NCBI RefSeq assembly: GCF_017812015.1
Contig: NZ_JADQTN010000001.1
Location: forward strand, 908,501 to 972,500
DNA: 64,000 nt
Direction: 5' to 3'
Source of the DNA: Pontixanthobacter sp. CEM42
Lineage (GTDB): Bacteria; Pseudomonadota; Alphaproteobacteria; Sphingomonadales; Sphingomonadaceae
Positions 1-64,000 of this stretch are shown here, piece by piece; the first letter of the stretch is position 1; the number at the start of each line of letters is the position of its first letter. The notes beneath the pieces are model-generated. The model did not search any database and was not told the origin of the DNA. It worked only from the letters and a program-made list of their open reading frames with translations. The translations under genes and the position numbers were made by a program.

Positions 1-158
1 TGGGCATTGCCGCGCCATGCTTCAACGGCATTGTCGTAATCGCTGAATACGCCAACAACGTGGACACTTTCAGGGTCCTGAAACTCCATGCTGCGCGGGT
101 CGGTCACTTTGCCGCCCATGACTAGGTGCAGCGTTTGTTTGAATTCTGTCTCTTCCAT
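1..158 (-). CDS. DUF4170 domain-containing protein (5' part only)
   Basis: The first 52 codons of a minus-strand gene run off the left edge of the window. The ATG at 158 begins a reading frame starting MEETEFKQTLHLVMGG and continuing with a VHVVGVFSDY segment. This pattern (a small alpha/beta protein with 'LV.GG.V.DP' near the start) is what I recall for DUF4170, a short cytoplasmic protein of unknown function widespread in alphaproteobacteria and usually about 80 residues long. The C-terminal half lies outside the window, so length and neighbours on that side cannot be checked. The family call rests on recall of the motif pattern. Confidence 0.7.
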   Translation of the reverse strand, partial: MEETEFKQTLHLVMGGKVTDPRSMEFQDPESVHVVGVFSDYDNAVEAWRGNA

Positions 159-260
159 GATCGGAACCTTTATCAATCGGGGGACTATGGCGCGCGCAAT
201 AAAGAAAATGGCGCGGCAGGCAAGCCCGCTGCGCCATTACCTTGGTCAAGAAGCGGTGCT

Positions 261-755
261 TTAAGCGCGGGCGCGAGAGCGCAGATCGCGGATTGAACGT
301 CCGGCTTTCTTGCCGGCATTCCGCGTCAGTGTTTTCGCCGCCGCCGCCGCGTTGCCGCTAATGAAGGATGCTTTGCGCTTTGCAGCGCCGGCATTGTCAT
401 TGATGGCGTCGCCAATGTCTTCGATGGTGTCCTTGCTCGTTTGCGCCGCATCGGTCGCGGCATCGAATAGGCCGGTCGCATAAGCTGCGCCGAGTTCAGC
501 GGCATAGCTTGCAAATTCGTTGACTTTGGAGCCAGCGGCTTTGCCTGCCCTGCGGCCGGGTTTTGTCATGGCGCCAATGGCAAGGCCGAGAACAGCCACG
601 CCCGCAACGGTTGCCAGCGGGTGCAATTTTACGAAATCAGTGGCGGTTTCTGACGCATCACGCGCCAGTTGGCCGAGGGTACGCTCTTCATTGCGCTGCT
701 CGGCGGCTTCGATTTTGGCCTTTAATTCTGCTCGTTTGCCATCACTGCTGGACAT
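261..755 (-). CDS. Small membrane-anchored protein, function unknown
   Basis: This 164-residue protein starts at an ATG preceded by a GGAG sequence. Residues 1-40 are charged and helical (AELKAKIEAAEQRNEER), residues about 45-65 form one hydrophobic helix (LATVAGVAVLGLAIGAM), and the rest is Ala/Lys/Arg-rich and likely helical, ending in a basic RSIRDLRSRARA tail. The plan (coiled N-terminus, single membrane helix, basic tail) resembles small stress-associated envelope proteins such as the YtxH, DUF883 and ElaB types, but I do not recognise a specific family. It is the last gene of a minus-strand run with the 110-residue protein and the holin-family protein upstream, 12 bases downstream of the former. 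It is probably cotranscribed with them. Confidence 0.6.
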   Translation of the reverse strand: MSSSDGKRAELKAKIEAAEQRNEERTLGQLARDASETATDFVKLHPLATVAGVAVLGLAIGAMTKPGRRAGKAAGSKVNEFASYAAELGAAYATGLFDAATDAAQTSKDTIEDIGDAINDNAGAAKRKASFISGNAAAAAKTLTRNAGKKAGRSIRDLRSRARA

Positions 756-767
756 GGGGGTCTCCTG

Positions 768-1100
768 CTAGATTTCGTCTATATCTTTCGCTTCCGCGGT
801 TAGTTGCTCGTCGCCGTCTAGGTCTTCGTCGCGGAACAGTTCCATAATCGGATTGCGAGCGAACCAGAGGATCACCGCTGCGACCAACGCGGCGAGGGCG
901 CCCTTGTTGCTGTCCGCGACTTCAACGGCCTCTTCAAAGACATCGGTCGCGCCTTCCGACATCCGGGTTGCAAGCCGTGCGCCTACGCCCTTCACGCCGA
1001 CATCATTTTTCAAATGACTGACATCTGCTTTGACCAATGCCAGCGCGGCGTCGCGCAAATTGCGGTCCTCGCGCATTTGCTGTTCGAGGCGGCGGCTCAT
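768..1100 (-). CDS. Small membrane protein, function unknown
   Basis: This is a 110-residue protein with a charged N-terminal helix (MSRRLEQQMREDRNLRD), a Lys/Asp-rich middle and one predicted membrane helix near residues 70-86 (GALAALVAAVILWFARNP), followed by an acidic tail. Its ATG overlaps the stop codon of the upstream holin-family gene as ATGA (1097-1100), so the two are translationally coupled. It lies between the holin-family gene and the 164-residue membrane protein, and together they look like one envelope-stress operon. No enzymatic motif is visible and no named family was recognised. Confidence that it is a real gene is good because of the overlap and consistent codon use. Confidence 0.6.
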   Translation of the reverse strand: MSRRLEQQMREDRNLRDAALALVKADVSHLKNDVGVKGVGARLATRMSEGATDVFEEAVEVADSNKGALAALVAAVILWFARNPIMELFRDEDLDGDEQLTAEAKDIDEI

Positions 1101-1513
1101 GCGTCATCTTCCTTGAACGCCTGTGCCGCTTTCGAGAACCGTGATTTAGCCATCAAACCGAAGATTACCGTTCCACCCAGCAAAGTGCCAACAACTGCCA
1201 GCATTGCCCAAACGGGGCCAATCACGGGTGCCAAGGCAAATATCCCGCCGACCACCAAGCCGATCAGCGCAAGATGAAGAAATCCAAGCGCAGCCAAAAC
1301 AAGGCCAATCCCGGATTTCCCATTGCCGGCCGCGAACGAAAGCCGCGTTTTCTGGTATGCCAGCTCTGCTTCGACATAGGTCTTGCCATCGTCGATCAGC
1401 GCATTGACGTCGTCAGCCAGCGACCGCTCGGGCGGGGGATCGAACTGCTCGATCTCTTCATCAGAGGGATCCTGCCGGCGTTCTGGGTCACCGGGCAGGT
1501 CGTCATCGAGCAT
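1097..1513 (-). CDS. Phage holin family protein (superfamily III-like), chromosomal
   Basis: This is a 138-residue protein. Its N-terminal 40 residues are acidic and Pro-rich. A helix follows (DDVNALIDDGKTYVEAELAY), then two membrane helices at roughly residues 68-92 (GLVLAALGFLHLALIGLVVGG) and 96-118. This arrangement, with the 'A.AE..Y.K.R' lead-in, fits the Phage_holin_3_6 family, which is common on bacterial chromosomes without any phage and is of unknown cellular role. There is no lysin, tail or integrase gene nearby, so prophage origin is not supported. It is the first gene of a three-gene minus-strand run and is coupled to the next gene through ATGA. The GGGGGACT sequence upstream is a weak ribosome site. 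Confidence 0.65.
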   Translation of the reverse strand: MLDDDLPGDPERRQDPSDEEIEQFDPPPERSLADDVNALIDDGKTYVEAELAYQKTRLSFAAGNGKSGIGLVLAALGFLHLALIGLVVGGIFALAPVIGPVWAMLAVVGTLLGGTVIFGLMAKSRFSKAAQAFKEDDA

Positions 1514-1539
1514 TGGTTTCAGTCCCCCGCGAGGTATGT

Positions 1540-2082
1540 TTAGCGGCGACCGCCAAACAGGCGAGCGACCAGAAAGCCGACAACGGCTGCAATGCCGATA
1601 GCGGTTCCGGGGCTCTTACGCACGGCTTCGCGCGCATCTTCACCCAATTCTTCAACGCTTTTGTTGTCGAGCTTGGCTGCAGTTTCTTGCAAGCTGCGCG
1701 ATGTTTTGCGCGCATAGTCGCCATATTTCTCACCGAGCTTCTCGTCGACGACTTCGGCGCTGTCGGAGATCATTTTACCGAGCGAGGCGATACCGTCGCT
1801 GGTTTTAGCTTTCGCCTCGACCGCTAGTTCACCAGCGCGCTCTTTGGCTTCACCAGTCCAGTCTTCGGACTTGTCCTTGGCTTGATCACGATAGGCGACT
1901 GCGCGAGAAGATGCTTCGTCCTTCAACGCCGCGGCACCTGCCTTTGCCTCTTCAAGCGCTGCGTTAAAGCGTGTTTTCGCTTCTACGGTCGCATCGGCCT
2001 TAGGCGTAGCTTTCTTCTTTGCGGCGGGTTTCTTCGTCGCAGGTTTCTTTTTGGCGGTGGTTCCGGTTTTTGTGGTGGCCAT
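1540..2082 (-). CDS. Lys/Ala-rich protein with C-terminal membrane anchor (DUF883/ElaB-like)
   Basis: The ATG at 2082 is chosen over upstream starts because AAGGGA precedes it by about eight bases and the protein then begins MATTKTGTTAKKKPATKKP. The predicted 180 residues have a histone-H1-like Lys/Ala/Pro start, a long charged helical stretch containing repeated EAK/EAKA segments, and one C-terminal hydrophobic helix (SPGTAIGIAAVVGFLVARLF) ending in GGRR. A C-terminal glycine-zipper anchor with a GRR end is the hallmark of the ElaB/YqjD/DUF883 group, whose E. coli members tether ribosomes to the inner membrane in stationary phase. That role is inferred here. It is a separate unit 26 bases upstream of the holin-family operon. 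Confidence 0.6.
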   Translation of the reverse strand: MATTKTGTTAKKKPATKKPAAKKKATPKADATVEAKTRFNAALEEAKAGAAALKDEASSRAVAYRDQAKDKSEDWTGEAKERAGELAVEAKAKTSDGIASLGKMISDSAEVVDEKLGEKYGDYARKTSRSLQETAAKLDNKSVEELGEDAREAVRKSPGTAIGIAAVVGFLVARLFGGRR

Positions 2083-2233
2083 GTCGTATTCCCTTAGCTT
2101 AGTAATTTGCCGGTTAGCAGCCGTGCATACGGTTTCTAACCCTTCTATGTTGCAACGCAACTTGCGCGGTTTTGTTCCGGCGCATAAGGCCCGCGCAAAC
2201 ACGTCACTCAAAGCCGATATGGTGGTGTGTTAG

Positions 2234-3544
<1,311 letters not shown>

Positions 3545-3546
3545 GT

Positions 3547-3969
3547 TTAGCTCGCGAACTTTGCCTGTAAGTCCAGCATCGCCAAAGCAGCCTTCGCTGC
3601 CTCGCCGCCTTTGTTGAGCTGCACTGGATCGGCGCGAACAATGGCTTGCTGCTCGTTCTCAGTGGTCAGGATGCCATTGCCGATGGCCATGCCATCCATG
3701 GTCAGCGCCATGATGCCGCGCGCGCTCTCGCCCGCGACAATTTCGAAGTGGTAGGTTTCACCGCGGATTACCACACCAATGGCTACGTAGCCCGCATATT
3801 GCTGGCTCTCGATTGCGAGGGAGATAGCCCCTGGTATTTCCAAAGCACCCGGTACGGTCAGGACATCGACTTCATGTCCTGCTTCCTCCAGCGCGGCACG
3901 CGCTCCGGCAATCAGCATATCGTTGAGATGGTCATAAAACCGGGCTTCGACAATCAGGAACCGCGCCAT
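3547..3969 (-). CDS. ribH: 6,7-dimethyl-8-ribityllumazine synthase
   Basis: This enzyme joins 5-amino-6-ribitylaminouracil with dihydroxybutanone phosphate to make lumazine, the penultimate step of riboflavin synthesis. The ATG at 3969 gives 140 residues beginning [13 protein letters not shown], the normal start. Longer upstream starts would run into the tRNA gene. The substrate-binding [12 protein letters not shown] segment and the [17 protein letters not shown] segment with the catalytic His near residue 74 are present. The protein is of the short, probably pentameric or decameric bacterial type. The other riboflavin genes are not in the window, so ribH stands alone here between eno (convergent) and tRNA-Lys. 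Confidence 0.95.
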
Positions 3970-4035
3970 TGAATATAACTCCGCAAATGTTGTTGCGAAG
4001 CGCGTTAGACGCGGTTGCTGGTCAAGGGAAGGGAA

Positions 4036-4111
4036 TGGTGGACCCTGTTGGGATCGAACCAACGACATTCTGATTAAGAGTCAGACGCTCTACCAACTGA
4101 GCTAAGGGTCC
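4036..4111 (-). tRNA. tRNA-Lys (anticodon CTT)
   Basis: On the minus strand the sequence folds as a complete 76-nt tRNA. The acceptor stem GGACCCT pairs with AGGGTCC, followed by discriminator A and an encoded CCA. The D-arm contains AGCTCAGTTGGTAGAGC, the anticodon stem TCTGA/TCAGA encloses the loop CTCTTAA, and the T-arm contains GGTTCGATCC. The loop gives anticodon CTT, which reads the AAG lysine codon. The gene lies 67 bases upstream of the ribH start codon on the same strand. Confidence 0.96.
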
Positions 4112-4208
4112 ATCTGCCTATAGAGAGGCAATTCCGAATCGTCATGGCGAAGCGGAGCGCTGCATATAGCGACTGTTTTCCGCTTGAGAAGGGCTAGCGG
4201 AATTTGCC

Positions 4209-4544
4209 TCAGGCAGCCTTGTCGAATTGTTGCACTTTGTTGGCAAAATCATCGCGAAGAGAAACAAATGCTCCAAGCGGGTCATGCTGGTTGTCGGACA
4301 CGGTGATAATGCCGGCTACATGAAGGTGGCGCATCGCGCGCAGTGCTCTGGTTTGTGGCAGTTCGACCAACGTGTGCAACTTCCGTACCTCGCACTCGGG
4401 CATTTCGGCGCGAACGCGGTGGAGGTTCAGGATGATGGCACATGCCGCATCGAGAGTGACGACATCGTCAATCTCGCCATGCTTGGCAATCCATGCGATG
4501 GCGTCTTCGCGCGTGTCGCAAGCATTCACAGTAGCAGTATTCAA
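4209..4544 (-). CDS. Small protein with MarR-like winged-helix segment
   Basis: This protein of about 111 residues has no in-frame ATG near its start. The TTG at 4544 or the GTG at 4529 would serve, so the start is uncertain. Residues about 50-100 (CEVRKLHTLVELPQTRALRAM, then LHVAGIITV and a wing-like DNQHDPLGAFVSL) match the layout of a helix-turn-helix followed by a beta-wing as in MarR-type proteins. The N-terminal 45 residues are helical. It could be a small transcriptional regulator, but it lacks the dimerisation helices of full-length MarR and no operator is evident. It lies alone between tRNA-Lys and the rodA end. Function not known; the DNA-binding assignment is inference from pattern only. 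Confidence 0.5.
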   Translation of the reverse strand: MNTATVNACDTREDAIAWIAKHGEIDDVVTLDAACAIILNLHRVRAEMPECEVRKLHTLVELPQTRALRAMRHLHVAGIITVSDNQHDPLGAFVSLRDDFANKVQQFDKAA

Positions 4545-4718
4545 AACGCAATTCCCATGGCTTCACCGCCCATCGAGCGGTTCCGTTGTCCTCCCATGTT
4601 CGAATGACTAGCCACGGTTTTTAACGAACCGCACCGTCGTTTCCTGTTTGTGAGACAGGGTTGATCGCGTCTCCTTCGCGAAGAGCGGCCAACTATGGAA
4701 TAAGGTTAATTTTCTCAA

Positions 4719-4736
4719 GTCCCCCAATTGGGGGAC
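4719..4736 (-). terminator. 18-bp perfect palindrome downstream of rodA, probable terminator
   Basis: The sequence GTCCCCCAATTGGGGGAC is perfectly self-complementary. It lies nine bases beyond the rodA stop codon on the minus strand, and the downstream minus-strand sequence is TTGAGAAAATTAA. The position at the end of the mre-mrd-rodA operon favours a transcription terminator, although the loop is minimal and the T tract is poor. A protein-binding palindrome is the alternative. Confidence 0.4.
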
Positions 4737-4744
4737 GCGAGCGT

Positions 4745-5860
4745 TCAGCCAATCCCAACGCGGGTGCGCTCACGGTTCCAGCGATTGACCATCATCAGCG
4801 AGCCGATGCAGAGCATGTTGGTCATCATCGATGATCCACCATGGCTCATAAAGGGCAGAGGAATACCAACAACAGGCGCGAAGCCCATCACCATCATAAG
4901 GTTGATCGCAATGTAGAAGAATATCGTGGCGACCATTCCGGCAGCGAGTAACTTGGCAAAGCGATCTTTGGCTTTCTTGGCGACGTTCAGGCCCCAACGC
5001 AGGATCAGTCCAAACACGATCAAGACGAACAGACCGCCCAGAAAGCCCCATTCTTCGGCCATAGTCGCGAAGACGAAATCGGTATGCGGCTCGGGCAGGT
5101 AATTGAGATGGCTTTGGGAGCCTTCATTGAAGCCTTTGCCTGAGAAACCGCCTGACCCGATCGCGATCTTGGACTGGGTGATGTGATACCCGGAGCCGAG
5201 CGGATCGCTCTCGGGATCGAGGAATGTTGTGACGCGGCGCTGCTGGTATTCCTTGAGGCCGAAGAAGTAGACAAGCGGCGCGGCCGCAGCGGCTGCTACG
5301 CCCGCAGCGACAAACCAGCGCATCGGCAAGCCAGCAAGGAACATGACCACAATACCGCCGAACGCAATCGCTAGCGATGTGCCCAGATCAGGCTGCAACA
5401 GCACCAAACCCATCGGCATGGCGATCAACACGCCTGCGGGCACAAGAGCGCGCCAACTTTCTATCATTCCGTCGGGCAGGGTGCCGTAAAACTTGGCCAA
5501 AGCCAGCACGATAGCCGGCTTCATAATTTCTGATGGCTGGATACGCATAAAGCCGAGTTCCAGCCACCGCTGGCTGCCGCCACCCATCGCCCCTACTGCT
5601 TCGACGCCGACGAGCAAAATCAGAATCAAGCCGTATATCGGATAGGCAAGGAAGCGCGCCATATCACGAGTGAAGAGCACCATGATCGAAGCCATAATCA
5701 GGAACACACTGAAGCGGATCAGATGAGAAGCGGCAAACGGTTGGAAATTCCCGCCAGCGGCGGAAAAGAGTACTGCTGCTCCAAACGCAACCAGCAGAAA
5801 TAGCGGGATCAGCATTGGCCACGGTTGGCGGGCTATCGGTGCAGGGATGATCGAGTTCAC
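4745..5860 (-). CDS. rodA: Peptidoglycan glycosyltransferase RodA (SEDS family)
   Basis: RodA polymerises lipid II glycan strands for side-wall growth together with PBP2, in the inner membrane. The 371-residue protein has about ten membrane helices and typical SEDS motifs: RWLELGFMRIQPSEIMKPA, LLQPDLGTSLAI, ESDPLGSGYHITQSKIAIGSGG (containing the extracellular-loop Asp region), LPEPHTDFVFA and PLPFMSHGGSSM. The start codon overlaps the end of mrdA as ATGA (5857-5860), so the partner enzymes are translationally coupled. It is the last gene of the mreB-mreC-mreD-mrdA-rodA operon and is followed by a palindrome likely to end the transcript. Confidence 0.95.
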   Translation of the reverse strand: MNSIIPAPIARQPWPMLIPLFLLVAFGAAVLFSAAGGNFQPFAASHLIRFSVFLIMASIMVLFTRDMARFLAYPIYGLILILLVGVEAVGAMGGGSQRWLELGFMRIQPSEIMKPAIVLALAKFYGTLPDGMIESWRALVPAGVLIAMPMGLVLLQPDLGTSLAIAFGGIVVMFLAGLPMRWFVAAGVAAAAAAPLVYFFGLKEYQQRRVTTFLDPESDPLGSGYHITQSKIAIGSGGFSGKGFNEGSQSHLNYLPEPHTDFVFATMAEEWGFLGGLFVLIVFGLILRWGLNVAKKAKDRFAKLLAAGMVATIFFYIAINLMMVMGFAPVVGIPLPFMSHGGSSMMTNMLCIGSLMMVNRWNRERTRVGIG

Positions 5861-7935
5861 GGTGTCGCGTCCGATCCGCTATCGGGTGCTTCAGCGTCTG
5901 GCGGAGGGCCGCCTGACTGCGCCGGATTGGGACGAGGGGCAATGGCATCGCTGGCGATTGCTTCGGACTGCGCTGCCGCTATGCGCGCTTCCGCTTCTAC
6001 TTGCTCAAAAATGTCCTCATCACGGCGTGGTCGCGCGACAACTTGCTCGCCTCTGGTGGAGGCATAGGCGGCGTATTTCGCGTCCAAACGCTCCTGCGCT
6101 GTTCCGCCCCACTGGCGCTCCATCGCACGCAACGCGTCCATTCCTTTTGCGGGGTCGAACAGGAACGTCATTACGTCCCGCGCAATTGGATAGGCTGCGG
6201 CAGACCCGCCGCCATGCTCGATGACTACAGCACCAGCATAGCGGGGCTGCTCAACCGGTGCGAAGAACACGAACAATCCGTGGTCGCGATATTTCCATGG
6301 TCCTGAGCGGCCGTCCGATACGCTCAGCGATACGACTTGAGCAGTTCCGGTTTTTCCTGCCATCTGGATATCGGGGAAAGGCAGACGACCTCGACCCGCA
6401 GTACCCGGTCCGTTGACGACATCACTCATAGCTTGGCGGATATAGGCAATCTCGTCGCTGTTGAAATTGTAACTGTTGGGGTCCGGCATCGCACCGTCGA
6501 GCACCAAACGCGGGTTGAGCACTTTGCCGGTGGCCAAGCGCGCACTCATAACCGCCAGTTGCAATGGGCTTGTCAGGTAATAACCTTGGCCAATTGATGC
6601 GTTGACGGTGTCGAATGACGCCCATTCGCGGCCATATTTTTCAAGCTTCCACGCCGGATCAGGAACAGTACCGAAGAACTGGCTGGTCACGGGCAGCGGA
6701 TATTGTTTGCCGAGCCCGAGGTCACGGGCCATTCCTGCGACTTTGTCGAAACCAATTTGCTGTGCGAAATGATAGAAGTAGCTGTCGCAACTCTGATAAA
6801 TCGCCTTGGCCATATCGACGCGGCCATGATTGCTCCAGCAATTGAAAAAGCGGTTGCCGATCCGGCGCCCACCACCGCAGATAATTGTTTCCTGAGGGTC
6901 GATGCCTTCCTTCAGGAATGACATGCAATGCATTGGCTTTACAGTCGAACCTGGCGGGTAAAGCCCCTTCAAAACCTTATTGCGCAGCGGAACGCGATCA
7001 TCCTCACGCAGCATTGCATATTCAATGCTGCCGATCCCGTCTGAAAAGGAATTGGGATCGAAGCTGGGCATAGAGGCCATGCACAGCAAATCACCGGTCT
7101 CGCAGTCCATGACGACCACCGATCCGGACTCAAGGCCAATGCGCCGCGCGGCATAATCCTGCAGCGGACCGTCGATAGTGAGCTGGACCGGATCGCCTTG
7201 GATATCCTGCCTGGTATCAAGGTCGCGAATGATCCGGCCCGACGCGGTCACTTCAACCCGGCGAGCACCGGGGGTACCGCGCAGTTCTTGTTCGAATTGC
7301 TTCTCAAGCCCGTCTTTGCCGATCTTGTACCCTGGAGTGACGAGCAGCGGATTGCGGTCGATCTCGTACTCTTCCGCGGACGCAGGTCCAACATAGCCAA
7401 TGAGATGACCGACAGAGGCTCCTGTTGGGTAATAGCGGGAGAAACCGCGCTGCGGGACCACACCGGGCAAGTCGGGCAGCCGCACGCTGATCGCAGCGAA
7501 CTGGTCGAATGTCAGGCCGGTATCGACTTCAACAGGTTGGAACCCGCGCACATCTTCGACGGTCGCTTTCAAATCCTGTACACGCGCTACATTGAGGCCG
7601 AGTAGATCGCCGAGCGTATCGATAGTTTTTTCCGGATCGGGCATGCGCTCGGGAATAATATCCACCCGAAAATCGGCGCGATTCGAAGCCAGCGGTGCGC
7701 CGTTGCGATCCAGAATCCAGCCTCGACGCGGCGGGATCAAAGTCAAATTGACACGATTGCTCTCGGACTCGGTCGCGTATTTCTCGTTCTCGGCAATCGC
7801 TATGTAGCCCATGCGCCCGGCGAGGAGCAGACCAACACCGCCGCCCATGGCGCCAATAACGAAGCTGCGGCGGCTATATCTGTTTTTGAGAGTGGTGGAG
7901 TTGATCGGCGCCCGGTTACGCTTCTTGCGGGCCAT
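5857..7935 (-). CDS. mrdA: Penicillin-binding protein 2, D,D-transpeptidase
   Basis: PBP2 cross-links peptidoglycan during cell elongation and activates RodA. The protein has a basic N-terminus and one membrane anchor at about residues 24-42, a non-catalytic pedestal domain, and a transpeptidase domain with the active-site motif STVK at 330-333 (in YPPGSTVKPMH), a YQSCDSYFYHFA segment and KTGTAQV near residue 530. At 692 residues it is longer than E. coli PBP2 (633). The excess is a C-terminal tail of about 75 residues, rich in Glu/Ala then Pro/Ser/Asp, that looks disordered. The start overlaps the mreD stop as TGATG and the stop overlaps rodA as ATGA, so translation is coupled across the operon. 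Confidence 0.95.
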   Translation of the reverse strand: MARKKRNRAPINSTTLKNRYSRRSFVIGAMGGGVGLLLAGRMGYIAIAENEKYATESESNRVNLTLIPPRRGWILDRNGAPLASNRADFRVDIIPERMPDPEKTIDTLGDLLGLNVARVQDLKATVEDVRGFQPVEVDTGLTFDQFAAISVRLPDLPGVVPQRGFSRYYPTGASVGHLIGYVGPASAEEYEIDRNPLLVTPGYKIGKDGLEKQFEQELRGTPGARRVEVTASGRIIRDLDTRQDIQGDPVQLTIDGPLQDYAARRIGLESGSVVVMDCETGDLLCMASMPSFDPNSFSDGIGSIEYAMLREDDRVPLRNKVLKGLYPPGSTVKPMHCMSFLKEGIDPQETIICGGGRRIGNRFFNCWSNHGRVDMAKAIYQSCDSYFYHFAQQIGFDKVAGMARDLGLGKQYPLPVTSQFFGTVPDPAWKLEKYGREWASFDTVNASIGQGYYLTSPLQLAVMSARLATGKVLNPRLVLDGAMPDPNSYNFNSDEIAYIRQAMSDVVNGPGTAGRGRLPFPDIQMAGKTGTAQVVSLSVSDGRSGPWKYRDHGLFVFFAPVEQPRYAGAVVIEHGGGSAAAYPIARDVMTFLFDPAKGMDALRAMERQWGGTAQERLDAKYAAYASTRGEQVVARPRRDEDIFEQVEAEARIAAAQSEAIASDAIAPRPNPAQSGGPPPDAEAPDSGSDATP

Positions 7936-8489
7936 CAGCGAATGGTCCTAACGCGCATTAATCGCAATCTATCCAGTCGTGCCACCATCCGCGCGACCAT
8001 GGGGTAGATCAGCACTGACAGCAAGATTTGCGGTATCAAAGCAAATGCTCCCGCCCAGCTGAGATCAGCGCCAGAGAGTATCGCTGCCGCGGCGACATAG
8101 CTGGAAATTGCGACGGCAACCGCCATCCAATCCTGCATAAAGCTACGCCATGGGAAACGCACATCCACCGCTTCGATCACCAACATTGCTACTGACCACA
8201 GCAAAATAGCCGAACCGAATGGCTGACCGCTGAACAGATCGTCAAACAGGCCGAGCGGGAATCCGATCCAAACTGGAAACAATCCAGGACGGACCAATCG
8301 CCAACCGATCAGGAGTAAAAAACCGAGCGGTGGCATGAGCGGGAGTGCCGTAGCAATCGGTATATTGGCGACGATTGAGCCAAGAAGAATTGTAAATGTA
8401 GGGATCGAGTAGACTAAAACCGGCGAGTGGGCACGGTTTATCCGGCTCCCATATTCATCATGCCGTGCATGAGGATTGAGTTGATCCAT
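7935..8489 (-). CDS. mreD: Rod shape-determining protein MreD
   Basis: MreD is the small integral membrane component of the elongasome that links MreC to the synthetic enzymes. The 184-residue protein has five to six membrane helices (for example VYSIPTFTILLGSIVANIPI and IPQILLSVLIYPMVARMVAR) with the FPVWIGFPLGLFDDLFSGQP loop typical of alphaproteobacterial MreD. The family is poorly conserved in sequence, so the gene position is the strongest evidence: it lies between mreC (TAATG overlap at 8487-8491) and mrdA (TGATG overlap at 7933-7937). Both overlaps imply translational coupling. Confidence 0.9.
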   Translation of the reverse strand: MDQLNPHARHDEYGSRINRAHSPVLVYSIPTFTILLGSIVANIPIATALPLMPPLGFLLLIGWRLVRPGLFPVWIGFPLGLFDDLFSGQPFGSAILLWSVAMLVIEAVDVRFPWRSFMQDWMAVAVAISSYVAAAAILSGADLSWAGAFALIPQILLSVLIYPMVARMVARLDRLRLMRVRTIR

Positions 8490-9388
8490 TACTCGGATCC
8501 GGTTTCGGTGAGCGCCGTATCATCCGGCGTTTGCGAGGCATCTAAAGCCTCGGGCTGCCAGATCGGCTCGACAGAAACAAAATCGGTTGCGGCGGGGTCA
8601 CTGATGATCCGCGCAACAGCGCCGTCATCAACAACTTCGGAAATAATCGCGACGGCGATTCCGGGTCGGTAATAGCCGCCGGTTCCACTGGTCACCATGA
8701 TATCGCCAGCTTCCAGCGGGTTGATGCCCAGATTGATCAGGCGGATTTGCAACAAGCCGTCGCCGCGACCCTCAGCAAAGGCGACAACATCCTCATCTGC
8801 CAAGCGAACAGGCAAGACGCTTTGGCTGTCGGTCAGCAGCAATACGCGCGACGTGCTTGATGCGACTTCAAGGATTCGGCCCACGACCCCGCGCTCGCTA
8901 CGCACGGGCATGCCCACTTCGATACCATCGCTTGCTCCCGCGCCGATATAGCCGAAGCGGCGAGTGCTAGTGGCTGTGGAGCCAATGAATTTGGTCACGG
9001 CGAGCGGTTCGACATCCTGCTCTGCCAAACCTAGCAATGCTTTGAGCCGAATGTTTTCCTGTTCGATAGCTTTCGCTTCTTCCAAGCGGATACGTGCAAG
9101 TTCTACCTCGCGTTTCAATTCCGCATTCTGGCTACCCGCTTGCAAATAGCCTGCGACTGAATCGATCAATCCTTGGCCGCCTGTACGTGCTTCTGCAGAA
9201 ACGGTACCAACCGGCTCAACCACATCTTGCGCGACACCGCGCGGCCCATCAAAGCTTGCCGGTCTCCACAACGACAATCCGAGCAACACAGCACCAATCA
9301 GCGCGCCAATCCCGGCGAGCACATAGCCTGTAAAAACCCCGTATTGTGCCCGACGCGAATTGCTGGAGCGCCGGTTGGAAGACGCCAT
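8489..9388 (-). CDS. mreC: Rod shape-determining protein MreC
   Basis: MreC is a bitopic periplasmic scaffold that binds PBP2 and switches it to the active state. The 299-residue protein has a cytoplasmic Arg/Ser-rich start, one membrane helix at about 19-41 (YVLAGIGALIGAVLLGLSLW), a coiled coil at about 80-115 (NAELKREVELARIRLEEAKA) and then the two beta-barrel subdomains with RRFGYIGAGASDGIEVGMPV and LLLTDSQSVLPVRL segments. The tail after residue 275 is acidic. It starts 20 bases after mreB and overlaps mreD by TAATG. Length and architecture are normal for the family. Confidence 0.95.
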   Translation of the reverse strand: MASSNRRSSNSRRAQYGVFTGYVLAGIGALIGAVLLGLSLWRPASFDGPRGVAQDVVEPVGTVSAEARTGGQGLIDSVAGYLQAGSQNAELKREVELARIRLEEAKAIEQENIRLKALLGLAEQDVEPLAVTKFIGSTATSTRRFGYIGAGASDGIEVGMPVRSERGVVGRILEVASSTSRVLLLTDSQSVLPVRLADEDVVAFAEGRGDGLLQIRLINLGINPLEAGDIMVTSGTGGYYRPGIAVAIISEVVDDGAVARIISDPAATDFVSVEPIWQPEALDASQTPDDTALTETGSE

Positions 9389-9408
9389 GGCGGTTCTCCC
9401 CTAGGTGC

Positions 9409-10458
<1,050 letters not shown>

Positions 10459-10652
10459 TCAATTCCGTATAGTTTTGGGGCCTTTACCGCATGAAGCTGC
10501 GATAGATATGGCCCATTTATGACAGGGATGCCGTCCCCTTAACGAATGGCGGCGAAAAAGGCCAAAAATTTATGCACTCTTGCGCTAGTTTTTTCCCTAG
10601 CTTTTTAACGGTCAAACTCGAATTTAGGCCGCTTCGCCGCTAGGGCAGAAAA

Positions 10653-12479
10653 ATGCCGCAAATTCCCCCAAACATTCGGCGTCTTCCTGAAGCGCTTGTT
10701 AACCGTATCGCTGCGGGTGAAGTGGTAGAACGTCCAGCGGCGGCGCTGAAAGAATTGGTTGAGAATGCGATTGATGCCGGGTCGTCCCGGATCGCGATCA
10801 AAATCATCGATGGTGGGCTTTCTCGGATCGAAGTGACCGATGATGGTTGCGGCATCTCGCCCGATCAGATGGAACTGGCTCTCGAACGCCATGCAACGTC
10901 TAAACTGCCTAACGAAGCTATCGAGCAAGTTGCTACGCTCGGTTTTCGCGGGGAGGCATTGCCCTCTATCGCGAGTGTGGCGCGGTTCTCGCTCGAAAGC
11001 AGGCCGCGCGATGCCGAACAAGGCTGGCGCAAAGTGGTCGATCATGGCGATTTGGTGGAAGATGGTCCGGCTGCTCTGCCTCCCGGGACACGTGTTCGGG
11101 TAGAGAACTTGTTCGGCAAGGTGCCTGCGCGGCGTAAGTTCCTGCGCACTCCGCGTAGTGAATACGGTGCGTGTCTCGATGTCGTTCGCCGTCTCGCAAT
11201 GGCGCGTCCTGATATCGCGATATCGTTCGAGCATGGCGATCGCAAAGTACTGTCGCTGCAAGCCGATGAAACCGTACAGACACGCGTTGCCGAGATCATC
11301 GCGCGTGAACTCGCTGACAATGCGGTTCTGATCGATCTGGAGCGTCCTACGCCCAGTGGTACGATGCGCCTCACCGGCGTTGCTGGTTTACCAACTTACA
11401 ATCGCGGTGTTGCGGATCATCAATATCTGTTCGTCAACGGCCGCCCCGTGAAGGACCGGCTGCTGACTGGTGCAGTGCGCGGCGCCTATGCCGATATGTT
11501 GGCACGCGATCGCCATGCGGTGCTGGCGCTTTTTCTCGAAATCCCGCCCGAGGATGTCGATGTAAACGTGCACCCGGCAAAGACTGAGGTTCGTTTTCGC
11601 GATAGTCAGGCCGTTCGTGGTTTCATTGTGTCCGGCTTGAGGAAAGCGCTAGCAACAGGGGACCGGCGTAGTGCACAATCACCCGATGCCGCCGCTATGG
11701 GGCGTTGGCAGAGCGAACCGGCGCGAGAGGAACCATCACCAGCCTTGCGCTCCATATTCGAAGGCCGGGATTGGGGGCAGAGCAAACCTTCCTACGTCGC
11801 AGAAACGCCGCAAGCATATCGTGGTAATGACGAGGGTTTGGCCGCTCCGCAGGGCAGGGCAGAAGTCGCCGACGCTTTGCCCGAAGATGCAGAGCAGTAC
11901 CCGCTAGGGATAGCGCGCGGGCAGGTCGCCAGTACCTATGTCGTGGCCGAGGCTGCCGACGGTCTTGTGATTGTTGATCAACACGCCGCTCACGAACGCT
12001 TGGTCCTGGAACGTCTGCGCGCAGCGGGCGCCGAGGAAGCGATCAAACGCAGCCAAGCACTGCTGATGCCCGAAGTTGTCGAGTTGGAAGAGGTCGATTG
12101 CGACCGACTGGAAGAGGCCATCGACAAAATGGCGGGTTTCGGCTTGGTCATCGAGCGCTTTGGTCCGAACGCAATGCTCGTTCGCGCAGTTCCGCACGCG
12201 CTGGGCAATGCTAACCCGCATAAGCTATTGCAGGATATCGCCGACGATATAGCCAAGCATGGTGACGCAATCCTGTTGGGCGAAAAGCTTGACCTCGTCC
12301 TCGCCACAATGGCGTGCCACGGATCAGTCAGGGCGGGGCGCGCACTAAACGTCGCCGAAATGAATGCTCTTCTGCGCGAAATGGAACGCACACCAAGATC
12401 AGGTCAGTGCAATCACGGGCGCCCGACTTGGGTGAAGCTCTCGATGGATGATGTCGAGAAGCTGTTTGGGCGGCACTAA
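10653..12479 (+). CDS. mutL: DNA mismatch repair protein MutL (endonuclease-type)
   Basis: MutL couples MutS mismatch recognition to strand removal. The 608-residue protein begins with the GHKL ATPase: VENAIDAGSS, TDDGCGISPDQ and TLGFRGEALPSIASV within residues 35-105. A linker of about 100 residues (330-425) precedes the dimerisation domain, which contains DQHAAHERLVLE near residue 442, matching the DQHA-x2-E-x4-E endonuclease motif. ACHGSVRAGR and QCNHGRPT near the end are the other metal-site motifs. Endonuclease-type MutL is expected in bacteria lacking MutH. It is divergent from mreB; the following MBL-fold gene starts 16 bases after its stop. Confidence 0.96.
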   Translation: MPQIPPNIRRLPEALVNRIAAGEVVERPAAALKELVENAIDAGSSRIAIKIIDGGLSRIEVTDDGCGISPDQMELALERHATSKLPNEAIEQVATLGFRGEALPSIASVARFSLESRPRDAEQGWRKVVDHGDLVEDGPAALPPGTRVRVENLFGKVPARRKFLRTPRSEYGACLDVVRRLAMARPDIAISFEHGDRKVLSLQADETVQTRVAEIIARELADNAVLIDLERPTPSGTMRLTGVAGLPTYNRGVADHQYLFVNGRPVKDRLLTGAVRGAYADMLARDRHAVLALFLEIPPEDVDVNVHPAKTEVRFRDSQAVRGFIVSGLRKALATGDRRSAQSPDAAAMGRWQSEPAREEPSPALRSIFEGRDWGQSKPSYVAETPQAYRGNDEGLAAPQGRAEVADALPEDAEQYPLGIARGQVASTYVVAEAADGLVIVDQHAAHERLVLERLRAAGAEEAIKRSQALLMPEVVELEEVDCDRLEEAIDKMAGFGLVIERFGPNAMLVRAVPHALGNANPHKLLQDIADDIAKHGDAILLGEKLDLVLATMACHGSVRAGRALNVAEMNALLREMERTPRSGQCNHGRPTWVKLSMDDVEKLFGRH

Positions 12480-12495
12480 GTTTGAAGGATTTGCG

Positions 12496-13416
12496 ATGCT
12501 AAAAAAGATACTGTTGGCGATTGGCGCAGTGCTTGCGATTGGAGTTGTCGTACTCGCGTTCATCCTTGTGCCGGCTCACCTGCAGATCCGGGCCGTTGAA
12601 CCCGAACTACCCACCAAAGCAGAGTTGCTCGCACTTGCCGATGATCCAAATGGTCCGACCAAGATCAGCTATTTCGAGACCTCGACGCAAAAATCTGCGG
12701 AGCTTTCGCTAACTCATTCGACCTTTGTTGTGGAATGGGAGGATGGAAGAATTCTGCTTATTGATCTCGGCATGGATGCGGCGGTTGCAGTCGAGTTCGG
12801 GGCGTTGTTTGAAACGGTTGCAGGGGCCGATCCGGCGGTCTCTCTTGGAACGGTTCCTGAAATCATGGGCGATGATCTGGATCGTGTCCGAGGCATAGGT
12901 TTCACACACCTTCATCAAGATCATGTTCAAGGAATCGAACCAATCTGTGAAGCTCGGGCGGCGTCAATTGCGGCTCTGCACACGCCCGACCAAATATCGA
13001 AGCACAACCTGCATACGGAAGAACAATCGGCGATGCTCACGGACAGCGCCTGCGTAAACCAAACGGAGTTGACTGACGGTAGTCGGACAACTGCCGAGTT
13101 CCCGGGTATTGGGATTTATCCGCTTGGTGGCCACACTCCCGGAAGCACGATGTTTGCTATTCCTGTCGAGGGTAAACTCTGGCTGCTCAGCGGCGATATA
13201 TCGAACTCGCAAAATGATCTGTTGAACAACCGCGGCAAGGGCTTCATTTACAGCTATCTGATGGTTCCGGAGGATGTTGATCGCCTGGAAATACTCCGCA
13301 CATGGCTGATCGATCTGAACAACGACCCCGCGATCACAGCGCTTGTTTCGCATGACGGGAAAGCACTGGCTGACAGCGGGATTAAACAGTGGCAGAGGTC
13401 GAGTGAACAAGAATAG
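12496..13416 (+). CDS. MBL-fold metallohydrolase, membrane-anchored or exported
   Basis: The ATG at 12496 has GAAGGA nine bases upstream and gives 306 residues. An N-terminal hydrophobic helix (ILLAIGAVLAIGVVVLAFIL) serves as signal or anchor. The metallo-beta-lactamase fold is shown by FTHLHQDHVQG (the HxHxDH zinc motif near residue 137), the GGHTPGS segment and SGDISN with the bridging Asp. Class and substrate are not evident; similar proteins include lactonases and assorted esterases, and the HTPGS/GD spacing fits the hydrolase branch rather than true beta-lactamases. It follows mutL closely and precedes the M28 peptidase by about 40 bases on the same strand, so the three could be cotranscribed. 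Confidence 0.85.
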   Translation: MLKKILLAIGAVLAIGVVVLAFILVPAHLQIRAVEPELPTKAELLALADDPNGPTKISYFETSTQKSAELSLTHSTFVVEWEDGRILLIDLGMDAAVAVEFGALFETVAGADPAVSLGTVPEIMGDDLDRVRGIGFTHLHQDHVQGIEPICEARAASIAALHTPDQISKHNLHTEEQSAMLTDSACVNQTELTDGSRTTAEFPGIGIYPLGGHTPGSTMFAIPVEGKLWLLSGDISNSQNDLLNNRGKGFIYSYLMVPEDVDRLEILRTWLIDLNNDPAITALVSHDGKALADSGIKQWQRSSEQE

Positions 13417-13459
13417 CTCGATGCTATCCTGAAGTGATGCGAATTTAAGGGGCAATCTA

Positions 13460-15088
13460 ATGAAAATTCTACGCTTTGCGCTGGCTGGTGCTTCGCTGCT
13501 TTTTACCGCCAGTCCTGCTGCCCTTGTCGCTCAGGATACTGACGATACCGCGCGGATCATGGATGAGGGTTTCAATCGCTCTCAGGTCCAGCAAATGGCC
13601 CACGAACTGGTGGACGAGATCGGCCCCCGGATCACCAATTCGACCAATATGCGCATTGCCGAGGATTGGGCGGTAGAGAAGCTGCGCGAGCTCGGCATGC
13701 AGGACGTTCGCAAGGAAGGTTTCGAATTCGGCCGAGGCTGGGAATTTGGCGGCTCCGACGTGCAGATGCTTGGTCCACGCCCGCTTGAGCTGACGGCAAT
13801 ACCGGTTGCATGGACGCCCGGAACGAACGGACCGATTGAAGCGGAAATTATCGTCGCACCGATATCCAAGCCCGAACATTTCGAGGCCTATCGTGGCAAG
13901 CTTGCGGGCAAAATCGTGCTCGTATCGCTGCCGGGTACCGGCGATGAACCGTCGAGAGTACCATTCCGCCGGTTGGACTCATCCGACATCAACAGCCGTG
14001 ACAAAATTTCTGTGCCGCAGCACGACACCAAAGGCGGCAAAACCGGCCTGCAACGCTTCATCGAGCGGGTCAAAGACTTCCCGTTGGCACTCGACGAGTT
14101 TCTGGCGAGCGAGGGCGCGGTCGCTTGGGCCAAAATATCCTACCGCGACGGGAAATTGCTGCACGGAACGGGATACGCTCACGAGGTTGGCAAGAGCCCT
14201 AGACTGCCCGGTCTGGAAATCGCTGCTGAGGATTACCGCCGCCTCGCTCGTCTCGCCACAACCGGTCCGGCGCCGCGTTTGATGATCAATACACAGGCCC
14301 GTTTCGTCGATGGTGACACCAAATCATACAACATCATTGGCGATATTCCGGGCAGCGATCCGAGCGCCGGATACGTCATGGCGGGCGCACATATCGATAG
14401 CTGGCACGGCGCCGACGGCGCGGTCGACAATGCCGCAGGTGTTGTGACTATTATGGAGGCCATCCGGATCCTCAAGAGCATGGGAGTGGAACCGAAGCGG
14501 ACAATCCGCGTGGCTCTCTGGGGCGCGGAAGAGCAGGGCCTGTACGGTTCGCGCGCCTATGTTCGCAAATATCTTGTCAGCCGCGAAGGTGAGCAAGGTC
14601 TGTCGGAAAGCGAGTTGCTTGGCCAATGGGACGGCCTGTTCCCGATCACGCCAAAGTCCGGCTTCAAGGACATGAAGGTCTATTTCAACATGGACAATGG
14701 CTCGGGCAAGTTCCGCGGTATCCATGCGGAGGAAAATCTTGGCGCGATCCCGCTTCTACGCAAATGGATGGCACCCTACAGCGCGCTAGGCGCAACCTCG
14801 GTGGTGAAGGGCAAAACTGGAGGCACTGATCACATCGTGTTCCAAGCTGTTGGCCTGCCGGGTTTCCAGTTTATTCAGGATCCGCTTGATTACGGTGCAC
14901 GGCTGCACCATTCCAATGCCGACACGTTGGATCACATGCGGCCCGACGATCTGCGCCAGGCATCAATCGTAATGGCGGGGATGTTGTTGGCGGCGGCGAA
15001 TGATGAGAAGACCCTGCCGCACGAGCCATTGCCGCAAGCGCCGGTTGATACCAACCCGTTCTCGCATCACTATCCAGACGAGGACTAA
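13460..15088 (+). CDS. M28-family zinc metallopeptidase, secreted
   Basis: This 542-residue exported protein has a signal peptide (RFALAGASLLFTASPAALVA, cleavage near residue 24). A protease-associated-type insert lies around residues 115-270. The M28 aminopeptidase core has GAHIDSWHGADGAVDNAAG near 315-330 (two zinc ligands), ALWGAEEQGLYGSRAY (catalytic Glu and ligand), FNMDNGSG and LHHSNADTLD (final His). These residues support a co-catalytic dizinc aminopeptidase or carboxypeptidase acting in the periplasm or outside the cell. The start has AAGGGG upstream. The gene ends three bases before the convergent MaoC gene. The exact peptide specificity cannot be read from sequence. Confidence 0.92.
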   Translation: MKILRFALAGASLLFTASPAALVAQDTDDTARIMDEGFNRSQVQQMAHELVDEIGPRITNSTNMRIAEDWAVEKLRELGMQDVRKEGFEFGRGWEFGGSDVQMLGPRPLELTAIPVAWTPGTNGPIEAEIIVAPISKPEHFEAYRGKLAGKIVLVSLPGTGDEPSRVPFRRLDSSDINSRDKISVPQHDTKGGKTGLQRFIERVKDFPLALDEFLASEGAVAWAKISYRDGKLLHGTGYAHEVGKSPRLPGLEIAAEDYRRLARLATTGPAPRLMINTQARFVDGDTKSYNIIGDIPGSDPSAGYVMAGAHIDSWHGADGAVDNAAGVVTIMEAIRILKSMGVEPKRTIRVALWGAEEQGLYGSRAYVRKYLVSREGEQGLSESELLGQWDGLFPITPKSGFKDMKVYFNMDNGSGKFRGIHAEENLGAIPLLRKWMAPYSALGATSVVKGKTGGTDHIVFQAVGLPGFQFIQDPLDYGARLHHSNADTLDHMRPDDLRQASIVMAGMLLAAANDEKTLPHEPLPQAPVDTNPFSHHYPDED

Positions 15089-15091
15089 CTC

Positions 15092-15553
15092 TTAGTCGAA
15101 AAGTGCCTCAGGCTCGCGCACCCGGATCAAACCGTTGGAAATCATTTCTAGTACGACCTCGTCATTCTGATTGAATGTCTTCAGTTGTGACTTGAAGATG
15201 CCCATTTCTGGCCGCGACTTGCTACGGCGTTTCTCGAGAATTTCGGATTCCATCCGCAGCGTATCACCGGGATAGACCGGTGTCTTCCAGCGCAACTGGT
15301 CGACGCCGGGAGAGCCAAGGCCCGCCTGTTTGCGGCTCTTCATATTCTCTACCATCATCCGCATACTCATCGAGCAGGTATGCCAACCGCTGGCAGAGAC
15401 ACGCCCAAAGTGGGTTTGAGCCGCGGCTTCGTCGTCCAGATGGAAAGGCTGCGGATCATAGGTTTCGGCAAACTGCAGAACTTCTTCACGAGTGACTTCA
15501 TAGTGACCAAACGCGTGTGTCGAACCGACTGCGATATCTTCGTAGAATAGCAT
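15092..15553 (-). CDS. MaoC-like dehydratase (R-specific enoyl-CoA hydratase type)
   Basis: The ATG at 15553 gives 153 residues beginning MLFYEDIAVGSTHAFG; longer starts are out of family. The hot-dog fold hydratase motif FAETYDPQPFHLDDEAA followed by FGRVSASGWHT is intact, with the catalytic Asp and His of MaoC-type (R)-hydratases. The C-terminal LRWKTPVYPGDTLRMES strand segment is also typical. Such enzymes hydrate enoyl-CoA in fatty acid or side-chain degradation; the substrate cannot be told. It stands alone, convergent with the M28 peptidase and 38 bases downstream of the phosphodiesterase gene stop on the same strand. Confidence 0.9.
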   Translation of the reverse strand: MLFYEDIAVGSTHAFGHYEVTREEVLQFAETYDPQPFHLDDEAAAQTHFGRVSASGWHTCSMSMRMMVENMKSRKQAGLGSPGVDQLRWKTPVYPGDTLRMESEILEKRRSKSRPEMGIFKSQLKTFNQNDEVVLEMISNGLIRVREPEALFD

Positions 15554-15590
15554 GCTTTCGTGTGATCGAAGGCTCAGGCCCGCGCAAGGA

Positions 15591-16808
15591 TCATTGCGTA
15601 AACTTGGGCAAAAAATGTTCGACGCTGCCGTCGCTTGGCCCGGGACGAACCCCGGAAAGATGTGCAACCAGTGCGTAGATATCGACATTGTCGAATATAT
15701 CTACGCTGCCGCCGGCCGAAATGCCCGGGCCGCTGGCAATGAACAGCGCGGTCATATCGGGGGCGAAATTGTCATAGCCGTGCCCACCGCCAGTACGGGT
15801 TAGCCATTCGGGTACATCCTGATAAACGAGCCAGCCCGTTTCGGGCAGGCAGAAGATAGTCGGGACCCTCGGGTTGGTTCCGTAGGCAAAGCGGGCGGGG
15901 ATGTTCTCCCGCCTCCAACATTGCATGTTGTGGTGCGGCTTCAGGAACGCGGCTTCAATCGCGCTTGTATCGTCTCCGAGTGGTTCAATGCCCGCGTAAT
16001 TGCCGCTTTCAACTAACCGGTATTGATCACGCGCGTAGATTTCATCCAATCGAATGACTCGCTCGGGACCCACTTCTGCCATCCCGTGATCGGAAACTAT
16101 GACCAAATTGACTGGTTGGCCCAACGCATCGAGCTCAGATCGGAGAAATCCGATGCCGGTATCCATCGCTTGGATGACGTCGTGCAATTTGTCTGATGGA
16201 GCAGGGCCATAAAAATGGCCAGCAGTGTCTACGGTATCGAAATAGAGCGTCACCAATTTCGGCCGGCTCTCTGCTGGACGGCGCATCCAGTCAACGACAG
16301 CCCTGATTCGGCGGTCATTGGATAGTGCTTCTGAGAAAGGCCACCAATCGGACGGTCGTACCCCGCCGAACGAAATTTCCGAGCCTGGCCAGAACATCGT
16401 TGCGCTGCGGACGCCTTGTTTCTCGGCCGTTATCCAGATCGGCTCGGCTTGATCCCACCAGAATGGATCCTTGCTCGCCATAGTGAACCGCTCACCCGGA
16501 CGGGCCTTGTCTTCCATTCTGTTGCCGACGACACCGTGGCCATCGGGCGTTTTGCCGGTGACCAGAGTATAGTGATTGGGAAATGTCTTGGTCGGAAAAC
16601 TGGGGCGCATCGGCCCCTCGATTCCGGCCTTCGCCAAAGCATTCAGATTGGGAGTAATACCGCGGTCGAGATAGTCGGGCCGAAAACCATCAATCGATAT
16701 AAGGATGGTAACGGGTTCACGCGCTGTGCCTTCGATATTCTCCTGCGCCAGCGCCGGGAGCTCCCCGGAAAGGATCAGGCAGAAAACTGTCAGGATATGT
16801 CGGATCAT
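15591..16808 (-). CDS. Ectonucleotide pyrophosphatase/phosphodiesterase (alkaline phosphatase superfamily), exported
   Basis: This 405-residue protein has a signal peptide (ILTVFCLILSGELPALA). It follows the NPP pattern: ISIDGFRPDYLD (metal Asp), PSFPTKTFPNHYTLVTG with the nucleophilic Thr, YFDTVDTAGHFYGP (metal ligands), IVSDHGMAEV and GGHGYDN (last His). Members hydrolyse nucleotide or phosphodiester bonds in the periplasm and may serve phosphate or nucleotide scavenging; the substrate is not defined here. It is transcribed towards the MaoC gene and begins 50 bases downstream of the end of ychF. There is no obvious Pho box in the short upstream gap. Confidence 0.92.
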   Translation of the reverse strand: MIRHILTVFCLILSGELPALAQENIEGTAREPVTILISIDGFRPDYLDRGITPNLNALAKAGIEGPMRPSFPTKTFPNHYTLVTGKTPDGHGVVGNRMEDKARPGERFTMASKDPFWWDQAEPIWITAEKQGVRSATMFWPGSEISFGGVRPSDWWPFSEALSNDRRIRAVVDWMRRPAESRPKLVTLYFDTVDTAGHFYGPAPSDKLHDVIQAMDTGIGFLRSELDALGQPVNLVIVSDHGMAEVGPERVIRLDEIYARDQYRLVESGNYAGIEPLGDDTSAIEAAFLKPHHNMQCWRRENIPARFAYGTNPRVPTIFCLPETGWLVYQDVPEWLTRTGGGHGYDNFAPDMTALFIASGPGISAGGSVDIFDNVDIYALVAHLSGVRPGPSDGSVEHFLPKFTQ

Positions 16809-16858
16809 GCGCGGGCTCCATCGTTGAGTTGCGGATGTAGCAGCGAATTGTGACAGGA

Positions 16859-17959
16859 TTACACGTTGAACTTGAAGTTCAGCACGTCACCGTCCTGGAC
16901 CAGATAATCCTTACCTTCTTGGCGCAGCTTACCCGCTTCACGCGCGCCGCTTTCACCGTTCGATGCGATGTAGTCATCATAACCGATAGTCTCGGCCTTG
17001 ATGAAGCCGCGCTCAAAATCAGTGTGAATCTCACCAGCAGCTTGCGGAGCTTTCGCACCTTTGGGGAATGTCCACGCGCGCGACTCTTTCGGTCCTGCAG
17101 TGAAATAGGTTTGAAGTTGGAGCAATTCGTAACCGGCGCGAACAACCCGGGCGAGGCCGCTTTCCTCAAGGCCCAACTCTGCCAGATACTCTCCGCGATC
17201 CTCTTCATCCATGCCAACAAGTTCGGATTCGATGGCGGCGGAAACCACGACTGATTGCGCTCCTTCAGCAGCGGCTTTGGCAGCAACAGCTTCGGATAGA
17301 GCGTTACCGGTGGCCGCTTCCTCTTCCGCAACGTTGCAGACATAGAGCACTGGTTTTGCAGTCAGGAGTTGTGCCTGCTGGAAGATACGTTCTTCTTCAT
17401 CATCCTTTGGTTCAGTCAAGCGAGCGGGTTTGCCGTCGCGGAGCAGTTCCAGCGCCTGGCCGAGAACGCTCGCGAGGATTTTGGCTTCCTTATCGCCTGC
17501 ATTGGCTTTCTTTTCAGCCGCCGGAACCCGCTTCTCAAGGCTTTCGAGATCGGAAAGCATCAGCTCAGTCTCAACAACATCGGCATCCGTGACCGGATCG
17601 ACCTTATTGGAAACATGCTGGATATCGTCGTCTTCAAAACAGCGAAGGACATGCACCACCGCATCGACTTCACGGATATTGCCGAGAAACTGATTGCCGA
17701 GACCTTCGCCTTGGCTTGCACCTTTCACGAGGCCTGCGATGTCGACAAATGCCAGCTGGGTAGGGATGATCTTCGCACTGTTCGCAATCGCGGCGATCTT
17801 GTCCAAACGCTCGTCTGGCACGGAGACCTGACCAACATTCGGCTCAATCGTGCAGAACGGATAGTTCGCAGCCTGCGCGGCCTGCGTCTCTGTCAGTGCA
17901 TTGAACAAAGTGGACTTGCCGACATTGGGCAGCCCGACGATCCCGCAACGGAAACCCAT
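16859..17959 (-). CDS. ychF: Redox-regulated ATPase YchF (Obg-like)
   Basis: YchF is a universally conserved TRAFAC-class P-loop protein that prefers ATP and associates with ribosomes. The 366-residue length is standard. Visible motifs are GLPNVGKSTLFNALT (Walker A, residues 8-22), FVDIAGLVKGASQGEGLGNQFL (switch II, DxxG), the diverged NVAE in place of NKxD, which explains ATP preference, a coiled-coil arm at about 130-170, and the C-terminal TGS-like segment (FFTAGPKESRAWTF-type, here TYFTAGPKESRAWTF). It is a single gene between the SDR gene and the phosphodiesterase. Confidence 0.96.
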   Translation of the reverse strand: MGFRCGIVGLPNVGKSTLFNALTETQAAQAANYPFCTIEPNVGQVSVPDERLDKIAAIANSAKIIPTQLAFVDIAGLVKGASQGEGLGNQFLGNIREVDAVVHVLRCFEDDDIQHVSNKVDPVTDADVVETELMLSDLESLEKRVPAAEKKANAGDKEAKILASVLGQALELLRDGKPARLTEPKDDEEERIFQQAQLLTAKPVLYVCNVAEEEAATGNALSEAVAAKAAAEGAQSVVVSAAIESELVGMDEEDRGEYLAELGLEESGLARVVRAGYELLQLQTYFTAGPKESRAWTFPKGAKAPQAAGEIHTDFERGFIKAETIGYDDYIASNGESGAREAGKLRQEGKDYLVQDGDVLNFKFNV

Positions 17960-18019
17960 CGAAAACTCCGGTAAATAGCTAAGGGGCGCCCTTTAGCGAG
18001 GCGGCCCTTGCTTGACTAG

Positions 18020-19015
18020 CTATACGTTGTTGACCGCTTTGATCCATGGACCGTAGCCGGACTCGCCAAGCCATCCGACTTGGACCTTTGCGGACACTTC
18101 GTTGATTGCGATTTGCGGTTTCGGTCCGGGGTGCACTTCTTTGCGCAGCGGGCGAGTGCCAGCCGGCATGGAGATGATCTCTGCCATCGCGTTGGGGACA
18201 TCCATTGGATCAGTTGATCCGCCGCCGCCTGAACCAGAGCGCATTTGTTCGATCAACGCTGTGTATCCGCCAAGATGCTTGGCATCAGCGCGTTCCAGCA
18301 GCTTCTGTGTCAGAGCATTGGCGTTGGCCCAGATCTCTGTCGGGTAGCCGCCCGGTTCGATAATCGTGACGTCGATATTGTGCGGGACGAGTTCGTAAGC
18401 GATCTGCTCGCTCATCGCTTCCAGCGCGAACTTGGTGGGCGAATATTGGCCGTATGAAGGGACGATGACCCGGCCGAGCTGCGATGTAACGTTGAATATC
18501 TGCCCCGATTTTGCCGCCCGCATAGCGGGAAGCACCGCGCGCATTAACCGCTGCGGGCCAAATACGTTGGTATCGAACAGCAGTTTTGTCGCTTCCATAT
18601 CCTGAATTTCAACAGGGCCAGCGGTGGAGATACCGGCATTGTTGATGAGAACATCGATGGCACCGCCAGCGATTTTCTCTGCCTCTGCAACGCCTGAGGC
18701 CACTTGTGCATCATCGGTCACGTCGATCTCGATAACGTACAGGTCTAGGTCTTCGGCAGCCGCGATAGCTTCTAGTTCGGCGGCTTCTGCCCGGGGCAGA
18801 TTGCGCATAGTGGCGAAGACTTTTGCGCCCTTGCGGGCATAGTCTTCCGCAGCCAAGCGCCCAAAGCCTGACGAGGTGCCGGTAATCAATATGGATTTGC
18901 CTTTGAGATCAGGCATAGCCTTCATCATATCGGTTTGAGCATGGGTCGCTGCAGCGGCTAGAACAGTCGTTGCGGCGGCTCCACCCAGCAGGGTGCGGCG
19001 ATTGATGTTGGGCAT
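18020..19015 (-). CDS. SDR family oxidoreductase with Tat-type leader
   Basis: This 331-residue protein starts with a twin-arginine-like leader (NRRTLLGGAAATTVLAAAATHA), so it may be exported folded to the periplasm, which is unusual for a short-chain dehydrogenase. The Rossmann motif is TGTSSGFGRLA, NNAGIS is present, and the catalytic Ser/Tyr/Lys are in VTSQLGRV and YSPTKFA. The C-terminal region extends about 60 residues beyond the core with a PGPKPQIA segment. NADP preference is suggested by the TMRNLPRA region but not proven. It lies between ychF and pth in the same orientation with independent gaps. Confidence 0.88.
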   Translation of the reverse strand: MPNINRRTLLGGAAATTVLAAAATHAQTDMMKAMPDLKGKSILITGTSSGFGRLAAEDYARKGAKVFATMRNLPRAEAAELEAIAAAEDLDLYVIEIDVTDDAQVASGVAEAEKIAGGAIDVLINNAGISTAGPVEIQDMEATKLLFDTNVFGPQRLMRAVLPAMRAAKSGQIFNVTSQLGRVIVPSYGQYSPTKFALEAMSEQIAYELVPHNIDVTIIEPGGYPTEIWANANALTQKLLERADAKHLGGYTALIEQMRSGSGGGGSTDPMDVPNAMAEIISMPAGTRPLRKEVHPGPKPQIAINEVSAKVQVGWLGESGYGPWIKAVNNV

Positions 19016-19051
19016 GAGTTCTCTCCTAAGTTTTGCACACGCGGTAGCAGT

Positions 19052-19621
19052 TTATCCCTGCAAGCGAAGCGCAATATCGTTCATAAATCGCGGATAGTCG
19101 CCTTTGGCCAGCCAGTCCGCTTCGGATCCAATCGCGCCGAGCATATCGATCAGCATCGGTTGCTCTGCCTTGGCATAATTTCCCAGAACATAGCCATGGA
19201 CCCGGTCCTTGTGGCCGGGGTGACCAATGCCAATACGCACACGCCGGAAATCCGCGCCTAGATGCTTGTCGATGCTACGCAGGCCATTGTGTCCTGCATG
19301 ACCACCACCGCGCTTCACTTTGATCTTGAATGGCTCGAGATCGAGCTCGTCATGGAACACGGTGAGGGCATCCAGCTCAAGTTTATAAAAGCGCATCGCT
19401 TCACCAACTGACCGCCCGCTTTCGTTCATATAGGTTGCTGGTTTGAGCAGCAATACCTTCTCGCCGCCGATCCGTCCCTCTTGCGTCCAGCCTTGGAACT
19501 TCTTCTGGATGGGCGCGAAGCCGTGCATCTCGGCAATGACGTCCATCGCCATAAAGCCGATATTGTGCCGCTGCATCGCATGCTGCGGACCGGGATTTCC
19601 AAGGCCTGCCCAAATTTGCAT
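19052..19621 (-). CDS. pth: Peptidyl-tRNA hydrolase
   Basis: Pth releases tRNA from prematurely dropped peptidyl-tRNA. The ATG at 19621 gives 189 residues starting MQIWAGLGNPG, the canonical start; upstream in-frame starts would reach the rplY terminator. The GLGNPG loop, the catalytic His at residue 19 in the QRHNIGFM segment, the LLKPATYMNESGRSV segment and GGHAGHNGLRSID are all intact. It is downstream of rplY on the same strand, the usual rplY-pth pairing in proteobacteria, but a strong terminator at 19671-19702 separates them, so pth may rely partly on read-through or its own promoter. Confidence 0.96.
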   Translation of the reverse strand: MQIWAGLGNPGPQHAMQRHNIGFMAMDVIAEMHGFAPIQKKFQGWTQEGRIGGEKVLLLKPATYMNESGRSVGEAMRFYKLELDALTVFHDELDLEPFKIKVKRGGGHAGHNGLRSIDKHLGADFRRVRIGIGHPGHKDRVHGYVLGNYAKAEQPMLIDMLGAIGSEADWLAKGDYPRFMNDIALRLQG

Positions 19622-19670
19622 GCTTGCGAGATAGCGGGTGTTCGGATTGGGGCAAGTGGCAGTAGAAACA

Positions 19671-19702
19671 AAAACGCCGGCCACACTTTCGTGGGCCGGC
19701 GC
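19671..19702 (-). terminator. Rho-independent terminator of rplY
   Basis: On the minus strand a GC-rich stem (CGCCGGCC paired with GGCCGGCG, extended by CAC/GTG) closes a short GAAA-containing loop and is followed by GTTTTTGTTTC. It sits about 27 bases after the rplY stop codon and about 50 bases before the pth start, so it should reduce transcription into pth. Confidence 0.85.
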
Positions 19703-19728
19703 TTCTTTGAATAGCTGTGACGCTTAGA

Positions 19729-20403
19729 TCAATCTTCCGATTTCTCTTCGCCTTCACCTTCGCCCTCAGTGCCTTCAGCTTCTTCGCCTTCTGCACCTTC
19801 TTCACCCTCTTCAGTCTCATCATCCTGAGATTTGAGCGCTGATGGAGCAACAAGTGTTGCGATGGTGTAGTCACGATCAGTAATCGCGCTTTCCGACCCT
19901 TCAGGCAGCTCGATGCTGCTGATGTGGATCGAATCGCCAACTTCTTTGCCGGTGACGTCGATTTCGATCTCGTCGGGGATCTTGTCCGAAATACAGATAA
20001 GGTCGAGCTCGTGACGAACCACATTGAGAACGCCGCCCTTCTTGAGGCCGGGGCTTTCCTCCTGGTTGATAAAGACAACCGGGATGCTGACTTCGATCTT
20101 CGCGTCTTTCGACAGGCGCAAGAAGTCGGCGTGTGTTGGTACATCTGATACAGGGTGGAAGGACACATCCTTAGGCAGGACGCGTACGCTCTTACCATCG
20201 ACTTCGATCATCACAATCGAGTTCATGAAGTGGCCGGTCATTAACTGACGAACCAGTTCTTTTTGCTCGACGTGGATCAGTGCAGGTTCTTCCTTGCCGC
20301 CATAAATAACAGCAGGAATCCGGTTCTCGCGACGCAGTGCACGGGAGGCTCCCTTGCCAGCCCGTTCGCGCGTCTCAGCCGGCAGTGTAAGAGCTTCGCT
20401 CAT
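19729..20403 (-). CDS. rplY: 50S ribosomal protein L25 (Ctc-type, long form)
   Basis: L25 binds 5S rRNA in the large subunit. The 224-residue protein has the N-terminal 5S-binding domain ([20 protein letters not shown], then VIYGGK) and the C-terminal beta domain of the Ctc type ([20 protein letters not shown]). A highly acidic tail of about 40 residues follows (repeats of EGEE/EGEGEE), common in alphaproteobacteria and probably disordered. The ATG at 20403 is clear. The leader region 20404-20523 contains an imperfect inverted repeat that could be regulatory. pth follows downstream behind a terminator. Confidence 0.95.
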
Positions 20404-20523
20404 GGTATGTGCCTTTCGAAATGCATTAAAAAGATATCATCCGCCCTACGCCTCCAGGGTGACCATAGGGTGCGGAAGCGCGCGCCTCTAAGGCGTAACG
20501 GCGTATTTGGCAAGCGAAACCGC

Positions 20524-21411
20524 CTATTGAATTCGCGTCACGCTGTAGCCTTCTTGCTGGAGCAGGGCGGGGAGGCCTTCTTCGCCGATCATATGGGCCG
20601 CCCCCACCGCAATCATCATAGGGCCCTTTTGCGGCATCTCTTGGGTAATTGTCTCGACCCAAGCCAGATTCCGATCAGTTAGTAATGCCGTGCGCAGCTC
20701 AGGGTCGGACAAGATGGTGTCCGCACCGCCTTCGAGAAGATCATCGAGATCGCCTTTGAGCCAGCTTTTTGCAAGGTGATAGCGCGGAACTTCGCCGATC
20801 TTCTCGCTCTCGCGAATGATGCCTTCAAGCAGGTCGCGTTGATCTTGTTCGGCAAGCGTGTCGAATATGCGGAGTTGGGCTCGCGCACCTTCCAGTTCGA
20901 TCTTAGCGGCGAATTCCGAGATAAGAACGCGGTCAACGCCGTTCTCAGGTTCACCTTGACTGAAGGTCTGGGCGAGCGTGAGCGCCGCGGCCCATGTCTC
21001 TAACTGCGTGAAGTCACCATTTTTGAAGTCGCCTGCAGACATCAGTGCCTTGAGCCGCTCGCGATGCTGCTCGTCGACGCGTTCAACCAAAGGAGGCTGC
21101 TCGACCGACATCGCAAGATCGGCGAATATCTGTGATAGCTTGCCGCTATCATCCAGATCACTCACTTCGACGACCAGCCAGTCTGACCGACCAAGCGCCT
21201 TGTTCAGCACATCAGTGCGCCAATTCACACCGTCCGGAAGCTCGTGAATGGTGCCAAACAGCCAGCCCTCCTGCGTTCCGTCACTGCCCGTTACTTCCCA
21301 AAGAGCGGGCGAGGGTGGAGGGAAATCCTCAGCGGGTGACGAGCATGAGGCCAGCAACGCAAGCGCTGCCAGCCCCATAAGTTTCCGCTTGATTTCAATC
21401 AGCAGTATCAT
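20524..21411 (-). CDS. TraB/GumN family lipoprotein (paralog 1)
   Basis: This 295-residue protein has a lipobox (LALLASC at about residues 17-23), so it is probably a lipoprotein. The TraB/GumN fold is shown by the N-terminal GWLFGTIHELP motif (GxxH near residue 54), the TDVLNKALGRSDWLVVEVSD segment, and the C-terminal NLAWVETITQEMPQKGP and VGAAHMIGEEGL motifs with the second conserved His. Relatives include the metal-dependent Tiki proteases of animals; bacterial roles are mostly unknown. It overlaps the end of the next paralog through ATGA (21408-21411), so the two are cotranslated. Confidence 0.85.
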   Translation of the reverse strand: MILLIEIKRKLMGLAALALLASCSSPAEDFPPPSPALWEVTGSDGTQEGWLFGTIHELPDGVNWRTDVLNKALGRSDWLVVEVSDLDDSGKLSQIFADLAMSVEQPPLVERVDEQHRERLKALMSAGDFKNGDFTQLETWAAALTLAQTFSQGEPENGVDRVLISEFAAKIELEGARAQLRIFDTLAEQDQRDLLEGIIRESEKIGEVPRYHLAKSWLKGDLDDLLEGGADTILSDPELRTALLTDRNLAWVETITQEMPQKGPMMIAVGAAHMIGEEGLPALLQQEGYSVTRIQ

Positions 21412-22340
21412 TGCACTCGCGTAGAAGTAATCCCGCGCGTTGCCAATGCATCCTGCACGCTTTGCTCGCCGGCAAGGTGGCCGGCCCCGACTGCGACAAA
21501 AACCGTTCCAGGTGTATCGAGGCGGGTGTCAATCCACTCGGCCCATGTACGGTTGCGTGCATAGAGCAACGCCTCAGCCAGAGCCGGGTCTGTCAGGCCT
21601 CCATTCATCAAACTGGCAAGTCCGGCGGCATCGCCCTCGACCCACTCATCAACCATGGAATCCAGCATTGGCACGATCTCATCGATGCCATTGGCAGCTT
21701 CCATCATGAATTTGATTTGCGAGTCCATGGGCAAGCCGTCAAAAACGCCAACTTGGAAATCGACTGTTTCGAGCGCGCCGCGCGGTGTTTCACCAGCTTT
21801 CTTTTCGAGCACTTTTTCAACACCCGCGTCTGGTGTGTAACCCGCTTTGAACAGCGGCAGCATGGAGAGGTTGATTCCGGCAAGCCATGGCTCAAACCGG
21901 TCAAATGCTGCTGCCGGCATACCAAGCTTAGTCATCGCTGCCTCATAGCTAGCCTTCTGTTCTTCGTTCAGCAGATCGCGGAGGTTCTGACCTTCGGGCA
22001 GCATCCCTTCAGTCATGAACGCGGCTTGAGCCTGCGCTTCGGTGCCGGGCTTCATGTAAATCTCGGTAACCAGTTTGTCTGATGAACTCAGCGCGTCAGC
22101 GATGCTGCTTTTGTACCAGTCGACATCTTTTGGCAGCGCGTGAACCGTGCCGAACAGATAAATCGTCGTATCCTCATCGGCGACTTTCCAAAGCGCGGGG
22201 CCGTCAAGCTCGACCTGTTCGACAGCAACTTGGGTTGGTGCGACGGGTGTTGGTTTCTGTTGCTGCGCACATGCAGTCGACGAAAAGCCTAGAGCGAGCG
22301 CGGATGCGACGAGTGTGAGGTTCTTGAGTGTATGTTTCAT
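21408..22340 (-). CDS. TraB/GumN family protein, exported (paralog 2)
   Basis: The 310-residue protein has a signal sequence ending in a possible lipobox (SSTACAQQ, Cys near residue 24). It carries YLFGTVHALPKDVDWY (conserved His), a central helical region with DRFEPWLAGINLSMLP and the C-terminal NRTWAEWIDTRL and VGAGHLAGEQSV motifs. The order and spacing match the other two copies at 20524-21411 and 23938-25032. The gene shares ATGA with paralog 1 and is the first of that pair. A GC-rich inverted repeat (GGGCC/GGCCC) lies in the 68-base gap upstream. Substrate unknown; a metal-dependent peptidase role would be inference from Tiki. Confidence 0.85.
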   Translation of the reverse strand: MKHTLKNLTLVASALALGFSSTACAQQQKPTPVAPTQVAVEQVELDGPALWKVADEDTTIYLFGTVHALPKDVDWYKSSIADALSSSDKLVTEIYMKPGTEAQAQAAFMTEGMLPEGQNLRDLLNEEQKASYEAAMTKLGMPAAAFDRFEPWLAGINLSMLPLFKAGYTPDAGVEKVLEKKAGETPRGALETVDFQVGVFDGLPMDSQIKFMMEAANGIDEIVPMLDSMVDEWVEGDAAGLASLMNGGLTDPALAEALLYARNRTWAEWIDTRLDTPGTVFVAVGAGHLAGEQSVQDALATRGITSTRVQ

Positions 22341-22408
22341 GGGGCTGTCTTTCTTATCTGGGGCCTGACCGGCCCGTGAACGAATTTGGTGAAGTGATTG
22401 GCGTTATC

Positions 22409-23047
22409 TCAGGCGTATTTTTTGTAGAGCCAAGCGACTGACCACAGGACCATAGTAACCGCCCAGATGATCATCGGGTCTTGCTGCGGGATCCATCCAG
22501 CACGGGCCGCCATCCACCAGCTTGGCACGAGGAAAACGTAGAGATGGAAGGCGAGCAGGCCACCTTTGGAATAGGCGGCGATTTCATGTTCGTCGGTAAC
22601 ACGCCACCATATGATTGTAATAAGCGGTGCACCTATCGCCCAAATCATGATTGAGATCACGGCGACCGCTCCCGAGATCGGGTCGTTGGAGAACATCGTG
22701 TCGAGATCAGGACCGCCAGCAACCATTATGAATGCGCCGAGGAAACCACCAAGGATTGTCGCGCCGATGTAGATATTGCGCGATTTGCGAGCGCTTGTCG
22801 CTTCGGGTTCTGCTGCAACTTTGCGCCATTTCGACCAAGCGAAACTGCCGGCCAACACCATCGCTATGATGAGGCCAAAGACGATCGCGCCATCAATCGC
22901 GCGCAGATTTCCATCTTCAACGACTTGAGCGGTATAACCGGTGAGCGCACCGAATATGAAAAGCGCAGCAATGCCAGCCAGAATAGCTAGAAGGCGATCA
23001 TTGAGCGGTGAATTTTCATCAACGTTCTGTGTTTCATTGTCCGTCAT
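22409..23047 (-). CDS. Multi-pass membrane protein, last gene of XRE cassette
   Basis: The ATG at 23047 gives 212 residues: a 16-residue polar start (MTDNETQNVDENSPLNDR) and five or six membrane helices at roughly 18-38, 50-69, 93-113, 125-148, 160-180 and 190-207. No enzymatic motif is seen; a charged loop (KWRKVAAEPEATSARKSR) separates helices two and three. The start lies 14 bases inside the upstream XRE gene, so it is translated from the same transcript. Its partner membrane protein and peptide lie upstream in the same cassette. I do not recognise a characterised family. The product may be the effector or sensor of the cassette, but that is guesswork. Confidence 0.7.
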   Translation of the reverse strand: MTDNETQNVDENSPLNDRLLAILAGIAALFIFGALTGYTAQVVEDGNLRAIDGAIVFGLIIAMVLAGSFAWSKWRKVAAEPEATSARKSRNIYIGATILGGFLGAFIMVAGGPDLDTMFSNDPISGAVAVISIMIWAIGAPLITIIWWRVTDEHEIAAYSKGGLLAFHLYVFLVPSWWMAARAGWIPQQDPMIIWAVTMVLWSVAWLYKKYA

Positions 23048-23228
23048 CGAAAATTTCCTCGATTTGCATGTCGAATAGGCGAGCCAGCCGGAAGGCGAGC
23101 GGAAGTGAAGGGTCGTGCTTGCCGGTTTCGATTGCGTTGACCGCCTGGCGCGAGACATCGAGCCTCACCGCCAGTTCAGCCTGACTCCAATCGCGCTCAG
23201 CACGCAGGACTTTGAGCCGATTGTTCAT
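23034..23228 (-). CDS. XRE-family transcriptional regulator, minimal 64-residue form
   Basis: The ATG at 23228 gives MNNRLKVLRAERDWSQAEL and a complete Cro/CI-type helix-turn-helix (DWSQAELAVRLDVSRQAVNA, then IETGKHDPSLPLAFRLA) at about residues 10-55, ending in FDMQIEEIFDDGQ. This short form, often found beside DUF2178-like or other small membrane proteins, usually represses its own operon. The start overlaps the end of the 139-residue membrane gene (TGATG), and its own end overlaps the following gene by 14 bases. Three near-identical 11-bp palindromes around the cassette promoter (23796-23867) are plausible binding sites, so autorepression is the simplest reading. Confidence 0.88.
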   Translation of the reverse strand: MNNRLKVLRAERDWSQAELAVRLDVSRQAVNAIETGKHDPSLPLAFRLARLFDMQIEEIFDDGQ

Positions 23229-23647
23229 CAGGCGACGCCCCGAATGCGGTGGAAGTAATATCCGAACGCCCAGCCACCCATCAAAATGGTCAGCAAGTGG
23301 TCGGCACTTAGTTCCCCCAGCCATCTGCCGAGGAAAATGTCGAACCACAGCACGTTCATCACAAAGGTTACCATCACACCGACTACGGCGCCTTGGGAAA
23401 GCAGTTGGAAGGTGTATTCTTCCGAATGGTCGCGATCGATAGATGCTACCTTCGAAATGATGGCGCCTAGGATCAGGATCAGGCCGACCACAATCCCGGT
23501 CATCAAGAGCGGTTGCGCGACTTCAGGTATGGCTTCGGCGCTGCCGGCGAATTCGCCGAATGTACCAGCAATAGAAACGATGCCAAGCAGTGCGAAGCTG
23601 ATATCGGCTTTGAGCAATTGGCGGTCGCGGTTGATTGCTTTTGCCAT
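23228..23647 (-). CDS. Four-helix membrane protein of XRE cassette
   Basis: This 139-residue protein has about four membrane helices (FALLGIVSIAGTFGEFAGSA, LLMTGIVVGLILILGAIISK, GAVVGVMVTFVMNVLWF and LLTILMGGWAFGYYFHRIRG). The loop between helices two and three is charged (VASIDRDHSEEY), and the protein begins MAKAINRDRQLLKAD. No known catalytic motif is present. It starts four bases after the 39-residue peptide gene and its stop overlaps the XRE start as TGATG. The neighbouring order (peptide, membrane protein, regulator, membrane protein) suggests a self-regulated membrane module. Function unknown. Confidence 0.7.
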   Translation of the reverse strand: MAKAINRDRQLLKADISFALLGIVSIAGTFGEFAGSAEAIPEVAQPLLMTGIVVGLILILGAIISKVASIDRDHSEEYTFQLLSQGAVVGVMVTFVMNVLWFDIFLGRWLGELSADHLLTILMGGWAFGYYFHRIRGVA

Positions 23648-23650
23648 GGC

Positions 23651-23770
23651 TCAGAACACCAGCTTAATCAGCTGAGTAGCGATGTCGCCGATTGCATATC
23701 CGGCAAGCAGAAAAGTGGTGCTTGCGAGCATTTGCGGGGCGCGTTCGCGCAACTCGTTTCGGGTCAACAT
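23651..23770 (-). CDS. 39-residue membrane-active small protein, first gene of XRE cassette
   Basis: The ATG at 23770 has GGAGC six to seven bases upstream. It encodes 39 residues: a charged amphipathic start (MLTRNELRERAPQML) and one hydrophobic helix (TTFLLAGYAIGDIATQLIKL) ending in VF. The stop at 23651-23653 is three bases before the start of the next gene, consistent with coupling. It is preceded by the cassette promoter and operators. A single-helix peptide of this sort could be a regulatory subunit of a neighbouring membrane protein, a stress peptide or a toxin; no homolog is recognised and the gene is too short for default gene callers. Confidence 0.6.
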   Translation of the reverse strand: MLTRNELRERAPQMLASTTFLLAGYAIGDIATQLIKLVF

Positions 23771-23795
23771 GGAATGCTCCTTGTCAATAGTTCAT

Positions 23796-23867
23796 GACGT
23801 TGTGTCAGGTTACCCTTACTTTATGTCGAGAATCGCTTCCAATGTCAACAACACCTGACATTATGTC
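23796..23867 (-). promoter_or_regulatory. Three 11-bp operator-like palindromes
   Basis: Read on the minus strand the sites are GACATAATGTC (23857-23867, perfect), GACATAAAGTA (23817-23827, one arm degenerate) and GACACAACGTC (23796-23806, near-perfect within a TGACACAACGTCA palindrome). They share GACAYAANGT. Their centres are 40 and 21 bases apart, close to whole helical turns, so a repressor could bind on one DNA face. They flank and overlap the cassette promoter. Confidence 0.6.
23820..23848 (-). promoter_or_regulatory. Promoter of the XRE cassette
   Basis: On the minus strand TTGACA (23848-23843) is followed after exactly 17 bases by CATAAA (23825-23820). This is a good sigma-70 match 50 bases upstream of the start codon of the 39-residue peptide gene. 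The -10 hexamer is inside one of the three operator-like repeats. Confidence 0.6.
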
Positions 23868-23937
23868 GCAACAACACGACTTAAGAACGACTAAATCTCT
23901 CAATTTAGACGATTAATATTCTGCGGAAATTGTCGGT

Positions 23938-25032
23938 TTAGTGGAGGCGTTCGGCGTATAGTCCGCGCTCAGTCAACATTTTTTGGACCGAATCATTGCC
24001 TTCGAAATGACCGGCACCAACCGCGAGCAAAATCGTGCCGGGCTGACCAAGACGGTTCTCCAACCACTCAGCCCAAGCGCGGTTTCTATCGGTCAGCAAC
24101 ACTTGATATACCTGCCGCCCAAACTCGGATTCTTTCATCTCTTCCATACCGAGATCTTCGAGTATTCCCTGCGCCCAACTATGTTCGGATGAGAACGGAT
24201 CGCGTGTTTCGGTTTCGGTCACTGCGGTGCCGTCCCCGGCAGCAGCGGTCCCATCCAGATCTTCAAAGAAGTCGGCGAGATTTTTGCCGTCCCATTTGCT
24301 GAGTTCTTCGTCGAGTTCCTTGATCAGACCATCTTCGTCGATACCAAGCAATGCAGCCATTACGACGCTGCTATCTTCGATCGATCCAATCGGTTTGTCA
24401 GCGGCTTTGAACTCAGCCTCCAGCACCGTCTCGACGCCGTATTCGGATACGGAGCCTTGCGCCTCTCCAAAGCTCAGTCCTGCACCAAGAAGCGAGAGCA
24501 TGAGCGGCATGCGATCGAAGAATTCTCTTGGCATGTCTACGCCATCGCCAATGGTGAACCACTTCTCGCGATTGGCTTCGGACAGCCGCTCGGAAATCGT
24601 GACGCGGTCGTCGCTCATGGTTTTTACCAGCAGATCGGCAACGAACTTGCCGACCGCTGCCTCTCCATCATCGTCGCTGGTTTCGACGACCAACTCGTCT
24701 ACCTCACCAACGATCGTATTGAACGCATCGCTGCGCCATTCGAAACCTTCGGGCAGCACATGGAACGTGCCGAACATGTAGATTGTCGTATCGCTGTCGG
24801 CCAATCGCCAGATTGCGGGATTGGGCTCGTAATTCTGGACAACGGGAACCGGAGTGGGCCGGGCGGCGACTTGCTCGGCTAGTCCGGCGGTTTCGCCTGC
24901 TTGGGCCTTCTTCTGCTCTTTCTTGAGCGCGCGCCATTCGCTTTTGCATACCTGATTATCACAATCTTGTGCGATAGCTCCCGGTGCCAGGAGCAGAGCG
25001 CTGAGAGTGATGCAGGAAGCAATTAATTTCAT
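23938..25032 (-). CDS. TraB/GumN family protein, exported (paralog 3)
   Basis: The ATG at 25032 is preferred to a GTG six bases upstream and gives 364 residues with a signal peptide (ASCITLSALLLAPGAIA). The family motifs are YMFGTFHVLPEGFEWR near residue 90 and NRAWAEWLENRLGQP, VGAGHFEGNDSV at the end. Compared with the other two copies it has an extra Lys/Glu-rich segment after the signal peptide (SEWRALKKEQKKAQAGE) and an acidic insert around residues 240-290. It is divergent from glyQ and separated from the other two paralogs by the XRE cassette. The AT-rich 3' flank (23880-23937) contains a weak CTAAAT/ATTTAG hairpin. Confidence 0.83.
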   Translation of the reverse strand: MKLIASCITLSALLLAPGAIAQDCDNQVCKSEWRALKKEQKKAQAGETAGLAEQVAARPTPVPVVQNYEPNPAIWRLADSDTTIYMFGTFHVLPEGFEWRSDAFNTIVGEVDELVVETSDDDGEAAVGKFVADLLVKTMSDDRVTISERLSEANREKWFTIGDGVDMPREFFDRMPLMLSLLGAGLSFGEAQGSVSEYGVETVLEAEFKAADKPIGSIEDSSVVMAALLGIDEDGLIKELDEELSKWDGKNLADFFEDLDGTAAAGDGTAVTETETRDPFSSEHSWAQGILEDLGMEEMKESEFGRQVYQVLLTDRNRAWAEWLENRLGQPGTILLAVGAGHFEGNDSVQKMLTERGLYAERLH

Positions 25033-25201
25033 AAACACGTCCGTTAACGGGCAAGGACCCGCATAGCGTAACTTTTTGGGTGCTTTGTCAACCGCCGGTC
25101 CGCGCTAAATTCAATATTGATGCCCATATCGCGCCCAAATTGTGCCCATATGGTGCAGTGCGGCATTGACGCATTTGGGGGCATCCGCCAAAGCCGCGCG
25201 C

Positions 25202-26125
25202 ATGGCGACCACTGCTCCATCTGTGCCGACGCGAAACCCGGCCAAATCGTTTCAGGATATGATCCTTGCACTCCATGATTTCTGGAGCGCGAATGGCTGC
25301 CTGATACTGCAGCCGTATGACATGCGGATGGGGGCGGGGACGTTCCACACCGCGACCACTCTGCGCGCGCTTGGTCCTGAGCCTTGGAACGCTGCATTCG
25401 TCCAGCCGTGCCGCCGTCCGACTGATGGGCGCTATGGCGAGAATCCGAACCGCCTACAGCATTATTACCAGTATCAGGTGATCCTGAAACCGAGCCCGTC
25501 GGACATTCAGGAATTGTACCTCAAAAGCCTCGAAGTGATCGGCATCGATCCGCTCAAACACGATATCCGCTTTGTCGAAGATGATTGGGAAAGCCCGACA
25601 CTCGGCGCCTGGGGCCTTGGTTGGGAAGTCTGGTGTGACGGGATGGAAGTCACGCAGTTCACTTATTTCCAGCAGATGGGCGGCTTTGACTGCAAGCCTG
25701 TCGCGGGCGAGTTGACCTACGGGCTCGAGCGCCTCGCAATGTATATTCAGGGCGTCGACAATGTGTACGACCTCGACTTCAATGGTCACGGGGTTTCGTA
25801 TGGCGAGGTGTTTCTCGAAAACGAAAAGCAAATGTCGAAATGGAACTTCGAAGTCGCCGACACCGATGCACTGTTCGATTTGTTCAACAAGGCGGAGGCC
25901 GAGTGCAAAAATGCACTCGCCAACGAAGTTCCGGTCGCTGCCTATGAGCAAGCGGTCGAGGCGAGCCACATCTTCAACCTTCTTCAAGCGCGCGGCGTAA
26001 TCAGCGTACAGGAACGCGCCAGTTACATGGCCCGCGTCCGCGACCTCGCGCGCGGATCTTGCGAAGCGCATATGGAGAAGGAAAAAGCCGGTTGGGCGGA
26101 GAAATATCCGGAGTGGTCGGCATGA
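25202..26125 (+). CDS. glyQ: Glycyl-tRNA synthetase alpha subunit
   Basis: GlyQ is the catalytic subunit of the alpha2beta2 glycyl-tRNA synthetase. The ATG at 25202 gives 307 residues starting MATTAPSV; the core from [19 protein letters not shown] is conserved, with [19 protein letters not shown] (motif 2 region), [20 protein letters not shown] and [12 protein letters not shown]. The C-terminus ends in EKYPEWSA. An upstream GTG could extend the protein by 20 residues but those residues look unrelated to the family. Its stop codon overlaps a short ATG-initiated reading frame inside the repeat that separates it from glyS. Confidence 0.96.
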
Positions 26126-26150
26126 ATATGTACAGCGCCACGCCCACTAT

Positions 26151-26232
26151 CGTCATTGCCGCGAAAGCGGGAATCCAGAGTGGACAAGTCAGCACTCCGA
26201 AACCCTGGATCCCCGCTTTCGCGGGAATGACG
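26151..26232. repeat. Palindromic REP-like repeat between glyQ and glyS
   Basis: Two inverted arms, CGTCATTGCCGCGAAAGCGG (26151-26170, continuing to 26178) and its near-complement at 26205-26232 (CCCCGCTTTCGCGGGAATGA inside it), enclose a 26-base spacer. This is the intergenic palindromic repeat common in sphingomonads and other alphaproteobacteria, whose translation gives the familiar IAAKAGIQ and WIPAFAGMT peptides. Here it makes a 41-codon ORF (26122-26247) that overlaps the glyQ stop as ATGA and the glyS start as TAATG. The hairpin is strong enough to affect mRNA stability between the two subunit genes. Confidence 0.85.
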
Positions 26233-26246
26233 AAGGAGGATAGCTA

Positions 26247-28553
26247 ATGGCTGATTTTCTCCTTGAGTTGAGAAGTGAAGAAATTCCCGCGCGGATGCAA
26301 AAGGGCGCGCGGGCCGAGTTGAAAAATCAGTTCTTGCGTCAACTTGAATCTGCTGGAGCAGCATCCATACTTGGCGGCGATATCACTATTTGGTCTACTC
26401 CACGCCGTCTCGCCTTGATTGCACGCGATCTACCGACCAAGACTGAGGCGGTTAGCGAAGAAGTCAAAGGGCCGCCGGAGGGCGCTCCCGATCAGGCGGT
26501 CGACGGGTTCTGCCGCAAGCTTGGCCTGTCCCGCGATCAGCTTGAAGTTCGCGACATCAAAGGCCGTCCGACATATTTCGCCGTGATCAACACACCAGGC
26601 AGGGCGGTTGCCGATGTTCTTGCCGCAGCCATCCCCGCGATCATCCGCGACTTCTCTTGGCCTAAGTCCCAGCGTTGGGGTGCTGCGTCGATCAGCACGG
26701 AAAGCCTGCGCTGGGTGCGCCCGCTGTCTGGCATTGTGGCTTTGCTCGGCACTGACGTTGTTGAGTGCGAAGTGCATGGCATCAAGAGTGGCCGCGAGAC
26801 CAAAGGGCACCGGTTCCACGGGATCAGGAAATCCGACGCGAAGTCGCGGAATTTCGGGCTACCGATCGAGTTTTTCAAGGACAAAAACCCGACTGTGCTC
26901 AACGCCAATGGCATGATCGAAATCGACAATGCCGATGACTATCAGCGCAAGCTTGCCAATGCGCATGTGATTGTGAACCACAAGCACCGCGAAGATGAGA
27001 TCAGGTTAGGTGCAGCGGCTGCTGCTAAAGGCGCCGGCCTCGATCTGGTCGAGGATGAAGGCCTTGTTGTCGAAAATGCGGGCCTGACCGAATGGCCTGT
27101 GCCGCTGCTCGGTCGGTTTGAGGATGATTTCCTCGAAGTGCCGCCCGAAACGATCCAGCTTACCGCGCGAGTGAACCAGAAGTATTTCGTGTGTGAGAAG
27201 GACGGCAAGCTTGCCAACGCCTTCATCTGCACCGCCAATATCGAAGCCGATGATCCGGCTGTGGTGGTCGAGGGCAACCGCAAAGTCCTCGCCGCGCGTC
27301 TGTCTGATGCGAAGTTCTTCTGGGATGTGGACCGGAAGAAGTCGCTTGAGGAACACGCCAAGGGCCTTGAGCGGATTACCTTCCATGAGAAGCTGGGAAC
27401 GGTTGCTGACAAGGTTGAGCGCGTTGCCAAGCTGGCGCGCTGGTTGGTCGAGGAAGGGATCGTCAAAGGCGCCAACCCGGATCAAGCCGAACAGGCCGCG
27501 CGTTTGTGCAAAGCCGACCTCGTCACCGAAATGGTCGGAGAATTCCCCGAACTGCAAGGCCTGATGGGCGGCTACTACGCCCGCGCTGAGGGTCTAGACG
27601 ATGCCGTCGCCGACGCGATCCGCGATCACTACAAACCAGTCGGGCAGGGTGATGACGTTCCGAACGCTCCGGTTACGGTCGCGGTGAGTTTAGCGGATAA
27701 ATTGGATACCCTTGCTAGCTTTTTCGTAGTTAATGAGCGTCCCACCGGATCAAAAGATCCATTCGCACTTCGCCGGGCAATGCTGGGAGTAGTGCGAATT
27801 GTGCAGTCTGCCAATCTCCGCGTCGGCTGGACGAAGCTTTTCTCGACGGCTTCTGAAGAACTTTATGAAATTCACCTAGCTTACCTTTTGACTAGCATTG
27901 GTCCGGCCGCGGAAGGCCTAGAGGCGTATCGTTGGCCCTCCCAACCAGACCAAGATGAGGAATACGGAGTGACAGCCGATGTCGTCTTTGGTTTTAGGCA
28001 GTTTGCAAAGAATCTGTCGCTCGACATTGAAGCAGCTAACGATGGGCTGAGTGCATTCCTAGTCGAACGTCTCAAAGTCCAGCAACGCGAAGCGGGCGTC
28101 CGCCACGATCTAATCGACGCGGTATTCTCTCTGGGCGGCGAAGACGACCTCGTTCGCCTTCTAGCCCGCGTCCACACTCTCCAAGCCTTCATGGAAACCG
28201 AAGACGGCACCAACCTCCTCGCTGGCTACAAACGTGCATCCAACATTCTGAAGAAGGAAGAGTGGACCGAGGCCAAGAACAACTCTGTGTCCTACACTCC
28301 CGAAACCGCAGAGAAGGCGCTCATCGACGCGCTTGATGTTGCGCAGCCCAAAGCTGCCGCAGCTATTGAAAGCGAAGATTTCGAAACGGCAATGGTGCAG
28401 CTTGCCAGCCTGCGCGCGCCGGTCGATGCGTTTTTTGAGGATGTGACGGTCAATGATGATGATGCGGATAAACGTGCGGCGCGGCTCGATCTGTTGCTCA
28501 GGTTCCGCAACGCTGTCCATCAGGTCGCCGATTTCTCTCGTATCGAGGGATAG
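26247..28553 (+). CDS. glyS: Glycyl-tRNA synthetase beta subunit
   Basis: GlyS binds tRNA and supports catalysis by GlyQ. The start ATG at 26247 follows GGAGGA by about seven bases. The core is clear: LLELRSEEIPARMQ at the start, TPRRLALIARDLP, QRWGAASISTESLRWVRPL, EDEGLVVENAGLTEWPVPLL, DAKFFWDVDRKKSLEEH and SLADKLDTLASFF. At 768 residues it is longer than the usual 690-700. The excess is an insert of roughly 50 residues around 535-600 (after LRRAMLGVVRIV, including PAAEGLEAYRWPSQPDQDEE). The C-terminal anticodon-binding domain (GEDDLVRLLARVHTLQAF) is intact. It is followed by ppdK after a 60-base gap. Confidence 0.95.
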   Translation: MADFLLELRSEEIPARMQKGARAELKNQFLRQLESAGAASILGGDITIWSTPRRLALIARDLPTKTEAVSEEVKGPPEGAPDQAVDGFCRKLGLSRDQLEVRDIKGRPTYFAVINTPGRAVADVLAAAIPAIIRDFSWPKSQRWGAASISTESLRWVRPLSGIVALLGTDVVECEVHGIKSGRETKGHRFHGIRKSDAKSRNFGLPIEFFKDKNPTVLNANGMIEIDNADDYQRKLANAHVIVNHKHREDEIRLGAAAAAKGAGLDLVEDEGLVVENAGLTEWPVPLLGRFEDDFLEVPPETIQLTARVNQKYFVCEKDGKLANAFICTANIEADDPAVVVEGNRKVLAARLSDAKFFWDVDRKKSLEEHAKGLERITFHEKLGTVADKVERVAKLARWLVEEGIVKGANPDQAEQAARLCKADLVTEMVGEFPELQGLMGGYYARAEGLDDAVADAIRDHYKPVGQGDDVPNAPVTVAVSLADKLDTLASFFVVNERPTGSKDPFALRRAMLGVVRIVQSANLRVGWTKLFSTASEELYEIHLAYLLTSIGPAAEGLEAYRWPSQPDQDEEYGVTADVVFGFRQFAKNLSLDIEAANDGLSAFLVERLKVQQREAGVRHDLIDAVFSLGGEDDLVRLLARVHTLQAFMETEDGTNLLAGYKRASNILKKEEWTEAKNNSVSYTPETAEKALIDALDVAQPKAAAAIESEDFETAMVQLASLRAPVDAFFEDVTVNDDDADKRAARLDLLLRFRNAVHQVADFSRIEG

Positions 28554-28613
28554 AATTTTAGCGCATGGACCCTGTTCCATGTGTTCCATCGTGTAGGATT
28601 TTCCGAGGTAGAT

Positions 28614-31277
28614 ATGGTCCAGACAGTCTATAATTTCGGCGGCGGTGCGATCAACGATGATCCGCGCGCCAAGGATAAGACCATAACCGGAGGGAAGGGA
28701 TCAAACCTGACCGAAATGGCCGAGATCGGTCTACCGGTTCCTCCCGGCTTCACGATCACCACCGAAGAGTGCGTAAAATACCTCGCAGGCGGATCAGACT
28801 TCTCGGCGGAACTGCGTAGTGACGTCGCGGCGGCGCTTCAGTACATCGAAACTGCGGTCGGTAAGTCATTGGGCAACAATGATGATCCGCTGTTAGTGTC
28901 CGTCCGTTCGGGGGCGCGGGTGTCGATGCCCGGTATGATGGATACGGTCCTCAATCTGGGACTAAATGACGCCACGGTGCAAGGCCTTGCCAAAGTGTCC
29001 GGCGACGAGCGTTTCGCATGGGATAGCTACCGCCGGTTCATCCAAATGTATTCTGACGTCGTTCTCGAAGTCGATCATGGACTGTTCGAGGAAGCCCTCG
29101 AAATCGCCAAGGAAGACAAGGGTTTCTACAACGATACCGAGATGGAAGCTGAAGACTGGCAGGCGTTGGTTTCGGAATATAAGGGCATCGTACAGGACGA
29201 GCTCGGTCAGCCGTTCCCGCAAGACGTCAATGAGCAGCTGTGGGGCGCAATCTCTGCAGTGTTCGACAGCTGGGATAGCGACCGGGCGAAAGTCTATCGC
29301 CGGTTGAATGATATTCCGGCGGATTGGGGCACTGCAGTCAATGTGCAGGCGATGGTATTCGGCAATATGGGCGACACCAGCGCGACCGGCGTGGCGTTCA
29401 CCCGCGACCCCGCGACGGGCGAGAAAGCCTATTACGGCGAGTGGCTGGTCAATGCCCAGGGTGAGGACGTCGTCGCAGGCATTCGCACACCGCAATATCT
29501 GACCAAAGCCGCGCGCGAAAAAGCCAACGCCAAGCCGCTGAGCATGGAAGAGGCAATGCCCGCTGCCTATGGCGAGTTGGCTGCTGTGTTCGAGCTGCTC
29601 GAGAAGCATTACCGCGACATGCAGGACATCGAATTTACCGTGCAGGACGGCAAATTGTGGATGTTGCAGACGCGCTCCGGCAAACGCACCGCCAAAGCTG
29701 CGCTGAAAATGGCGGTCGATATGGCTGGTGAGGGTTTGATCGACGAGAAGGAAGCTATTCTGCGCGTCGACCCGATGGCGCTCGACCAGTTGCTCCACCC
29801 GACGCTCGATCCCAAGGCGCATCGCGATATTCTGACGACCGGTTTGCCTGCGTCGCCAGGCGCGGCGTCTGGCACGATTGTGCTGGACGCAGACAAAGCC
29901 GAACAATTGTCCAACGCAGGCGAGAAGGTCATTCTTTGCCGCGTTGAAACCAGCCCTGAAGACATTCACGGCATGCACGCCGCGCAGGGTATTCTGACTG
30001 CGCGCGGCGGCATGACGAGCCATGCTGCGGTGGTTGCTCGTGGAATGGGGCGGCCCTGTGTTTCAGGTGCCTCGGCTGTCTCCATCGATATGACGTCAAG
30101 AAGTCTTCGTATCGGAAATCGCGAGTTAAATGAAGGTGATACGCTCACGCTAGACGGCGCAACCGGTCAAGTCATGGCTGGCCAAGTCCGCACGATCGAG
30201 CCCGAAATGGCGGGTGATTTCGGCGTGCTGATGGAGTGGGCCGACAAATACCGCCGGATGCGTGTCCGTACAAATGCCGAGACACCAAATGATTGCCGGA
30301 TGGCGCGTCAGTTTGGGGCCGAGGGTATCGGCCTGTGCCGCACAGAGCACATGTTCTTCGACGCGAGCCGGATCAGTGCCGTGCGCGAGATGATCCTTGC
30401 CGAAAGCGAGCAGGGGCGCCGCGATGCGCTGGCTAAGCTACTGCCAGAGCAACGCAGCGATTTCCGCGAGATATTCGAAGTTATGGTCGGACTGCCATGC
30501 ACAATTCGCCTGTTAGATCCGCCACTGCACGAATTCCTGCCGCATGGTGATGCTGAATTTGCCGAATTGGCGAAGGTCACCGGCCATGACGTCGATCATT
30601 TGAAGCGTCGCGCAGGGGAATTGCACGAGTTCAACCCGATGTTGGGTCACCGTGGTTGTCGCCTTGGCATAACCTACCCAGAAATTTACGAGATGCAGGC
30701 GCGCGCAATCTTCGAAGCGGCGTGTGACGTCGCGAAGGCATCGGGTGAAGCACCTGTGCCCGAAGTGATGGTTCCTTTGGTCGCTACCAAGCGAGAACTC
30801 GAGATATTACGCGCACTTATCAACCGAACCGCAAAAGATGTCTTTGCCGAAAAAGGCACCGAAATCAACTATCTTGTCGGCACCATGATAGAATTGCCGC
30901 GCGCTGCATTGATGGCAGACAAGATTGCGGAGGAAGCACGCTTCTTCTCGTTCGGCACCAATGATCTTACGCAGACCACACTGGGTGTGTCTCGCGATGA
31001 TTCCGCTCGCTTCCTTGCGCCGTATACCGACCAAGGGATTTTTGAGCGTGATCCGTTTGTGAGCCTCGATATCGAAGGCGTCGGACAATTGGTTGAATTG
31101 GCTGCGGAACGCGGCCGTGCAACGCGCCCGGATATCAAGCTAGGCATATGCGGCGAACATGGCGGCGATCCGGCGAGTATCGAGTTCTGCGATAAGGTTG
31201 GCTTGGACTATGTCAGCGCTTCGCCATATCGCGTGCCGATTGCGCGATTGGCAGCGGCGCAATCCTCGTTAAAGTAA
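28614..31277 (+). CDS. ppdK: Pyruvate, phosphate dikinase
   Basis: PPDK interconverts pyruvate, ATP and phosphate with phosphoenolpyruvate, AMP and pyrophosphate, giving a reversible gluconeogenic link to enolase. The ATG at 28614 has GAGG eight bases upstream and gives 887 residues, the normal length. The ATP-grasp domain begins TGGKGSNLTEMAEIGLPVPPG, the phosphohistidine loop is GGMTSHAAVVARGMGRPCV near residue 465, and the PEP-binding barrel ends with LGICGEHGGDPASIEFCDKV containing the catalytic Cys. It converges with the methyltransferase-like gene with one base between stop codons. No regulator gene (PDRP) is adjacent. Confidence 0.96.
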   Translation: MVQTVYNFGGGAINDDPRAKDKTITGGKGSNLTEMAEIGLPVPPGFTITTEECVKYLAGGSDFSAELRSDVAAALQYIETAVGKSLGNNDDPLLVSVRSGARVSMPGMMDTVLNLGLNDATVQGLAKVSGDERFAWDSYRRFIQMYSDVVLEVDHGLFEEALEIAKEDKGFYNDTEMEAEDWQALVSEYKGIVQDELGQPFPQDVNEQLWGAISAVFDSWDSDRAKVYRRLNDIPADWGTAVNVQAMVFGNMGDTSATGVAFTRDPATGEKAYYGEWLVNAQGEDVVAGIRTPQYLTKAAREKANAKPLSMEEAMPAAYGELAAVFELLEKHYRDMQDIEFTVQDGKLWMLQTRSGKRTAKAALKMAVDMAGEGLIDEKEAILRVDPMALDQLLHPTLDPKAHRDILTTGLPASPGAASGTIVLDADKAEQLSNAGEKVILCRVETSPEDIHGMHAAQGILTARGGMTSHAAVVARGMGRPCVSGASAVSIDMTSRSLRIGNRELNEGDTLTLDGATGQVMAGQVRTIEPEMAGDFGVLMEWADKYRRMRVRTNAETPNDCRMARQFGAEGIGLCRTEHMFFDASRISAVREMILAESEQGRRDALAKLLPEQRSDFREIFEVMVGLPCTIRLLDPPLHEFLPHGDAEFAELAKVTGHDVDHLKRRAGELHEFNPMLGHRGCRLGITYPEIYEMQARAIFEAACDVAKASGEAPVPEVMVPLVATKRELEILRALINRTAKDVFAEKGTEINYLVGTMIELPRAALMADKIAEEARFFSFGTNDLTQTTLGVSRDDSARFLAPYTDQGIFERDPFVSLDIEGVGQLVELAAERGRATRPDIKLGICGEHGGDPASIEFCDKVGLDYVSASPYRVPIARLAAAQSSLK

Positions 31278-31278
31278 T

Positions 31279-32031
31279 CTATTTCCAGGCGGTTAGATTC
31301 AGCATCTCGAATGTTTCGGTGACCTTGCCTTCGTCATCGCGCAGGCTTTCAAAGGCGTCTTTGGCCCGTTGAAACGCCTGTTTGGTGAAGGGCGGAGAGC
31401 CGCGCTGGAGTGAGCAGGTCAGGCCATGGTCGCGTAGATCACTGACTAACTGTTCCAGCGAGCGATAGCGCACCGAAAGCGTATGGCTGTCAACCACTTG
31501 CCGCTTGAACCCGGCGCGTTGCAACAGCGCGGAGGCGGCGGAGGTGTCGATCATTGGATGAATACGCGGGGAAGGGCGGTCGCCATCCGCGGCTAGGGTA
31601 ATGGTCCGAAGCGCGGAAAGGCTACCTGCACCCGGAAAGGCTGCAATGAATATGCCGTCCTTAGCCAAAGCGTTACGGGCGTGGATCAAGGCCCCGGGAA
31701 GATCGTTGACCATGCCAAGGCCCATGAGATGTGCGATCAGATCATAATCGGAGACCGGCGCAGGTAGTTCCTCATTGAAATCGCCGAGCTGTCCTACAGC
31801 AATCTTACTGCCTAAACCGCCCAAGAATGTCGGGACCGCGCTCGACCAATCGCCAACCACAAGGGCTTTCTTCGGCTGAAGTTGCATGAAACCAATCCGC
31901 TCGATCACGTCATCGGTTAAGTCATCGAGGAGAAAAGACGCCGCAGCGCCGGACTTATATCGGCTAAATGCCCGCCGCCACTTGGCCGCGCTTCGCTGGC
32001 GCGAGAAGATAGTGGGGGGCGCTTTATCCAT
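31279..32031 (-). CDS. Methyltransferase-like protein (BioC/NDUFAF5 type) with degenerate SAM motif
   Basis: The ATG at 32031 gives 250 residues starting MDKAPPTIFSRQRSAAKWRR. The sequence follows the BioC/NDUFAF5 group: an N-terminal RQRSAAKWRRAF basic helix, DYDLIAHLMGLGMVNDLPGA, GIFIAAFPGAGSL and the PRIHPMIDTSAASALLQRAGF segment. Unusually the glycine-rich SAM-binding motif I is not recognisable (it reads KKALVVGDWSSAVPTFLGG), so the enzyme may be a pseudo-methyltransferase or a hydroxylase-like relative, as reported for human NDUFAF5. It diverges from comF with 53 bases between starts. Function tentative. Confidence 0.75.
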   Translation of the reverse strand: MDKAPPTIFSRQRSAAKWRRAFSRYKSGAAASFLLDDLTDDVIERIGFMQLQPKKALVVGDWSSAVPTFLGGLGSKIAVGQLGDFNEELPAPVSDYDLIAHLMGLGMVNDLPGALIHARNALAKDGIFIAAFPGAGSLSALRTITLAADGDRPSPRIHPMIDTSAASALLQRAGFKRQVVDSHTLSVRYRSLEQLVSDLRDHGLTCSLQRGSPPFTKQAFQRAKDAFESLRDDEGKVTETFEMLNLTAWK

Positions 32032-32084
32032 GCACGCTCCGTGCCGCGCTTGCGGAAAAATCGCAAGCGGCTCAGTATGCGAAC

Positions 32085-32897
32085 ATGTCCGTAAAACAGC
32101 GCCTTGCTGAGATTGTCCAACCTGCGGTTGATCTCGTCTATCCGCCAAGGTGTCCGTTATGCGGCGATGCGATTGCGGAGCAGAAAGGGCTGTGCGCGTC
32201 ATGTTGGTCCGAGCTGGTGATTCCAGGCGAGCCGAGTTGCGCGACTTGCCAAAGACCTTTGGGTGATAGCATGCTCGGCGGCGAGGTTCAGTGCGCCCCG
32301 TGCCTCGCCAATCCCCCTAGACATGACGGGATTGCTGCCGGCACACTCTATAACGACGCATCGCGAAAGTTGATTCTGGCGTTCAAGCACGGCCGCCGCA
32401 TCGCGTTGGCAGACATGCTAGCAAAATTGATTGAGGCGCGATTGCCAAAACTTGACGGGGATTGGCTGATTGTGCCGGTGCCACTGCATCGGACCCGGCT
32501 ATGGTCGCGCGGCTTCAATCAAGCAGGATTGCTGGCGCAGAACTTGTCAAAATCTACAGGGCATGGACTGGTAGTCGATGGTTTGATCCGCACGAAGCGC
32601 ACGGAATCTCTCGGTGGGTTGGGGCAAAAGGCGCGAGAGCGAGCACTTGCCGGCTCGATCACTATCAATCCGGCGTGCAAGGAGCGGCTCAAAGACGCTC
32701 AAGTCCTGTTGGTCGATGATGTGCTGACGAGCGGCGCGACCAGCGATATGTGCGTGAGGAAATTGAAACGAGCCAAAGTAAGCAGAGCGGTTGTCGCCTG
32801 TTTCGCGCGCGTTTTAGATGAGGCGTTGGAGCATGGACGACATCCAGAAAGCGAAACGCCCGAGGTTCGAAAACCTCGGGCGCCACGTGACGAATAA
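32085..32897 (+). CDS. comF: ComF-family double zinc-ribbon phosphoribosyltransferase-like protein
   Basis: ComF proteins have an N-terminal zinc ribbon and a C-terminal type I phosphoribosyltransferase domain, and in competent bacteria act at the cytoplasmic end of DNA uptake. The 270-residue protein shows Cys clusters RCPLCGDAI, LCASCW, SCATCQRPLG and QCAPCLAN within residues 18-72, then the PRPP-binding loop VLLVDDVLTSGAT near residue 207. The last 15 codons encode the charged ETPEVRKPRAPRDE tail, and this stretch is the reverse complement of the probable terminator of the 6S RNA on the other strand. The ATG at 32085 has no strong Shine-Dalgarno. Confidence 0.92.
   Translation: MSVKQRLAEIVQPAVDLVYPPRCPLCGDAIAEQKGLCASCWSELVIPGEPSCATCQRPLGDSMLGGEVQCAPCLANPPRHDGIAAGTLYNDASRKLILAFKHGRRIALADMLAKLIEARLPKLDGDWLIVPVPLHRTRLWSRGFNQAGLLAQNLSKSTGHGLVVDGLIRTKRTESLGGLGQKARERALAGSITINPACKERLKDAQVLLVDDVLTSGATSDMCVRKLKRAKVSRAVVACFARVLDEALEHGRHPESETPEVRKPRAPRDE
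32857..32882 (-). terminator. Rho-independent terminator of the 6S RNA
   Basis: On the minus strand an 11-bp perfect stem (CGCCCGAGGTT paired with AACCTCGGGCG) has a four-base TTCG loop and is followed by TTTCGCTTTCT. UUCG tetraloops are very stable. It lies inside the last codons of comF on the plus strand and about 15 bases beyond the 3' end of the proposed RNA. Confidence 0.75.
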
Positions 32898-33082
32898 ATT
32901 TGGATCCACCTTGCGGCGTAGACAACCTCCCCCTTGATGGTTGCCGGGATCCGATCCCTCATCGTTCATTAGGAGCGCCTGGCAAAAAGCTGGCAGCGTC
33001 CTTACCCCCTGAACCTGGCACTCTAACGGTACCGATGTTCCGGTGAGCGGCTCTTGCGAACCACCAAGGCCTAATTCCATTC
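32897..33082 (-). ncRNA. ssrS: Probable 6S RNA
   Basis: The 300-base gap between comF and hisI has no coding gene but has a structured minus-strand sequence. Its 5' part contains GGTGGTTCGCAAGAGCCGC and its 3' part CATCAAGGGGGAGGTTGTC followed by TACGCCGCAAGGTGGATCC, resembling the conserved 6S pattern (GTTCGCAAGCGG near the 5' end, AAGGG...CTGCGGCGG near the 3' end in E. coli). CCTTG pairs with CAAGG and TGGA with TCCA to close the stem, an apical GCC/GGC hairpin with a T5 loop lies in the middle, and a UUCG terminator follows. 6S RNA mimics an open promoter and traps sigma-70 RNA polymerase in stationary phase. Ends are approximate. Confidence 0.6.
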
Positions 33083-33203
33083 ATGCGCTCTTCAGGAAAG
33101 CGTGAACTCCATATTGAATAGATTTTGATCACAATCTGTGGTTATCGTGCAACAAATATTGCGCGGCAGTGTCGCCGACAAACTAGAAAGCCCAACTGAC
33201 GTC

Positions 33204-33587
33204 ATGACAACCGATCCATCCCAATCAAAAATGCTCGAAACAGGCCACGAGTTTCTGCCAAAATTTGATGATAAGGGGCTGCTCAGCGCAGTGGTCATCG
33301 ACGATACGACTTCGAATGTGCTGATGGTGGCGTTCATGGATGCTGAGGCTTTGACGGCAACGCGGAGCAGTGGCTTGGCGCACTTCCACTCGCGGTCGCG
33401 TGGTAAGCTCTGGCAGAAAGGTGAGACCTCGGGGAATGTGCTGCGCGTTCAGTCGATCTTGGTCGATTGCGATCAGGACGCGATAGTGTTGCGGTGCAAG
33501 GCCGCAGGGCCAACCTGTCATACCGGTGCGACCAGCTGTTTCTACCGCGTGCTTGAGAATGATCGTCTCGAGTCAGTTGTTGATTGA
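33204..33587 (+). CDS. hisI: Phosphoribosyl-AMP cyclohydrolase
   Basis: HisI opens the adenine ring of phosphoribosyl-AMP in histidine biosynthesis. The ATG at 33204 gives 127 residues; a second ATG at 33231 (MLETGHEF) is possible. Hallmarks are VVIDDTTSNVLMVAFMD, SGLAHFHSRSRGKLWQKGETSGN, DCDQDAIVLRC (metal-binding Asp/Cys) and GPTCHTGATSCFY with the catalytic Cys and His residues. It is the stand-alone enzyme without the HisE domain. No other his gene is nearby. The MerR promoter starts at the final codons of hisI, and the 6S RNA diverges from its upstream side. Confidence 0.95.
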   Translation: MTTDPSQSKMLETGHEFLPKFDDKGLLSAVVIDDTTSNVLMVAFMDAEALTATRSSGLAHFHSRSRGKLWQKGETSGNVLRVQSILVDCDQDAIVLRCKAAGPTCHTGATSCFYRVLENDRLESVVD

Positions 33588-33612
33588 CGTTTACGTAAAG
33601 GGCAGTTATAGA
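33584..33612 (+). promoter_or_regulatory. Promoter of the merR–acyl-CoA dehydrogenase operon with internal palindrome
   Basis: TTGACG (33584-33589) and TATAGA (33607-33612) are separated by 17 bases, and the spacer contains the perfect palindrome TTTACGTAAA (33590-33599). A palindrome in the spacer is where MerR-family regulators bind. The -10 ends only seven bases before the merR ATG, so the transcript may be nearly leaderless. Confidence 0.55.
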
Positions 33613-33619
33613 AACTGCC

Positions 33620-34087
33620 ATGTCATCTGCAGCAAACGCAACCCAAAAAACTGCCAGCCGCGAAGCGCATGCTGGCGCACACCTTGACAGGCCGGATAAG
33701 CTTGAACGCGAACAGTTCAGTATTTCCGATCTGACCACCGAATTCGATTGCACTGCGCGCGCCCTTCGTTTTTACGAAGATGAGGGCCTCGTCGCACCGC
33801 GGCGTATTGGTCTGACTCGGGTATATTCGAAGCGTGATCGTGCGCGGCTCGCATGGATCATGCGAGCGAAGAATGTCGGTTTTAGCCTGACAGAGATCCG
33901 CGAGATGATCGACCTCTACGATCTCGACGATGGCCGCGTTGAACAACGCCGTGTAACGGTTGAGAAATGCCGGACTCACGTCGCTAAACTGAAGCGCCAG
34001 CGAGCCGATATCGATTCATCGATCAAGGAATTGACCGCCTTCATCGAACAAATTGAAGATATGGACCTGCCCGGTCCAAACTCCTGA
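33620..34087 (+). CDS. MerR-family transcriptional regulator (LiuR-like)
   Basis: The 155-residue protein has a 30-residue extension and then a MerR winged helix: EQFSISDLTTEFDCTARALR, FYEDEGLVAPRRIGLTRVYS and RARLAWIMRAKNVGFSLTEI, followed by an antiparallel coiled-coil dimerisation helix (VEKCRTHVAKLKRQRADIDS). No metal-binding Cys cluster is seen, which excludes the mercury/copper groups. Neighbouring an acyl-CoA dehydrogenase gene 36 bases downstream, it fits regulators of branched-chain amino acid or fatty acid catabolism such as LiuR; that role is inference. A TTTACGTAAA palindrome in its own promoter is the likely operator. Confidence 0.85.
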   Translation: MSSAANATQKTASREAHAGAHLDRPDKLEREQFSISDLTTEFDCTARALRFYEDEGLVAPRRIGLTRVYSKRDRARLAWIMRAKNVGFSLTEIREMIDLYDLDDGRVEQRRVTVEKCRTHVAKLKRQRADIDSSIKELTAFIEQIEDMDLPGPNS

Positions 34088-34123
34088 TACCTCGAAAAGC
34101 CAGATACCCTAAAAGGAAATTCC

Positions 34124-35929
34124 ATGCCGACCTACACCGCCCCCACGCGCGATGCGCGCTTCCTTGTCAATGAAGTCCTCGATCTGACCAGTTACAACAA
34201 CCTGCCGGGTTTCGAGAGCGCGACGCCCGATATGATCGACACGGTGATCAATGAGGCGGGTAAGTTCTGCTCGGAAGTTCTCGCGCCGCTCAATCGGATT
34301 GGTGACGAAGAAGGTTGTACCCGCAATGATGATGGTTCGGTAACGACGCCAACAGGCTTCAAGGAAGCATTCGAGCAATACCGCGAATCGGGTTGGGGCA
34401 CGATTTCGCAACCGGAAGAATTTGGCGGGCAGGGCATGCCGCACGTTCTCGGTATGCTGATCGAGGAATTCGTCGGCACTGCGAACCAGGCATTTGCGAT
34501 GTATCCCGGGCTTACCGGCGGTGCGATTGCGGCAATTCTTGCGAAGGGTTCGGACGAGCTGAAAGAGAAATACGTCCACAAAATGATTGCCAATGAGTGG
34601 ACCGGCACGATGAATCTGACCGAGCCGCATTGCGGCACCGATTTGGGTATGATCCGCACTAAGGCAGAGCCGCAAGCCGATGCTTCCTATGCGATCACCG
34701 GCACCAAGATTTTCATCTCGGCCGGCGAGCATGATCTTGCTGAGAATATCATTCACTTGGTTCTGGCAAAGACACCGGGTGCGCCGGATAGCTCAAAAGG
34801 CATCTCGCTATTCGTCGTGCCTAAGTTCCTAGTGAACGAAGACGGTTCGCTCGGTGAGCGCAACACGCTTGAATGCGGCTCTATCGAAGAGAAGATGGGC
34901 ATCCACGGCAACTCGACCTGCGTCATGAATTATGACGGTGCCAAAGGCTGGATGGTCGGCGAGGAAAACAAGGGCCTTGCCGCTATGTTCATTATGATGA
35001 ACGCGGCGCGTCTCGGCGTTGGTATCCAAGGCTATGCGCAAGCAGAAGTCGCCTATCAAAACGCGGTCGCCTATGCTCTCGACCGCCGTCAGGGCCGTGC
35101 TCTGACCGGCCCGGCTGAACCAGAAGCACAGGCCGATCCGATCTTTGTCCACGCCGATGTGCGCCGGATGTTGATGGATGCGAAAGCCTATACTGAAGGC
35201 ATGCGCGCGCTGGCGCTGTGGGGCGCTTTGCAAGTCGATCTCACGCACAAGGGCGCGACAGATGAAGACAAAGCCAAGGCTGACCAAATCATCAGCCTGC
35301 TGACACCCGTCATCAAAGGTTACGGCACGGACAAAGGCTTCGACGTTGCAATTAACATGCAGCAAGTCTTCGGTGGCCACGGCTACATCGAAGAATGGGG
35401 CATGAGCCAGTACGTCCGCGATAGCCGGATTGCGATGATCTACGAAGGCACCAACGGTGTTCAAGCAATGGATCTTTGCGGGCGGAAGCTCGCACAAAAT
35501 GGCGGTGCAGCGATCCAGGCATTCTTCGCGGTTGTCGATGAGGAAATTGCGGAAGCTAAGAACAACGAAGCGCTGGCACCATTTGCAGAGAAGCTGGAAA
35601 AAGCTCTCGGTGAGCAGAAAGCTGCGACTATGTGGTTCATGCAAAACGCGATGGCAAACCCCGATCATCTGGGAGCTGGTGCGCATCACTACATGCACAT
35701 CATGGGCATCGTTTCGCTCGGCCTGATGTGGCTGCGCATGGCAACTGTCGCCCATGCCAAATTGGCTGAAGGTACTGAGGACAACGCTTTCTACGAAGCG
35801 AAGCTGGCGACTGCCGCTTACTACGGTGATCGCTTCCTGCCTGATGCCGGCGCTCTCCGCCGCAAGCTTGAGGCCGGCGCGGACAGCATGATGGCATTGG
35901 ATGCAGACGCGTTCCAGACTGCTGCCTAA
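34124..35929 (+). CDS. Acyl-CoA dehydrogenase (long form with C-terminal domain)
   Basis: The ATG at 34124 has AAAGGAAA nine bases upstream. The protein is 601 residues, about 200 longer than classic acyl-CoA dehydrogenases, as in the DmdC/FadE-like group with an extra C-terminal helical domain. Signatures include GWGTISQPEEFGGQGMP, MNLTEPHCGTDLGMIRTKA, KIFISAGEHDL, MMNAARLGVGIQGYAQAEVA and QVFGGHGYIEEWGMSQYVRD, then RIAMIYEGTNGVQAMDLCGR with the flavin-adjacent region. It oxidises acyl-CoA to enoyl-CoA using FAD and passes electrons to ETF. Chain-length preference is not visible. The MerR regulator precedes it and a terminator-like hairpin follows. Confidence 0.93.
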   Translation: MPTYTAPTRDARFLVNEVLDLTSYNNLPGFESATPDMIDTVINEAGKFCSEVLAPLNRIGDEEGCTRNDDGSVTTPTGFKEAFEQYRESGWGTISQPEEFGGQGMPHVLGMLIEEFVGTANQAFAMYPGLTGGAIAAILAKGSDELKEKYVHKMIANEWTGTMNLTEPHCGTDLGMIRTKAEPQADASYAITGTKIFISAGEHDLAENIIHLVLAKTPGAPDSSKGISLFVVPKFLVNEDGSLGERNTLECGSIEEKMGIHGNSTCVMNYDGAKGWMVGEENKGLAAMFIMMNAARLGVGIQGYAQAEVAYQNAVAYALDRRQGRALTGPAEPEAQADPIFVHADVRRMLMDAKAYTEGMRALALWGALQVDLTHKGATDEDKAKADQIISLLTPVIKGYGTDKGFDVAINMQQVFGGHGYIEEWGMSQYVRDSRIAMIYEGTNGVQAMDLCGRKLAQNGGAAIQAFFAVVDEEIAEAKNNEALAPFAEKLEKALGEQKAATMWFMQNAMANPDHLGAGAHHYMHIMGIVSLGLMWLRMATVAHAKLAEGTEDNAFYEAKLATAAYYGDRFLPDAGALRRKLEAGADSMMALDADAFQTAA

Positions 35930-35980
35930 CACTGGGTTGCAGCTTTGTGCTCCAGAAGAAACCCTAGGTAATACAGAAAC

Positions 35981-36018
35981 GGGGAGCGCCCCTTATTGGC
36001 CGCTTCCCGCCCCCTTTT
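35981..36018 (+). terminator. Terminator-like hairpin after the acyl-CoA dehydrogenase gene
   Basis: GGGGAGCG (35981-35988) pairs with CGCTTCCC (36001-36008) with one bulged A, and the sequence GCCCCCTTTTC follows. It lies about 50 bases beyond the stop codon and between convergent genes. The T tract is short. Confidence 0.4.
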
Positions 36019-36034
36019 CAGGTTCGGACTTCGA

Positions 36035-36718
36035 TCAGGAATCAGGTTTTGCCATTGCCGGCTGCAGTGGCTGTGCCAGCTTTATCTCGGAAATGGCCTT
36101 CATGTAATCTTTGCGCTCGCCGGGAGCCATCAACAGCTGGAATTGCGAGAAACGCCCGTGGAGTAGCTTGCACTTCACCGGATCGACTTGCGGACCGATG
36201 GGCCCGACCAAGACCAAAGTGGGTTTGGTAATCTCGAAGGTAACAACGCGGTCGACATCTTCCTTCCACGTGAACAGCACGGCCAGATCTTCGCGAACCT
36301 CTTCAACGCTGTCGATCTTGTCGAACGTGCCGAATCCGCCGGGATGGTCATCGGCTTGTCCCGGCGAGAACGCCATTTGAAAGCGGCGGCCAGGCTGCAA
36401 GCGGGCAACGCTCGGCAACATGTAGCTCGGCCATGGCGGAGTGTTCTTGACCAGATCGACATAGGCGGTCTTGGCCTCGCTCTCAGTCGCATAGCGCCAG
36501 CCATACGCATCCATCCATTCCTTGCCAGGGATGGATTCAAGCGACTCAGCACCGCAACGCGCCTTCTGGGCCGCGATCCATTCGTCATGGCGCTTTTTGG
36601 CGAGCTTTTCCTCTTCGGTAGGCTCTGTCGCGCTGGCTGACTGCGCGCTTGCGGGCATGCAAAGGGTGACCGCCAATGCAGTCGCCAACGGGCCCGAAAG
36701 CAATTTCAAAAACCTCAT
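36035..36718 (-). CDS. Secreted protein of unknown function
   Basis: The ATG at 36718 is preceded by GGAAGGAG about seven bases upstream, giving 227 residues with a clean signal peptide (MRFLKLLSGPLATALAVTLC, cleaved near ASAQ, residue 26). The mature part has no recognised domain; it contains ARCGAESLESIPGKEWMDAY, a VARLQPGRRFQMAFSPGQAD segment and a beta-rich RVVTFEITKPTLVLVGPIGP stretch, ending in a Pro-rich tail. A single Cys pair (Cys about 57 and 178) could form a disulfide. It stands alone, convergent with the acyl-CoA dehydrogenase gene and 69 bases upstream of the cysK end. Confidence 0.65.
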   Translation of the reverse strand: MRFLKLLSGPLATALAVTLCMPASAQSASATEPTEEEKLAKKRHDEWIAAQKARCGAESLESIPGKEWMDAYGWRYATESEAKTAYVDLVKNTPPWPSYMLPSVARLQPGRRFQMAFSPGQADDHPGGFGTFDKIDSVEEVREDLAVLFTWKEDVDRVVTFEITKPTLVLVGPIGPQVDPVKCKLLHGRFSQFQLLMAPGERKDYMKAISEIKLAQPLQPAMAKPDS

Positions 36719-36787
36719 GCTCAATCTCCTTCCTGAACGCATCTAGTTTGCCCAGAATGAGGGAGATTGAATTGTATAATTCGGCGT

Positions 36788-37708
36788 TTAGGCTTCCGGT
36801 AGGAACTCCGGCACCGAGAGATAGCGCTCGCCAGTGTCGTAGTTAAAGCCGAGAACTGTCGTACCGGCTTCGAGGTCGGGCAGCTTGTTGGCAATCGCGG
36901 CGAGCGTCGCGCCGCTGGAAATGCCGACCAAAAGACCTTCGGTCACGGCACATTTGCGCGCCATTTCCTTGGCTTGTTCTGCATCCACCGGGATTGCGCC
37001 ATCAATGGCTTGAGTGTGGAGGTTCCCCGGAATGAAACCCGCGCCGATACCTTGGATCGGGTGAGGGCCGGGCTGACCGCCGGAGATGACCGGCGAGAGC
37101 TCGGGCTCCACTGCATAAGCTTTCATATCGGCCCAGTGGCGCTTCAGTTCCTCGGCGCAGCCGGTGAGGTGACCGCCTGTGCCAACACCAGTGATCATCA
37201 CATCGACAGGCTTGTCGGCAAAGTCTTTGAGAATTTCCTGAGAGGTGGTCCGCACATGCACCGACACGTTTGCAGGGTTGTCGAACTGAGCGGGCATCCA
37301 CGCGCCGTCGGTCTGCGCAACCAGCTCGGTCGCGCGTTCAATTGCACCTTTCATGCCTTTGGCTTTGTCCGTCAGATCGAATGTCGCGCCGTAAGCCAGC
37401 ATCAAGCGGCGACGTTCAAGTGACATGGATTCGGGCATGACTAGAACCAGCTTATAGCCCTTGACCGCAGCAACCATCGCAAGACCGATGCCGGTGTTGC
37501 CGCTGGTCGGCTCGATGATTGTACCACCTTCTTTCAGGTCGCCAGCCTCCTCGGCAGCCTCAACCATCGCAAGTGCAATCCGGTCCTTGATCGAACCACC
37601 GGGATTCGATCGCTCCGATTTGATCCAGACATCGTGATCGGGGAACAGCCGCGCAAGGCGGATATGCGGTGTGTTGCCAATGGTGGCGAGGACGGAATCG
37701 GCTTTCAT
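36788..37708 (-). CDS. cysK: Cysteine synthase A (O-acetylserine sulfhydrylase)
   Basis: CysK makes cysteine from O-acetylserine and sulfide with pyridoxal phosphate. The 306-residue protein has the PLP lysine in [14 protein letters not shown] (about residue 42), the [14 protein letters not shown] loop, [31 protein letters not shown] and [11 protein letters not shown] for the phosphate. The overall fit to CysK is better than CysM. The start overlaps the end of the upstream MFS gene as ATGA (37705-37708), so the two are cotranslated, which could mean the transporter moves cysteine, a precursor or a related compound. Confidence 0.94.
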
Positions 37709-39012
37709 GTGGTGTCTCCCGATGGTTTCGATGACGATATTTTGGTTTCTGTATCTGTATCTAGTAACTCTTCGGGCGGATCAAAGGTCCGCGTAGTGCG
37801 CAAAACCGGAAATAGGCGGCTCCAGATCGCTACGGTAATAATTGCACCGGCACCGCCCGATACCACTGCCAGCACAGGCCCGATCAGATAAGCGAGCGTG
37901 CCGGAGAAGAAATCACCGAACTCATTCGATGCCGAGATTGTCAGCAGTGAGACGGATGAGACGCGTCCGCGCTTGTCGTCGGGCGTATGCAATTGGATCA
38001 GTGATTGCCGGATGTAGACAGAGAACATATCCGCCGCACCGACAATGAACAGCATCGCTAGCGAGAGCGGCATCCATGTCGAGAAACCAAACGCAATGGT
38101 AGCAAAACCGAATATCGCGACCGCGATTAGCATCTTCGGCCCAACATTGGTTTTGAGCGGGCGGAAGGAGAAGAACGCCGCTGTTATCGCTGCGCCGACG
38201 GCAGGAGCCATGGCTAGCTGTGCCAAGCCTTCCTCACCGACCATCAGAATATCGCGGGCGTAAACCGGGAACAGTGCGGTCGCTCCGGCTAGGAAAACTG
38301 CGAACAGATCCAGCGTGATTGCGCCAAGGACCATCTTGTTGCGCACAACATAGCGTAGGCCGTCGACAATCTGACCGATCGGGCGCTGCGCACCGGCGAT
38401 GGGGGTGCGAGGGACATTGCCGATGAAACTCAATGCAATGATCGAAACGCCAAATAATCCGCTCGCGACAATGTAGGGCAAGGCGGGCAGAATGGCGTAG
38501 AAATACCCGCCAATAGCGGGGCCAACGATCATTCCAACCTGCCATGCGATTGATGACAGCGCGATGGCGTTGGGCAAGATTGCTTTGGGTACCAGGTTGG
38601 GGGCGAGGGCGGAAAGAGCCGGTCCAGCGAAGGCTCTCGCTACGCCCAGCACAACTGCTACACAGAACAGGCTGAAAATGCTGATCTGCCCGAACCAAGT
38701 GAGATAGGCGAGTGTGCCTGCGCAGACGAGCTGGAGCAGTACCATCACCCGCGCAACATTGCGGCGGTTTAGTCTGTCTGCGGCGAGCCCGACAAAGGGC
38801 GTAAGCAAGAACAGCGGTATGAACTGGAGAAGCCCGATCAGCGCGAGCTGCCCAGCGGCTTCGGGAACAGCCATCCCATCATCGCGGGCGATATTGTAGG
38901 TCTGCCACCCGATGATGAGTAACATCGCATATTGCGCCAATGTCATTGACAGACGCGACACCCAATAGGCGCGGAAATTCGCTATTTTGAACGGAGAGGT
39001 TTGCTCAGACAC
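37705..39012 (-). CDS. MFS transporter
   Basis: The 435-residue protein has about twelve membrane helices with the central loop after the sixth helix. The MFS motif after helix two is [17 protein letters not shown]. The best-fitting start is the GTG at 39012; the Shine-Dalgarno is weak, so a start further in is possible. The profile ([53 protein letters not shown]) matches the MFS_3 or enterobactin-exporter-like group. It is cotranslated with cysK via ATGA. Substrate unknown; export of cysteine-type compounds is possible but unproven. Confidence 0.88.
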
Positions 39013-39092
39013 AGCGGTGCATTGGCACCGCTAGCGGTCAATGTGAAGTCTGCTCGTTTTGGTAGCTGGCAACTAAACCTTGGAAGGCGGCC

Positions 39093-39431
39093 TTAGCGGT
39101 CGCGGCGGAGGCGTGGGTTTGGCTGCAATGCGTCGATCATATCGACAAAATCATCAACACGGATGATTCTTTCGAACTGGAATCCGCTGCGTTCCTCTTT
39201 GGTCCAAATGACATAGGCTTCGATGCGGCCAACCACTGGCAAACGAATGATCACGCGGTCACCCCGATTAAGGTCAGTGCCATCATCAATCATGAAGCCA
39301 TGTGCCGAAAGGTTGCAGATATGCAGCTTGATATCACCGCGATCGTGGTGTTCTGCGATCACTGGATGGTCGACGGGATGACGCGTTGCGCGCCGTAAAT
39401 CGGTTACTGATAATTGTGCTCCGACACCCAT
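39093..39431 (-). CDS. PilZ domain protein
   Basis: This 112-residue protein is a stand-alone PilZ domain, a c-di-GMP receptor. RRATRHPVDHPV (residues about 9-20) supplies the RxxxR motif and NLSAHGFMI the (D/N)xSxxG motif, followed by DRVIIRLPVVGRIEAYVIWT. Both motifs are intact apart from Asn in place of Asp, so ligand binding is plausible. Single PilZ proteins regulate motility, exopolysaccharide or cell-surface functions; the target here is not evident. It sits alone between the MFS gene and tyrS on the minus strand. Confidence 0.9.
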   Translation of the reverse strand: MGVGAQLSVTDLRRATRHPVDHPVIAEHHDRGDIKLHICNLSAHGFMIDDGTDLNRGDRVIIRLPVVGRIEAYVIWTKEERSGFQFERIIRVDDFVDMIDALQPNPRLRRDR

Positions 39432-39543
39432 GATAGTGCGACCTCCAAAGTTCGAGTACGAACAACCCTAATGGAGTGGAAAGCCTGATATTTTGTAAAA
39501 ATTTCTGTCCCAATACGGGACAAAATGTTGTTTTTATTGAAGT

Positions 39544-40773
39544 TTAGCGCGTCACGATGGCGTGCTTCTTTTTGCCCAGACTCAGTTTTAAGTCTTTGCC
39601 TTCAGCAACTTCCACCAGAAAACCGGGTTCTCCGATTGGTTGATCGTCTAACTTAACGGCGCCCTCAACAATTTTGCGCTTCGCCTCGCCATTCGATGCA
39701 GTGAAGCCGAGTTCGGTCAACACAGCACCAATACGCATGCCTTCCGCACCCACTGAGAGAGTCGGAAGATCATCGCCTGCACCGCCGCCAGCAAAGGTCT
39801 GCTGCGCGGTCGCTGCGGCAGAGACTGCTGCAGCTTCGCCGCGAACCATCTTGGTCACTTCGTTGGCGAGGACGATTTTGGCATCATTGATCTCGCTACC
39901 CTCAAGCGCTTCGAGTCGAACGATTTCGTCAAGCGGTACATCGGTGAAGATGCGCAGGAACTTGCCGACATCACGATCGTCAGTGTTCCGCCAGTATTGC
40001 CAGAAGTCGTAGGCGGGCAATTGATCTTCATTGAGCCAGATCGCTCCGTCGACCGACTTGCCCATTTTTGCACCATCTGCGCGCGTTATGAGCGGCGCAG
40101 TAAAGCCATAGACTTCCTTGCCATCAATCCGGCGGGTCAGTTCGATACCGTTGACAATATTGCCCCATTGATCGCTGCCGCCAAGTTGCAAGCGGCAGCC
40201 ATGCTCCCGGTTTAAGACCAGATAATCATAGGCCTGCATGATCATGTAGTTGAATTCGATAAAGGTCAGCGGCTGCTCGCGGTCGAGCCGGGTCTTCACC
40301 GAATCGAATGTCAGCATCCGGTTGATAGTGAAGTGCTGGCCAACATCGCGCAGCAGTTCGACATAACCAAGCTTGCTCAGCCAATCGTCATTATTGATTA
40401 GTAGCGCGCCGCTCTCTCTATCATCAAATCGGAGTATCCGTTCAAAGCTGCCCTTGATGCCCTCAATATTGCTCGCGAGCTTTTCCTCCGTCAGCATCTG
40501 GCGTGTTTCGTCTTTACCCGACGGATCGCCGACCTTCGCCGTACCACCACCCATAATCACAATTGGACGATGCCCGGCCTGTTGCAGACGCTTGAGTAGC
40601 ATGATCGAGGCAAGGTTGCCGATATGCAATGAAGGCGCGGTGGGGTCGAAACCGACATAGCCCGTCACGACTTCTTTCATTGCCAGCGCATCGAGCGCCC
40701 CGGCATCGGTGATCTGGTGCATATGGCCACGCTCTTCGAGCAGGCGGAGAAGGTCGGATTGAAATTCGCTCAT
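39544..40773 (-). CDS. tyrS: Tyrosyl-tRNA synthetase
   Basis: TyrS charges tRNA-Tyr. The 409-residue class I enzyme has the HIGH-type signature in PSLHIGNLAS, the LGGSDQWGNIVNG substrate segment, the KMSKS-type signature KMGKSVDG near residue 233, and a C-terminal S4 RNA-binding domain (GFTASNGEAKRKIVEGAVKL). It starts at the ATG 40773, 79 bases from the divergent DOMON-like gene start. A longer reading of the divergent gene would overlap tyrS. It is the only gene in its transcript as far as can be seen. Confidence 0.96.
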   Translation of the reverse strand: MSEFQSDLLRLLEERGHMHQITDAGALDALAMKEVVTGYVGFDPTAPSLHIGNLASIMLLKRLQQAGHRPIVIMGGGTAKVGDPSGKDETRQMLTEEKLASNIEGIKGSFERILRFDDRESGALLINNDDWLSKLGYVELLRDVGQHFTINRMLTFDSVKTRLDREQPLTFIEFNYMIMQAYDYLVLNREHGCRLQLGGSDQWGNIVNGIELTRRIDGKEVYGFTAPLITRADGAKMGKSVDGAIWLNEDQLPAYDFWQYWRNTDDRDVGKFLRIFTDVPLDEIVRLEALEGSEINDAKIVLANEVTKMVRGEAAAVSAAATAQQTFAGGGAGDDLPTLSVGAEGMRIGAVLTELGFTASNGEAKRKIVEGAVKLDDQPIGEPGFLVEVAEGKDLKLSLGKKKHAIVTR

Positions 40774-40851
40774 AGTGGAGTGCCCCTAGCAACGAAAAAT
40801 GTGGTTCGTAAGTGGGTTGCGACACCTTTTATGGTCGGCAATAGAACGGCG

Positions 40852-41364
40852 ATGCATTCGCTCATTCTCCATCCCGATTGCGCAGAGGGGCCGATTAAGG
40901 CCGTCAGCGCGGATATTGAAGCTACGGATGGGGGATGCCGTGCGCGTTTCCGCGTTCAAGGTGATATCGATAAAATCAAAGTTCCGATTCATGCACATAG
41001 CGAGCGGACGGACTTCCTGTGGAAGACAACCTGCTTCGAGATATTCTGGCAACCGCATGACGGGACCTATTATCGCGAATTCAATCTGTCTCCGTCCAGC
41101 CGTTGGGCCTGCTACGACTTCGATGACTTTCGCAAGAACAGCACCGATGCACCGGTTCACGCCATTTCGATTGCCTGCTCTTACAACGATGGAGAGTTGG
41201 TGTTGGAAGCGAGCATCGCGACAGACCTACCACTGCCCGCAGATGTCGCATTGAATGCGATTGTCGAGGATTACGACGGCAATATCCAGTTCTGGGCCTT
41301 GGCCTTCGCTGAAGGCAAGCCCGAGTTCCATAGCACCGTCTGCCGCGCAATCACCTTGGACTGA
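40852..41364 (+). CDS. DOMON-like domain protein
   Basis: The ATG at 40852 gives 170 residues starting MHSLILHPDCAEGP; an ATG at 40831 is an alternative seven codons upstream. The sequence matches the DOMON-like family found in sphingomonads, with the FRVQGDIDKIKVPIH strand, RTDFLWKTTCFEIFWQP, YREFNLSPSSRWACYDFDDF (the most conserved stretch) and FWALAFAEGKPEFH. DOMON domains bind haem or sugars in extracellular oxidoreductases, but this protein has no signal peptide, so a cytoplasmic role is likely and unknown. It converges with the tspO gene, whose stop lies nine bases away. Confidence 0.8.
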   Translation: MHSLILHPDCAEGPIKAVSADIEATDGGCRARFRVQGDIDKIKVPIHAHSERTDFLWKTTCFEIFWQPHDGTYYREFNLSPSSRWACYDFDDFRKNSTDAPVHAISIACSYNDGELVLEASIATDLPLPADVALNAIVEDYDGNIQFWALAFAEGKPEFHSTVCRAITLD

Positions 41365-41373
41365 GCTATCTCG

Positions 41374-41856
41374 TCAGGCAGGGCGACCGCACGGGCCGTT
41401 CAACTTAACAATCTGCCAATTCAATATGCTCGCGAAGCTGACCCACACCAAGTACGGCACGATCATCCAACTCGCGGCGACCGAATATTGGCGCAGCAAT
41501 ATGCACAGCGACAGCACCGACAACCACAGAAACACGACTTCAAATAGCGCCCAGTCGGGACGTTTGAATTTGAAAAACAGCGGCGACCAGGCAAGATGGC
41601 AGATGAAGTTTACTGCATAGAGGCTACCTATTAGCAGCCGATCTTGCTGAGTTCCTGCAGCGGTCCACGACAAGTAGAATGCCCAAGCCGCAAGTCCGAG
41701 GATAATCGTCCAAGCCGGTCCAAATAGCCAGTCAGGCGGTTGCCAACTGGGTTTGTCCAAATCGCGGTACCAAGGACCAATCTCCGTCAGTAGACCGCCA
41801 GCTCCGCCGAGGATCACGGCCCAAGCGATTGCGATTATCAAGGGGTATGTTTCCAT
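41374..41856 (-). CDS. tspO: TspO/MBR family tryptophan-rich sensory protein
   Basis: The ATG at 41856 gives 160 residues with five membrane helices, the family hallmark. Conserved residues are visible in GPWYRDLDKPSWQPPDWLFG and PAWTIILGLAAWAFYLSWTA, NFICHLAWSPLFFKFKRPDW and VPYLVWVSFASILNW. TspO proteins bind tetrapyrroles and affect porphyrin handling and stress responses in bacteria such as Rhodobacter. The Trp/Pro-rich loop LDKPSWQPPDWLFGPAW is intact. It is divergent from the NamZ-like gene with 95 bases between starts, and its longer upstream readings would overlap that gene. Confidence 0.93.
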   Translation of the reverse strand: METYPLIIAIAWAVILGGAGGLLTEIGPWYRDLDKPSWQPPDWLFGPAWTIILGLAAWAFYLSWTAAGTQQDRLLIGSLYAVNFICHLAWSPLFFKFKRPDWALFEVVFLWLSVLSLCILLRQYSVAASWMIVPYLVWVSFASILNWQIVKLNGPCGRPA

Positions 41857-41951
41857 CGCTGCACTATAGGGACACGTGGCAATGCGGCCAGCACAATCGT
41901 GAAGGCACAAAATCCGTTGCATTTGAAGCGTCCTTGCCGCACCGATTGGCA

Positions 41952-43154
41952 ATGAAATTCGGCCTCGAAAAGCTCCTCTCGGACCAGCAACTCCTGAAAC
42001 GGTTGGACGGTCGTCGCGTATCGCTCGTCGCGCACCCCGCAAGTGTGACGCAGGACATGACCCATTCACTCGATGCGTTGATCGCAGCGGGTGTGAACGT
42101 CACCTCTGCCTTCGGTCCGCAGCATGGGCTGAAGGGCGATAAACAGGACAACATGGTCGAGACCGAGGATGAGATGGATCCGGTCCACAATATCCCGGTG
42201 TTCAGCCTGTATGGTGAGGTCCGCCGACCAACCGGCCAAATGATGTCGACGGCAGATGTATTCCTGTTTGATCTGCAGGACCTTGGTTGCCGGATATACA
42301 CTTTCGTCACAACGCTGCTTTATCTGCTCGAAGAGGCCGCAAAGCACGGCAAAGAAGTGTGGGTCCTCGATCGCCCCAATCCAGCAGGGCGCCCGGTCGA
42401 GGGCACGCTGCTGATTCCCGGCAATGAGAGCTTTGTCGGCGCCGCACCGATGCCCATGCGGCACGGGCTGACAATGGGCGAGATGGGCCATTGGTTTATC
42501 GAGCACGTCAATCTCGATGTGGAATACCGCGTTGTAGAGATGGAAGGTTGGGACCCTGACGGCCCGGGCCATGGCTGGCCGCTGGACAGGGTATGGATCA
42601 ATCCGAGCCCGAACGCCGCGAGCGTCAACATGGCGCGCGCCTATGCCGGCACGGTGATGATCGAAGGCGCAACCTTGAGTGAGGGCAGGGGGACCACGCG
42701 GCCGCTAGAAGTTTTGTTCGGCGCGCCCGATATTGATGCGGCTGCGGTCCACGTTGAAATGCGCCGTTTCGCTCCGCAGTGGATCGAAGGTTGCGTCCTG
42801 CGCGAATGCTGGTTCGAACCGACCTTCCATAAGCATGTAGGCAAGCTCTGCAGCGCGCTGATGGTCCATGCTGAGGGTCCGGATTACGATCACGCGAAGT
42901 TCAAACCATGGCGGCTGCAAGCGCTGGCGTTCAAAGCGATCCGCAATCTGTATCCCGACTACGAGCTGTGGCGCGGCAAGGACTTCCAGTACGAGTACAC
43001 AAATGATGTACTAGCGATTGATGTGATCAATGGCGGCCCCGGACTGCGCGAGTGGGTGGATGATACAAGTAGTAGGCCCGATGACCTCGATATAGGCGGT
43101 TTGGCTGATGAAACGAAATGGCGCGACGCAACCCGCGATCAGCTGTTGTATTGA
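41952..43154 (+). CDS. DUF1343 protein, NamZ-like exo-beta-N-acetylmuramidase (GH171)
   Basis: DUF1343 proteins were characterised as NamZ, which removes MurNAc from the non-reducing end of peptidoglycan glycans. The ATG at 41952 gives 400 residues. Conserved stretches are VSLVAHPASVTQDMTHSLDA, TSAFGPQHGLKGDKQDNM, VFSLYGEVRRPTGQM, VFLFDLQDLGCRIYTFVTT, WVLDRPNPAGR and PNAASVNMARAYAGTVMIEG, followed by LSEGRGTTRPLEVLFGAP. Unlike known secreted members it starts MKFGLEKLLSDQQLL without a signal peptide, so it may act on cytoplasmic muropeptides during recycling. It is the only recycling gene visible here. Confidence 0.88.
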   Translation: MKFGLEKLLSDQQLLKRLDGRRVSLVAHPASVTQDMTHSLDALIAAGVNVTSAFGPQHGLKGDKQDNMVETEDEMDPVHNIPVFSLYGEVRRPTGQMMSTADVFLFDLQDLGCRIYTFVTTLLYLLEEAAKHGKEVWVLDRPNPAGRPVEGTLLIPGNESFVGAAPMPMRHGLTMGEMGHWFIEHVNLDVEYRVVEMEGWDPDGPGHGWPLDRVWINPSPNAASVNMARAYAGTVMIEGATLSEGRGTTRPLEVLFGAPDIDAAAVHVEMRRFAPQWIEGCVLRECWFEPTFHKHVGKLCSALMVHAEGPDYDHAKFKPWRLQALAFKAIRNLYPDYELWRGKDFQYEYTNDVLAIDVINGGPGLREWVDDTSSRPDDLDIGGLADETKWRDATRDQLLY

Positions 43155-43202
43155 TCACTTTACCGAAATATCGGGTGAAATGCCGGAAACAGCCGGACAA
43201 AG

Positions 43203-43217
43203 GTTACACCGTGTAAC
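43203..43217. promoter_or_regulatory. TetR-type operator-like palindrome
   Basis: GTTACACCGTGTAAC is a perfect palindrome around a central C, flanked by AAAG and TTTT, so the symmetry extends over about 23 bases with one mismatch. TTACAC-GTGTAA palindromes are typical TetR/AcrR operators. It lies between two convergent genes, where no promoter is expected, 55 bases upstream of a short degraded reading frame. Confidence 0.45.
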
Positions 43218-43271
43218 TTTTGTGCGGAAAGATAAAATCCCATGATACTGATAGTTTAAGTGATTTTCTAG

Positions 43272-43388
43272 GTGTCGGACGGACGGAAACTCGCTCCTTC
43301 TTCTAGGCTCGACGATTTCAAAGAACGCCGCAAACGCTAGCAAATTGCAGACCTGTAGGAAAATGGCTGAAAAGGGGGAAAGGCGTAA
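43272..43388 (+). pseudogene. Possible remnant of a TetR-family regulator gene
   Basis: Translating from the GTG at 43272 gives MSDGRKLAPSSRLDDFKERR then KR, stop, QIADL, stop, ENG, stop, KGGKA, stop. The pattern KERRKR-QIADL-ENG-KG resembles the start of a TetR winged region (R...QI.DL..ENGY.G), interrupted by three stops within about 40 codons. A TetR-type palindrome stands 55 bases upstream. Nothing recognisable follows before the lipoprotein gene end at 43414. The reading could be coincidence in a non-coding gap; the combined operator plus frame makes decay more likely than chance. Confidence 0.25.
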
Positions 43389-43413
43389 AGATCGGAAGCA
43401 ACAATCAGTTGGC

Positions 43414-44043
43414 TCAAATACCTTCTTTTGCTTTCCTGAGTAAGTAGGGCAGCACAGACTCAGTTTTGAGTGAATCGAAACTCAATTTGTAACGAACGCT
43501 GTCATTGCCCCAAATGCAATGTGCTTCGCCGGGCCGGTTCATGCTGCAAAAAATGCCCAGCTCGCGATTTACATACCGTGCGCGAAGCAGTGGCATGTTC
43601 AGTAGCGTATCGTATCCGAACTTTTTGCCAGAAGCGTACATGCTGTAGCCGGTCACAGCAGGAAATGACTCAGCCTCTTTCTGATACTTCTTTTTCGCCG
43701 TTTTTTCCGCTGCTGGCGCGTATCCAAGTTGCTGAGCGTGATGTTCTAAAGAGCCGTCCAGTGAGATGTAGCCGAGAGCACCTGTTGTTTTGCCAGACGC
43801 TCCGTCCGTGATGACCACTGCGAAACGCGCATGCGCTCCACGAGATGAAATTGGAGCCCAATCATCCGGTGTGAGCGCCGCTATCTCCTTGGTGCGATCC
43901 ACAAGGCCAATTTCCCGCGTTTCAGCAGGAGCGGGAGAATGATTGGCGCGGTTGGAGAAGGCGTCCGAATCCTCTCGTTGACTTTCTGGCGAACAGCCGG
44001 TGACCAGAGTGCACAGAGCCAACAAACAGTGATTTGGTTTCAA
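43414..44043 (-). CDS. Putative lipoprotein, function unknown
   Basis: The gene appears to start at a TTG (44043) preceded by GGGAGAGG about seven bases upstream. The 209-residue product begins MKPNHCLLALCTLVTGC, with a lipobox (LVTGC), then a low-complexity linker to about residue 50 and a globular part with RFAVVITDGASGKTTGALGY, FPAVTGYSMYASGKKFGYD and a Cys pair in GIFCSMNRPGEAHCIWGN. No family recognised. It is a single gene, 92 bases downstream of the VWA gene end on the same strand, and its 3' flank is the degraded region containing the TetR-like palindrome. TTG initiation with a good Shine-Dalgarno is unusual but acceptable. Confidence 0.6.
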   Translation of the reverse strand: MKPNHCLLALCTLVTGCSPESQREDSDAFSNRANHSPAPAETREIGLVDRTKEIAALTPDDWAPISSRGAHARFAVVITDGASGKTTGALGYISLDGSLEHHAQQLGYAPAAEKTAKKKYQKEAESFPAVTGYSMYASGKKFGYDTLLNMPLLRARYVNRELGIFCSMNRPGEAHCIWGNDSVRYKLSFDSLKTESVLPYLLRKAKEGI

Positions 44044-44135
44044 TCAACCTCTCCCAACCGAGGGTCCAAAAGTCGAAGCCTATGGTCCAATATTGTCAAG
44101 GATCGCAATCGGGAAGTTGTCCCAACTCTATCCAA

Positions 44136-45320
44136 TCAAGCCCCCTGTTTGCGGCTCAACTCCCGCATCGCGTCATCCAACCCGTCTAGCGTCAGCGGAT
44201 ACATCCGGTCATTGACCAATTGCTTCAGCATCTTGGTGCTCTGCGAGTAGTTCCACTGCTTCTCTGGCACCGGGTTTAGCCATACGGTCGCGGGATAGGT
44301 GTTTGCCACGCGCTGCATCCACACTGCGCCGGCTTCTTCATTCATATGCTCAACGCTGCCGCCTTGGTGGGTAATTTCGTACGGGCTCATTGCCGCGTCG
44401 CCCACGAAGATCACTTTGTAATCATGGCCGTATTTGTGGAGGATGTCCCAGGTATTGGTCCGTTCCTGCCAGCGGCGGCGATTGTCCTTCCACACACCTT
44501 CGTAAAGGCAGTTGTGAAAGTAGAAAAACTCCAGATTTTTGAACTCGCTATTTGCAGCACTGAATAATTCTTCGCAGAGCTTAATGAACGGATCCATCGA
44601 CCCGCCAACATCGAGAAACAGCAGCAGCTTGACCGCATTGTGCCGCTCTGGGCGCATATGGATATCGAGCCAACCTTGCTTGGCGGTTCCGTCAATCGTT
44701 GCATCCAGATCAAGCTCGTCGGCCGATCCTTCGCGTGCGAAACGGCGCAGGCGACGTAGCGCCATTTTTATGTTGCGGGTGCCGAGTTCTTTGGTGTTGT
44801 CGAGATTGGCGAATTCGCGCTTCTCCCACACCTTGATCGCTTTCTTGTGCTTACCTTCGCCGCCGATGCGGACGCCTTCAGGGTTGAAGCCCGAATTGCC
44901 GAACGGACTGGTGCCGCCAGTCCCGATCCACTTATTACCGCCTTCGTGCTTCTTTTCCTGCTCGGCGAGCCGTTCCTTCAGCGTCTCCATGATCTTGTCC
45001 CAGTCGCCAAGCTTCTCGATCTCAGCCATTTCCTCAGGCGAGAGGAATTTCTCGGCAACGGCCTTGAGCCAATCCTCGGGAATATCGACCGCATCCTGCC
45101 CGTAATCGGACAAAATGCCCTTGAAGACCTTGTTGAACACTTGATCGAACCGGTCGAGCAGGCCTTCGTCTTTCACAAAGGTCGCTCGGCTGAGATAGTA
45201 GAACGCCTCGGGCGATTGCTCGATAACATCACGATCCAGTGCTTCGAGCAGCGTCAAATGCTCCTTGAAGGATGCTTGGATACCGGCCGCGCGGAGCTCA
45301 TCTATGAAGTCGAAAAACAT
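44136..45320 (-). CDS. VWA domain-containing protein (CoxE-like)
   Basis: This 394-residue protein has an N-terminal helical domain (FFDFIDELRAAGIQASFKEH) and a C-terminal VWA domain. The MIDAS sequence is LLFLDVGGSMDPFIKLCEE near residue 228 and reads DxGxS rather than DxSxS, so one of the usual serine ligands is glycine. GDAAMSPYEI supplies the distal Asp region. CoxE-type proteins act with MoxR AAA ATPases in metal-cofactor or complex assembly. The matching MoxR-type ATPase is at 48322-49182 in the same orientation, but two chemoreceptor genes in the opposite orientation lie between them. Confidence 0.88.
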   Translation of the reverse strand: MFFDFIDELRAAGIQASFKEHLTLLEALDRDVIEQSPEAFYYLSRATFVKDEGLLDRFDQVFNKVFKGILSDYGQDAVDIPEDWLKAVAEKFLSPEEMAEIEKLGDWDKIMETLKERLAEQEKKHEGGNKWIGTGGTSPFGNSGFNPEGVRIGGEGKHKKAIKVWEKREFANLDNTKELGTRNIKMALRRLRRFAREGSADELDLDATIDGTAKQGWLDIHMRPERHNAVKLLLFLDVGGSMDPFIKLCEELFSAANSEFKNLEFFYFHNCLYEGVWKDNRRRWQERTNTWDILHKYGHDYKVIFVGDAAMSPYEITHQGGSVEHMNEEAGAVWMQRVANTYPATVWLNPVPEKQWNYSQSTKMLKQLVNDRMYPLTLDGLDDAMRELSRKQGA

Positions 45321-45456
45321 GCACGGTCCCTAACGCGCCATTTCGGGCAACGCTAGATGCGATTGTGCGACCATCTTCCGCACCAATCGTTAAAACAAAA
45401 GTAACCATATGACCCCTATGGCGGCAGCAACAGATTTTTAGGGGGCTCTGCAGCCA

Positions 45457-46863
45457 ATGAAACATGCCGTATTTGATGACGCTAACCAGCAGCAATCGAT
45501 CGATCTGATCCCGAAGAGCTGCGGTGAGGTAACCGTTGGCTGTTCTGATGTTGCCGGCATCGTTCAATCCGTCATTGAATCGTCGGAGAAGCTGCGCGCA
45601 GAACATGGTGCGTTGCAAGGCACAGTTTCGGAGCTCGAAGCCGATCAACAGAAAGTATCCGAAGCGAGCGATGAAGCGCGCTTGCTATCGGAGCGCGCGA
45701 TTGAGCGCTTGGGGCAGGGCACATCGCTGATTCAATCCTCACTCGGTCAAATCTCGGGCCTGCTGGAACTGGTCGAGACGCTTACTCAGCATGTGACCGG
45801 TTTTGCGGCAGCTATGGAGCAAGTGCGCCGCTGTTCTCAGGATATCGACCAGATTGCAGAGACCACCAACATCTTGGCGCTCAATGCCACCATTGAAGCG
45901 ATGCGTGCAGGTGATGCGGGCCGGACATTCGCGGTCGTGGCAAACGAGGTTAAGAGCCTTGCAGGCGATACGCGCCGTGCGACCGAAGAAATTAGCCGTA
46001 CCATCGATACTCTCGGCGGTGAGGCAGAGAGCGTTATCGAGCAGATCGAAAGCGGTGCTGAAGCCAGCAAGAATGCCAAAGCATCGGTGGCCCAGATAGA
46101 AGACACGATTGGCGGCGTTGCTGAACTGGTTGAAGAGGTGGATCGCCAGAACGACCAAATCGCACGGGCGACGGGCACAATCAGCGATCATGTCCACCGT
46201 GTGCAAGACGTTCTCGCGTCATTCGATAGCGCGGCCATTGCCAATGAAAACAAGCTTGAGAACGCCCATCACCGGATGCAAGATCTTGAGTTAACCGCGA
46301 GCGAAATGTTCGACGGTATCGTCAAGGCTGGCCTCTCGCCCAAAGACAGCGTGGTTGTTGAGCGGGCGCAGGCGCTGGCCAAAGAAGTCGCAGAGCGCGC
46401 CGAGAAGGCGATTGCTGCGGGTGATCTCGGCCTAGATCATCTATTCGACCAGGATTATCAGCAGATCGCGGGCAGTAATCCGCCGCGGTTCAGGACTAGC
46501 CTAACCGAATGGGCGGATGCCAATTGGCGGCCTGTCATTGATCGGGTTGTGGCTGAGGGTGCTCCGTTCATCATGTGCTCGCAGGCAGATATGAAGGGCT
46601 TCCTACCTACACATACGACAGATGCATCGCGTGAACCAACGGGCGATCTGGCGCATGACACCAAGCATTGCCGCAACGGCCGGATTTTGCTCGAAGCAGT
46701 TGATCAAAAAGCCAAGCGTAGCAACGCGCCATATATGATGGCCGTCTACCGCCAGGAAGGCGATGGCAAGAGCTACAACGTCGTGCGCAATGTGTACGTC
46801 CCGCTCTACGTGAACGGCCGCCGCTGGGGTGATTTCGAAGTCGCATATAAGTTCGACGACTAA
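45457..46863 (+). CDS. Soluble methyl-accepting chemotaxis protein with C-terminal sensor domain (copy 1)
   Basis: The 468-residue protein has no membrane helix. Residues 1-270 form an MCP coiled-coil signalling domain, with the hairpin tip [20 protein letters not shown] then [20 protein letters not shown]. From about 290 to the end is a globular domain with [28 protein letters not shown] and [19 protein letters not shown], resembling the PTH...GR.WG.F motif of MCP cytosolic sensor domains I recall from alphaproteobacteria. Placing the sensor after the signalling domain suits a cytoplasmic receptor. It is about 35 bases upstream of its tandem copy. No cheA, cheW, cheR or flagellar gene is in the window. 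Confidence 0.85.
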
Positions 46864-46896
46864 GCGATTTTGACTGCAGCCGGAGGGGACAAGCTC

Positions 46897-48318
46897 TTGG
46901 AAGTTCTTCCGATTAAGGCGGCAACAACCGGTGCTGTTTCCAACATTGCTGACACTTGTGGTGAAGTCGCGCTGGTTTCGTCAGAAGTCGGCGGGATAGT
47001 GAATGCGGTGTGCCAATCATCGGAAACGCTGCGTGCCGAACATGAACTGTTGCACGAGACCATCCGGCGTTTGGAAGAAGATCAAAGTAAGGTCGCAGAT
47101 GCATGCGATGAATCTCAACTGCTTTCCGAAAAAGCAATCAATAAGCTGCAGTCAGGGACTGCTCTTATCAGCTCTTCATTGGGTCAAATCGGACAGCTTG
47201 TTGAGCTGGTTGACTCGCTGACGCGCCATGTCACGGGTTTTGCAGCGGCAATGGAGCAAGTGCGCAAAAGTGCCGGCGACATTAACCAGATTGCCGAGAC
47301 CACCAATATTCTCGCACTAAATGCATCGATCGAGGCCATGCGGGCCGGCGATACAGGCCGGACTTTCGCCGTGGTGGCCAATGAGGTAAAGCAATTGGCC
47401 AGTGAGACGAGACGGGCGACTGATGAAATTTACAGGACGGTGGACGATCTCGACCGGAACGCCAGCAATGTGGTTTCACAGATTGGCAACAGCTCCGAAG
47501 CCAGTGGAAGCGCCAAATCATCGATCAACAGCATCGCAGATACGATCAATGGCGTCGTTGAACTCGTCGATGAAGTGGGTAAGCAAAACGAGCAGATAGC
47601 CGGTGCCGCGGGTACTATCGATACGCACAGTGCCGGTCTTGGGTCAGCCCTGACACAGTTCACCTCTGCCACGCTGGAGAACGAGTCAAAACTGAGCGAC
47701 GCCAGCCGTTATGTCACTAGCCTCGAAGACACTGCCAGTGGACTATTTGATCGTGTGGTCCATGCAGATCTGGCCGCAGACGATAGCCGGATAGTTGAGA
47801 TCGCACGTGAGTATGCGTCGCAAATATCGGATGCAGCGCAAGCCGGTTTAGAATCCGGAATCGTGAAGAAATCCGATTTCTTCGATGATGACTACCAACT
47901 TGTTGACGGCACCAATCCAGAACAGTTCAGAACCCGCTTATCGGACTGGGCGGATGATCACTGGCGCCCCATTCTTGATGCTTGCCTTGCAATGGGCCGC
48001 CCCATCAAGATGCTGGCAGTATCCGACCGTAACGGCTTCTTTCCAACGCACGTCTCGGAGCGCTCGCTCAAACCCACCGGCGATATCAGGCATGATACGC
48101 TCTATTGTCGCAACGGCCGAATAATGTTTGGACCGTCCGAAAAGCGTGCGAAAGCGAACAACGCGCCGTACATGATGGCAGCGCATCGACAAGAAGGTGA
48201 CGGCGTCGATTTCTACATCGTCCGCACGATCTATATGCCACTCTATGTCGATGATACCCGTTGGGGCGATCTCGAACTCGCGTATATTCTTGACGACAGC
48301 GCTTGGCCGAAAGCCTAG
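46897..48318 (+). CDS. Soluble methyl-accepting chemotaxis protein with C-terminal sensor domain (copy 2)
   Basis: The start is placed at the TTG 46897, which has GGAGGGG eight bases upstream and makes the product (473 residues) line up with copy 1 from the first conserved block (CGEV at residue 22 in both). A TTG further upstream at 46870 would add nine residues before the same frame. The signalling tip [20 protein letters not shown] and the sensor motifs SDRNGFFPTH, RHDTLYCRNGRIM and IYMPLYVDDTRWGDLELAY match copy 1. The two are tandem duplicates that have diverged substantially in the N-terminal coiled coil, so the duplication is not recent. Confidence 0.85.
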   Translation: MEVLPIKAATTGAVSNIADTCGEVALVSSEVGGIVNAVCQSSETLRAEHELLHETIRRLEEDQSKVADACDESQLLSEKAINKLQSGTALISSSLGQIGQLVELVDSLTRHVTGFAAAMEQVRKSAGDINQIAETTNILALNASIEAMRAGDTGRTFAVVANEVKQLASETRRATDEIYRTVDDLDRNASNVVSQIGNSSEASGSAKSSINSIADTINGVVELVDEVGKQNEQIAGAAGTIDTHSAGLGSALTQFTSATLENESKLSDASRYVTSLEDTASGLFDRVVHADLAADDSRIVEIAREYASQISDAAQAGLESGIVKKSDFFDDDYQLVDGTNPEQFRTRLSDWADDHWRPILDACLAMGRPIKMLAVSDRNGFFPTHVSERSLKPTGDIRHDTLYCRNGRIMFGPSEKRAKANNAPYMMAAHRQEGDGVDFYIVRTIYMPLYVDDTRWGDLELAYILDDSAWPKA

Positions 48319-48321
48319 TTT

Positions 48322-49182
48322 CTACGTCTGACGGCGTGACATAAAGGCCAGCCGTTCGAACAGCATCACGTCCTGCTCGTTCTTCAGCAGCGCACCGTGG
48401 AGCGGCGGGATCGCTTTGCTCGGATCTTTGTCTTGCAACACTTCGAGCGGCATATCTTCGTTGAGAAGCAGTTTCAGCCAATCGAGCAGTTCTGATGTAC
48501 TCGGCTTTTTCTTCAAGCCGGGCACGTCGCGAATTTCGTAGAACACGTCCATCGCCTTGCTCACGAGCATCTTCTGGATACCGGGATGATGCACTTCGAT
48601 GATTGAGCGCATTGTGTCGCGGTCAGGAAACTTAATGTAGTGGAAGAAGCAGCGGCGCAGGAATGCGTCTGGCAGCTCTTTCTCGTTGTTCGAGGTAATC
48701 ACCACAATTGGACGTTCTTTGGCCGAAATGCGTTCCTGTGTTTCGTAGACATCGAAGCTCATCCGGTCGAGTTCTTGCAGCAGATCATTCGGGAACTCGA
48801 TGTCGGCCTTGTCGATCTCATCAATCAGCAGAACAGGCAGTTGCTCAGAGGTGAAAGCCTCCCACAATTTACCCTTCTTGATGTAGTTGCGAATGTCGTG
48901 AACGCGCTCTTCGCCGAGCTGGCCGTCGCGCAAGCGCGCAACCGCATCATATTCATACAAACCTTGCTGCGCTTTCGTGGTCGATTTGACGTTCCACTCG
49001 ATCAACGGCGCGCCAACGGCTTTGGCGATCTCATGGGCCAGCACGGTTTTACCCGTGCCTGGTTCACCCTTTACCAAAAGCGGACGGCGCAGCGTAACCG
49101 CGGCATCAACCGCAACTTTTAGGTCATCGGTTGCGATATAGTCTTGGGTGCCGTCAAAACGCTTTGGAGCCTGATCTGTCAT
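48322..49182 (-). CDS. MoxR-family AAA+ ATPase
   Basis: The 286-residue protein has Walker A GEPGTGKTVLAHEIA (about residues 38-52), Walker B VLLIDEIDKADIEF, sensor 1 VVITSNNEKELPDAFLRRCF with the arginine finger nearby, and the lid-domain segment TSELLDWLKLLLNEDM. The ends match the MoxR group that partners with CoxE-type VWA proteins in metal-centre or macromolecule maturation. It ends three bases after the end of the second chemoreceptor (convergent) and its natural partner, the VWA protein, is at 44136-45320 beyond both receptors. Confidence 0.9.
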   Translation of the reverse strand: MTDQAPKRFDGTQDYIATDDLKVAVDAAVTLRRPLLVKGEPGTGKTVLAHEIAKAVGAPLIEWNVKSTTKAQQGLYEYDAVARLRDGQLGEERVHDIRNYIKKGKLWEAFTSEQLPVLLIDEIDKADIEFPNDLLQELDRMSFDVYETQERISAKERPIVVITSNNEKELPDAFLRRCFFHYIKFPDRDTMRSIIEVHHPGIQKMLVSKAMDVFYEIRDVPGLKKKPSTSELLDWLKLLLNEDMPLEVLQDKDPSKAIPPLHGALLKNEQDVMLFERLAFMSRRQT

Positions 49183-49266
49183 GGGTTTTCCTGTGCAACT
49201 GATACTTTACGTGCGCGTTAAGCAAGTCAGCGCGTCAGGGCAAGAGTAAGCTGCGCTTGGAACACA

Positions 49267-50556
49267 TTACCCTGCAAGCGCGATCAGTCGCTGTGCCAGG
49301 GCATTTAATGCCGCTTCATCAACGTTAGCCTCGGGATTGTTCCAGCTGAGCGAGAGCATAAGCCATTCGCCCGCCTTGTCCTGCAGCAACCAAGTCAGGT
49401 TCAGGACACCGGGTTCTGACCCGCCTTTATAGCCGACATAGTCCCACTTTTGCGTGATCGGGCCAGGAAGTGCAGGGCTGATGCCCATAATGTCGCGAGC
49501 AGTCGGATCGGATAGATCGACAATCCGGCCAAGTAATTTTTGCAAGTCCTGTCCGCTGGCAAACCATTCTACTGTATTGATGGCGGTTGGCTCGACGAAA
49601 CGGGGCGGGGTGATCTTGGTCGGGTCACCGCCGACGTCATCCTCGAAATCTGCAAGGATAAAGCGCTGCGTATCTTCGTCCGCCGCAATGTATTTGGCCA
49701 GGTTTCCCGGGCTACCCTTGAGCCCGAACATCTGGAGAGTGCTCAGGAATGGCAATGTACGATCCGGATCAGAATGTCCGCTTGCTCGCAGCTCCGCTTC
49801 AACTGCATCGCGCCCGACTTCATACAGGAGCATATCGGTCGCAGTGTTGTCGCTGATCGTGATCATCATCGTCGCGAGCGTCTGCAGCGTCACCGGCGCG
49901 CCCTTGGGCCAGTTCTGCATCCTGCCGCTCGGAAAGGACCGACGATCGAGCTCAAGCACATCGCTCCAATTTCGCTCACCGGCCTCTATCGACTTGGCGA
50001 GAGCAGACAAAATGTAGAGCTTGAATGTTGATCCGATCGCATATTGCTTGTCTTGGTTGAGAGCCAAAGTCGGCGCAGCGGAACCGTCCAGTTTTGCGAA
50101 AAGTACGCCGATATTGCCGGGAAGCGCTTCCAGCTCCGCTCTGACCTTCTCCAATGAGTCATCGAGCGTCTCCACATTGGTGATACGCATTCCGTCGATT
50201 AAATGGGGTTCTGCCTGCTCGATACTCAAGGCTATGGTCACCAGCGCTTTCTCGAAGCGCAGCACGGCATTGCCGGTCGACGCGTCGACCGATGCGACAC
50301 TGTCGACGCCCTGCATCGCGCCATGTTGAGCAATTAGCTGCGCCGAGATCGCCTTAAGTTGTGGCGGTGGAACCGCTGCCAGCAGGACCGGTGCGAAGAT
50401 GTCTTCCGGCTCTTTAGTGCCCGCGATTACCTCTGCGGCATCGTCAGCGCGCATCTCCAACGGTGATTGTGCCGCTTCTTGTGCCGAAGCTGCGCTAGGC
50501 AGTGATACCACAGGAAGGGCAAGAGCGAGGCAGATAGGGGCAAAACGAGAAATCAT
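49267..50556 (-). CDS. Serine hydrolase, class A beta-lactamase-like, exported
   Basis: The 429-residue protein has a signal peptide (ICLALALPVVSLPSAASA). Residues about 30-130 form an N-terminal domain of NTF2-like appearance; the rest is a class A beta-lactamase-type fold with active-site motifs STFK at 176-179, SDN at 235-237 and KGG in WDYVGYKGGSEPGVL near residue 390. The triad supports a penicilloyl-type serine hydrolase, but the extra N-terminal domain, the size and the absence of a loop matching the class A omega-loop argue against a resistance enzyme. It follows the sigma factor/partner pair on the same strand. Confidence 0.85.
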   Translation of the reverse strand: MISRFAPICLALALPVVSLPSAASAQEAAQSPLEMRADDAAEVIAGTKEPEDIFAPVLLAAVPPPQLKAISAQLIAQHGAMQGVDSVASVDASTGNAVLRFEKALVTIALSIEQAEPHLIDGMRITNVETLDDSLEKVRAELEALPGNIGVLFAKLDGSAAPTLALNQDKQYAIGSTFKLYILSALAKSIEAGERNWSDVLELDRRSFPSGRMQNWPKGAPVTLQTLATMMITISDNTATDMLLYEVGRDAVEAELRASGHSDPDRTLPFLSTLQMFGLKGSPGNLAKYIAADEDTQRFILADFEDDVGGDPTKITPPRFVEPTAINTVEWFASGQDLQKLLGRIVDLSDPTARDIMGISPALPGPITQKWDYVGYKGGSEPGVLNLTWLLQDKAGEWLMLSLSWNNPEANVDEAALNALAQRLIALAG

Positions 50557-50604
50557 AGTGAAGTTCCTTATCGAGGAAGGTTCTGTGCGTCGCGCGATCT
50601 GGAA

Positions 50605-51186
50605 TCAAGCGCTTACGAGCCGATCCATTTCGGCAATCTTGTCGGAAAGTGTCCTCGCTGCTCGCCGGTTGAGCCAGATCACACCGGCAAGAATTGCGCC
50701 TACGAATAGCGCCGGAATGAAAAGACCCACCATTGCGGCCAGCCATCCGGCAGTTTCCGCTGTCATGATCGCCATCGCAACAATTGCCAGCAGCAGGCCT
50801 GGAACCAGCGGTCCGACATACCACTTTGCGACTGACTGCAGCGCCTCCCTTTGATGCACCATCTGCGCACGTAAATGGCTGTGACAATCCGTTTCCGGTG
50901 AACGCACCAGATTGGATGCCAAGCGGCGCAGATTGACCATCACGACGATGTTGCCTGCGATCAACGTCAACCAACTTGCCGTGACCAGATATTCGCCTGC
51001 ATTAGCACTGAGCCATGCGACCCATCCGAACACGGCAATGACGAGTAGGCCCGCAGTATATTCGATGATATTCCGGCGGCGGATCTTCCTTTCAAACTGC
51101 GTAAGGCGCATGGTGCTCTCCGTTGGCTGCGTGAACGTTGCGTTAGTTTCGAGGGCGCCCCACTGGGCGATTGGGAAATCACTCAT
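50605..51186 (-). CDS. Membrane protein cotranslated with ECF sigma factor, possible anti-sigma factor
   Basis: The ATG at 51186 lies eight bases inside the sigma gene, so the two are coupled. The 193 residues have a 45-residue cytoplasmic part (TQPTESTMRLTQFERKIRRR) and four membrane helices (IIEYTAGLLVIAVFGWVAWL, TASWLTLIAGNIVVMVNL, GPLVPGLLLAIVAMAIMTAE and LAAMVGLFIPALFVGAILAG). There is no HxxxCxxC zinc motif of the classic ZAS anti-sigma domain; the only Cys/His cluster is in a loop (TDCHSHLRAQ). It could still bind the sigma factor through the charged start. Position is the main evidence for an anti-sigma role. Confidence 0.55.
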   Translation of the reverse strand: MSDFPIAQWGALETNATFTQPTESTMRLTQFERKIRRRNIIEYTAGLLVIAVFGWVAWLSANAGEYLVTASWLTLIAGNIVVMVNLRRLASNLVRSPETDCHSHLRAQMVHQREALQSVAKWYVGPLVPGLLLAIVAMAIMTAETAGWLAAMVGLFIPALFVGAILAGVIWLNRRAARTLSDKIAEMDRLVSA

Positions 51187-51706
51187 GGTCTGCTCCTGTC
51201 GGTTCGGGCTGTTCAAATTCCTTTGTCAGCATGGATTTAATCCGGTGAATCCGGACATTGATTGCGTTCAGATTTATGCCGGTTATCTCGGCAATTTCTT
51301 TTCCGCTTTGACCCTCGAGCCATAGCAATATAACTTGAGCATCAACCGCTGGCAGCTGTCGGATCAGCGCGTGGATGCGTGCAATGGCGTGATTTTCCGC
51401 CGCTTCATCTTCAGCGTCGCCCGCTATCGGTAAATCTTCAATTTCGTCGAGCGCTACGGCATCTGGGCGCCTGGTCGTGCTGCCAATATGGTCGGCGGCA
51501 ACATTGTGCGCCACGCGGTAAACCCACGTTGATAGTGCGCACTTGCCGTCGAACCGGGCGAAGCTGCGCCAAAGCTCGCAATGGATGTCTTGCTCCAGAT
51601 CGCGCGCCTTTTCCTGATCACGTTCCATCGCGCGGGCCAAACGGGCAATGGCGGGCGCAAACTCGGCGTCCGCCTGTTTGTAGAGTGTGTTCTGATCCCC
51701 GCTCAT
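51179..51706 (-). CDS. ECF-type RNA polymerase sigma factor
   Basis: The 175-residue protein has region 2 ([20 protein letters not shown], then [20 protein letters not shown]) and region 4 ([20 protein letters not shown], then [20 protein letters not shown]) with the linker between. The start ATG (51706) is clear. It is cotranslated with the membrane protein downstream through an ATGAGTGA overlap. The target promoters are not evident. The 104 bases to the divergent hydrolase–OsmC gene are AT-rich and could hold the sigma operon's own promoter, but no clear hexamers were picked. Confidence 0.9.
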
Positions 51707-51810
51707 ATTCCTTTAGTGGACGAGCAAGCGATTTTCTTACAGCATGTACGAAACTTTTTTGTCTTCCCGAGCGAAAAACTGATCAAACAACCCTTTTGAA
51801 AGTTCCAGAA

Positions 51811-53015
51811 ATGCCCACCGAGACTGTCACCATCACTGCCGCGGCAGGACACATTCTGTCCGGATCGTTGGAGCTACCAACCGGCCTGGTGCGCGGCGGC
51901 GCCTTGTTTGCGCATTGCTTCACCTGCACCAAGCAGAGTAGGGCGGCGATAGCTACGGCTCGGGCGCTGGCATCGCATGGGATCGCCACGCTGCGGTTTG
52001 ATTTCACAGGATTAGGCGGAAGCGAAGGCGATTCGGCCGTGCAGGCTTTGCCACCGACGTGTCTGATTTAGTGGCTGCTGCGCAGAACCTGCTCGATCGG
52101 TTTGGATCAAAGATACTTCTGGTCGGGCACAGCCTCGGCGGTGCGGCTGTTCTGGCAGCTGCAGACGATCTGGGGTTCGAGCATGTCGCCGGTATCGCAA
52201 CCATTGCCGCTCCGTCCGATGTGCCGCATGCGCTGGAACGGATCGACGGCGATATCGCGGCGATTAAGGCGCAAGGGCAGGGTGAAGTCACGATTGGCGG
52301 TCGTCCGTTCTCCCTCAGCCGTGATTTTATCGAGCGGACCGAGGAAGCCAACCTGCTCAGCGAAGTCGAGCGACTGCGTGCGCCCATCTTGATCATGCAT
52401 TCACCAACTGACGCGATTGTCGGTATCGAGCACGCAAGCAAACTGTTCGGCGCGGCCAAGCACCCTAAGAGTTTTGTGAGCCTCGACGGCGCAGATCACC
52501 TGCTACTGAAAGAGGATGATGCCCAGTTTGCCGCCGCAATGATCGCAAGCTGGGCAGACCGCTATCTGCCAGAACGCGATGACACTCTGGCGCCAGAAGA
52601 CGGCGTGATCGTCCGTACCGGCCATGGGAAATTCGGAACTGAAGTCCACACAAGCAGTCATCGTTTCGTAGCCGACGAACCTACATCATATGGCGGCGAT
52701 AACACCGGACCAACACCTTACGACTTGCTTTTGGCAGCGCTTGGTACCTGCACTGCAATGACCATGAAAATGTATGCCGACCGCAAAGGCATGGCCTTCG
52801 AAGGCACCACTATCCACGTGACTCACGAACGCAATCACGAGGAGGATTTAGGTCACGAAATGGAAGAGGACGGCATGGAAGTCCAAGCGCTCCACCGCGC
52901 GATCGAAATCCATGGCGATCTAAGCGATGAGGAGCGCGTGAAACTAATCGCTATCGCCGATAAGTGCCCGGTGCATAAAACGCTGGAAGGGCATTTGCAT
53001 ATTCATACGGAATGA
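51811..53015 (+). pseudogene. Bifunctional alpha/beta hydrolase–OsmC family protein, frameshifted
   Basis: The gene should encode one protein of about 400 residues: [20 protein letters not shown], then the hydrolase and finally an OsmC domain (LAALGTCTAMTMKMYADRKG, and HEMEEDGMEVQALHRAIEIH). The first frame runs to a stop at 52069-52071; the rest continues in another frame from about 52035. Removing one T from an expected GATTTCGGCC run at 52030-52036 (it reads GATTCGGCC) accounts for the break. Both domains are otherwise well conserved, including the hydrolase nucleophile motif GHSLGGAA. A GTG at 52059 could restart the downstream part. It may be a real null or a sequencing error. Confidence 0.8.
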
Positions 53016-53020
53016 TCGGG

Positions 53021-53395
53021 CTAAAGCCGAGGCAATGTCGCCAATAAGACTAGCGCGAAAACCGTCGCAAGCATTGTAGCTGTCGCAATCCGCCAGCCTA
53101 GTGCCGCTTCCGACATTCCGCGCTCCCATGTGAGAAATCCGATCACTGCGGATACCAAACCAGCGACTGCAATCGTGAATAGCCCATTGAAGCCGAGCAT
53201 AAGAAAATAGATCGCGGGCATTGCAATGACTTGCAGGATTAGCGCGCCCGCGAACCATGCTATCGGGATGGGCCGATAGGTGGCGTCGGAGATATACCAG
53301 TCAGGCAATGAGGAATCAGGTCGTGATATCCGGCGATCTCCGGCCATGATATCCTCTGTTCTAGGGTCGGGGTACTCGTGGTCTTTGTCAGGCAT
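53021..53395 (-). CDS. Small membrane protein coupled to parE
   Basis: The 124-residue protein begins MPDKDHEYPDPRTEDIMAGD; its ATG (53395) overlaps the last codons of parE as ATGCCTGA, so it is cotranslated. After a 45-residue polar start come three hydrophobic segments (IPIAWFAGALILQVIAMPAI, GLFTIAVAGLVSAVIGFLTW and TATMLATVFALVLLATLPRL). No recognised family. An ATG at 53344 would give a shorter form. A role in topoisomerase function is not implied; the coupling may be accidental. Confidence 0.6.
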   Translation of the reverse strand: MPDKDHEYPDPRTEDIMAGDRRISRPDSSLPDWYISDATYRPIPIAWFAGALILQVIAMPAIYFLMLGFNGLFTIAVAGLVSAVIGFLTWERGMSEAALGWRIATATMLATVFALVLLATLPRL

Positions 53396-55379
53396 CGATC
53401 AAATCTCGATCCACTTCACCCGCACGGTTTTGGATGAAGTTGAAGCGGTGTTCCGGATTTCGGCCCATCAGTTGGTCGACCAATTCCTTCACCGCCGCGC
53501 GGTCTTCAAATTCCGGCGGTAGGGTGATGCGGATCAGGCCCCGCGTTTCCGGGTTCATCGTCGTTTCGCGGAGTTGGGCAGGGTTCATCTCACCGAGGCC
53601 TTTAAAGCGACCGACTTCGACCTTTTTGCCTTTGAATACTGTCTCTTCCAACTCGGCGCGGTGCGCGTCATCGCGGGCGTAGCGGCTCTCTTTGCCCGCA
53701 GTCAGACGGTAGAGCGGCGGCTGCGCCAAGAACAAATGCCCTTTGCGCACAACATCTGGCATTTCCTGGAAGAAGAATGTCATCAGCAATGTCGCGATAT
53801 GCGCGCCGTCGACATCGGCATCGGTCATGATGATAATTCGGTCGTAGCGCAGGTTCTCCGCATCACAATCTTTGCGCGTTCCGCAACCCATTGCGAGTGC
53901 AAGGTCAGCGATCTCTGAGTTTGCGTTGATCTTCTCTACCGTTGCGCTGGCGACATTAAGGATCTTACCGCGAATAGGCAGGATAGCCTGCGTCTTGCGG
54001 TTGCGCGCCTGTTTGGCGCTGCCGCCCGCTGAGTCGCCTTCGACGATGAACAATTCGGTCTCGCCGTCACCTTCTCCCGAACAATCGGTGAGTTTGCCCG
54101 GCAGGCGGAGTTTCTTCGCGCTGGTTGCGGTTTTGCGCTTGATCTCACGCTCTTGCTTGCGGCGGAGGCGTTCGTCCATCCGCTCCATAACTTCGCCGAG
54201 GAGCGCTTTACCCCGATCCATATTGTCGGTCAGGAAGTGGTCGAAGTGATCGCGTACCGCATTTTCGACTAGCCGCGCCGCCTCGGGCGAGGTGAGCCGG
54301 TCCTTGGTCTGCGATTGGAATTGCGGATCACGGATAAAGACGGAGAGCATCACTTCACCGCCGGTCATCACATCATCGGCAGAGATATCTTTTGCTTTTT
54401 TGGTGCCAGTCAATTCACCGAACGCGCGCAGGCCTTTGGTCAGCGCTGCCCGCAGGCCTTGCTCGTGCGTACCGCCGTCAGGGGTAGGGACGGTGTTACA
54501 ATACCAACTGGTCGACCCGTCCGAATAGAGCGGCCAGGCGCAGGCCCATTCGACGCGTCCCTGCGAGGTGCCGCTGTCATCCTCGGGAAAGTCCTGAGTT
54601 CCCGCAAAGGGTTCCGCAGTGACGCATTCGCGCGTTCCGACTTGTTCGGCCAGATGGTCGGCTAGACCTCCGGGGAACTTGAAGGTAGCTTCGGTCGGTA
54701 CATCTTCGGACGACAGGTTCTCAACACATTTCCAGCGGATTTCGACACCTGCGAATAGGTACGCTTTCGAGCGCGCGAGCCTAAACAGCCGGTGCGGTTT
54801 GAATTGGCGGTCGCCGAAAATTTCTGTGTCGGGCGTAAAGCTGACCGTAGTCCCGCGCCGGTTGGGCGTTGATCCAAGCTCCTCTATCGGACCAAGCGAC
54901 AGGCCTTTGGAAAAGCTCTGAGCGTAGAGCTTCTTATCGCGCGCGACCTCAACCCGTGTATCGCTGCTCAGAGCATTGACTACGCTGACGCCAACACCAT
55001 GCAGACCGCCACTGGTAGCATAGGCTTTACCCGAGAATTTACCGCCTGAATGAAGGGTCGAAAGGATTACTTCGAGCGTTGATTTGCCCGGAAACTTCGG
55101 ATGCTCATCAACCGGAATACCGCGGCCATTATCGGCAATGCTCAGCCGGTTACCGTCTTCCAGCGAGACTTCGATCCGCGTTGCGTGACCAGCAACGGCC
55201 TCATCCATCGCATTGTCGAGAACCTCTGCCGCGAGATGATGCAGCGCGCGATCGTCGGTGCCACCGATATACATACCGGGCCGGCGCCGAACGGGTTCAA
55301 GTCCCTCCAGCACCTCGATAGAGGAGGAATCGTAGTCGCCGCTGAACGCGGGGGTACCTTCAAAAAGATCGTCTGACAT
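53388..55379 (-). CDS. parE: DNA topoisomerase IV subunit B
   Basis: ParE is the ATPase subunit of topoisomerase IV, which decatenates daughter chromosomes. The 663-residue protein has GHKL motifs EVLDNAMDEAVAGH, IADNGRGIPVDEHP and YATSGGLHGVGVSVVNALSS, the TOPRIM segment ELFIVEGDSAGGSAKQARNR and RIIIMTDADVDGAHIATLLM, and the C-terminal RFKGLGEMNPAQLRETTMNP. The start is the ATG 55379. The absence of the long GyrB insert and the sequence of the ERVRRRPGMYIG-type start favour ParE over GyrB. Confidence 0.94.
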   Translation of the reverse strand: MSDDLFEGTPAFSGDYDSSSIEVLEGLEPVRRRPGMYIGGTDDRALHHLAAEVLDNAMDEAVAGHATRIEVSLEDGNRLSIADNGRGIPVDEHPKFPGKSTLEVILSTLHSGGKFSGKAYATSGGLHGVGVSVVNALSSDTRVEVARDKKLYAQSFSKGLSLGPIEELGSTPNRRGTTVSFTPDTEIFGDRQFKPHRLFRLARSKAYLFAGVEIRWKCVENLSSEDVPTEATFKFPGGLADHLAEQVGTRECVTAEPFAGTQDFPEDDSGTSQGRVEWACAWPLYSDGSTSWYCNTVPTPDGGTHEQGLRAALTKGLRAFGELTGTKKAKDISADDVMTGGEVMLSVFIRDPQFQSQTKDRLTSPEAARLVENAVRDHFDHFLTDNMDRGKALLGEVMERMDERLRRKQEREIKRKTATSAKKLRLPGKLTDCSGEGDGETELFIVEGDSAGGSAKQARNRKTQAILPIRGKILNVASATVEKINANSEIADLALAMGCGTRKDCDAENLRYDRIIIMTDADVDGAHIATLLMTFFFQEMPDVVRKGHLFLAQPPLYRLTAGKESRYARDDAHRAELEETVFKGKKVEVGRFKGLGEMNPAQLRETTMNPETRGLIRITLPPEFEDRAAVKELVDQLMGRNPEHRFNFIQNRAGEVDRDLIDA

Positions 55380-55454
55380 GCGCCTGCTATAAGCCCGCGA
55401 TTCACGCGCTTACAAGCAGGAGTATGATCTTATCGTCAGGCCCAAAGCAAAGGG

Positions 55455-56633
55455 TTAGAACTTCGATGGAGCAGGTGAGACGATAATCACCTTACCATCG
55501 CGCACTTCGCGAACTTCCATCGCGCGTTCGATCAAGCCGCTGCGCTGGAACCGGAACACACCGTCCAACCCTAGGAAGCCGTCTTCATTACGCAGGCGGG
55601 AAATCGGGAAGGTCCGGCCGATGCGCCAATCCTGAGCAACCCGCAATGTCAGCAGAACACTGTCATAGCCGAGTGTCGAAATCCGATAGGGCTGTCCCCC
55701 AAAGCGACCTTTGTAGCTATCGGAGAAACGCTTGAACCGCGAATCCGACACGGAGGAGAACCATGTTCCCTGCAGGGCAGACGCGCGGGTGACCGAAGAT
55801 TCACCGCTGAGCAACTCTGTGCCCAGAATGCGGGTTGAACTGTTGGCATCGGGCCGCAATTCACCGGCCGCAAGAGCAACCAAGCGCGCTCCGTCAGCGA
55901 TCAATACAGTATCGAAACCGCCGCGTTGATTTAGGCGCTGTGCTGCACTGACAATCGAAGTATTGCCGCGCGCGAAGCTTTCGGTTGCCACTAAAGTACC
56001 GCCACCAGCTTGAATTGCGGCTGACAACGCGTCTTCTGCGCGCTTGCCATATTCACCGTTTGGAATGATCGCCGCAAAGTTGCGCGCGCCATTCCGGCGA
56101 GCATAGCCGACTGTACGCGAAATCGACTGGCTTGGAATATGCCCCATCACGAACACATCAGGGCCAGCAACAGTCGTGTCGTTGGAATAAGAGATCAGCG
56201 GAATATCCGCTGGGCGGGCTTCAGCCAGCACTTGCGGCACATTGTTCGCGGTCAACGGGCCGAGGATCAGCTTGTTGCCATCCGCAACGGCTTTCCGAGC
56301 AGCCGCACGGGCACCCTTGGCGGTATCATAGGTCGTAATCCGCAGATTGCTGGCATTGGTATCGAGCAACGCCATGGTCGTGGCATTGGCAATCGAGTTA
56401 CCAACAGCGCCGTTATCGCCGGTAAGCGGAACCAGCAAAGCAATCCGGTGGCGTGTCTCGTCAGTTGGCAGCCCGGTGGCAGTCGGCTCCGGCGTGGGGC
56501 CGCTGGTCGGTGTCTGAGTCGTTGAGGTTGGGCTCTTGGGCACCAATTGGCAGCCTGCAAGCACAGCGGTCGCGCAAATAACGAACAGCTTGCGCCGATC
56601 GATTGCAAAACGGTTCAATTTGATGCGGTTCAT
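55455..56633 (-). CDS. Penicillin-binding protein activator lipoprotein (LpoA-like)
   Basis: The ATG at 56633 gives 392 residues; longer readings overlap the rsmI start. A lipobox is at VLAGC (about residue 28), followed by a Thr/Pro-rich linker and a periplasmic binding-protein-type fold: IALLVPLTGDNGAVGNSIAN, LILGPLTANNVPQVLAEA, FVMGHIPSQSISRTVGYARR and GGQPYRISTLGYDSVLLTL. LpoA activates PBP1A from the outer membrane. In E. coli lpoA diverges from rsmI and yraN lies beside it; here the same trio appears (lpoA diverging from rsmI-yraN), supporting the assignment. The N-terminal TPR domain of LpoA is absent. Confidence 0.88.
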   Translation of the reverse strand: MNRIKLNRFAIDRRKLFVICATAVLAGCQLVPKSPTSTTQTPTSGPTPEPTATGLPTDETRHRIALLVPLTGDNGAVGNSIANATTMALLDTNASNLRITTYDTAKGARAAARKAVADGNKLILGPLTANNVPQVLAEARPADIPLISYSNDTTVAGPDVFVMGHIPSQSISRTVGYARRNGARNFAAIIPNGEYGKRAEDALSAAIQAGGGTLVATESFARGNTSIVSAAQRLNQRGGFDTVLIADGARLVALAAGELRPDANSSTRILGTELLSGESSVTRASALQGTWFSSVSDSRFKRFSDSYKGRFGGQPYRISTLGYDSVLLTLRVAQDWRIGRTFPISRLRNEDGFLGLDGVFRFQRSGLIERAMEVREVRDGKVIIVSPAPSKF

Positions 56634-56670
56634 CCTTGCGATCCCTATTCCCGTAGTCAATGAAGGCCCT

Positions 56671-57543
56671 GTGACCCAATCAACCACCCAAACTTCCTCT
56701 GAAGAGAACCCCGAAGTGCCTCTTTCTCCGGGTCTCTATATCGTCGCCACGCCGATTGGCAATCTTGGCGATATAACAATGCGGTCGGTTGATGTGCTCA
56801 GCCGGTGTGACGGGGTGGCTTGTGAAGACACGCGAGTGACCGGGAAATTGCTCAAACATCTGGGGATTGGCAAGCCGCTGTGGCGATACAATGACCATAG
56901 CGAGGAGCGCGATCGGGCGAGACTGGTGCAAACAATGCTGGATCGCGCTGTAGTGCTGGTGAGCGACGCCGGGACACCTCTGATTTCTGACCCGGGCTAC
57001 CGCTTGGTGCAAGATGCACGCGAGGCTGGCGTGCCGGTTACCAGTTTACCGGGGCCATGTGCGGCAGTTGTTGGTTTGACCTTGTCTGGCCTTCCCAATG
57101 ACAAATTTCTGTTTGCTGGATTTCTCCCGAGCAAAGAGCAAGCGCGGGTGAGGGCACTGGAAGAAGTTGCGTCGGTTGATGCGACGCTCGTGTTTTATGA
57201 AACCGGCCCGAGACTTGCAAAGTCGCTTCAGGCCATTGGAACGACGCTACCGGGCCGAACTGTTTCGGTTGCGCGCGAACTCACCAAAATGTTTGAGGAG
57301 TGTCGAACGGATACTCCAAATTCTCTGATCAGGCATTACACGGAAAGCCCGCCGAAGGGAGAGATTGTGCTGATGATCGGACCGCCAGCGAGGCACGTCG
57401 CGAGTGAGGTCGAAGTTGACACTCTACTGAGAGAAGCACTCCAGAGTGACAAAGCTTCACAGGCGGCCGGGAAGGTCGCCAAAGCTACCGGGCTTGATCG
57501 CAAGACGCTTTACGCCCGAGCAATGGCACTTCGCAGCGAATGA
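56671..57543 (+). CDS. rsmI: 16S rRNA 2'-O-methyltransferase (C1402)
   Basis: RsmI methylates the ribose of C1402 in 16S rRNA. The best start is the GTG at 56671 after GAAGG, giving 290 residues; readings from further upstream overlap the divergent lipoprotein gene. Motifs are LYIVATPIGNLGDITMRSVD, ACEDTRVTGKLLKHLGI, VVLVSDAGTPLISDPGYRLV (SAM binding), SLPGPCAAVVGLTLSGLPND and FYETGPRLAKSL, then GEIVLMIG at the end. The stop overlaps the yraN start as ATGA (57540-57543), the same coupling seen in many proteobacteria. Confidence 0.95.
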   Translation: MTQSTTQTSSEENPEVPLSPGLYIVATPIGNLGDITMRSVDVLSRCDGVACEDTRVTGKLLKHLGIGKPLWRYNDHSEERDRARLVQTMLDRAVVLVSDAGTPLISDPGYRLVQDAREAGVPVTSLPGPCAAVVGLTLSGLPNDKFLFAGFLPSKEQARVRALEEVASVDATLVFYETGPRLAKSLQAIGTTLPGRTVSVARELTKMFEECRTDTPNSLIRHYTESPPKGEIVLMIGPPARHVASEVEVDTLLREALQSDKASQAAGKVAKATGLDRKTLYARAMALRSE

Positions 57544-57890
57544 AGCGGCAGCTTGCCGAGAAAAGCGGCCGCGACGGCGAACGCAGAGCCGCGATCTGGT
57601 TGAAACTCAAGGGTTGGTCGATCCTTGGCCGGCGGATCAAAACACCGCTCGGTGAAATTGATCTGATTGCAAAGCGAGGCGGCATTGTTGCGTTCATCGA
57701 GGTAAAGTGGCGCAAGCAGAAGGCCGATCTCGATCATGCGATTGATGAACACCGCTTGCAACGAGTTGCAGCGGCTGTTGAATGCGTTGCGCATGAGTAT
57801 GCCAAAGATGGCGAAGATATCCGCGTTGACGTTATGCTCCTTGCACCGGGCGCATTCCCTCGCCACATCGTCAATGCATGGCAGCCATAG
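57540..57890 (+). CDS. yraN: YraN/UPF0102 family nuclease-like protein
   Basis: The 116-residue protein is a small restriction-endonuclease-like fold: GRDGERRAAIWLKLKGWSIL, GEIDLIAKRGGIVAFIEVKW and the QRVAAAVECVAHEYAKDG helix. The nuclease core motif is present (Asp in EIDLIA and Glu-x-Lys in IEVKW), so DNA binding or cleavage is possible, though no activity is established. It overlaps rsmI by ATGA and precedes gshB by 25 bases. Confidence 0.93.
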   Translation: MKRQLAEKSGRDGERRAAIWLKLKGWSILGRRIKTPLGEIDLIAKRGGIVAFIEVKWRKQKADLDHAIDEHRLQRVAAAVECVAHEYAKDGEDIRVDVMLLAPGAFPRHIVNAWQP

Positions 57891-57915
57891 GTCTGCCGAA
57901 TTGGAGTAAGTGAAA

Positions 57916-58872
57916 ATGGCCCTTCGCGTTGCGGTTCAGATGGACCCGATGGACTCGATCAATATCGCTGGCGATTCTAGCTTTGCCATCATGCTAGCGG
58001 CTCAAGCACGCGGTGCAGAGTTGTGGCACTATGATGTGCGGACATTGTCGTATGACACTGGCTCAAACGCGCTGACAGCCCATGCCGCACCAGTGACGGT
58101 GCAACGCGTGGAGGGTGATCACTATACGACGGGTGAGCGCCGCCGGATCAATCTGGCGGGTGACATTGATGTTATCTTTATGCGGCAGGATCCGCCGTTT
58201 GATCTCGGCTATATCAGTGCAGCTTTGATGCTTGACCGGCTGAAAGGGACTACGCTGGTCACCAATGATCCACGTGAAGTCATCAATGCACCAGAGAAGA
58301 TGTTTGTGCTGGATTACGCACAATTCATGCCTCCAACTCTGATCGCGCGCGAGTTGGATGATGTGCGGGCCTTTCAGGAACAGCATGGCTCGGTCGTGGT
58401 GAAGCCACTGCACGGTAATGGTGGTAAAGCGATCTTCAAAGTGGATGAAGACGGAACCAATCTCTCGGCACTATTCGAAATGTTTAACCAAACTTGGCCG
58501 GAACCACATATGATTCAGCCTTTCCTGCGCGAAGTGTCGGAAGGTGATAAGCGGATCGTGCTCGTCGATGGCGAGTTTTCGGGTGCGATCAATCGCAAGC
58601 CAGGTGAGGGTGAGTTCCGTTCAAACCTGGCGCAAGGCGGTTATGCCGAAGCAGCGGGTTTGACTCAGCGCGAAGAGGAAATCTGCGCTGCGATGGGGCC
58701 GGAGCTAAAGAAGCGCGGGCTGGTCTTTGTCGGGATCGATGTGATTGGCGGCAAATGGCTTACCGAAATCAATGTGACATCGCCAACCGGCATTGTCGCT
58801 ATTGATGCGTTCAACGGCACCGATACCGCTGGCAAAATTTTGGATGCAGTTGAGCGAAGGCTCGCAAACTAA
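57916..58872 (+). CDS. gshB: Glutathione synthase
   Basis: GshB adds glycine to gamma-glutamylcysteine using ATP. The ATG at 57916 has GGAG nine bases upstream; a GTG six bases earlier is too close to that site. The 318-residue ATP-grasp protein shows VAVQMDPMDSINIAGDSSFA, FMRQDPPFDLGYISAALMLD (substrate loop), SVVVKPLHGNGGKAIFKV (ATP binding) and FVGIDVIGGKWLTEINVTSP, then TGIVAIDAFNG. It ends overlapping the xerC end by four bases. cysK elsewhere in the window would supply cysteine for the pathway. Confidence 0.96.
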   Translation: MALRVAVQMDPMDSINIAGDSSFAIMLAAQARGAELWHYDVRTLSYDTGSNALTAHAAPVTVQRVEGDHYTTGERRRINLAGDIDVIFMRQDPPFDLGYISAALMLDRLKGTTLVTNDPREVINAPEKMFVLDYAQFMPPTLIARELDDVRAFQEQHGSVVVKPLHGNGGKAIFKVDEDGTNLSALFEMFNQTWPEPHMIQPFLREVSEGDKRIVLVDGEFSGAINRKPGEGEFRSNLAQGGYAEAAGLTQREEEICAAMGPELKKRGLVFVGIDVIGGKWLTEINVTSPTGIVAIDAFNGTDTAGKILDAVERRLAN

Positions 58873-59765
58873 TCTTTCTCACGCGGATGCGCATCGCGGT
58901 ATGTGTCTAGTAGCGTAGCCGCATCAACTTTCGTATAAATCTGCGTGCTGCCAAGACTGGCGTGGCCGAGCAATTCCTGCAGGCTGCGCAAATCCGCGCC
59001 CGCGCCCAGCAAATGTGTTGCAAAGCTATGCCGCAATGCATGCGGGGTGGCCGTAGAAGGCAGTCCGAGCGCCACGCGCGCCTTGGCCATGGCCTTCTGC
59101 ACCATTCCCTGACTGAGTGGACCGCCTCTTGCGCCTCGGAATAGCGCTTCATCCTGTTTGATTGGCCACGGACAAAGTCCTGCATACTCAGTGACCGCTT
59201 CCTGAATGATCGGGAGTATCGGGACGATCCGCTGCTTGTTGCCCTTGCCGGTTACTGAGAGCGTTGTTTCCAGAGGAATATCGCCACCTTTTAGAGACAG
59301 CGCTTCAGCAATCCGGAGACCTGCGCCGTAAAGCAGCAGCAAGACTGCACGGTCCCGGGCACCAATCCAATCATCGCTCGCAGTCGCTTCAACCAGATCG
59401 GCGATATTCGTGGCATCATCAGGCGTTACGGGGCGCGGCAGGCCTTTCTTGATGCGCGGACCGCGAATCCGCGGCGCGTTGGCGTCGCTTGCTCCGGTCT
59501 GCGCGAGCGCGAATTTAATAAGTGCCTTGATAGCCGATAATTCACGCGCGGTGGAACTGTTGCCAAGCCCATCTTGGCGGCGGTCGGCGAGATGTAAGCG
59601 GATCGTACCACTGTCGAGTTCCGCCAACTTCTGCCAACTATCTAAATCGCGGCGCTCGATAAGCAAATTGGCGGCTGAAAGGTAGGCCCGCACTGTATGT
59701 GGCGACCGTCGACGGTCTTGCTCCAGATGCGCTTTCCATTCCTCAAGTAGATTGGCTTTGTTCAT
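58869..59765 (-). CDS. xerC: Tyrosine recombinase XerC
   Basis: XerC/XerD resolve chromosome dimers at dif, aided by FtsK. The 298-residue protein has an N-terminal SAM-like domain (WKAHLEQDRRRSPHTVRAYL) and the catalytic domain with YGAGLRIAEALSLKGGD (first Arg), VTGKGNKQRIVPILP (Lys), HALRHSFATHLLGAGADLRS (His-x-x-Arg) and LGHASLGSTQIYTKVDAATL (His and Tyr nucleophile). It is not an integrase of a mobile element: no attachment site or cargo is present. It overlaps hemW by ATGA (59762-59765) and converges on gshB. XerC rather than XerD is a sequence-level guess. Confidence 0.88.
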   Translation of the reverse strand: MNKANLLEEWKAHLEQDRRRSPHTVRAYLSAANLLIERRDLDSWQKLAELDSGTIRLHLADRRQDGLGNSSTARELSAIKALIKFALAQTGASDANAPRIRGPRIKKGLPRPVTPDDATNIADLVEATASDDWIGARDRAVLLLLYGAGLRIAEALSLKGGDIPLETTLSVTGKGNKQRIVPILPIIQEAVTEYAGLCPWPIKQDEALFRGARGGPLSQGMVQKAMAKARVALGLPSTATPHALRHSFATHLLGAGADLRSLQELLGHASLGSTQIYTKVDAATLLDTYRDAHPREKD

Positions 59766-60913
59766 GCCGTCACGAGTTCCGAATTGACCAATTCACCCAG
59801 CAGCGCGTCGAGCACAGGCATCCCGCGCGACGTGACACCAATCCGCTCATTCGATTGCCAAACAAAGCCAAGATCGCGGAGCATCGTCAGCCGATCCTGA
59901 TCGATCAGCCTGTCAAACGGGATCGCGAAGCGTTCTGACAGCATCGGAAACGCAATGCCCTCGGCCAAACGCAGTCCCATCAGCAATGCTTCTGAGGCTT
60001 GCTCAGGGCGAGACAGGGCACGTTCCTTGCGCAAGCCATGCCCATGTTCATCCACGCCCGAAAGCCAGTTCTCCGGCTTCTTATGGCGCAACGTCGCCTG
60101 ATCGCCGCGCCGACCGTGCGCACCGGGGCCAATTCCGCAATAGTCCTGATAGCGCCAATAGGTCAGATTATGGCGGCTTTCCTGCCCATGCCGCGCGTGA
60201 TTGCTGACTTCGTAGGCCGGTATTCCAGCACCCTCTGTCAGTTGGTGGGTCACCTCGAAAAGGTCTGCCGCAGGATCGTCGTCGAGCGGATTGAATACGC
60301 CCCGTCGAACATCGGTAGCGAAGCGCGTATTGGGTTCGATCGTCAGCTGGTAGAGCGAAAGATGGTCTGTCCCGAAACCGAGCGCACGGGTGAGTTCTGC
60401 CTGCCAATTCGATTCGGTTTGATTGGGACGGGCATAGATCAAATCGAAGCTGACTCGGCTGAAATGATTCTGCGCAACATCCAACGCGGCCAATCCCTCG
60501 TCGACGCTGTGCAGCCGCCCCAAGAATTTTAGGGCTTCATCATCCAGTGACTGCAGGCCCAACGAGACCCGATTGATCCCCGCGACGGCAAGATCGGCGA
60601 ACTTGGCGGTCTCCACTGAGGAAGGATTCGCTTCCAACGTAATCTCTATGTCGGGCGCGAAGCCCCACAATTGCTGCGCGCGGTTGAGAAGCGCCCCGAC
60701 CAGCGCTGGTGGCATCAATGATGGGGTGCCGCCGCCAAAGAAGATCGATTCCAGCGCTTCGTCGCCAGCGATAAGCGCCTCATGCTCCATATCCCGCAGC
60801 ATCGCGGCTTCCCATGCGGCGTGATCAACTGTGTCGCGGACATGGCTATTGAAATCGCAATAAGGGCATTTCTTCAGGCAAAAGGGCCAGTGGATGTAGA
60901 GAGCGCGCGCCAC
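59762..60913 (-). CDS. hemW: Radical SAM haem chaperone HemW
   Basis: HemW binds haem and delivers it to respiratory enzymes; it was once called oxygen-independent coproporphyrinogen oxidase. The GTG start at 60913 has AGGAG seven bases upstream and gives 383 residues. The radical SAM cluster is WPFCLKKCPYCDFNSH (Cys-x3-Cys-x2-Cys near residue 12), with FFGGGTPSLM, INRVSLGLQSLDDEALKFLG and YEVSNHARHGQESRHNLTYW, then CGIGPGAHGRRG. It lacks the fourth Cys diagnostic of HemN, which supports HemW. It is followed by xerC (ATGA overlap). Confidence 0.93.
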   Translation of the reverse strand: MARALYIHWPFCLKKCPYCDFNSHVRDTVDHAAWEAAMLRDMEHEALIAGDEALESIFFGGGTPSLMPPALVGALLNRAQQLWGFAPDIEITLEANPSSVETAKFADLAVAGINRVSLGLQSLDDEALKFLGRLHSVDEGLAALDVAQNHFSRVSFDLIYARPNQTESNWQAELTRALGFGTDHLSLYQLTIEPNTRFATDVRRGVFNPLDDDPAADLFEVTHQLTEGAGIPAYEVSNHARHGQESRHNLTYWRYQDYCGIGPGAHGRRGDQATLRHKKPENWLSGVDEHGHGLRKERALSRPEQASEALLMGLRLAEGIAFPMLSERFAIPFDRLIDQDRLTMLRDLGFVWQSNERIGVTSRGMPVLDALLGELVNSELVTA

Positions 60914-60941
60914 AAGATGCTCCTACCAGTCAGAGCGTGGC

Positions 60942-61568
60942 TTAGCCAAACTGTTCGGCGACAAGCTTGGCAAAAGCGTCCGCGCGGTGGCTCATCGCGT
61001 GCTTTTCTGCCGGGTCAAGCTCGGCAAAAGTTTGATCGCGGCCAGTGGGAACGAAAACCGGATCATAGCCAAAACCGAGCGTTCCACGCGGTGGCCATGC
61101 AAGCGTTCCGTCGATCCGGCCTTCATAAACGGCGCTTTCGCCATCAGGCCAAGCAATCGCAAGCACGCAGGAGAACCATACATCGCGTGGAGCATCCGGC
61201 CCTTTTTCGGCCAACATACCCTCAACCTTGCCCATTGCCATATACCAGTCACGGCCCGCCTCTCCTTCAAACCATTGCCGTTCTGCCCAGTCGGCAGTGT
61301 ACACACCCGGACGTCCATCGAGTGCTGCAACACCCATTCCGCTGTCATCGGCGAGCGAAACAATGCCCGATGCCTCCGCCGAAGCACGCGCCTTAATTAG
61401 CGCGTTCTCGACGAAGGTTGTCCCGGTTTCGGGCGGTTCAGGTAGACCTAGCGATCCCGCCGACAGGCATTTCAGGCCATGCGGCTCCAGCAAAGCCGAA
61501 ATCTCTTTCAACTTACCCGCATTATGTGTCGCTATAACCAGCGATCCGGAGCCGAGACGTCTTGTCAT
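60942..61568 (-). CDS. rdgB: Non-canonical purine NTP pyrophosphatase (RdgB/HAM1)
   Basis: RdgB hydrolyses dITP and XTP to keep damaged purines out of DNA. The ATG at 61568 gives 208 residues starting MTRRLGSGSLVIATHNAGKL; longer readings overlap rph. Motifs are THNAGKLKEI (substrate loop), ETGTTFVENALIKARASAEA, SLADDSGMGVAALDGRPGVY, GTLGFGYDPVFVP and KHAMSHRADAFAKLV. It begins ten bases after the end of rph and is followed by hemW, the conserved rph-rdgB-hemW order of sphingomonads and relatives. Confidence 0.96.
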   Translation of the reverse strand: MTRRLGSGSLVIATHNAGKLKEISALLEPHGLKCLSAGSLGLPEPPETGTTFVENALIKARASAEASGIVSLADDSGMGVAALDGRPGVYTADWAERQWFEGEAGRDWYMAMGKVEGMLAEKGPDAPRDVWFSCVLAIAWPDGESAVYEGRIDGTLAWPPRGTLGFGYDPVFVPTGRDQTFAELDPAEKHAMSHRADAFAKLVAEQFG

Positions 61569-61578
61569 CCAAAAATGC

Positions 61579-62292
61579 TCACTGTGTGGCTTTGATTTGT
61601 GCTTCAAAGATGCCGTCACAGCCGATCTTGGCGAGACGGAGAAGGCGCAAAAGGCCTTCCTCATCATAGGTCGCGCCTTCGGCAGTCGCTTGCACTTCAG
61701 CAATCTGCCCGCCTTCGATCAGCACAAAATTGGCATCAGCATCGGCGTCGCTGTCCTCGGGGTAATCGAGATCGAGCACAGGCGTGCCTTTGTAGATCCC
61801 GCAACTGATCGCAGCGACTTGCTTCTCGATCGGATCATGCGTGATCAAACCGTCTTTCATCAGTGAATTGACGGCGAGACGCAGCGCAACCCATGCGCCA
61901 GAAATTGAGGCGGTACGTGTACCGCCGTCTGCTTGAATAACGTCGCAATCGAGCGTGATCTGACGCTCGCCGAGCTTCTTCATGTCGACAACAGCGCGTA
62001 AGGAACGTCCGATAAGGCGCTGAATTTCCTGTGTTCGTCCGCTTTGTTTGCCGCGTGCTGCTTCGCGGCTGCCGCGTGTGTGGGTGGCGCGTGGCAACAT
62101 GGAGTACTCGCCGGTAACCCAACCTTCGCCTTTGCCGCGCAGCCATGGTGGAATCCGTTCTTCAACGCTGGCAGTACACAGTACCCGCGTATCACCGCAG
62201 CTGATCAGGCAAGAGCCCTCTGCATGCTTGGTAAAACCGGTTTCGATAGTGATGGGGCGCATTTCGTCGGGCGCACGTCCGGATGGTCGCAT
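61579..62292 (-). CDS. rph: Ribonuclease PH
   Basis: RNase PH trims tRNA 3' ends phosphorolytically. The ATG at 62292 is preceded by GGAGAATTTC. The 237-residue protein shows [80 protein letters not shown] and [20 protein letters not shown]. These cover the phosphate-binding and catalytic residues and the 238-residue family length fits. It diverges from the DUF6882 gene with 70 bases between, and leads the rph-rdgB-hemW-xerC transcript. Confidence 0.96.
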
Positions 62293-62362
62293 GAAATTCT
62301 CCTTTGGTGTTGCGGCGGTGCATAGCTAAGTAGCGGTTCTAAACAAGCGGCAAGGCCAACAA

Positions 62363-62923
62363 ATGAAACGTCTCTCCACTCTTGCAAGTGCTTTCATACT
62401 GGCACTTGGCTTGGTGTTTGTATCACCTGCTTTTGCAGGCCAAGAAGGCACTTATGAAGGTGAAGTGATGGAGGAACCCGAATGTAGCTTCGTCCGAGCA
62501 ATGAACTCACTCAAACTTCAGACCGAGGCGCACGATGCTTTGTGGGGTCTAGGGGAAGCGGCCTGGGCAGTTGATCTTGAAACAGGCATCATTGAGTTCA
62601 CGAATGATAAGGGCTGGACGATTACTGCGCCTGTGCAAGTGGTTGGCACCTACAACACGCTGGACAAGACATGGCTGTGGGGATGGGATCATCCGTCAGT
62701 ATCAGAACCAGTCGCCCAACATGCCAAGCTTGTGAACGGTTTTGGCAAGAAGCATGCGCTCGAACTGCTAACAACGCGGAAAGTAGAGATCAGCGAAGAT
62801 CAGGCGTGGGAATTCACGGCGTTGGCCTCGTACCTTGCAGAGGCACAAGGGGCTTATCGCGGTCCTTTAGGGACGACGCTGGTCTACATGACTTTCGGTG
62901 AAGTAAAGATCGTCAAAGAATGA
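62363..62923 (+). CDS. Exported DUF6882 family protein
   Basis: This 186-residue protein has a signal peptide (MKRLSTLASAFILALGLVFV, cleaved near AFA, residue 25). The mature part contains VQVVGTYNTLDKTWLWGWDH, KHALELLTTRKVEISED and YLAEAQGAYRGPLGTTLVYM, the pattern of DUF6882, a family of unknown function in which the Trp-rich WLWGWDHPS stretch is typical. Its stop overlaps the hrcA start as ATGA (62920-62923), so the heat-shock repressor is cotranslated with it. That context is unusual and suggests a link to stress, though shared regulation could be accidental. Confidence 0.7.
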   Translation: MKRLSTLASAFILALGLVFVSPAFAGQEGTYEGEVMEEPECSFVRAMNSLKLQTEAHDALWGLGEAAWAVDLETGIIEFTNDKGWTITAPVQVVGTYNTLDKTWLWGWDHPSVSEPVAQHAKLVNGFGKKHALELLTTRKVEISEDQAWEFTALASYLAEAQGAYRGPLGTTLVYMTFGEVKIVKE

Positions 62924-63960
62924 ACCCGCCAATTTCCGATCTGACCGACCGCGCGAGGGAGATTTTTCGCCTTGTCGTTGAGGGCTATCTAAATGACGGG
63001 CAGCCAGTCGGGTCAAAGGCGTTGGCAGGCGAGGGCAGCGTCAACCTATCTCCAGCATCGATCCGGTCAGTGCTAGCAGATTTGGAATCGGTGGGATTGC
63101 TTGCCGCGCCGCATACGAGCGCAGGCCGAATGCCTACTGAAACGGGTTTGCGGCTATTCGTAGACGGAATGATGCAGGTCGCAGAGCCAACCAAAGAAGA
63201 GCGCGCAACGATCAAGCAGCGTCTTAATGATCCGGGGCCCATTGAACATGCGCTGGAGGCAACCAGCACTTTATTGTCTGACATTACTGGCGCGGCGGGC
63301 ATGGTCATGGTGCCTCAGCGCGATGTCCGCTTGCGCCAACTCAGCCTTGTTTCTCTGGCACCCAACCGTGCATTAGCAGTGCTTGTCGGCGAGGACGGGC
63401 ATGTCGAGAACCGCGTGGTTGATATGACAAATGGTGCTGATCCCTCGGCGCTTGAGCAGGCCTCCAATTATTTGACCGCGCGAATAGCCGGCAAAACTTT
63501 GCCCGAAGCCATTTCCGAGATTGACCAGGAAATTGCTTCGGGCAAATCGGCGCTTGATCATGCGAGTAGCGATCTTGTCCAGCGCGGCCTTGCAGTATGG
63601 AGCGAGGATACGGAGCAACGTCCGGTGCTGATTGTACGCGGGCAGGCAAACCTGTTGGATGACAGCGCGTTGGAAGATTTGGAGCGGGTACGGTCACTGC
63701 TCGACGATCTTGAGAACAAACAATCGGTCGCGAGCCTATTGGAGGACGCCAAAACGGCGGATTCAACACGCATATTTATTGGCGCGGAGAATCGTCTGTT
63801 CGCTTTATCCGGCTCATCGGTTGTCGCATCGCCCTACCGCGACCGCGAAGGAAAAGTTGTCGGAGTTTTGGGAGTGATTGGCCCCACTCGGTTGAATTAC
63901 GCGCGGGTCGTCCCCATGGTTGATTTCACAGCCCGCTCGCTCGGAAAATTGATCGGATAA
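62920..63960 (+). CDS. hrcA: Heat-inducible transcription repressor HrcA
   Basis: HrcA represses groESL and dnaK operons by binding CIRCE. The 346-residue protein has the N-terminal winged helix (TDRAREIFRLVVEGYLNDGQ and GSVNLSPASIRSVLADLESV), then SAGRMPTETGLRLFVDGM, LATSTL-like linkers and a C-terminal GAF-like core (FIGAENRLFALSGSSVVASP, GVLGVIGPTRLNYARVVPMV). The start overlaps the DUF6882 gene by ATGA. No CIRCE palindrome is visible upstream within the window. grpE begins nine bases after its stop, the usual hrcA-grpE order. Confidence 0.96.
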   Translation: MNPPISDLTDRAREIFRLVVEGYLNDGQPVGSKALAGEGSVNLSPASIRSVLADLESVGLLAAPHTSAGRMPTETGLRLFVDGMMQVAEPTKEERATIKQRLNDPGPIEHALEATSTLLSDITGAAGMVMVPQRDVRLRQLSLVSLAPNRALAVLVGEDGHVENRVVDMTNGADPSALEQASNYLTARIAGKTLPEAISEIDQEIASGKSALDHASSDLVQRGLAVWSEDTEQRPVLIVRGQANLLDDSALEDLERVRSLLDDLENKQSVASLLEDAKTADSTRIFIGAENRLFALSGSSVVASPYRDREGKVVGVLGVIGPTRLNYARVVPMVDFTARSLGKLIG

Positions 63961-63969
63961 AGAACTACC

Positions 63970-64000
63970 ATGACTGATGAAAAGAAGCCGGATCCAAAGG
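63970..64000 (+). CDS. grpE: GrpE nucleotide exchange factor (5' end only)
   Basis: Only ten codons are in the window, beginning MTDEKKPDPK from the ATG at 63970. The polar, acidic start and the position nine bases after hrcA fit grpE, the DnaK cochaperone. The assignment is based on gene order alone. Confidence 0.5.
   Translation, partial: MTDEKKPDPK

Follow-up and report, generated by a model that had tools for sequence, protein, structure and literature searches.

A reading frame bridging glyQ and glyS across a palindromic repeat is of a kind that recurs at sphingomonad glyQ–glyS junctions far beyond chance

We analyzed a 64,000-nt stretch of DNA (hereafter, the window) from Pontixanthobacter sp. 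CEM42, whose genome comprises 3.08 Mb in two contigs. The window carries the genes encoding the two subunits of glycyl-tRNA synthetase, glyQ and glyS (Table 1), and the closest named matches to its GlyQ were from Qipengyuania (95%) and an uncultured Erythrobacter (92%). A spacer of 121 nt separates the two genes and is crossed by a short open reading frame (ORF). The start of this bridging ORF overlaps the glyQ stop codon (TGA, 26123–26125) as ATGA, and its stop overlaps the glyS ATG (26247) as TAATG. An earlier note on this DNA had described precisely this frame and both overlaps, and the sequence and the ORF list agree with it in every position. An Rfam search of positions 25000–28700 at the gathering threshold returned zero matches.

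Table 1 Features of the glyQ–glyS junction, in positions of the window
Feature	Position	Strand	Basis
glyQ, glycyl-tRNA synthetase alpha subunit	25202..26125	+	ORF; Pfam PF02091, 4.3e-144
GGAG, Shine-Dalgarno (SD)-like, inside the glyQ 3' end, 8 nt 5' of ATG 26122	26110..26113	+	sequence
Bridging ORF, 41 codons, ATG 26122 to TAA 26245-26247	26122..26247	+	sequence, relatives, insert statistics
CGTC-tagged palindromic repeat, inverted dimer	26151..26232	+	genome copies; predicted hairpin; comparison with passages of PMC3733652
AAGGAGG, SD-like, 7 nt 5' of the new glyS ATG	26233..26239	+	sequence
glyS, glycyl-tRNA synthetase beta subunit	26247..28553	+	Pfam PF02092, 4.6e-176; comparison with relatives

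The repeat consists of two inverted arms of 28 nt each (26151–26178 and 26205–26232) with CGTC at both outer ends, and the insert extends beyond it by about 25 nt on the 5' side and 14 nt on the 3' side. Both arms contain ATCCAG/CTGGAT internally, as in the CCA-type tail of CGTC-tagged REPs. A 126-nt query yielded 33 matches in the genome at only 17 places, its own locus included (places counted by eye), because palindromic copies match both strands; at 9 of the 16 other places, both strands matched over about 80 nt. Judged by its sequence and dispersal, the repeat fits the CGTC-tagged REPs that passages of Di Nocera et al. (2013, PMC3733652) describe as sitting near or within ORFs. Alignments to the other copies mostly ended at the boundaries of the repeat, and a single copy (L100) aligned to the 5' flank, weakly. 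Copies also lie between other co-directed genes of the genome: two of these (L093 and L102, whose flanking pairs are not known ancestral overlaps) have no bridging frame, and in a third (L101) the frame stops 8 nt short.

In all six other members of the genus with a readable junction (L004–L009; a seventh had no GlyQ match and is outside the six), there is no insert, and glyQ and glyS overlap directly as ATGA, with a gap of −4. Most of the insert-free relatives whose bases were inspected also share the same CCGGAGTGG 5' of the glyS ATG. By this comparison, the ATG of the bridging ORF is the ancestral glyS start codon, and glyS now starts 125 nt 3' of its former position. The GGAG within glyQ is the SD-like site of that ancestral start and now belongs to the bridging ORF. 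The earlier note had suggested comparing junctions with and without the repeat, and had held that the repeat creates the ORF. The comparison upholds the latter in part: the repeat does lie inside the frame, but the 5' end is the ancestral glyS start and not a product of the repeat. Taken alone, the geometry of the window locus is weak evidence, as dinucleotide shuffling of the 121-nt spacer placed a stop within −3 to +8 of the glyS ATG in 241 of 5000 trials (probability 0.048); it is the comparison with other loci that makes the case strong.

For this comparison, we took 290 glyQ–glyS loci, of which 281 were parsed by tblastn and 9 were not (motif-based parsing misses 17 loci). The same family provided 210 loci from 291 genomes with a match, 209 of them parsed: 133 junctions were tight, 55 carried inserts of 60–300 nt, 12 of 301–650 nt and five of 30–59 nt, while three were odd and one had no recognised start. 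In every one of the 55 inserts of 60–300 nt, the frame of the old start codon (ATG in 27, GTG in 28) is open across the insert and its stop falls between −1 and +8 nt relative to the new start of glyS, and 11 of the 12 inserts of 301–650 nt bridge likewise. The prediction was fixed from a first set, which pooled same-family and named loci (55 inserts of 60–300 nt), before a held-out sample of 60 further loci was taken, made up of the top 30 of each of two lists that spanned another 141 genomes. All 17 held-out inserts of 60–300 nt bridged, as did all six held-out DUF559-type inserts of 451–475 nt; since the held-out locus L295 duplicates a locus of the first set (L131), 16 are new sequences. 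The 55 same-family inserts thus comprise 38 from the first set and 17 held-out. None of them has a broken frame, the outcome that the earlier note had named as a sign of accident. Its central proposal, a non-accidental translational path between the subunit genes, is strongly supported by these 55 inserts; reinitiation would be the probable means.

The inserts include CGTC-type repeats, other repeats and DUF559-family ORFs (assigned by Pfam for L125 only and by DNA similarity for the remaining members). By DNA similarity they form 38 classes, 9 shared and 29 single, and on a tree of 234 rows the insert state changed at least 56 times, a figure that is approximate because the tree was built with FastTree. 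Similar inserts that have since diverged retain the architecture, both at 77% identity without gaps over 475 nt (L254 and L283) and at 93% identity over 151 nt (L222 and L229). Another pair (L131 and L133) has gaps of 5, 2 and 1 between its members, with stops at +4 and −2.

Frame statistics were computed for 60 sphingomonad inserts, 53 from the same family and seven from named loci. Ahead of these statistics and of the tree, 38 named loci that looked distant or non-sphingomonad were set aside by eye; L145 and L175 among them are titled Sphingomonas, and since L145 carries a bridging insert, leaving it out does not favour our claim. A locus titled Arthrobacter (L126) was retained as sphingomonad on the grounds of 81% identity in GlyQ. 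Four duplicates (L111, L257, L260, L295) were also left out, together with L227 and L300, which were misparsed or of insufficient length, L082, in which a start was not recognised, and L177, L232, L257 and L274, whose gaps fell below −60.

The old-start frame is open in all 60 inserts, compared with 15 for the glyQ frame and 18 for the third frame, and 27.6 expected from shuffles. With one insert per class, it is open in 32 of 32, against 14.6 expected, and random phase would give a bridge in 5.9 of the 32 classes. The repeat at the window junction is ordinary, but bridging ORFs of this kind recur far more often than chance would allow. In no insert are the old start and glyS in phase (remainders of 0, 1 and 2 in 0, 24 and 36 inserts, respectively), and the second codon of glyS covaries with the phase (Fisher test, 5e-10 and 5e-11). 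At remainder 1, this codon is NCT in 23 of 24 inserts (stop at ATGNNTGA; the exception is L245), and at remainder 2 its first base is A in all but one of 36 inserts, or 35 (stop at ATGA), the sole exception being the window locus itself, which uses a TAA stop through TAATG instead. Overall, 34 of the 60 overlaps are of the ATGA type and 23 of the ATGNNTGA type.

Several loci depart from the simple pattern, three of them from the same family (L225, L292 and L227). In L225, the first ORF ends 160 nt short and a second ORF completes the relay. This second ORF begins MSDFL, like GlyS, as though the start had been hit twice. A 44-nt insert (L292) is fused in frame to glyS, and a 49-nt one (L227) is probably a parsing fault in which the glyQ frame was misread. 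Bridging was found in 12 of 17 named loci with inserts of 60–300 nt, two of five with 301–650 nt and two of six above 650 nt. The five named loci of 60–300 nt that do not bridge (L146, L147, L161, L165, L181) have GlyQ proteins 66–73% identical and are titled Anderseniella, Roseomonas or only “Alphaproteobacteria bacterium”.

The predicted RNA fold of the window junction (26090–26275) has an energy of −82.9 kcal/mol (z −6.2), and in it the AAGGAGG of glyS pairs with the beginning of glyS. The earlier note had considered that the hairpin could disrupt coupling. Across the inserts taken together, the predicted folds do not point to a concealed glyS ribosome-binding site: its mean unpaired probability is 0.35 with inserts, 0.36 without and 0.28 in the window genome. 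The idea that the ORF exists because this site is hidden was rejected on the same grounds, as accessibility did not differ between insert and tight loci.

The pair trpB-trpA is a classic coupled pair. Among 30 loci of this junction, 19 were tight, and all six inserts of 43–177 nt bridge. Of three longer inserts, one (L366) forms a two-ORF relay through a DUF559-like ORF (read by eye) and two (L346, L368) have no bridge; in a further locus (L359) there is no separate trpA start and the overlap start opens directly into trpA, and one locus (L363) was unparsed. Among the six bridging ORFs, those of L361 and L362 resemble small membrane proteins and not repeats. Gaps above 20 nt were absent from 89 mreC-mreD, mreD-mrdA and mrdA-rodA junctions in the 30 nearest loci and from 30 pheS-pheT junctions, whereas glyQ-glyS has 10 inserts among its 30 nearest loci; the genome sets differ, being the nearest for the mre/mrd/rod genes and glyQ-glyS and evenly drawn for pheST and trpBA. 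These insert-free junctions speak against the invasion of all overlapping pairs. A third, looser junction in the genus (seven loci, read by eye) has five inserts: the bridge is exact in L401 and L405, falls 8–11 nt short in L399 and L403, and is absent from L402; of the other loci, L404 is tight and L400 has no downstream gene nearby.

We propose, with a probability of roughly 0.8, that inserts persist only where a relay ORF preserves termination–reinitiation coupling from glyQ through the mini-ORF to glyS. In the ancestor, with its ATGA overlap, ribosomes finishing glyQ would have restarted at once to make GlyS. Repeat DNA would then have entered the start/stop site and shifted the glyS start downstream, bringing a new AAGGAGG along, while the old start codon and its native ribosome-binding site would now open a short frame across the insert. 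As this frame stops on the new glyS start, ribosomes could be relayed from glyQ to the mini-ORF and on to glyS. The peptide sequence would be irrelevant; what would be needed is translatability, the right phase and an end at the glyS start, and the probable benefit is a balance of alpha and beta subunits. According to passages of PMC10666635, a 38-nt gap in E. coli cuts reinitiation by 80–100%, and overlapping gene pairs are enriched for subunits of complexes. Given that loss, an insert of about 100 nt should uncouple GlyS, barring an old-start frame that ends at the new start.

Bridging could instead stem from the insertion mechanism and not from later selection, if a mobile element with a built-in ORF, similar to the MIRUs so described in a 2025 review (PMC12548453, in part), targets start/stop overlaps. 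Such an element would account for NTGATG at the left edge of 31 of the 60 inserts and of none of 122 tight junctions, and for DUF559-type inserts, most of which end in GGGGAGGAT a few bases 5' of the glyS start and so carry a ready ribosome-binding site; a mechanism of this sort may apply to the DUF559 class. As a general account it is unlikely, since the inserts span 38 classes, the window repeat has copies in the genome that do not bridge, and matches to those copies mostly end at the ends of the repeat, with only L100 reaching weakly into the 5' flank.

It is likewise improbable, and decidedly so, that the mini-ORF acts only as a shield against polarity, its ribosomes preventing Rho from ending transcription before glyS, which would initiate from its own SD. 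The inserts are indeed long and structured (fold z below −2 in 54 of 60), and the glyS SD match is slightly longer at insert loci (mean match 4.22 against 3.61), so independent initiation at the new start is possible. Nevertheless, a simple shield needs neither a stop within −2 to +8 nt of the start nor a second codon that covaries with phase; the overlap in every case and the codon match therefore argue that the overlap itself is selected.

That the open frame and its neat ends are mere chance, or a property of stop-poor palindromic repeats, is very improbable. The window locus alone would allow it, at a shuffle probability of 0.048, and antisense frames are open in 23, 27 and 34 of the 60 inserts. 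The other sense frames, however, are open far less often than the old-start frame, across 32 classes, and the same repeat between other co-directed genes fails to bridge (L093, L102) or falls 8 nt short (L101). We give almost no credence to the 41-codon ORF encoding a functional small protein: the kept glyS initiation site makes its translation plausible, but the peptides vary between lineages, and four that were searched had zero Pfam matches at 0.01.

Beyond the relay reading, we tentatively suggest that the coupled subunit junctions of sphingomonads (glyQ-glyS and trpB-trpA) may form a natural trap, a scenario to which we give somewhat less than an even chance. Many unrelated mobile repeats, including DUF559 (Vsr-like) nuclease elements whose ends supply a ribosome-binding site, would repeatedly enter the NTGA site; only copies with a relay ORF would survive, and these ORFs would sometimes be stacked (L225, L366). 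As we read the field, the case that coupling between subunit genes matters in living cells has been built mostly on reporters and on the spacing of genes. At this junction, the experiment has been run dozens of times in the course of evolution: unrelated DNA breaks the overlap, and each same-family insert of 60–300 nt restores a stop/start overlap. The glyQ-glyS inserts thus provide direct and testable grounds to argue that coupling is under selection, and repeat peptides of the “PAFAGMT” type, usually dismissed as junk, may be translated relays.

Among known systems, the Rickettsia palindromic elements (RPEs) are similar in being palindromic repeats that remain translatable. RPEs lie in frame within protein genes, whereas in-frame fusion to GlyS is rare among the glyQ-glyS inserts (L292). 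Two RPE families are counted as CGTC repeats in passages of PMC3733652, and RPEs are also mentioned in PMC2759123. The CGTC-tagged REPs share with the window repeat the CGTC outer ends, short palindromic stem, CCA-like tail, inverted-dimer form and alphaproteobacterial host, but the passages of PMC3733652 describe no bridging ORFs or coupling, and its main text does not use the word “operon”. The Salmonella mgtQ, between mgtC and mgtB, is also a short intergenic ORF that affects translation of the next gene; unlike our case, it is, to judge from the section headings of PMC8092293, a regulatory ORF that depends on particular residues and stem-loops, and neither those headings nor the abstract mention repeats. 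Termination–reinitiation at ATGA and TAATG has the same overlap geometry and often involves subunits of complexes, but is described in parts of PMC6728339 and PMC10666635 for direct overlaps, while glyQ-glyS carries the overlap through an inserted ORF.

In an open-access literature search of titles and abstract openings, we found no paper on this glyQ-glyS junction. The closest parallel is the MIRU, which parts of PMC12548453 describe as a repeat inserting at start codons between genes, with an ORF that couples to the next gene at −4 spacing. The window locus likewise has its insertion at the start codon of an overlapping pair, to judge from the six genus relatives, and by description it appears to work like a MIRU. 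We set it beside MIRUs without classing it as one, because its TAATG is a −1 and not a −4 overlap and the likeness is one of architecture. MIRUs are one repeat family with a built-in ORF, whereas 38 insert classes occur at the single glyQ-glyS junction, where the displaced old start codon is used and the second codon of glyS covaries with the phase of the insert. The solution is of the same kind as that of MIRUs, and what sets it apart is that so many different inserts occupy a single junction, that the start codon used is the displaced one and that phase and codon match.

The 5' (left) edge of the extra DNA inserted at the former glyS start codon carried the motif NTGATG in 31 of 60 glyQ-glyS inserts, as opposed to none of the 122 tight junctions, at which the two genes lie without an insert. 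This motif may represent tandem in-frame start codons, or it may have been left behind by the way in which the DNA inserted.

Further observations concern single glyQ-glyS spacers (L-numbers denote single loci). The spacers of L112 (805 nt) and L120 (777 nt) contain long additional ORFs, each overlapping both glyQ and glyS, with stops at +1 and +8, respectively. By eye, the L285 insert opens with a stretch that resembles a tRNA gene's 3' end. The L225 spacer is spanned by a relay of two consecutive ORFs, and since the second starts with MSDFL, as GlyS does, this arrangement suggests that a second insertion hit the glyS start.

Bridging ORFs also occur at other junctions. At trpB-trpA, inserts of 43-177 nt in L342, L345, L347, L358, L361, and L362 each harbor an ORF overlapping both genes; those of L361 and L362 look like small membrane proteins. 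At one further junction (contig G000:C1, ~760733, and its counterparts in relatives within the genus; L399-L405), the inserts differ between sister species.

Bridging ORFs at the third junction within the genus
Loci	Junction	Bridge
L401, L405	third junction	exact bridge
L399, L403	third junction	near miss
L402	third junction	no bridge
L400	third junction	different gene follows

DUF559 ORFs were found in the glyQ-glyS spacers of L118, L125, L127, L209, L213, L218, L238, L249, L254, L283, L297, L303, and L308, as well as in the trpB-trpA spacer of L366. The L125 ORF, the only one of the set searched against Pfam, matched DUF559 at 1.3e-30. A CCTCCCC/GGGGAGGA palindrome flanks the spacer DUF559 ORFs, and short inserts with this palindrome, lacking the nuclease, occupy the same position in L132, L221, and L292. 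The DUF559 inserts could thus represent a mobile element that carries a nuclease, with the short palindromic forms derived from it. PMC12907096 terms a Caulobacter DUF559 protein Vsr-like.
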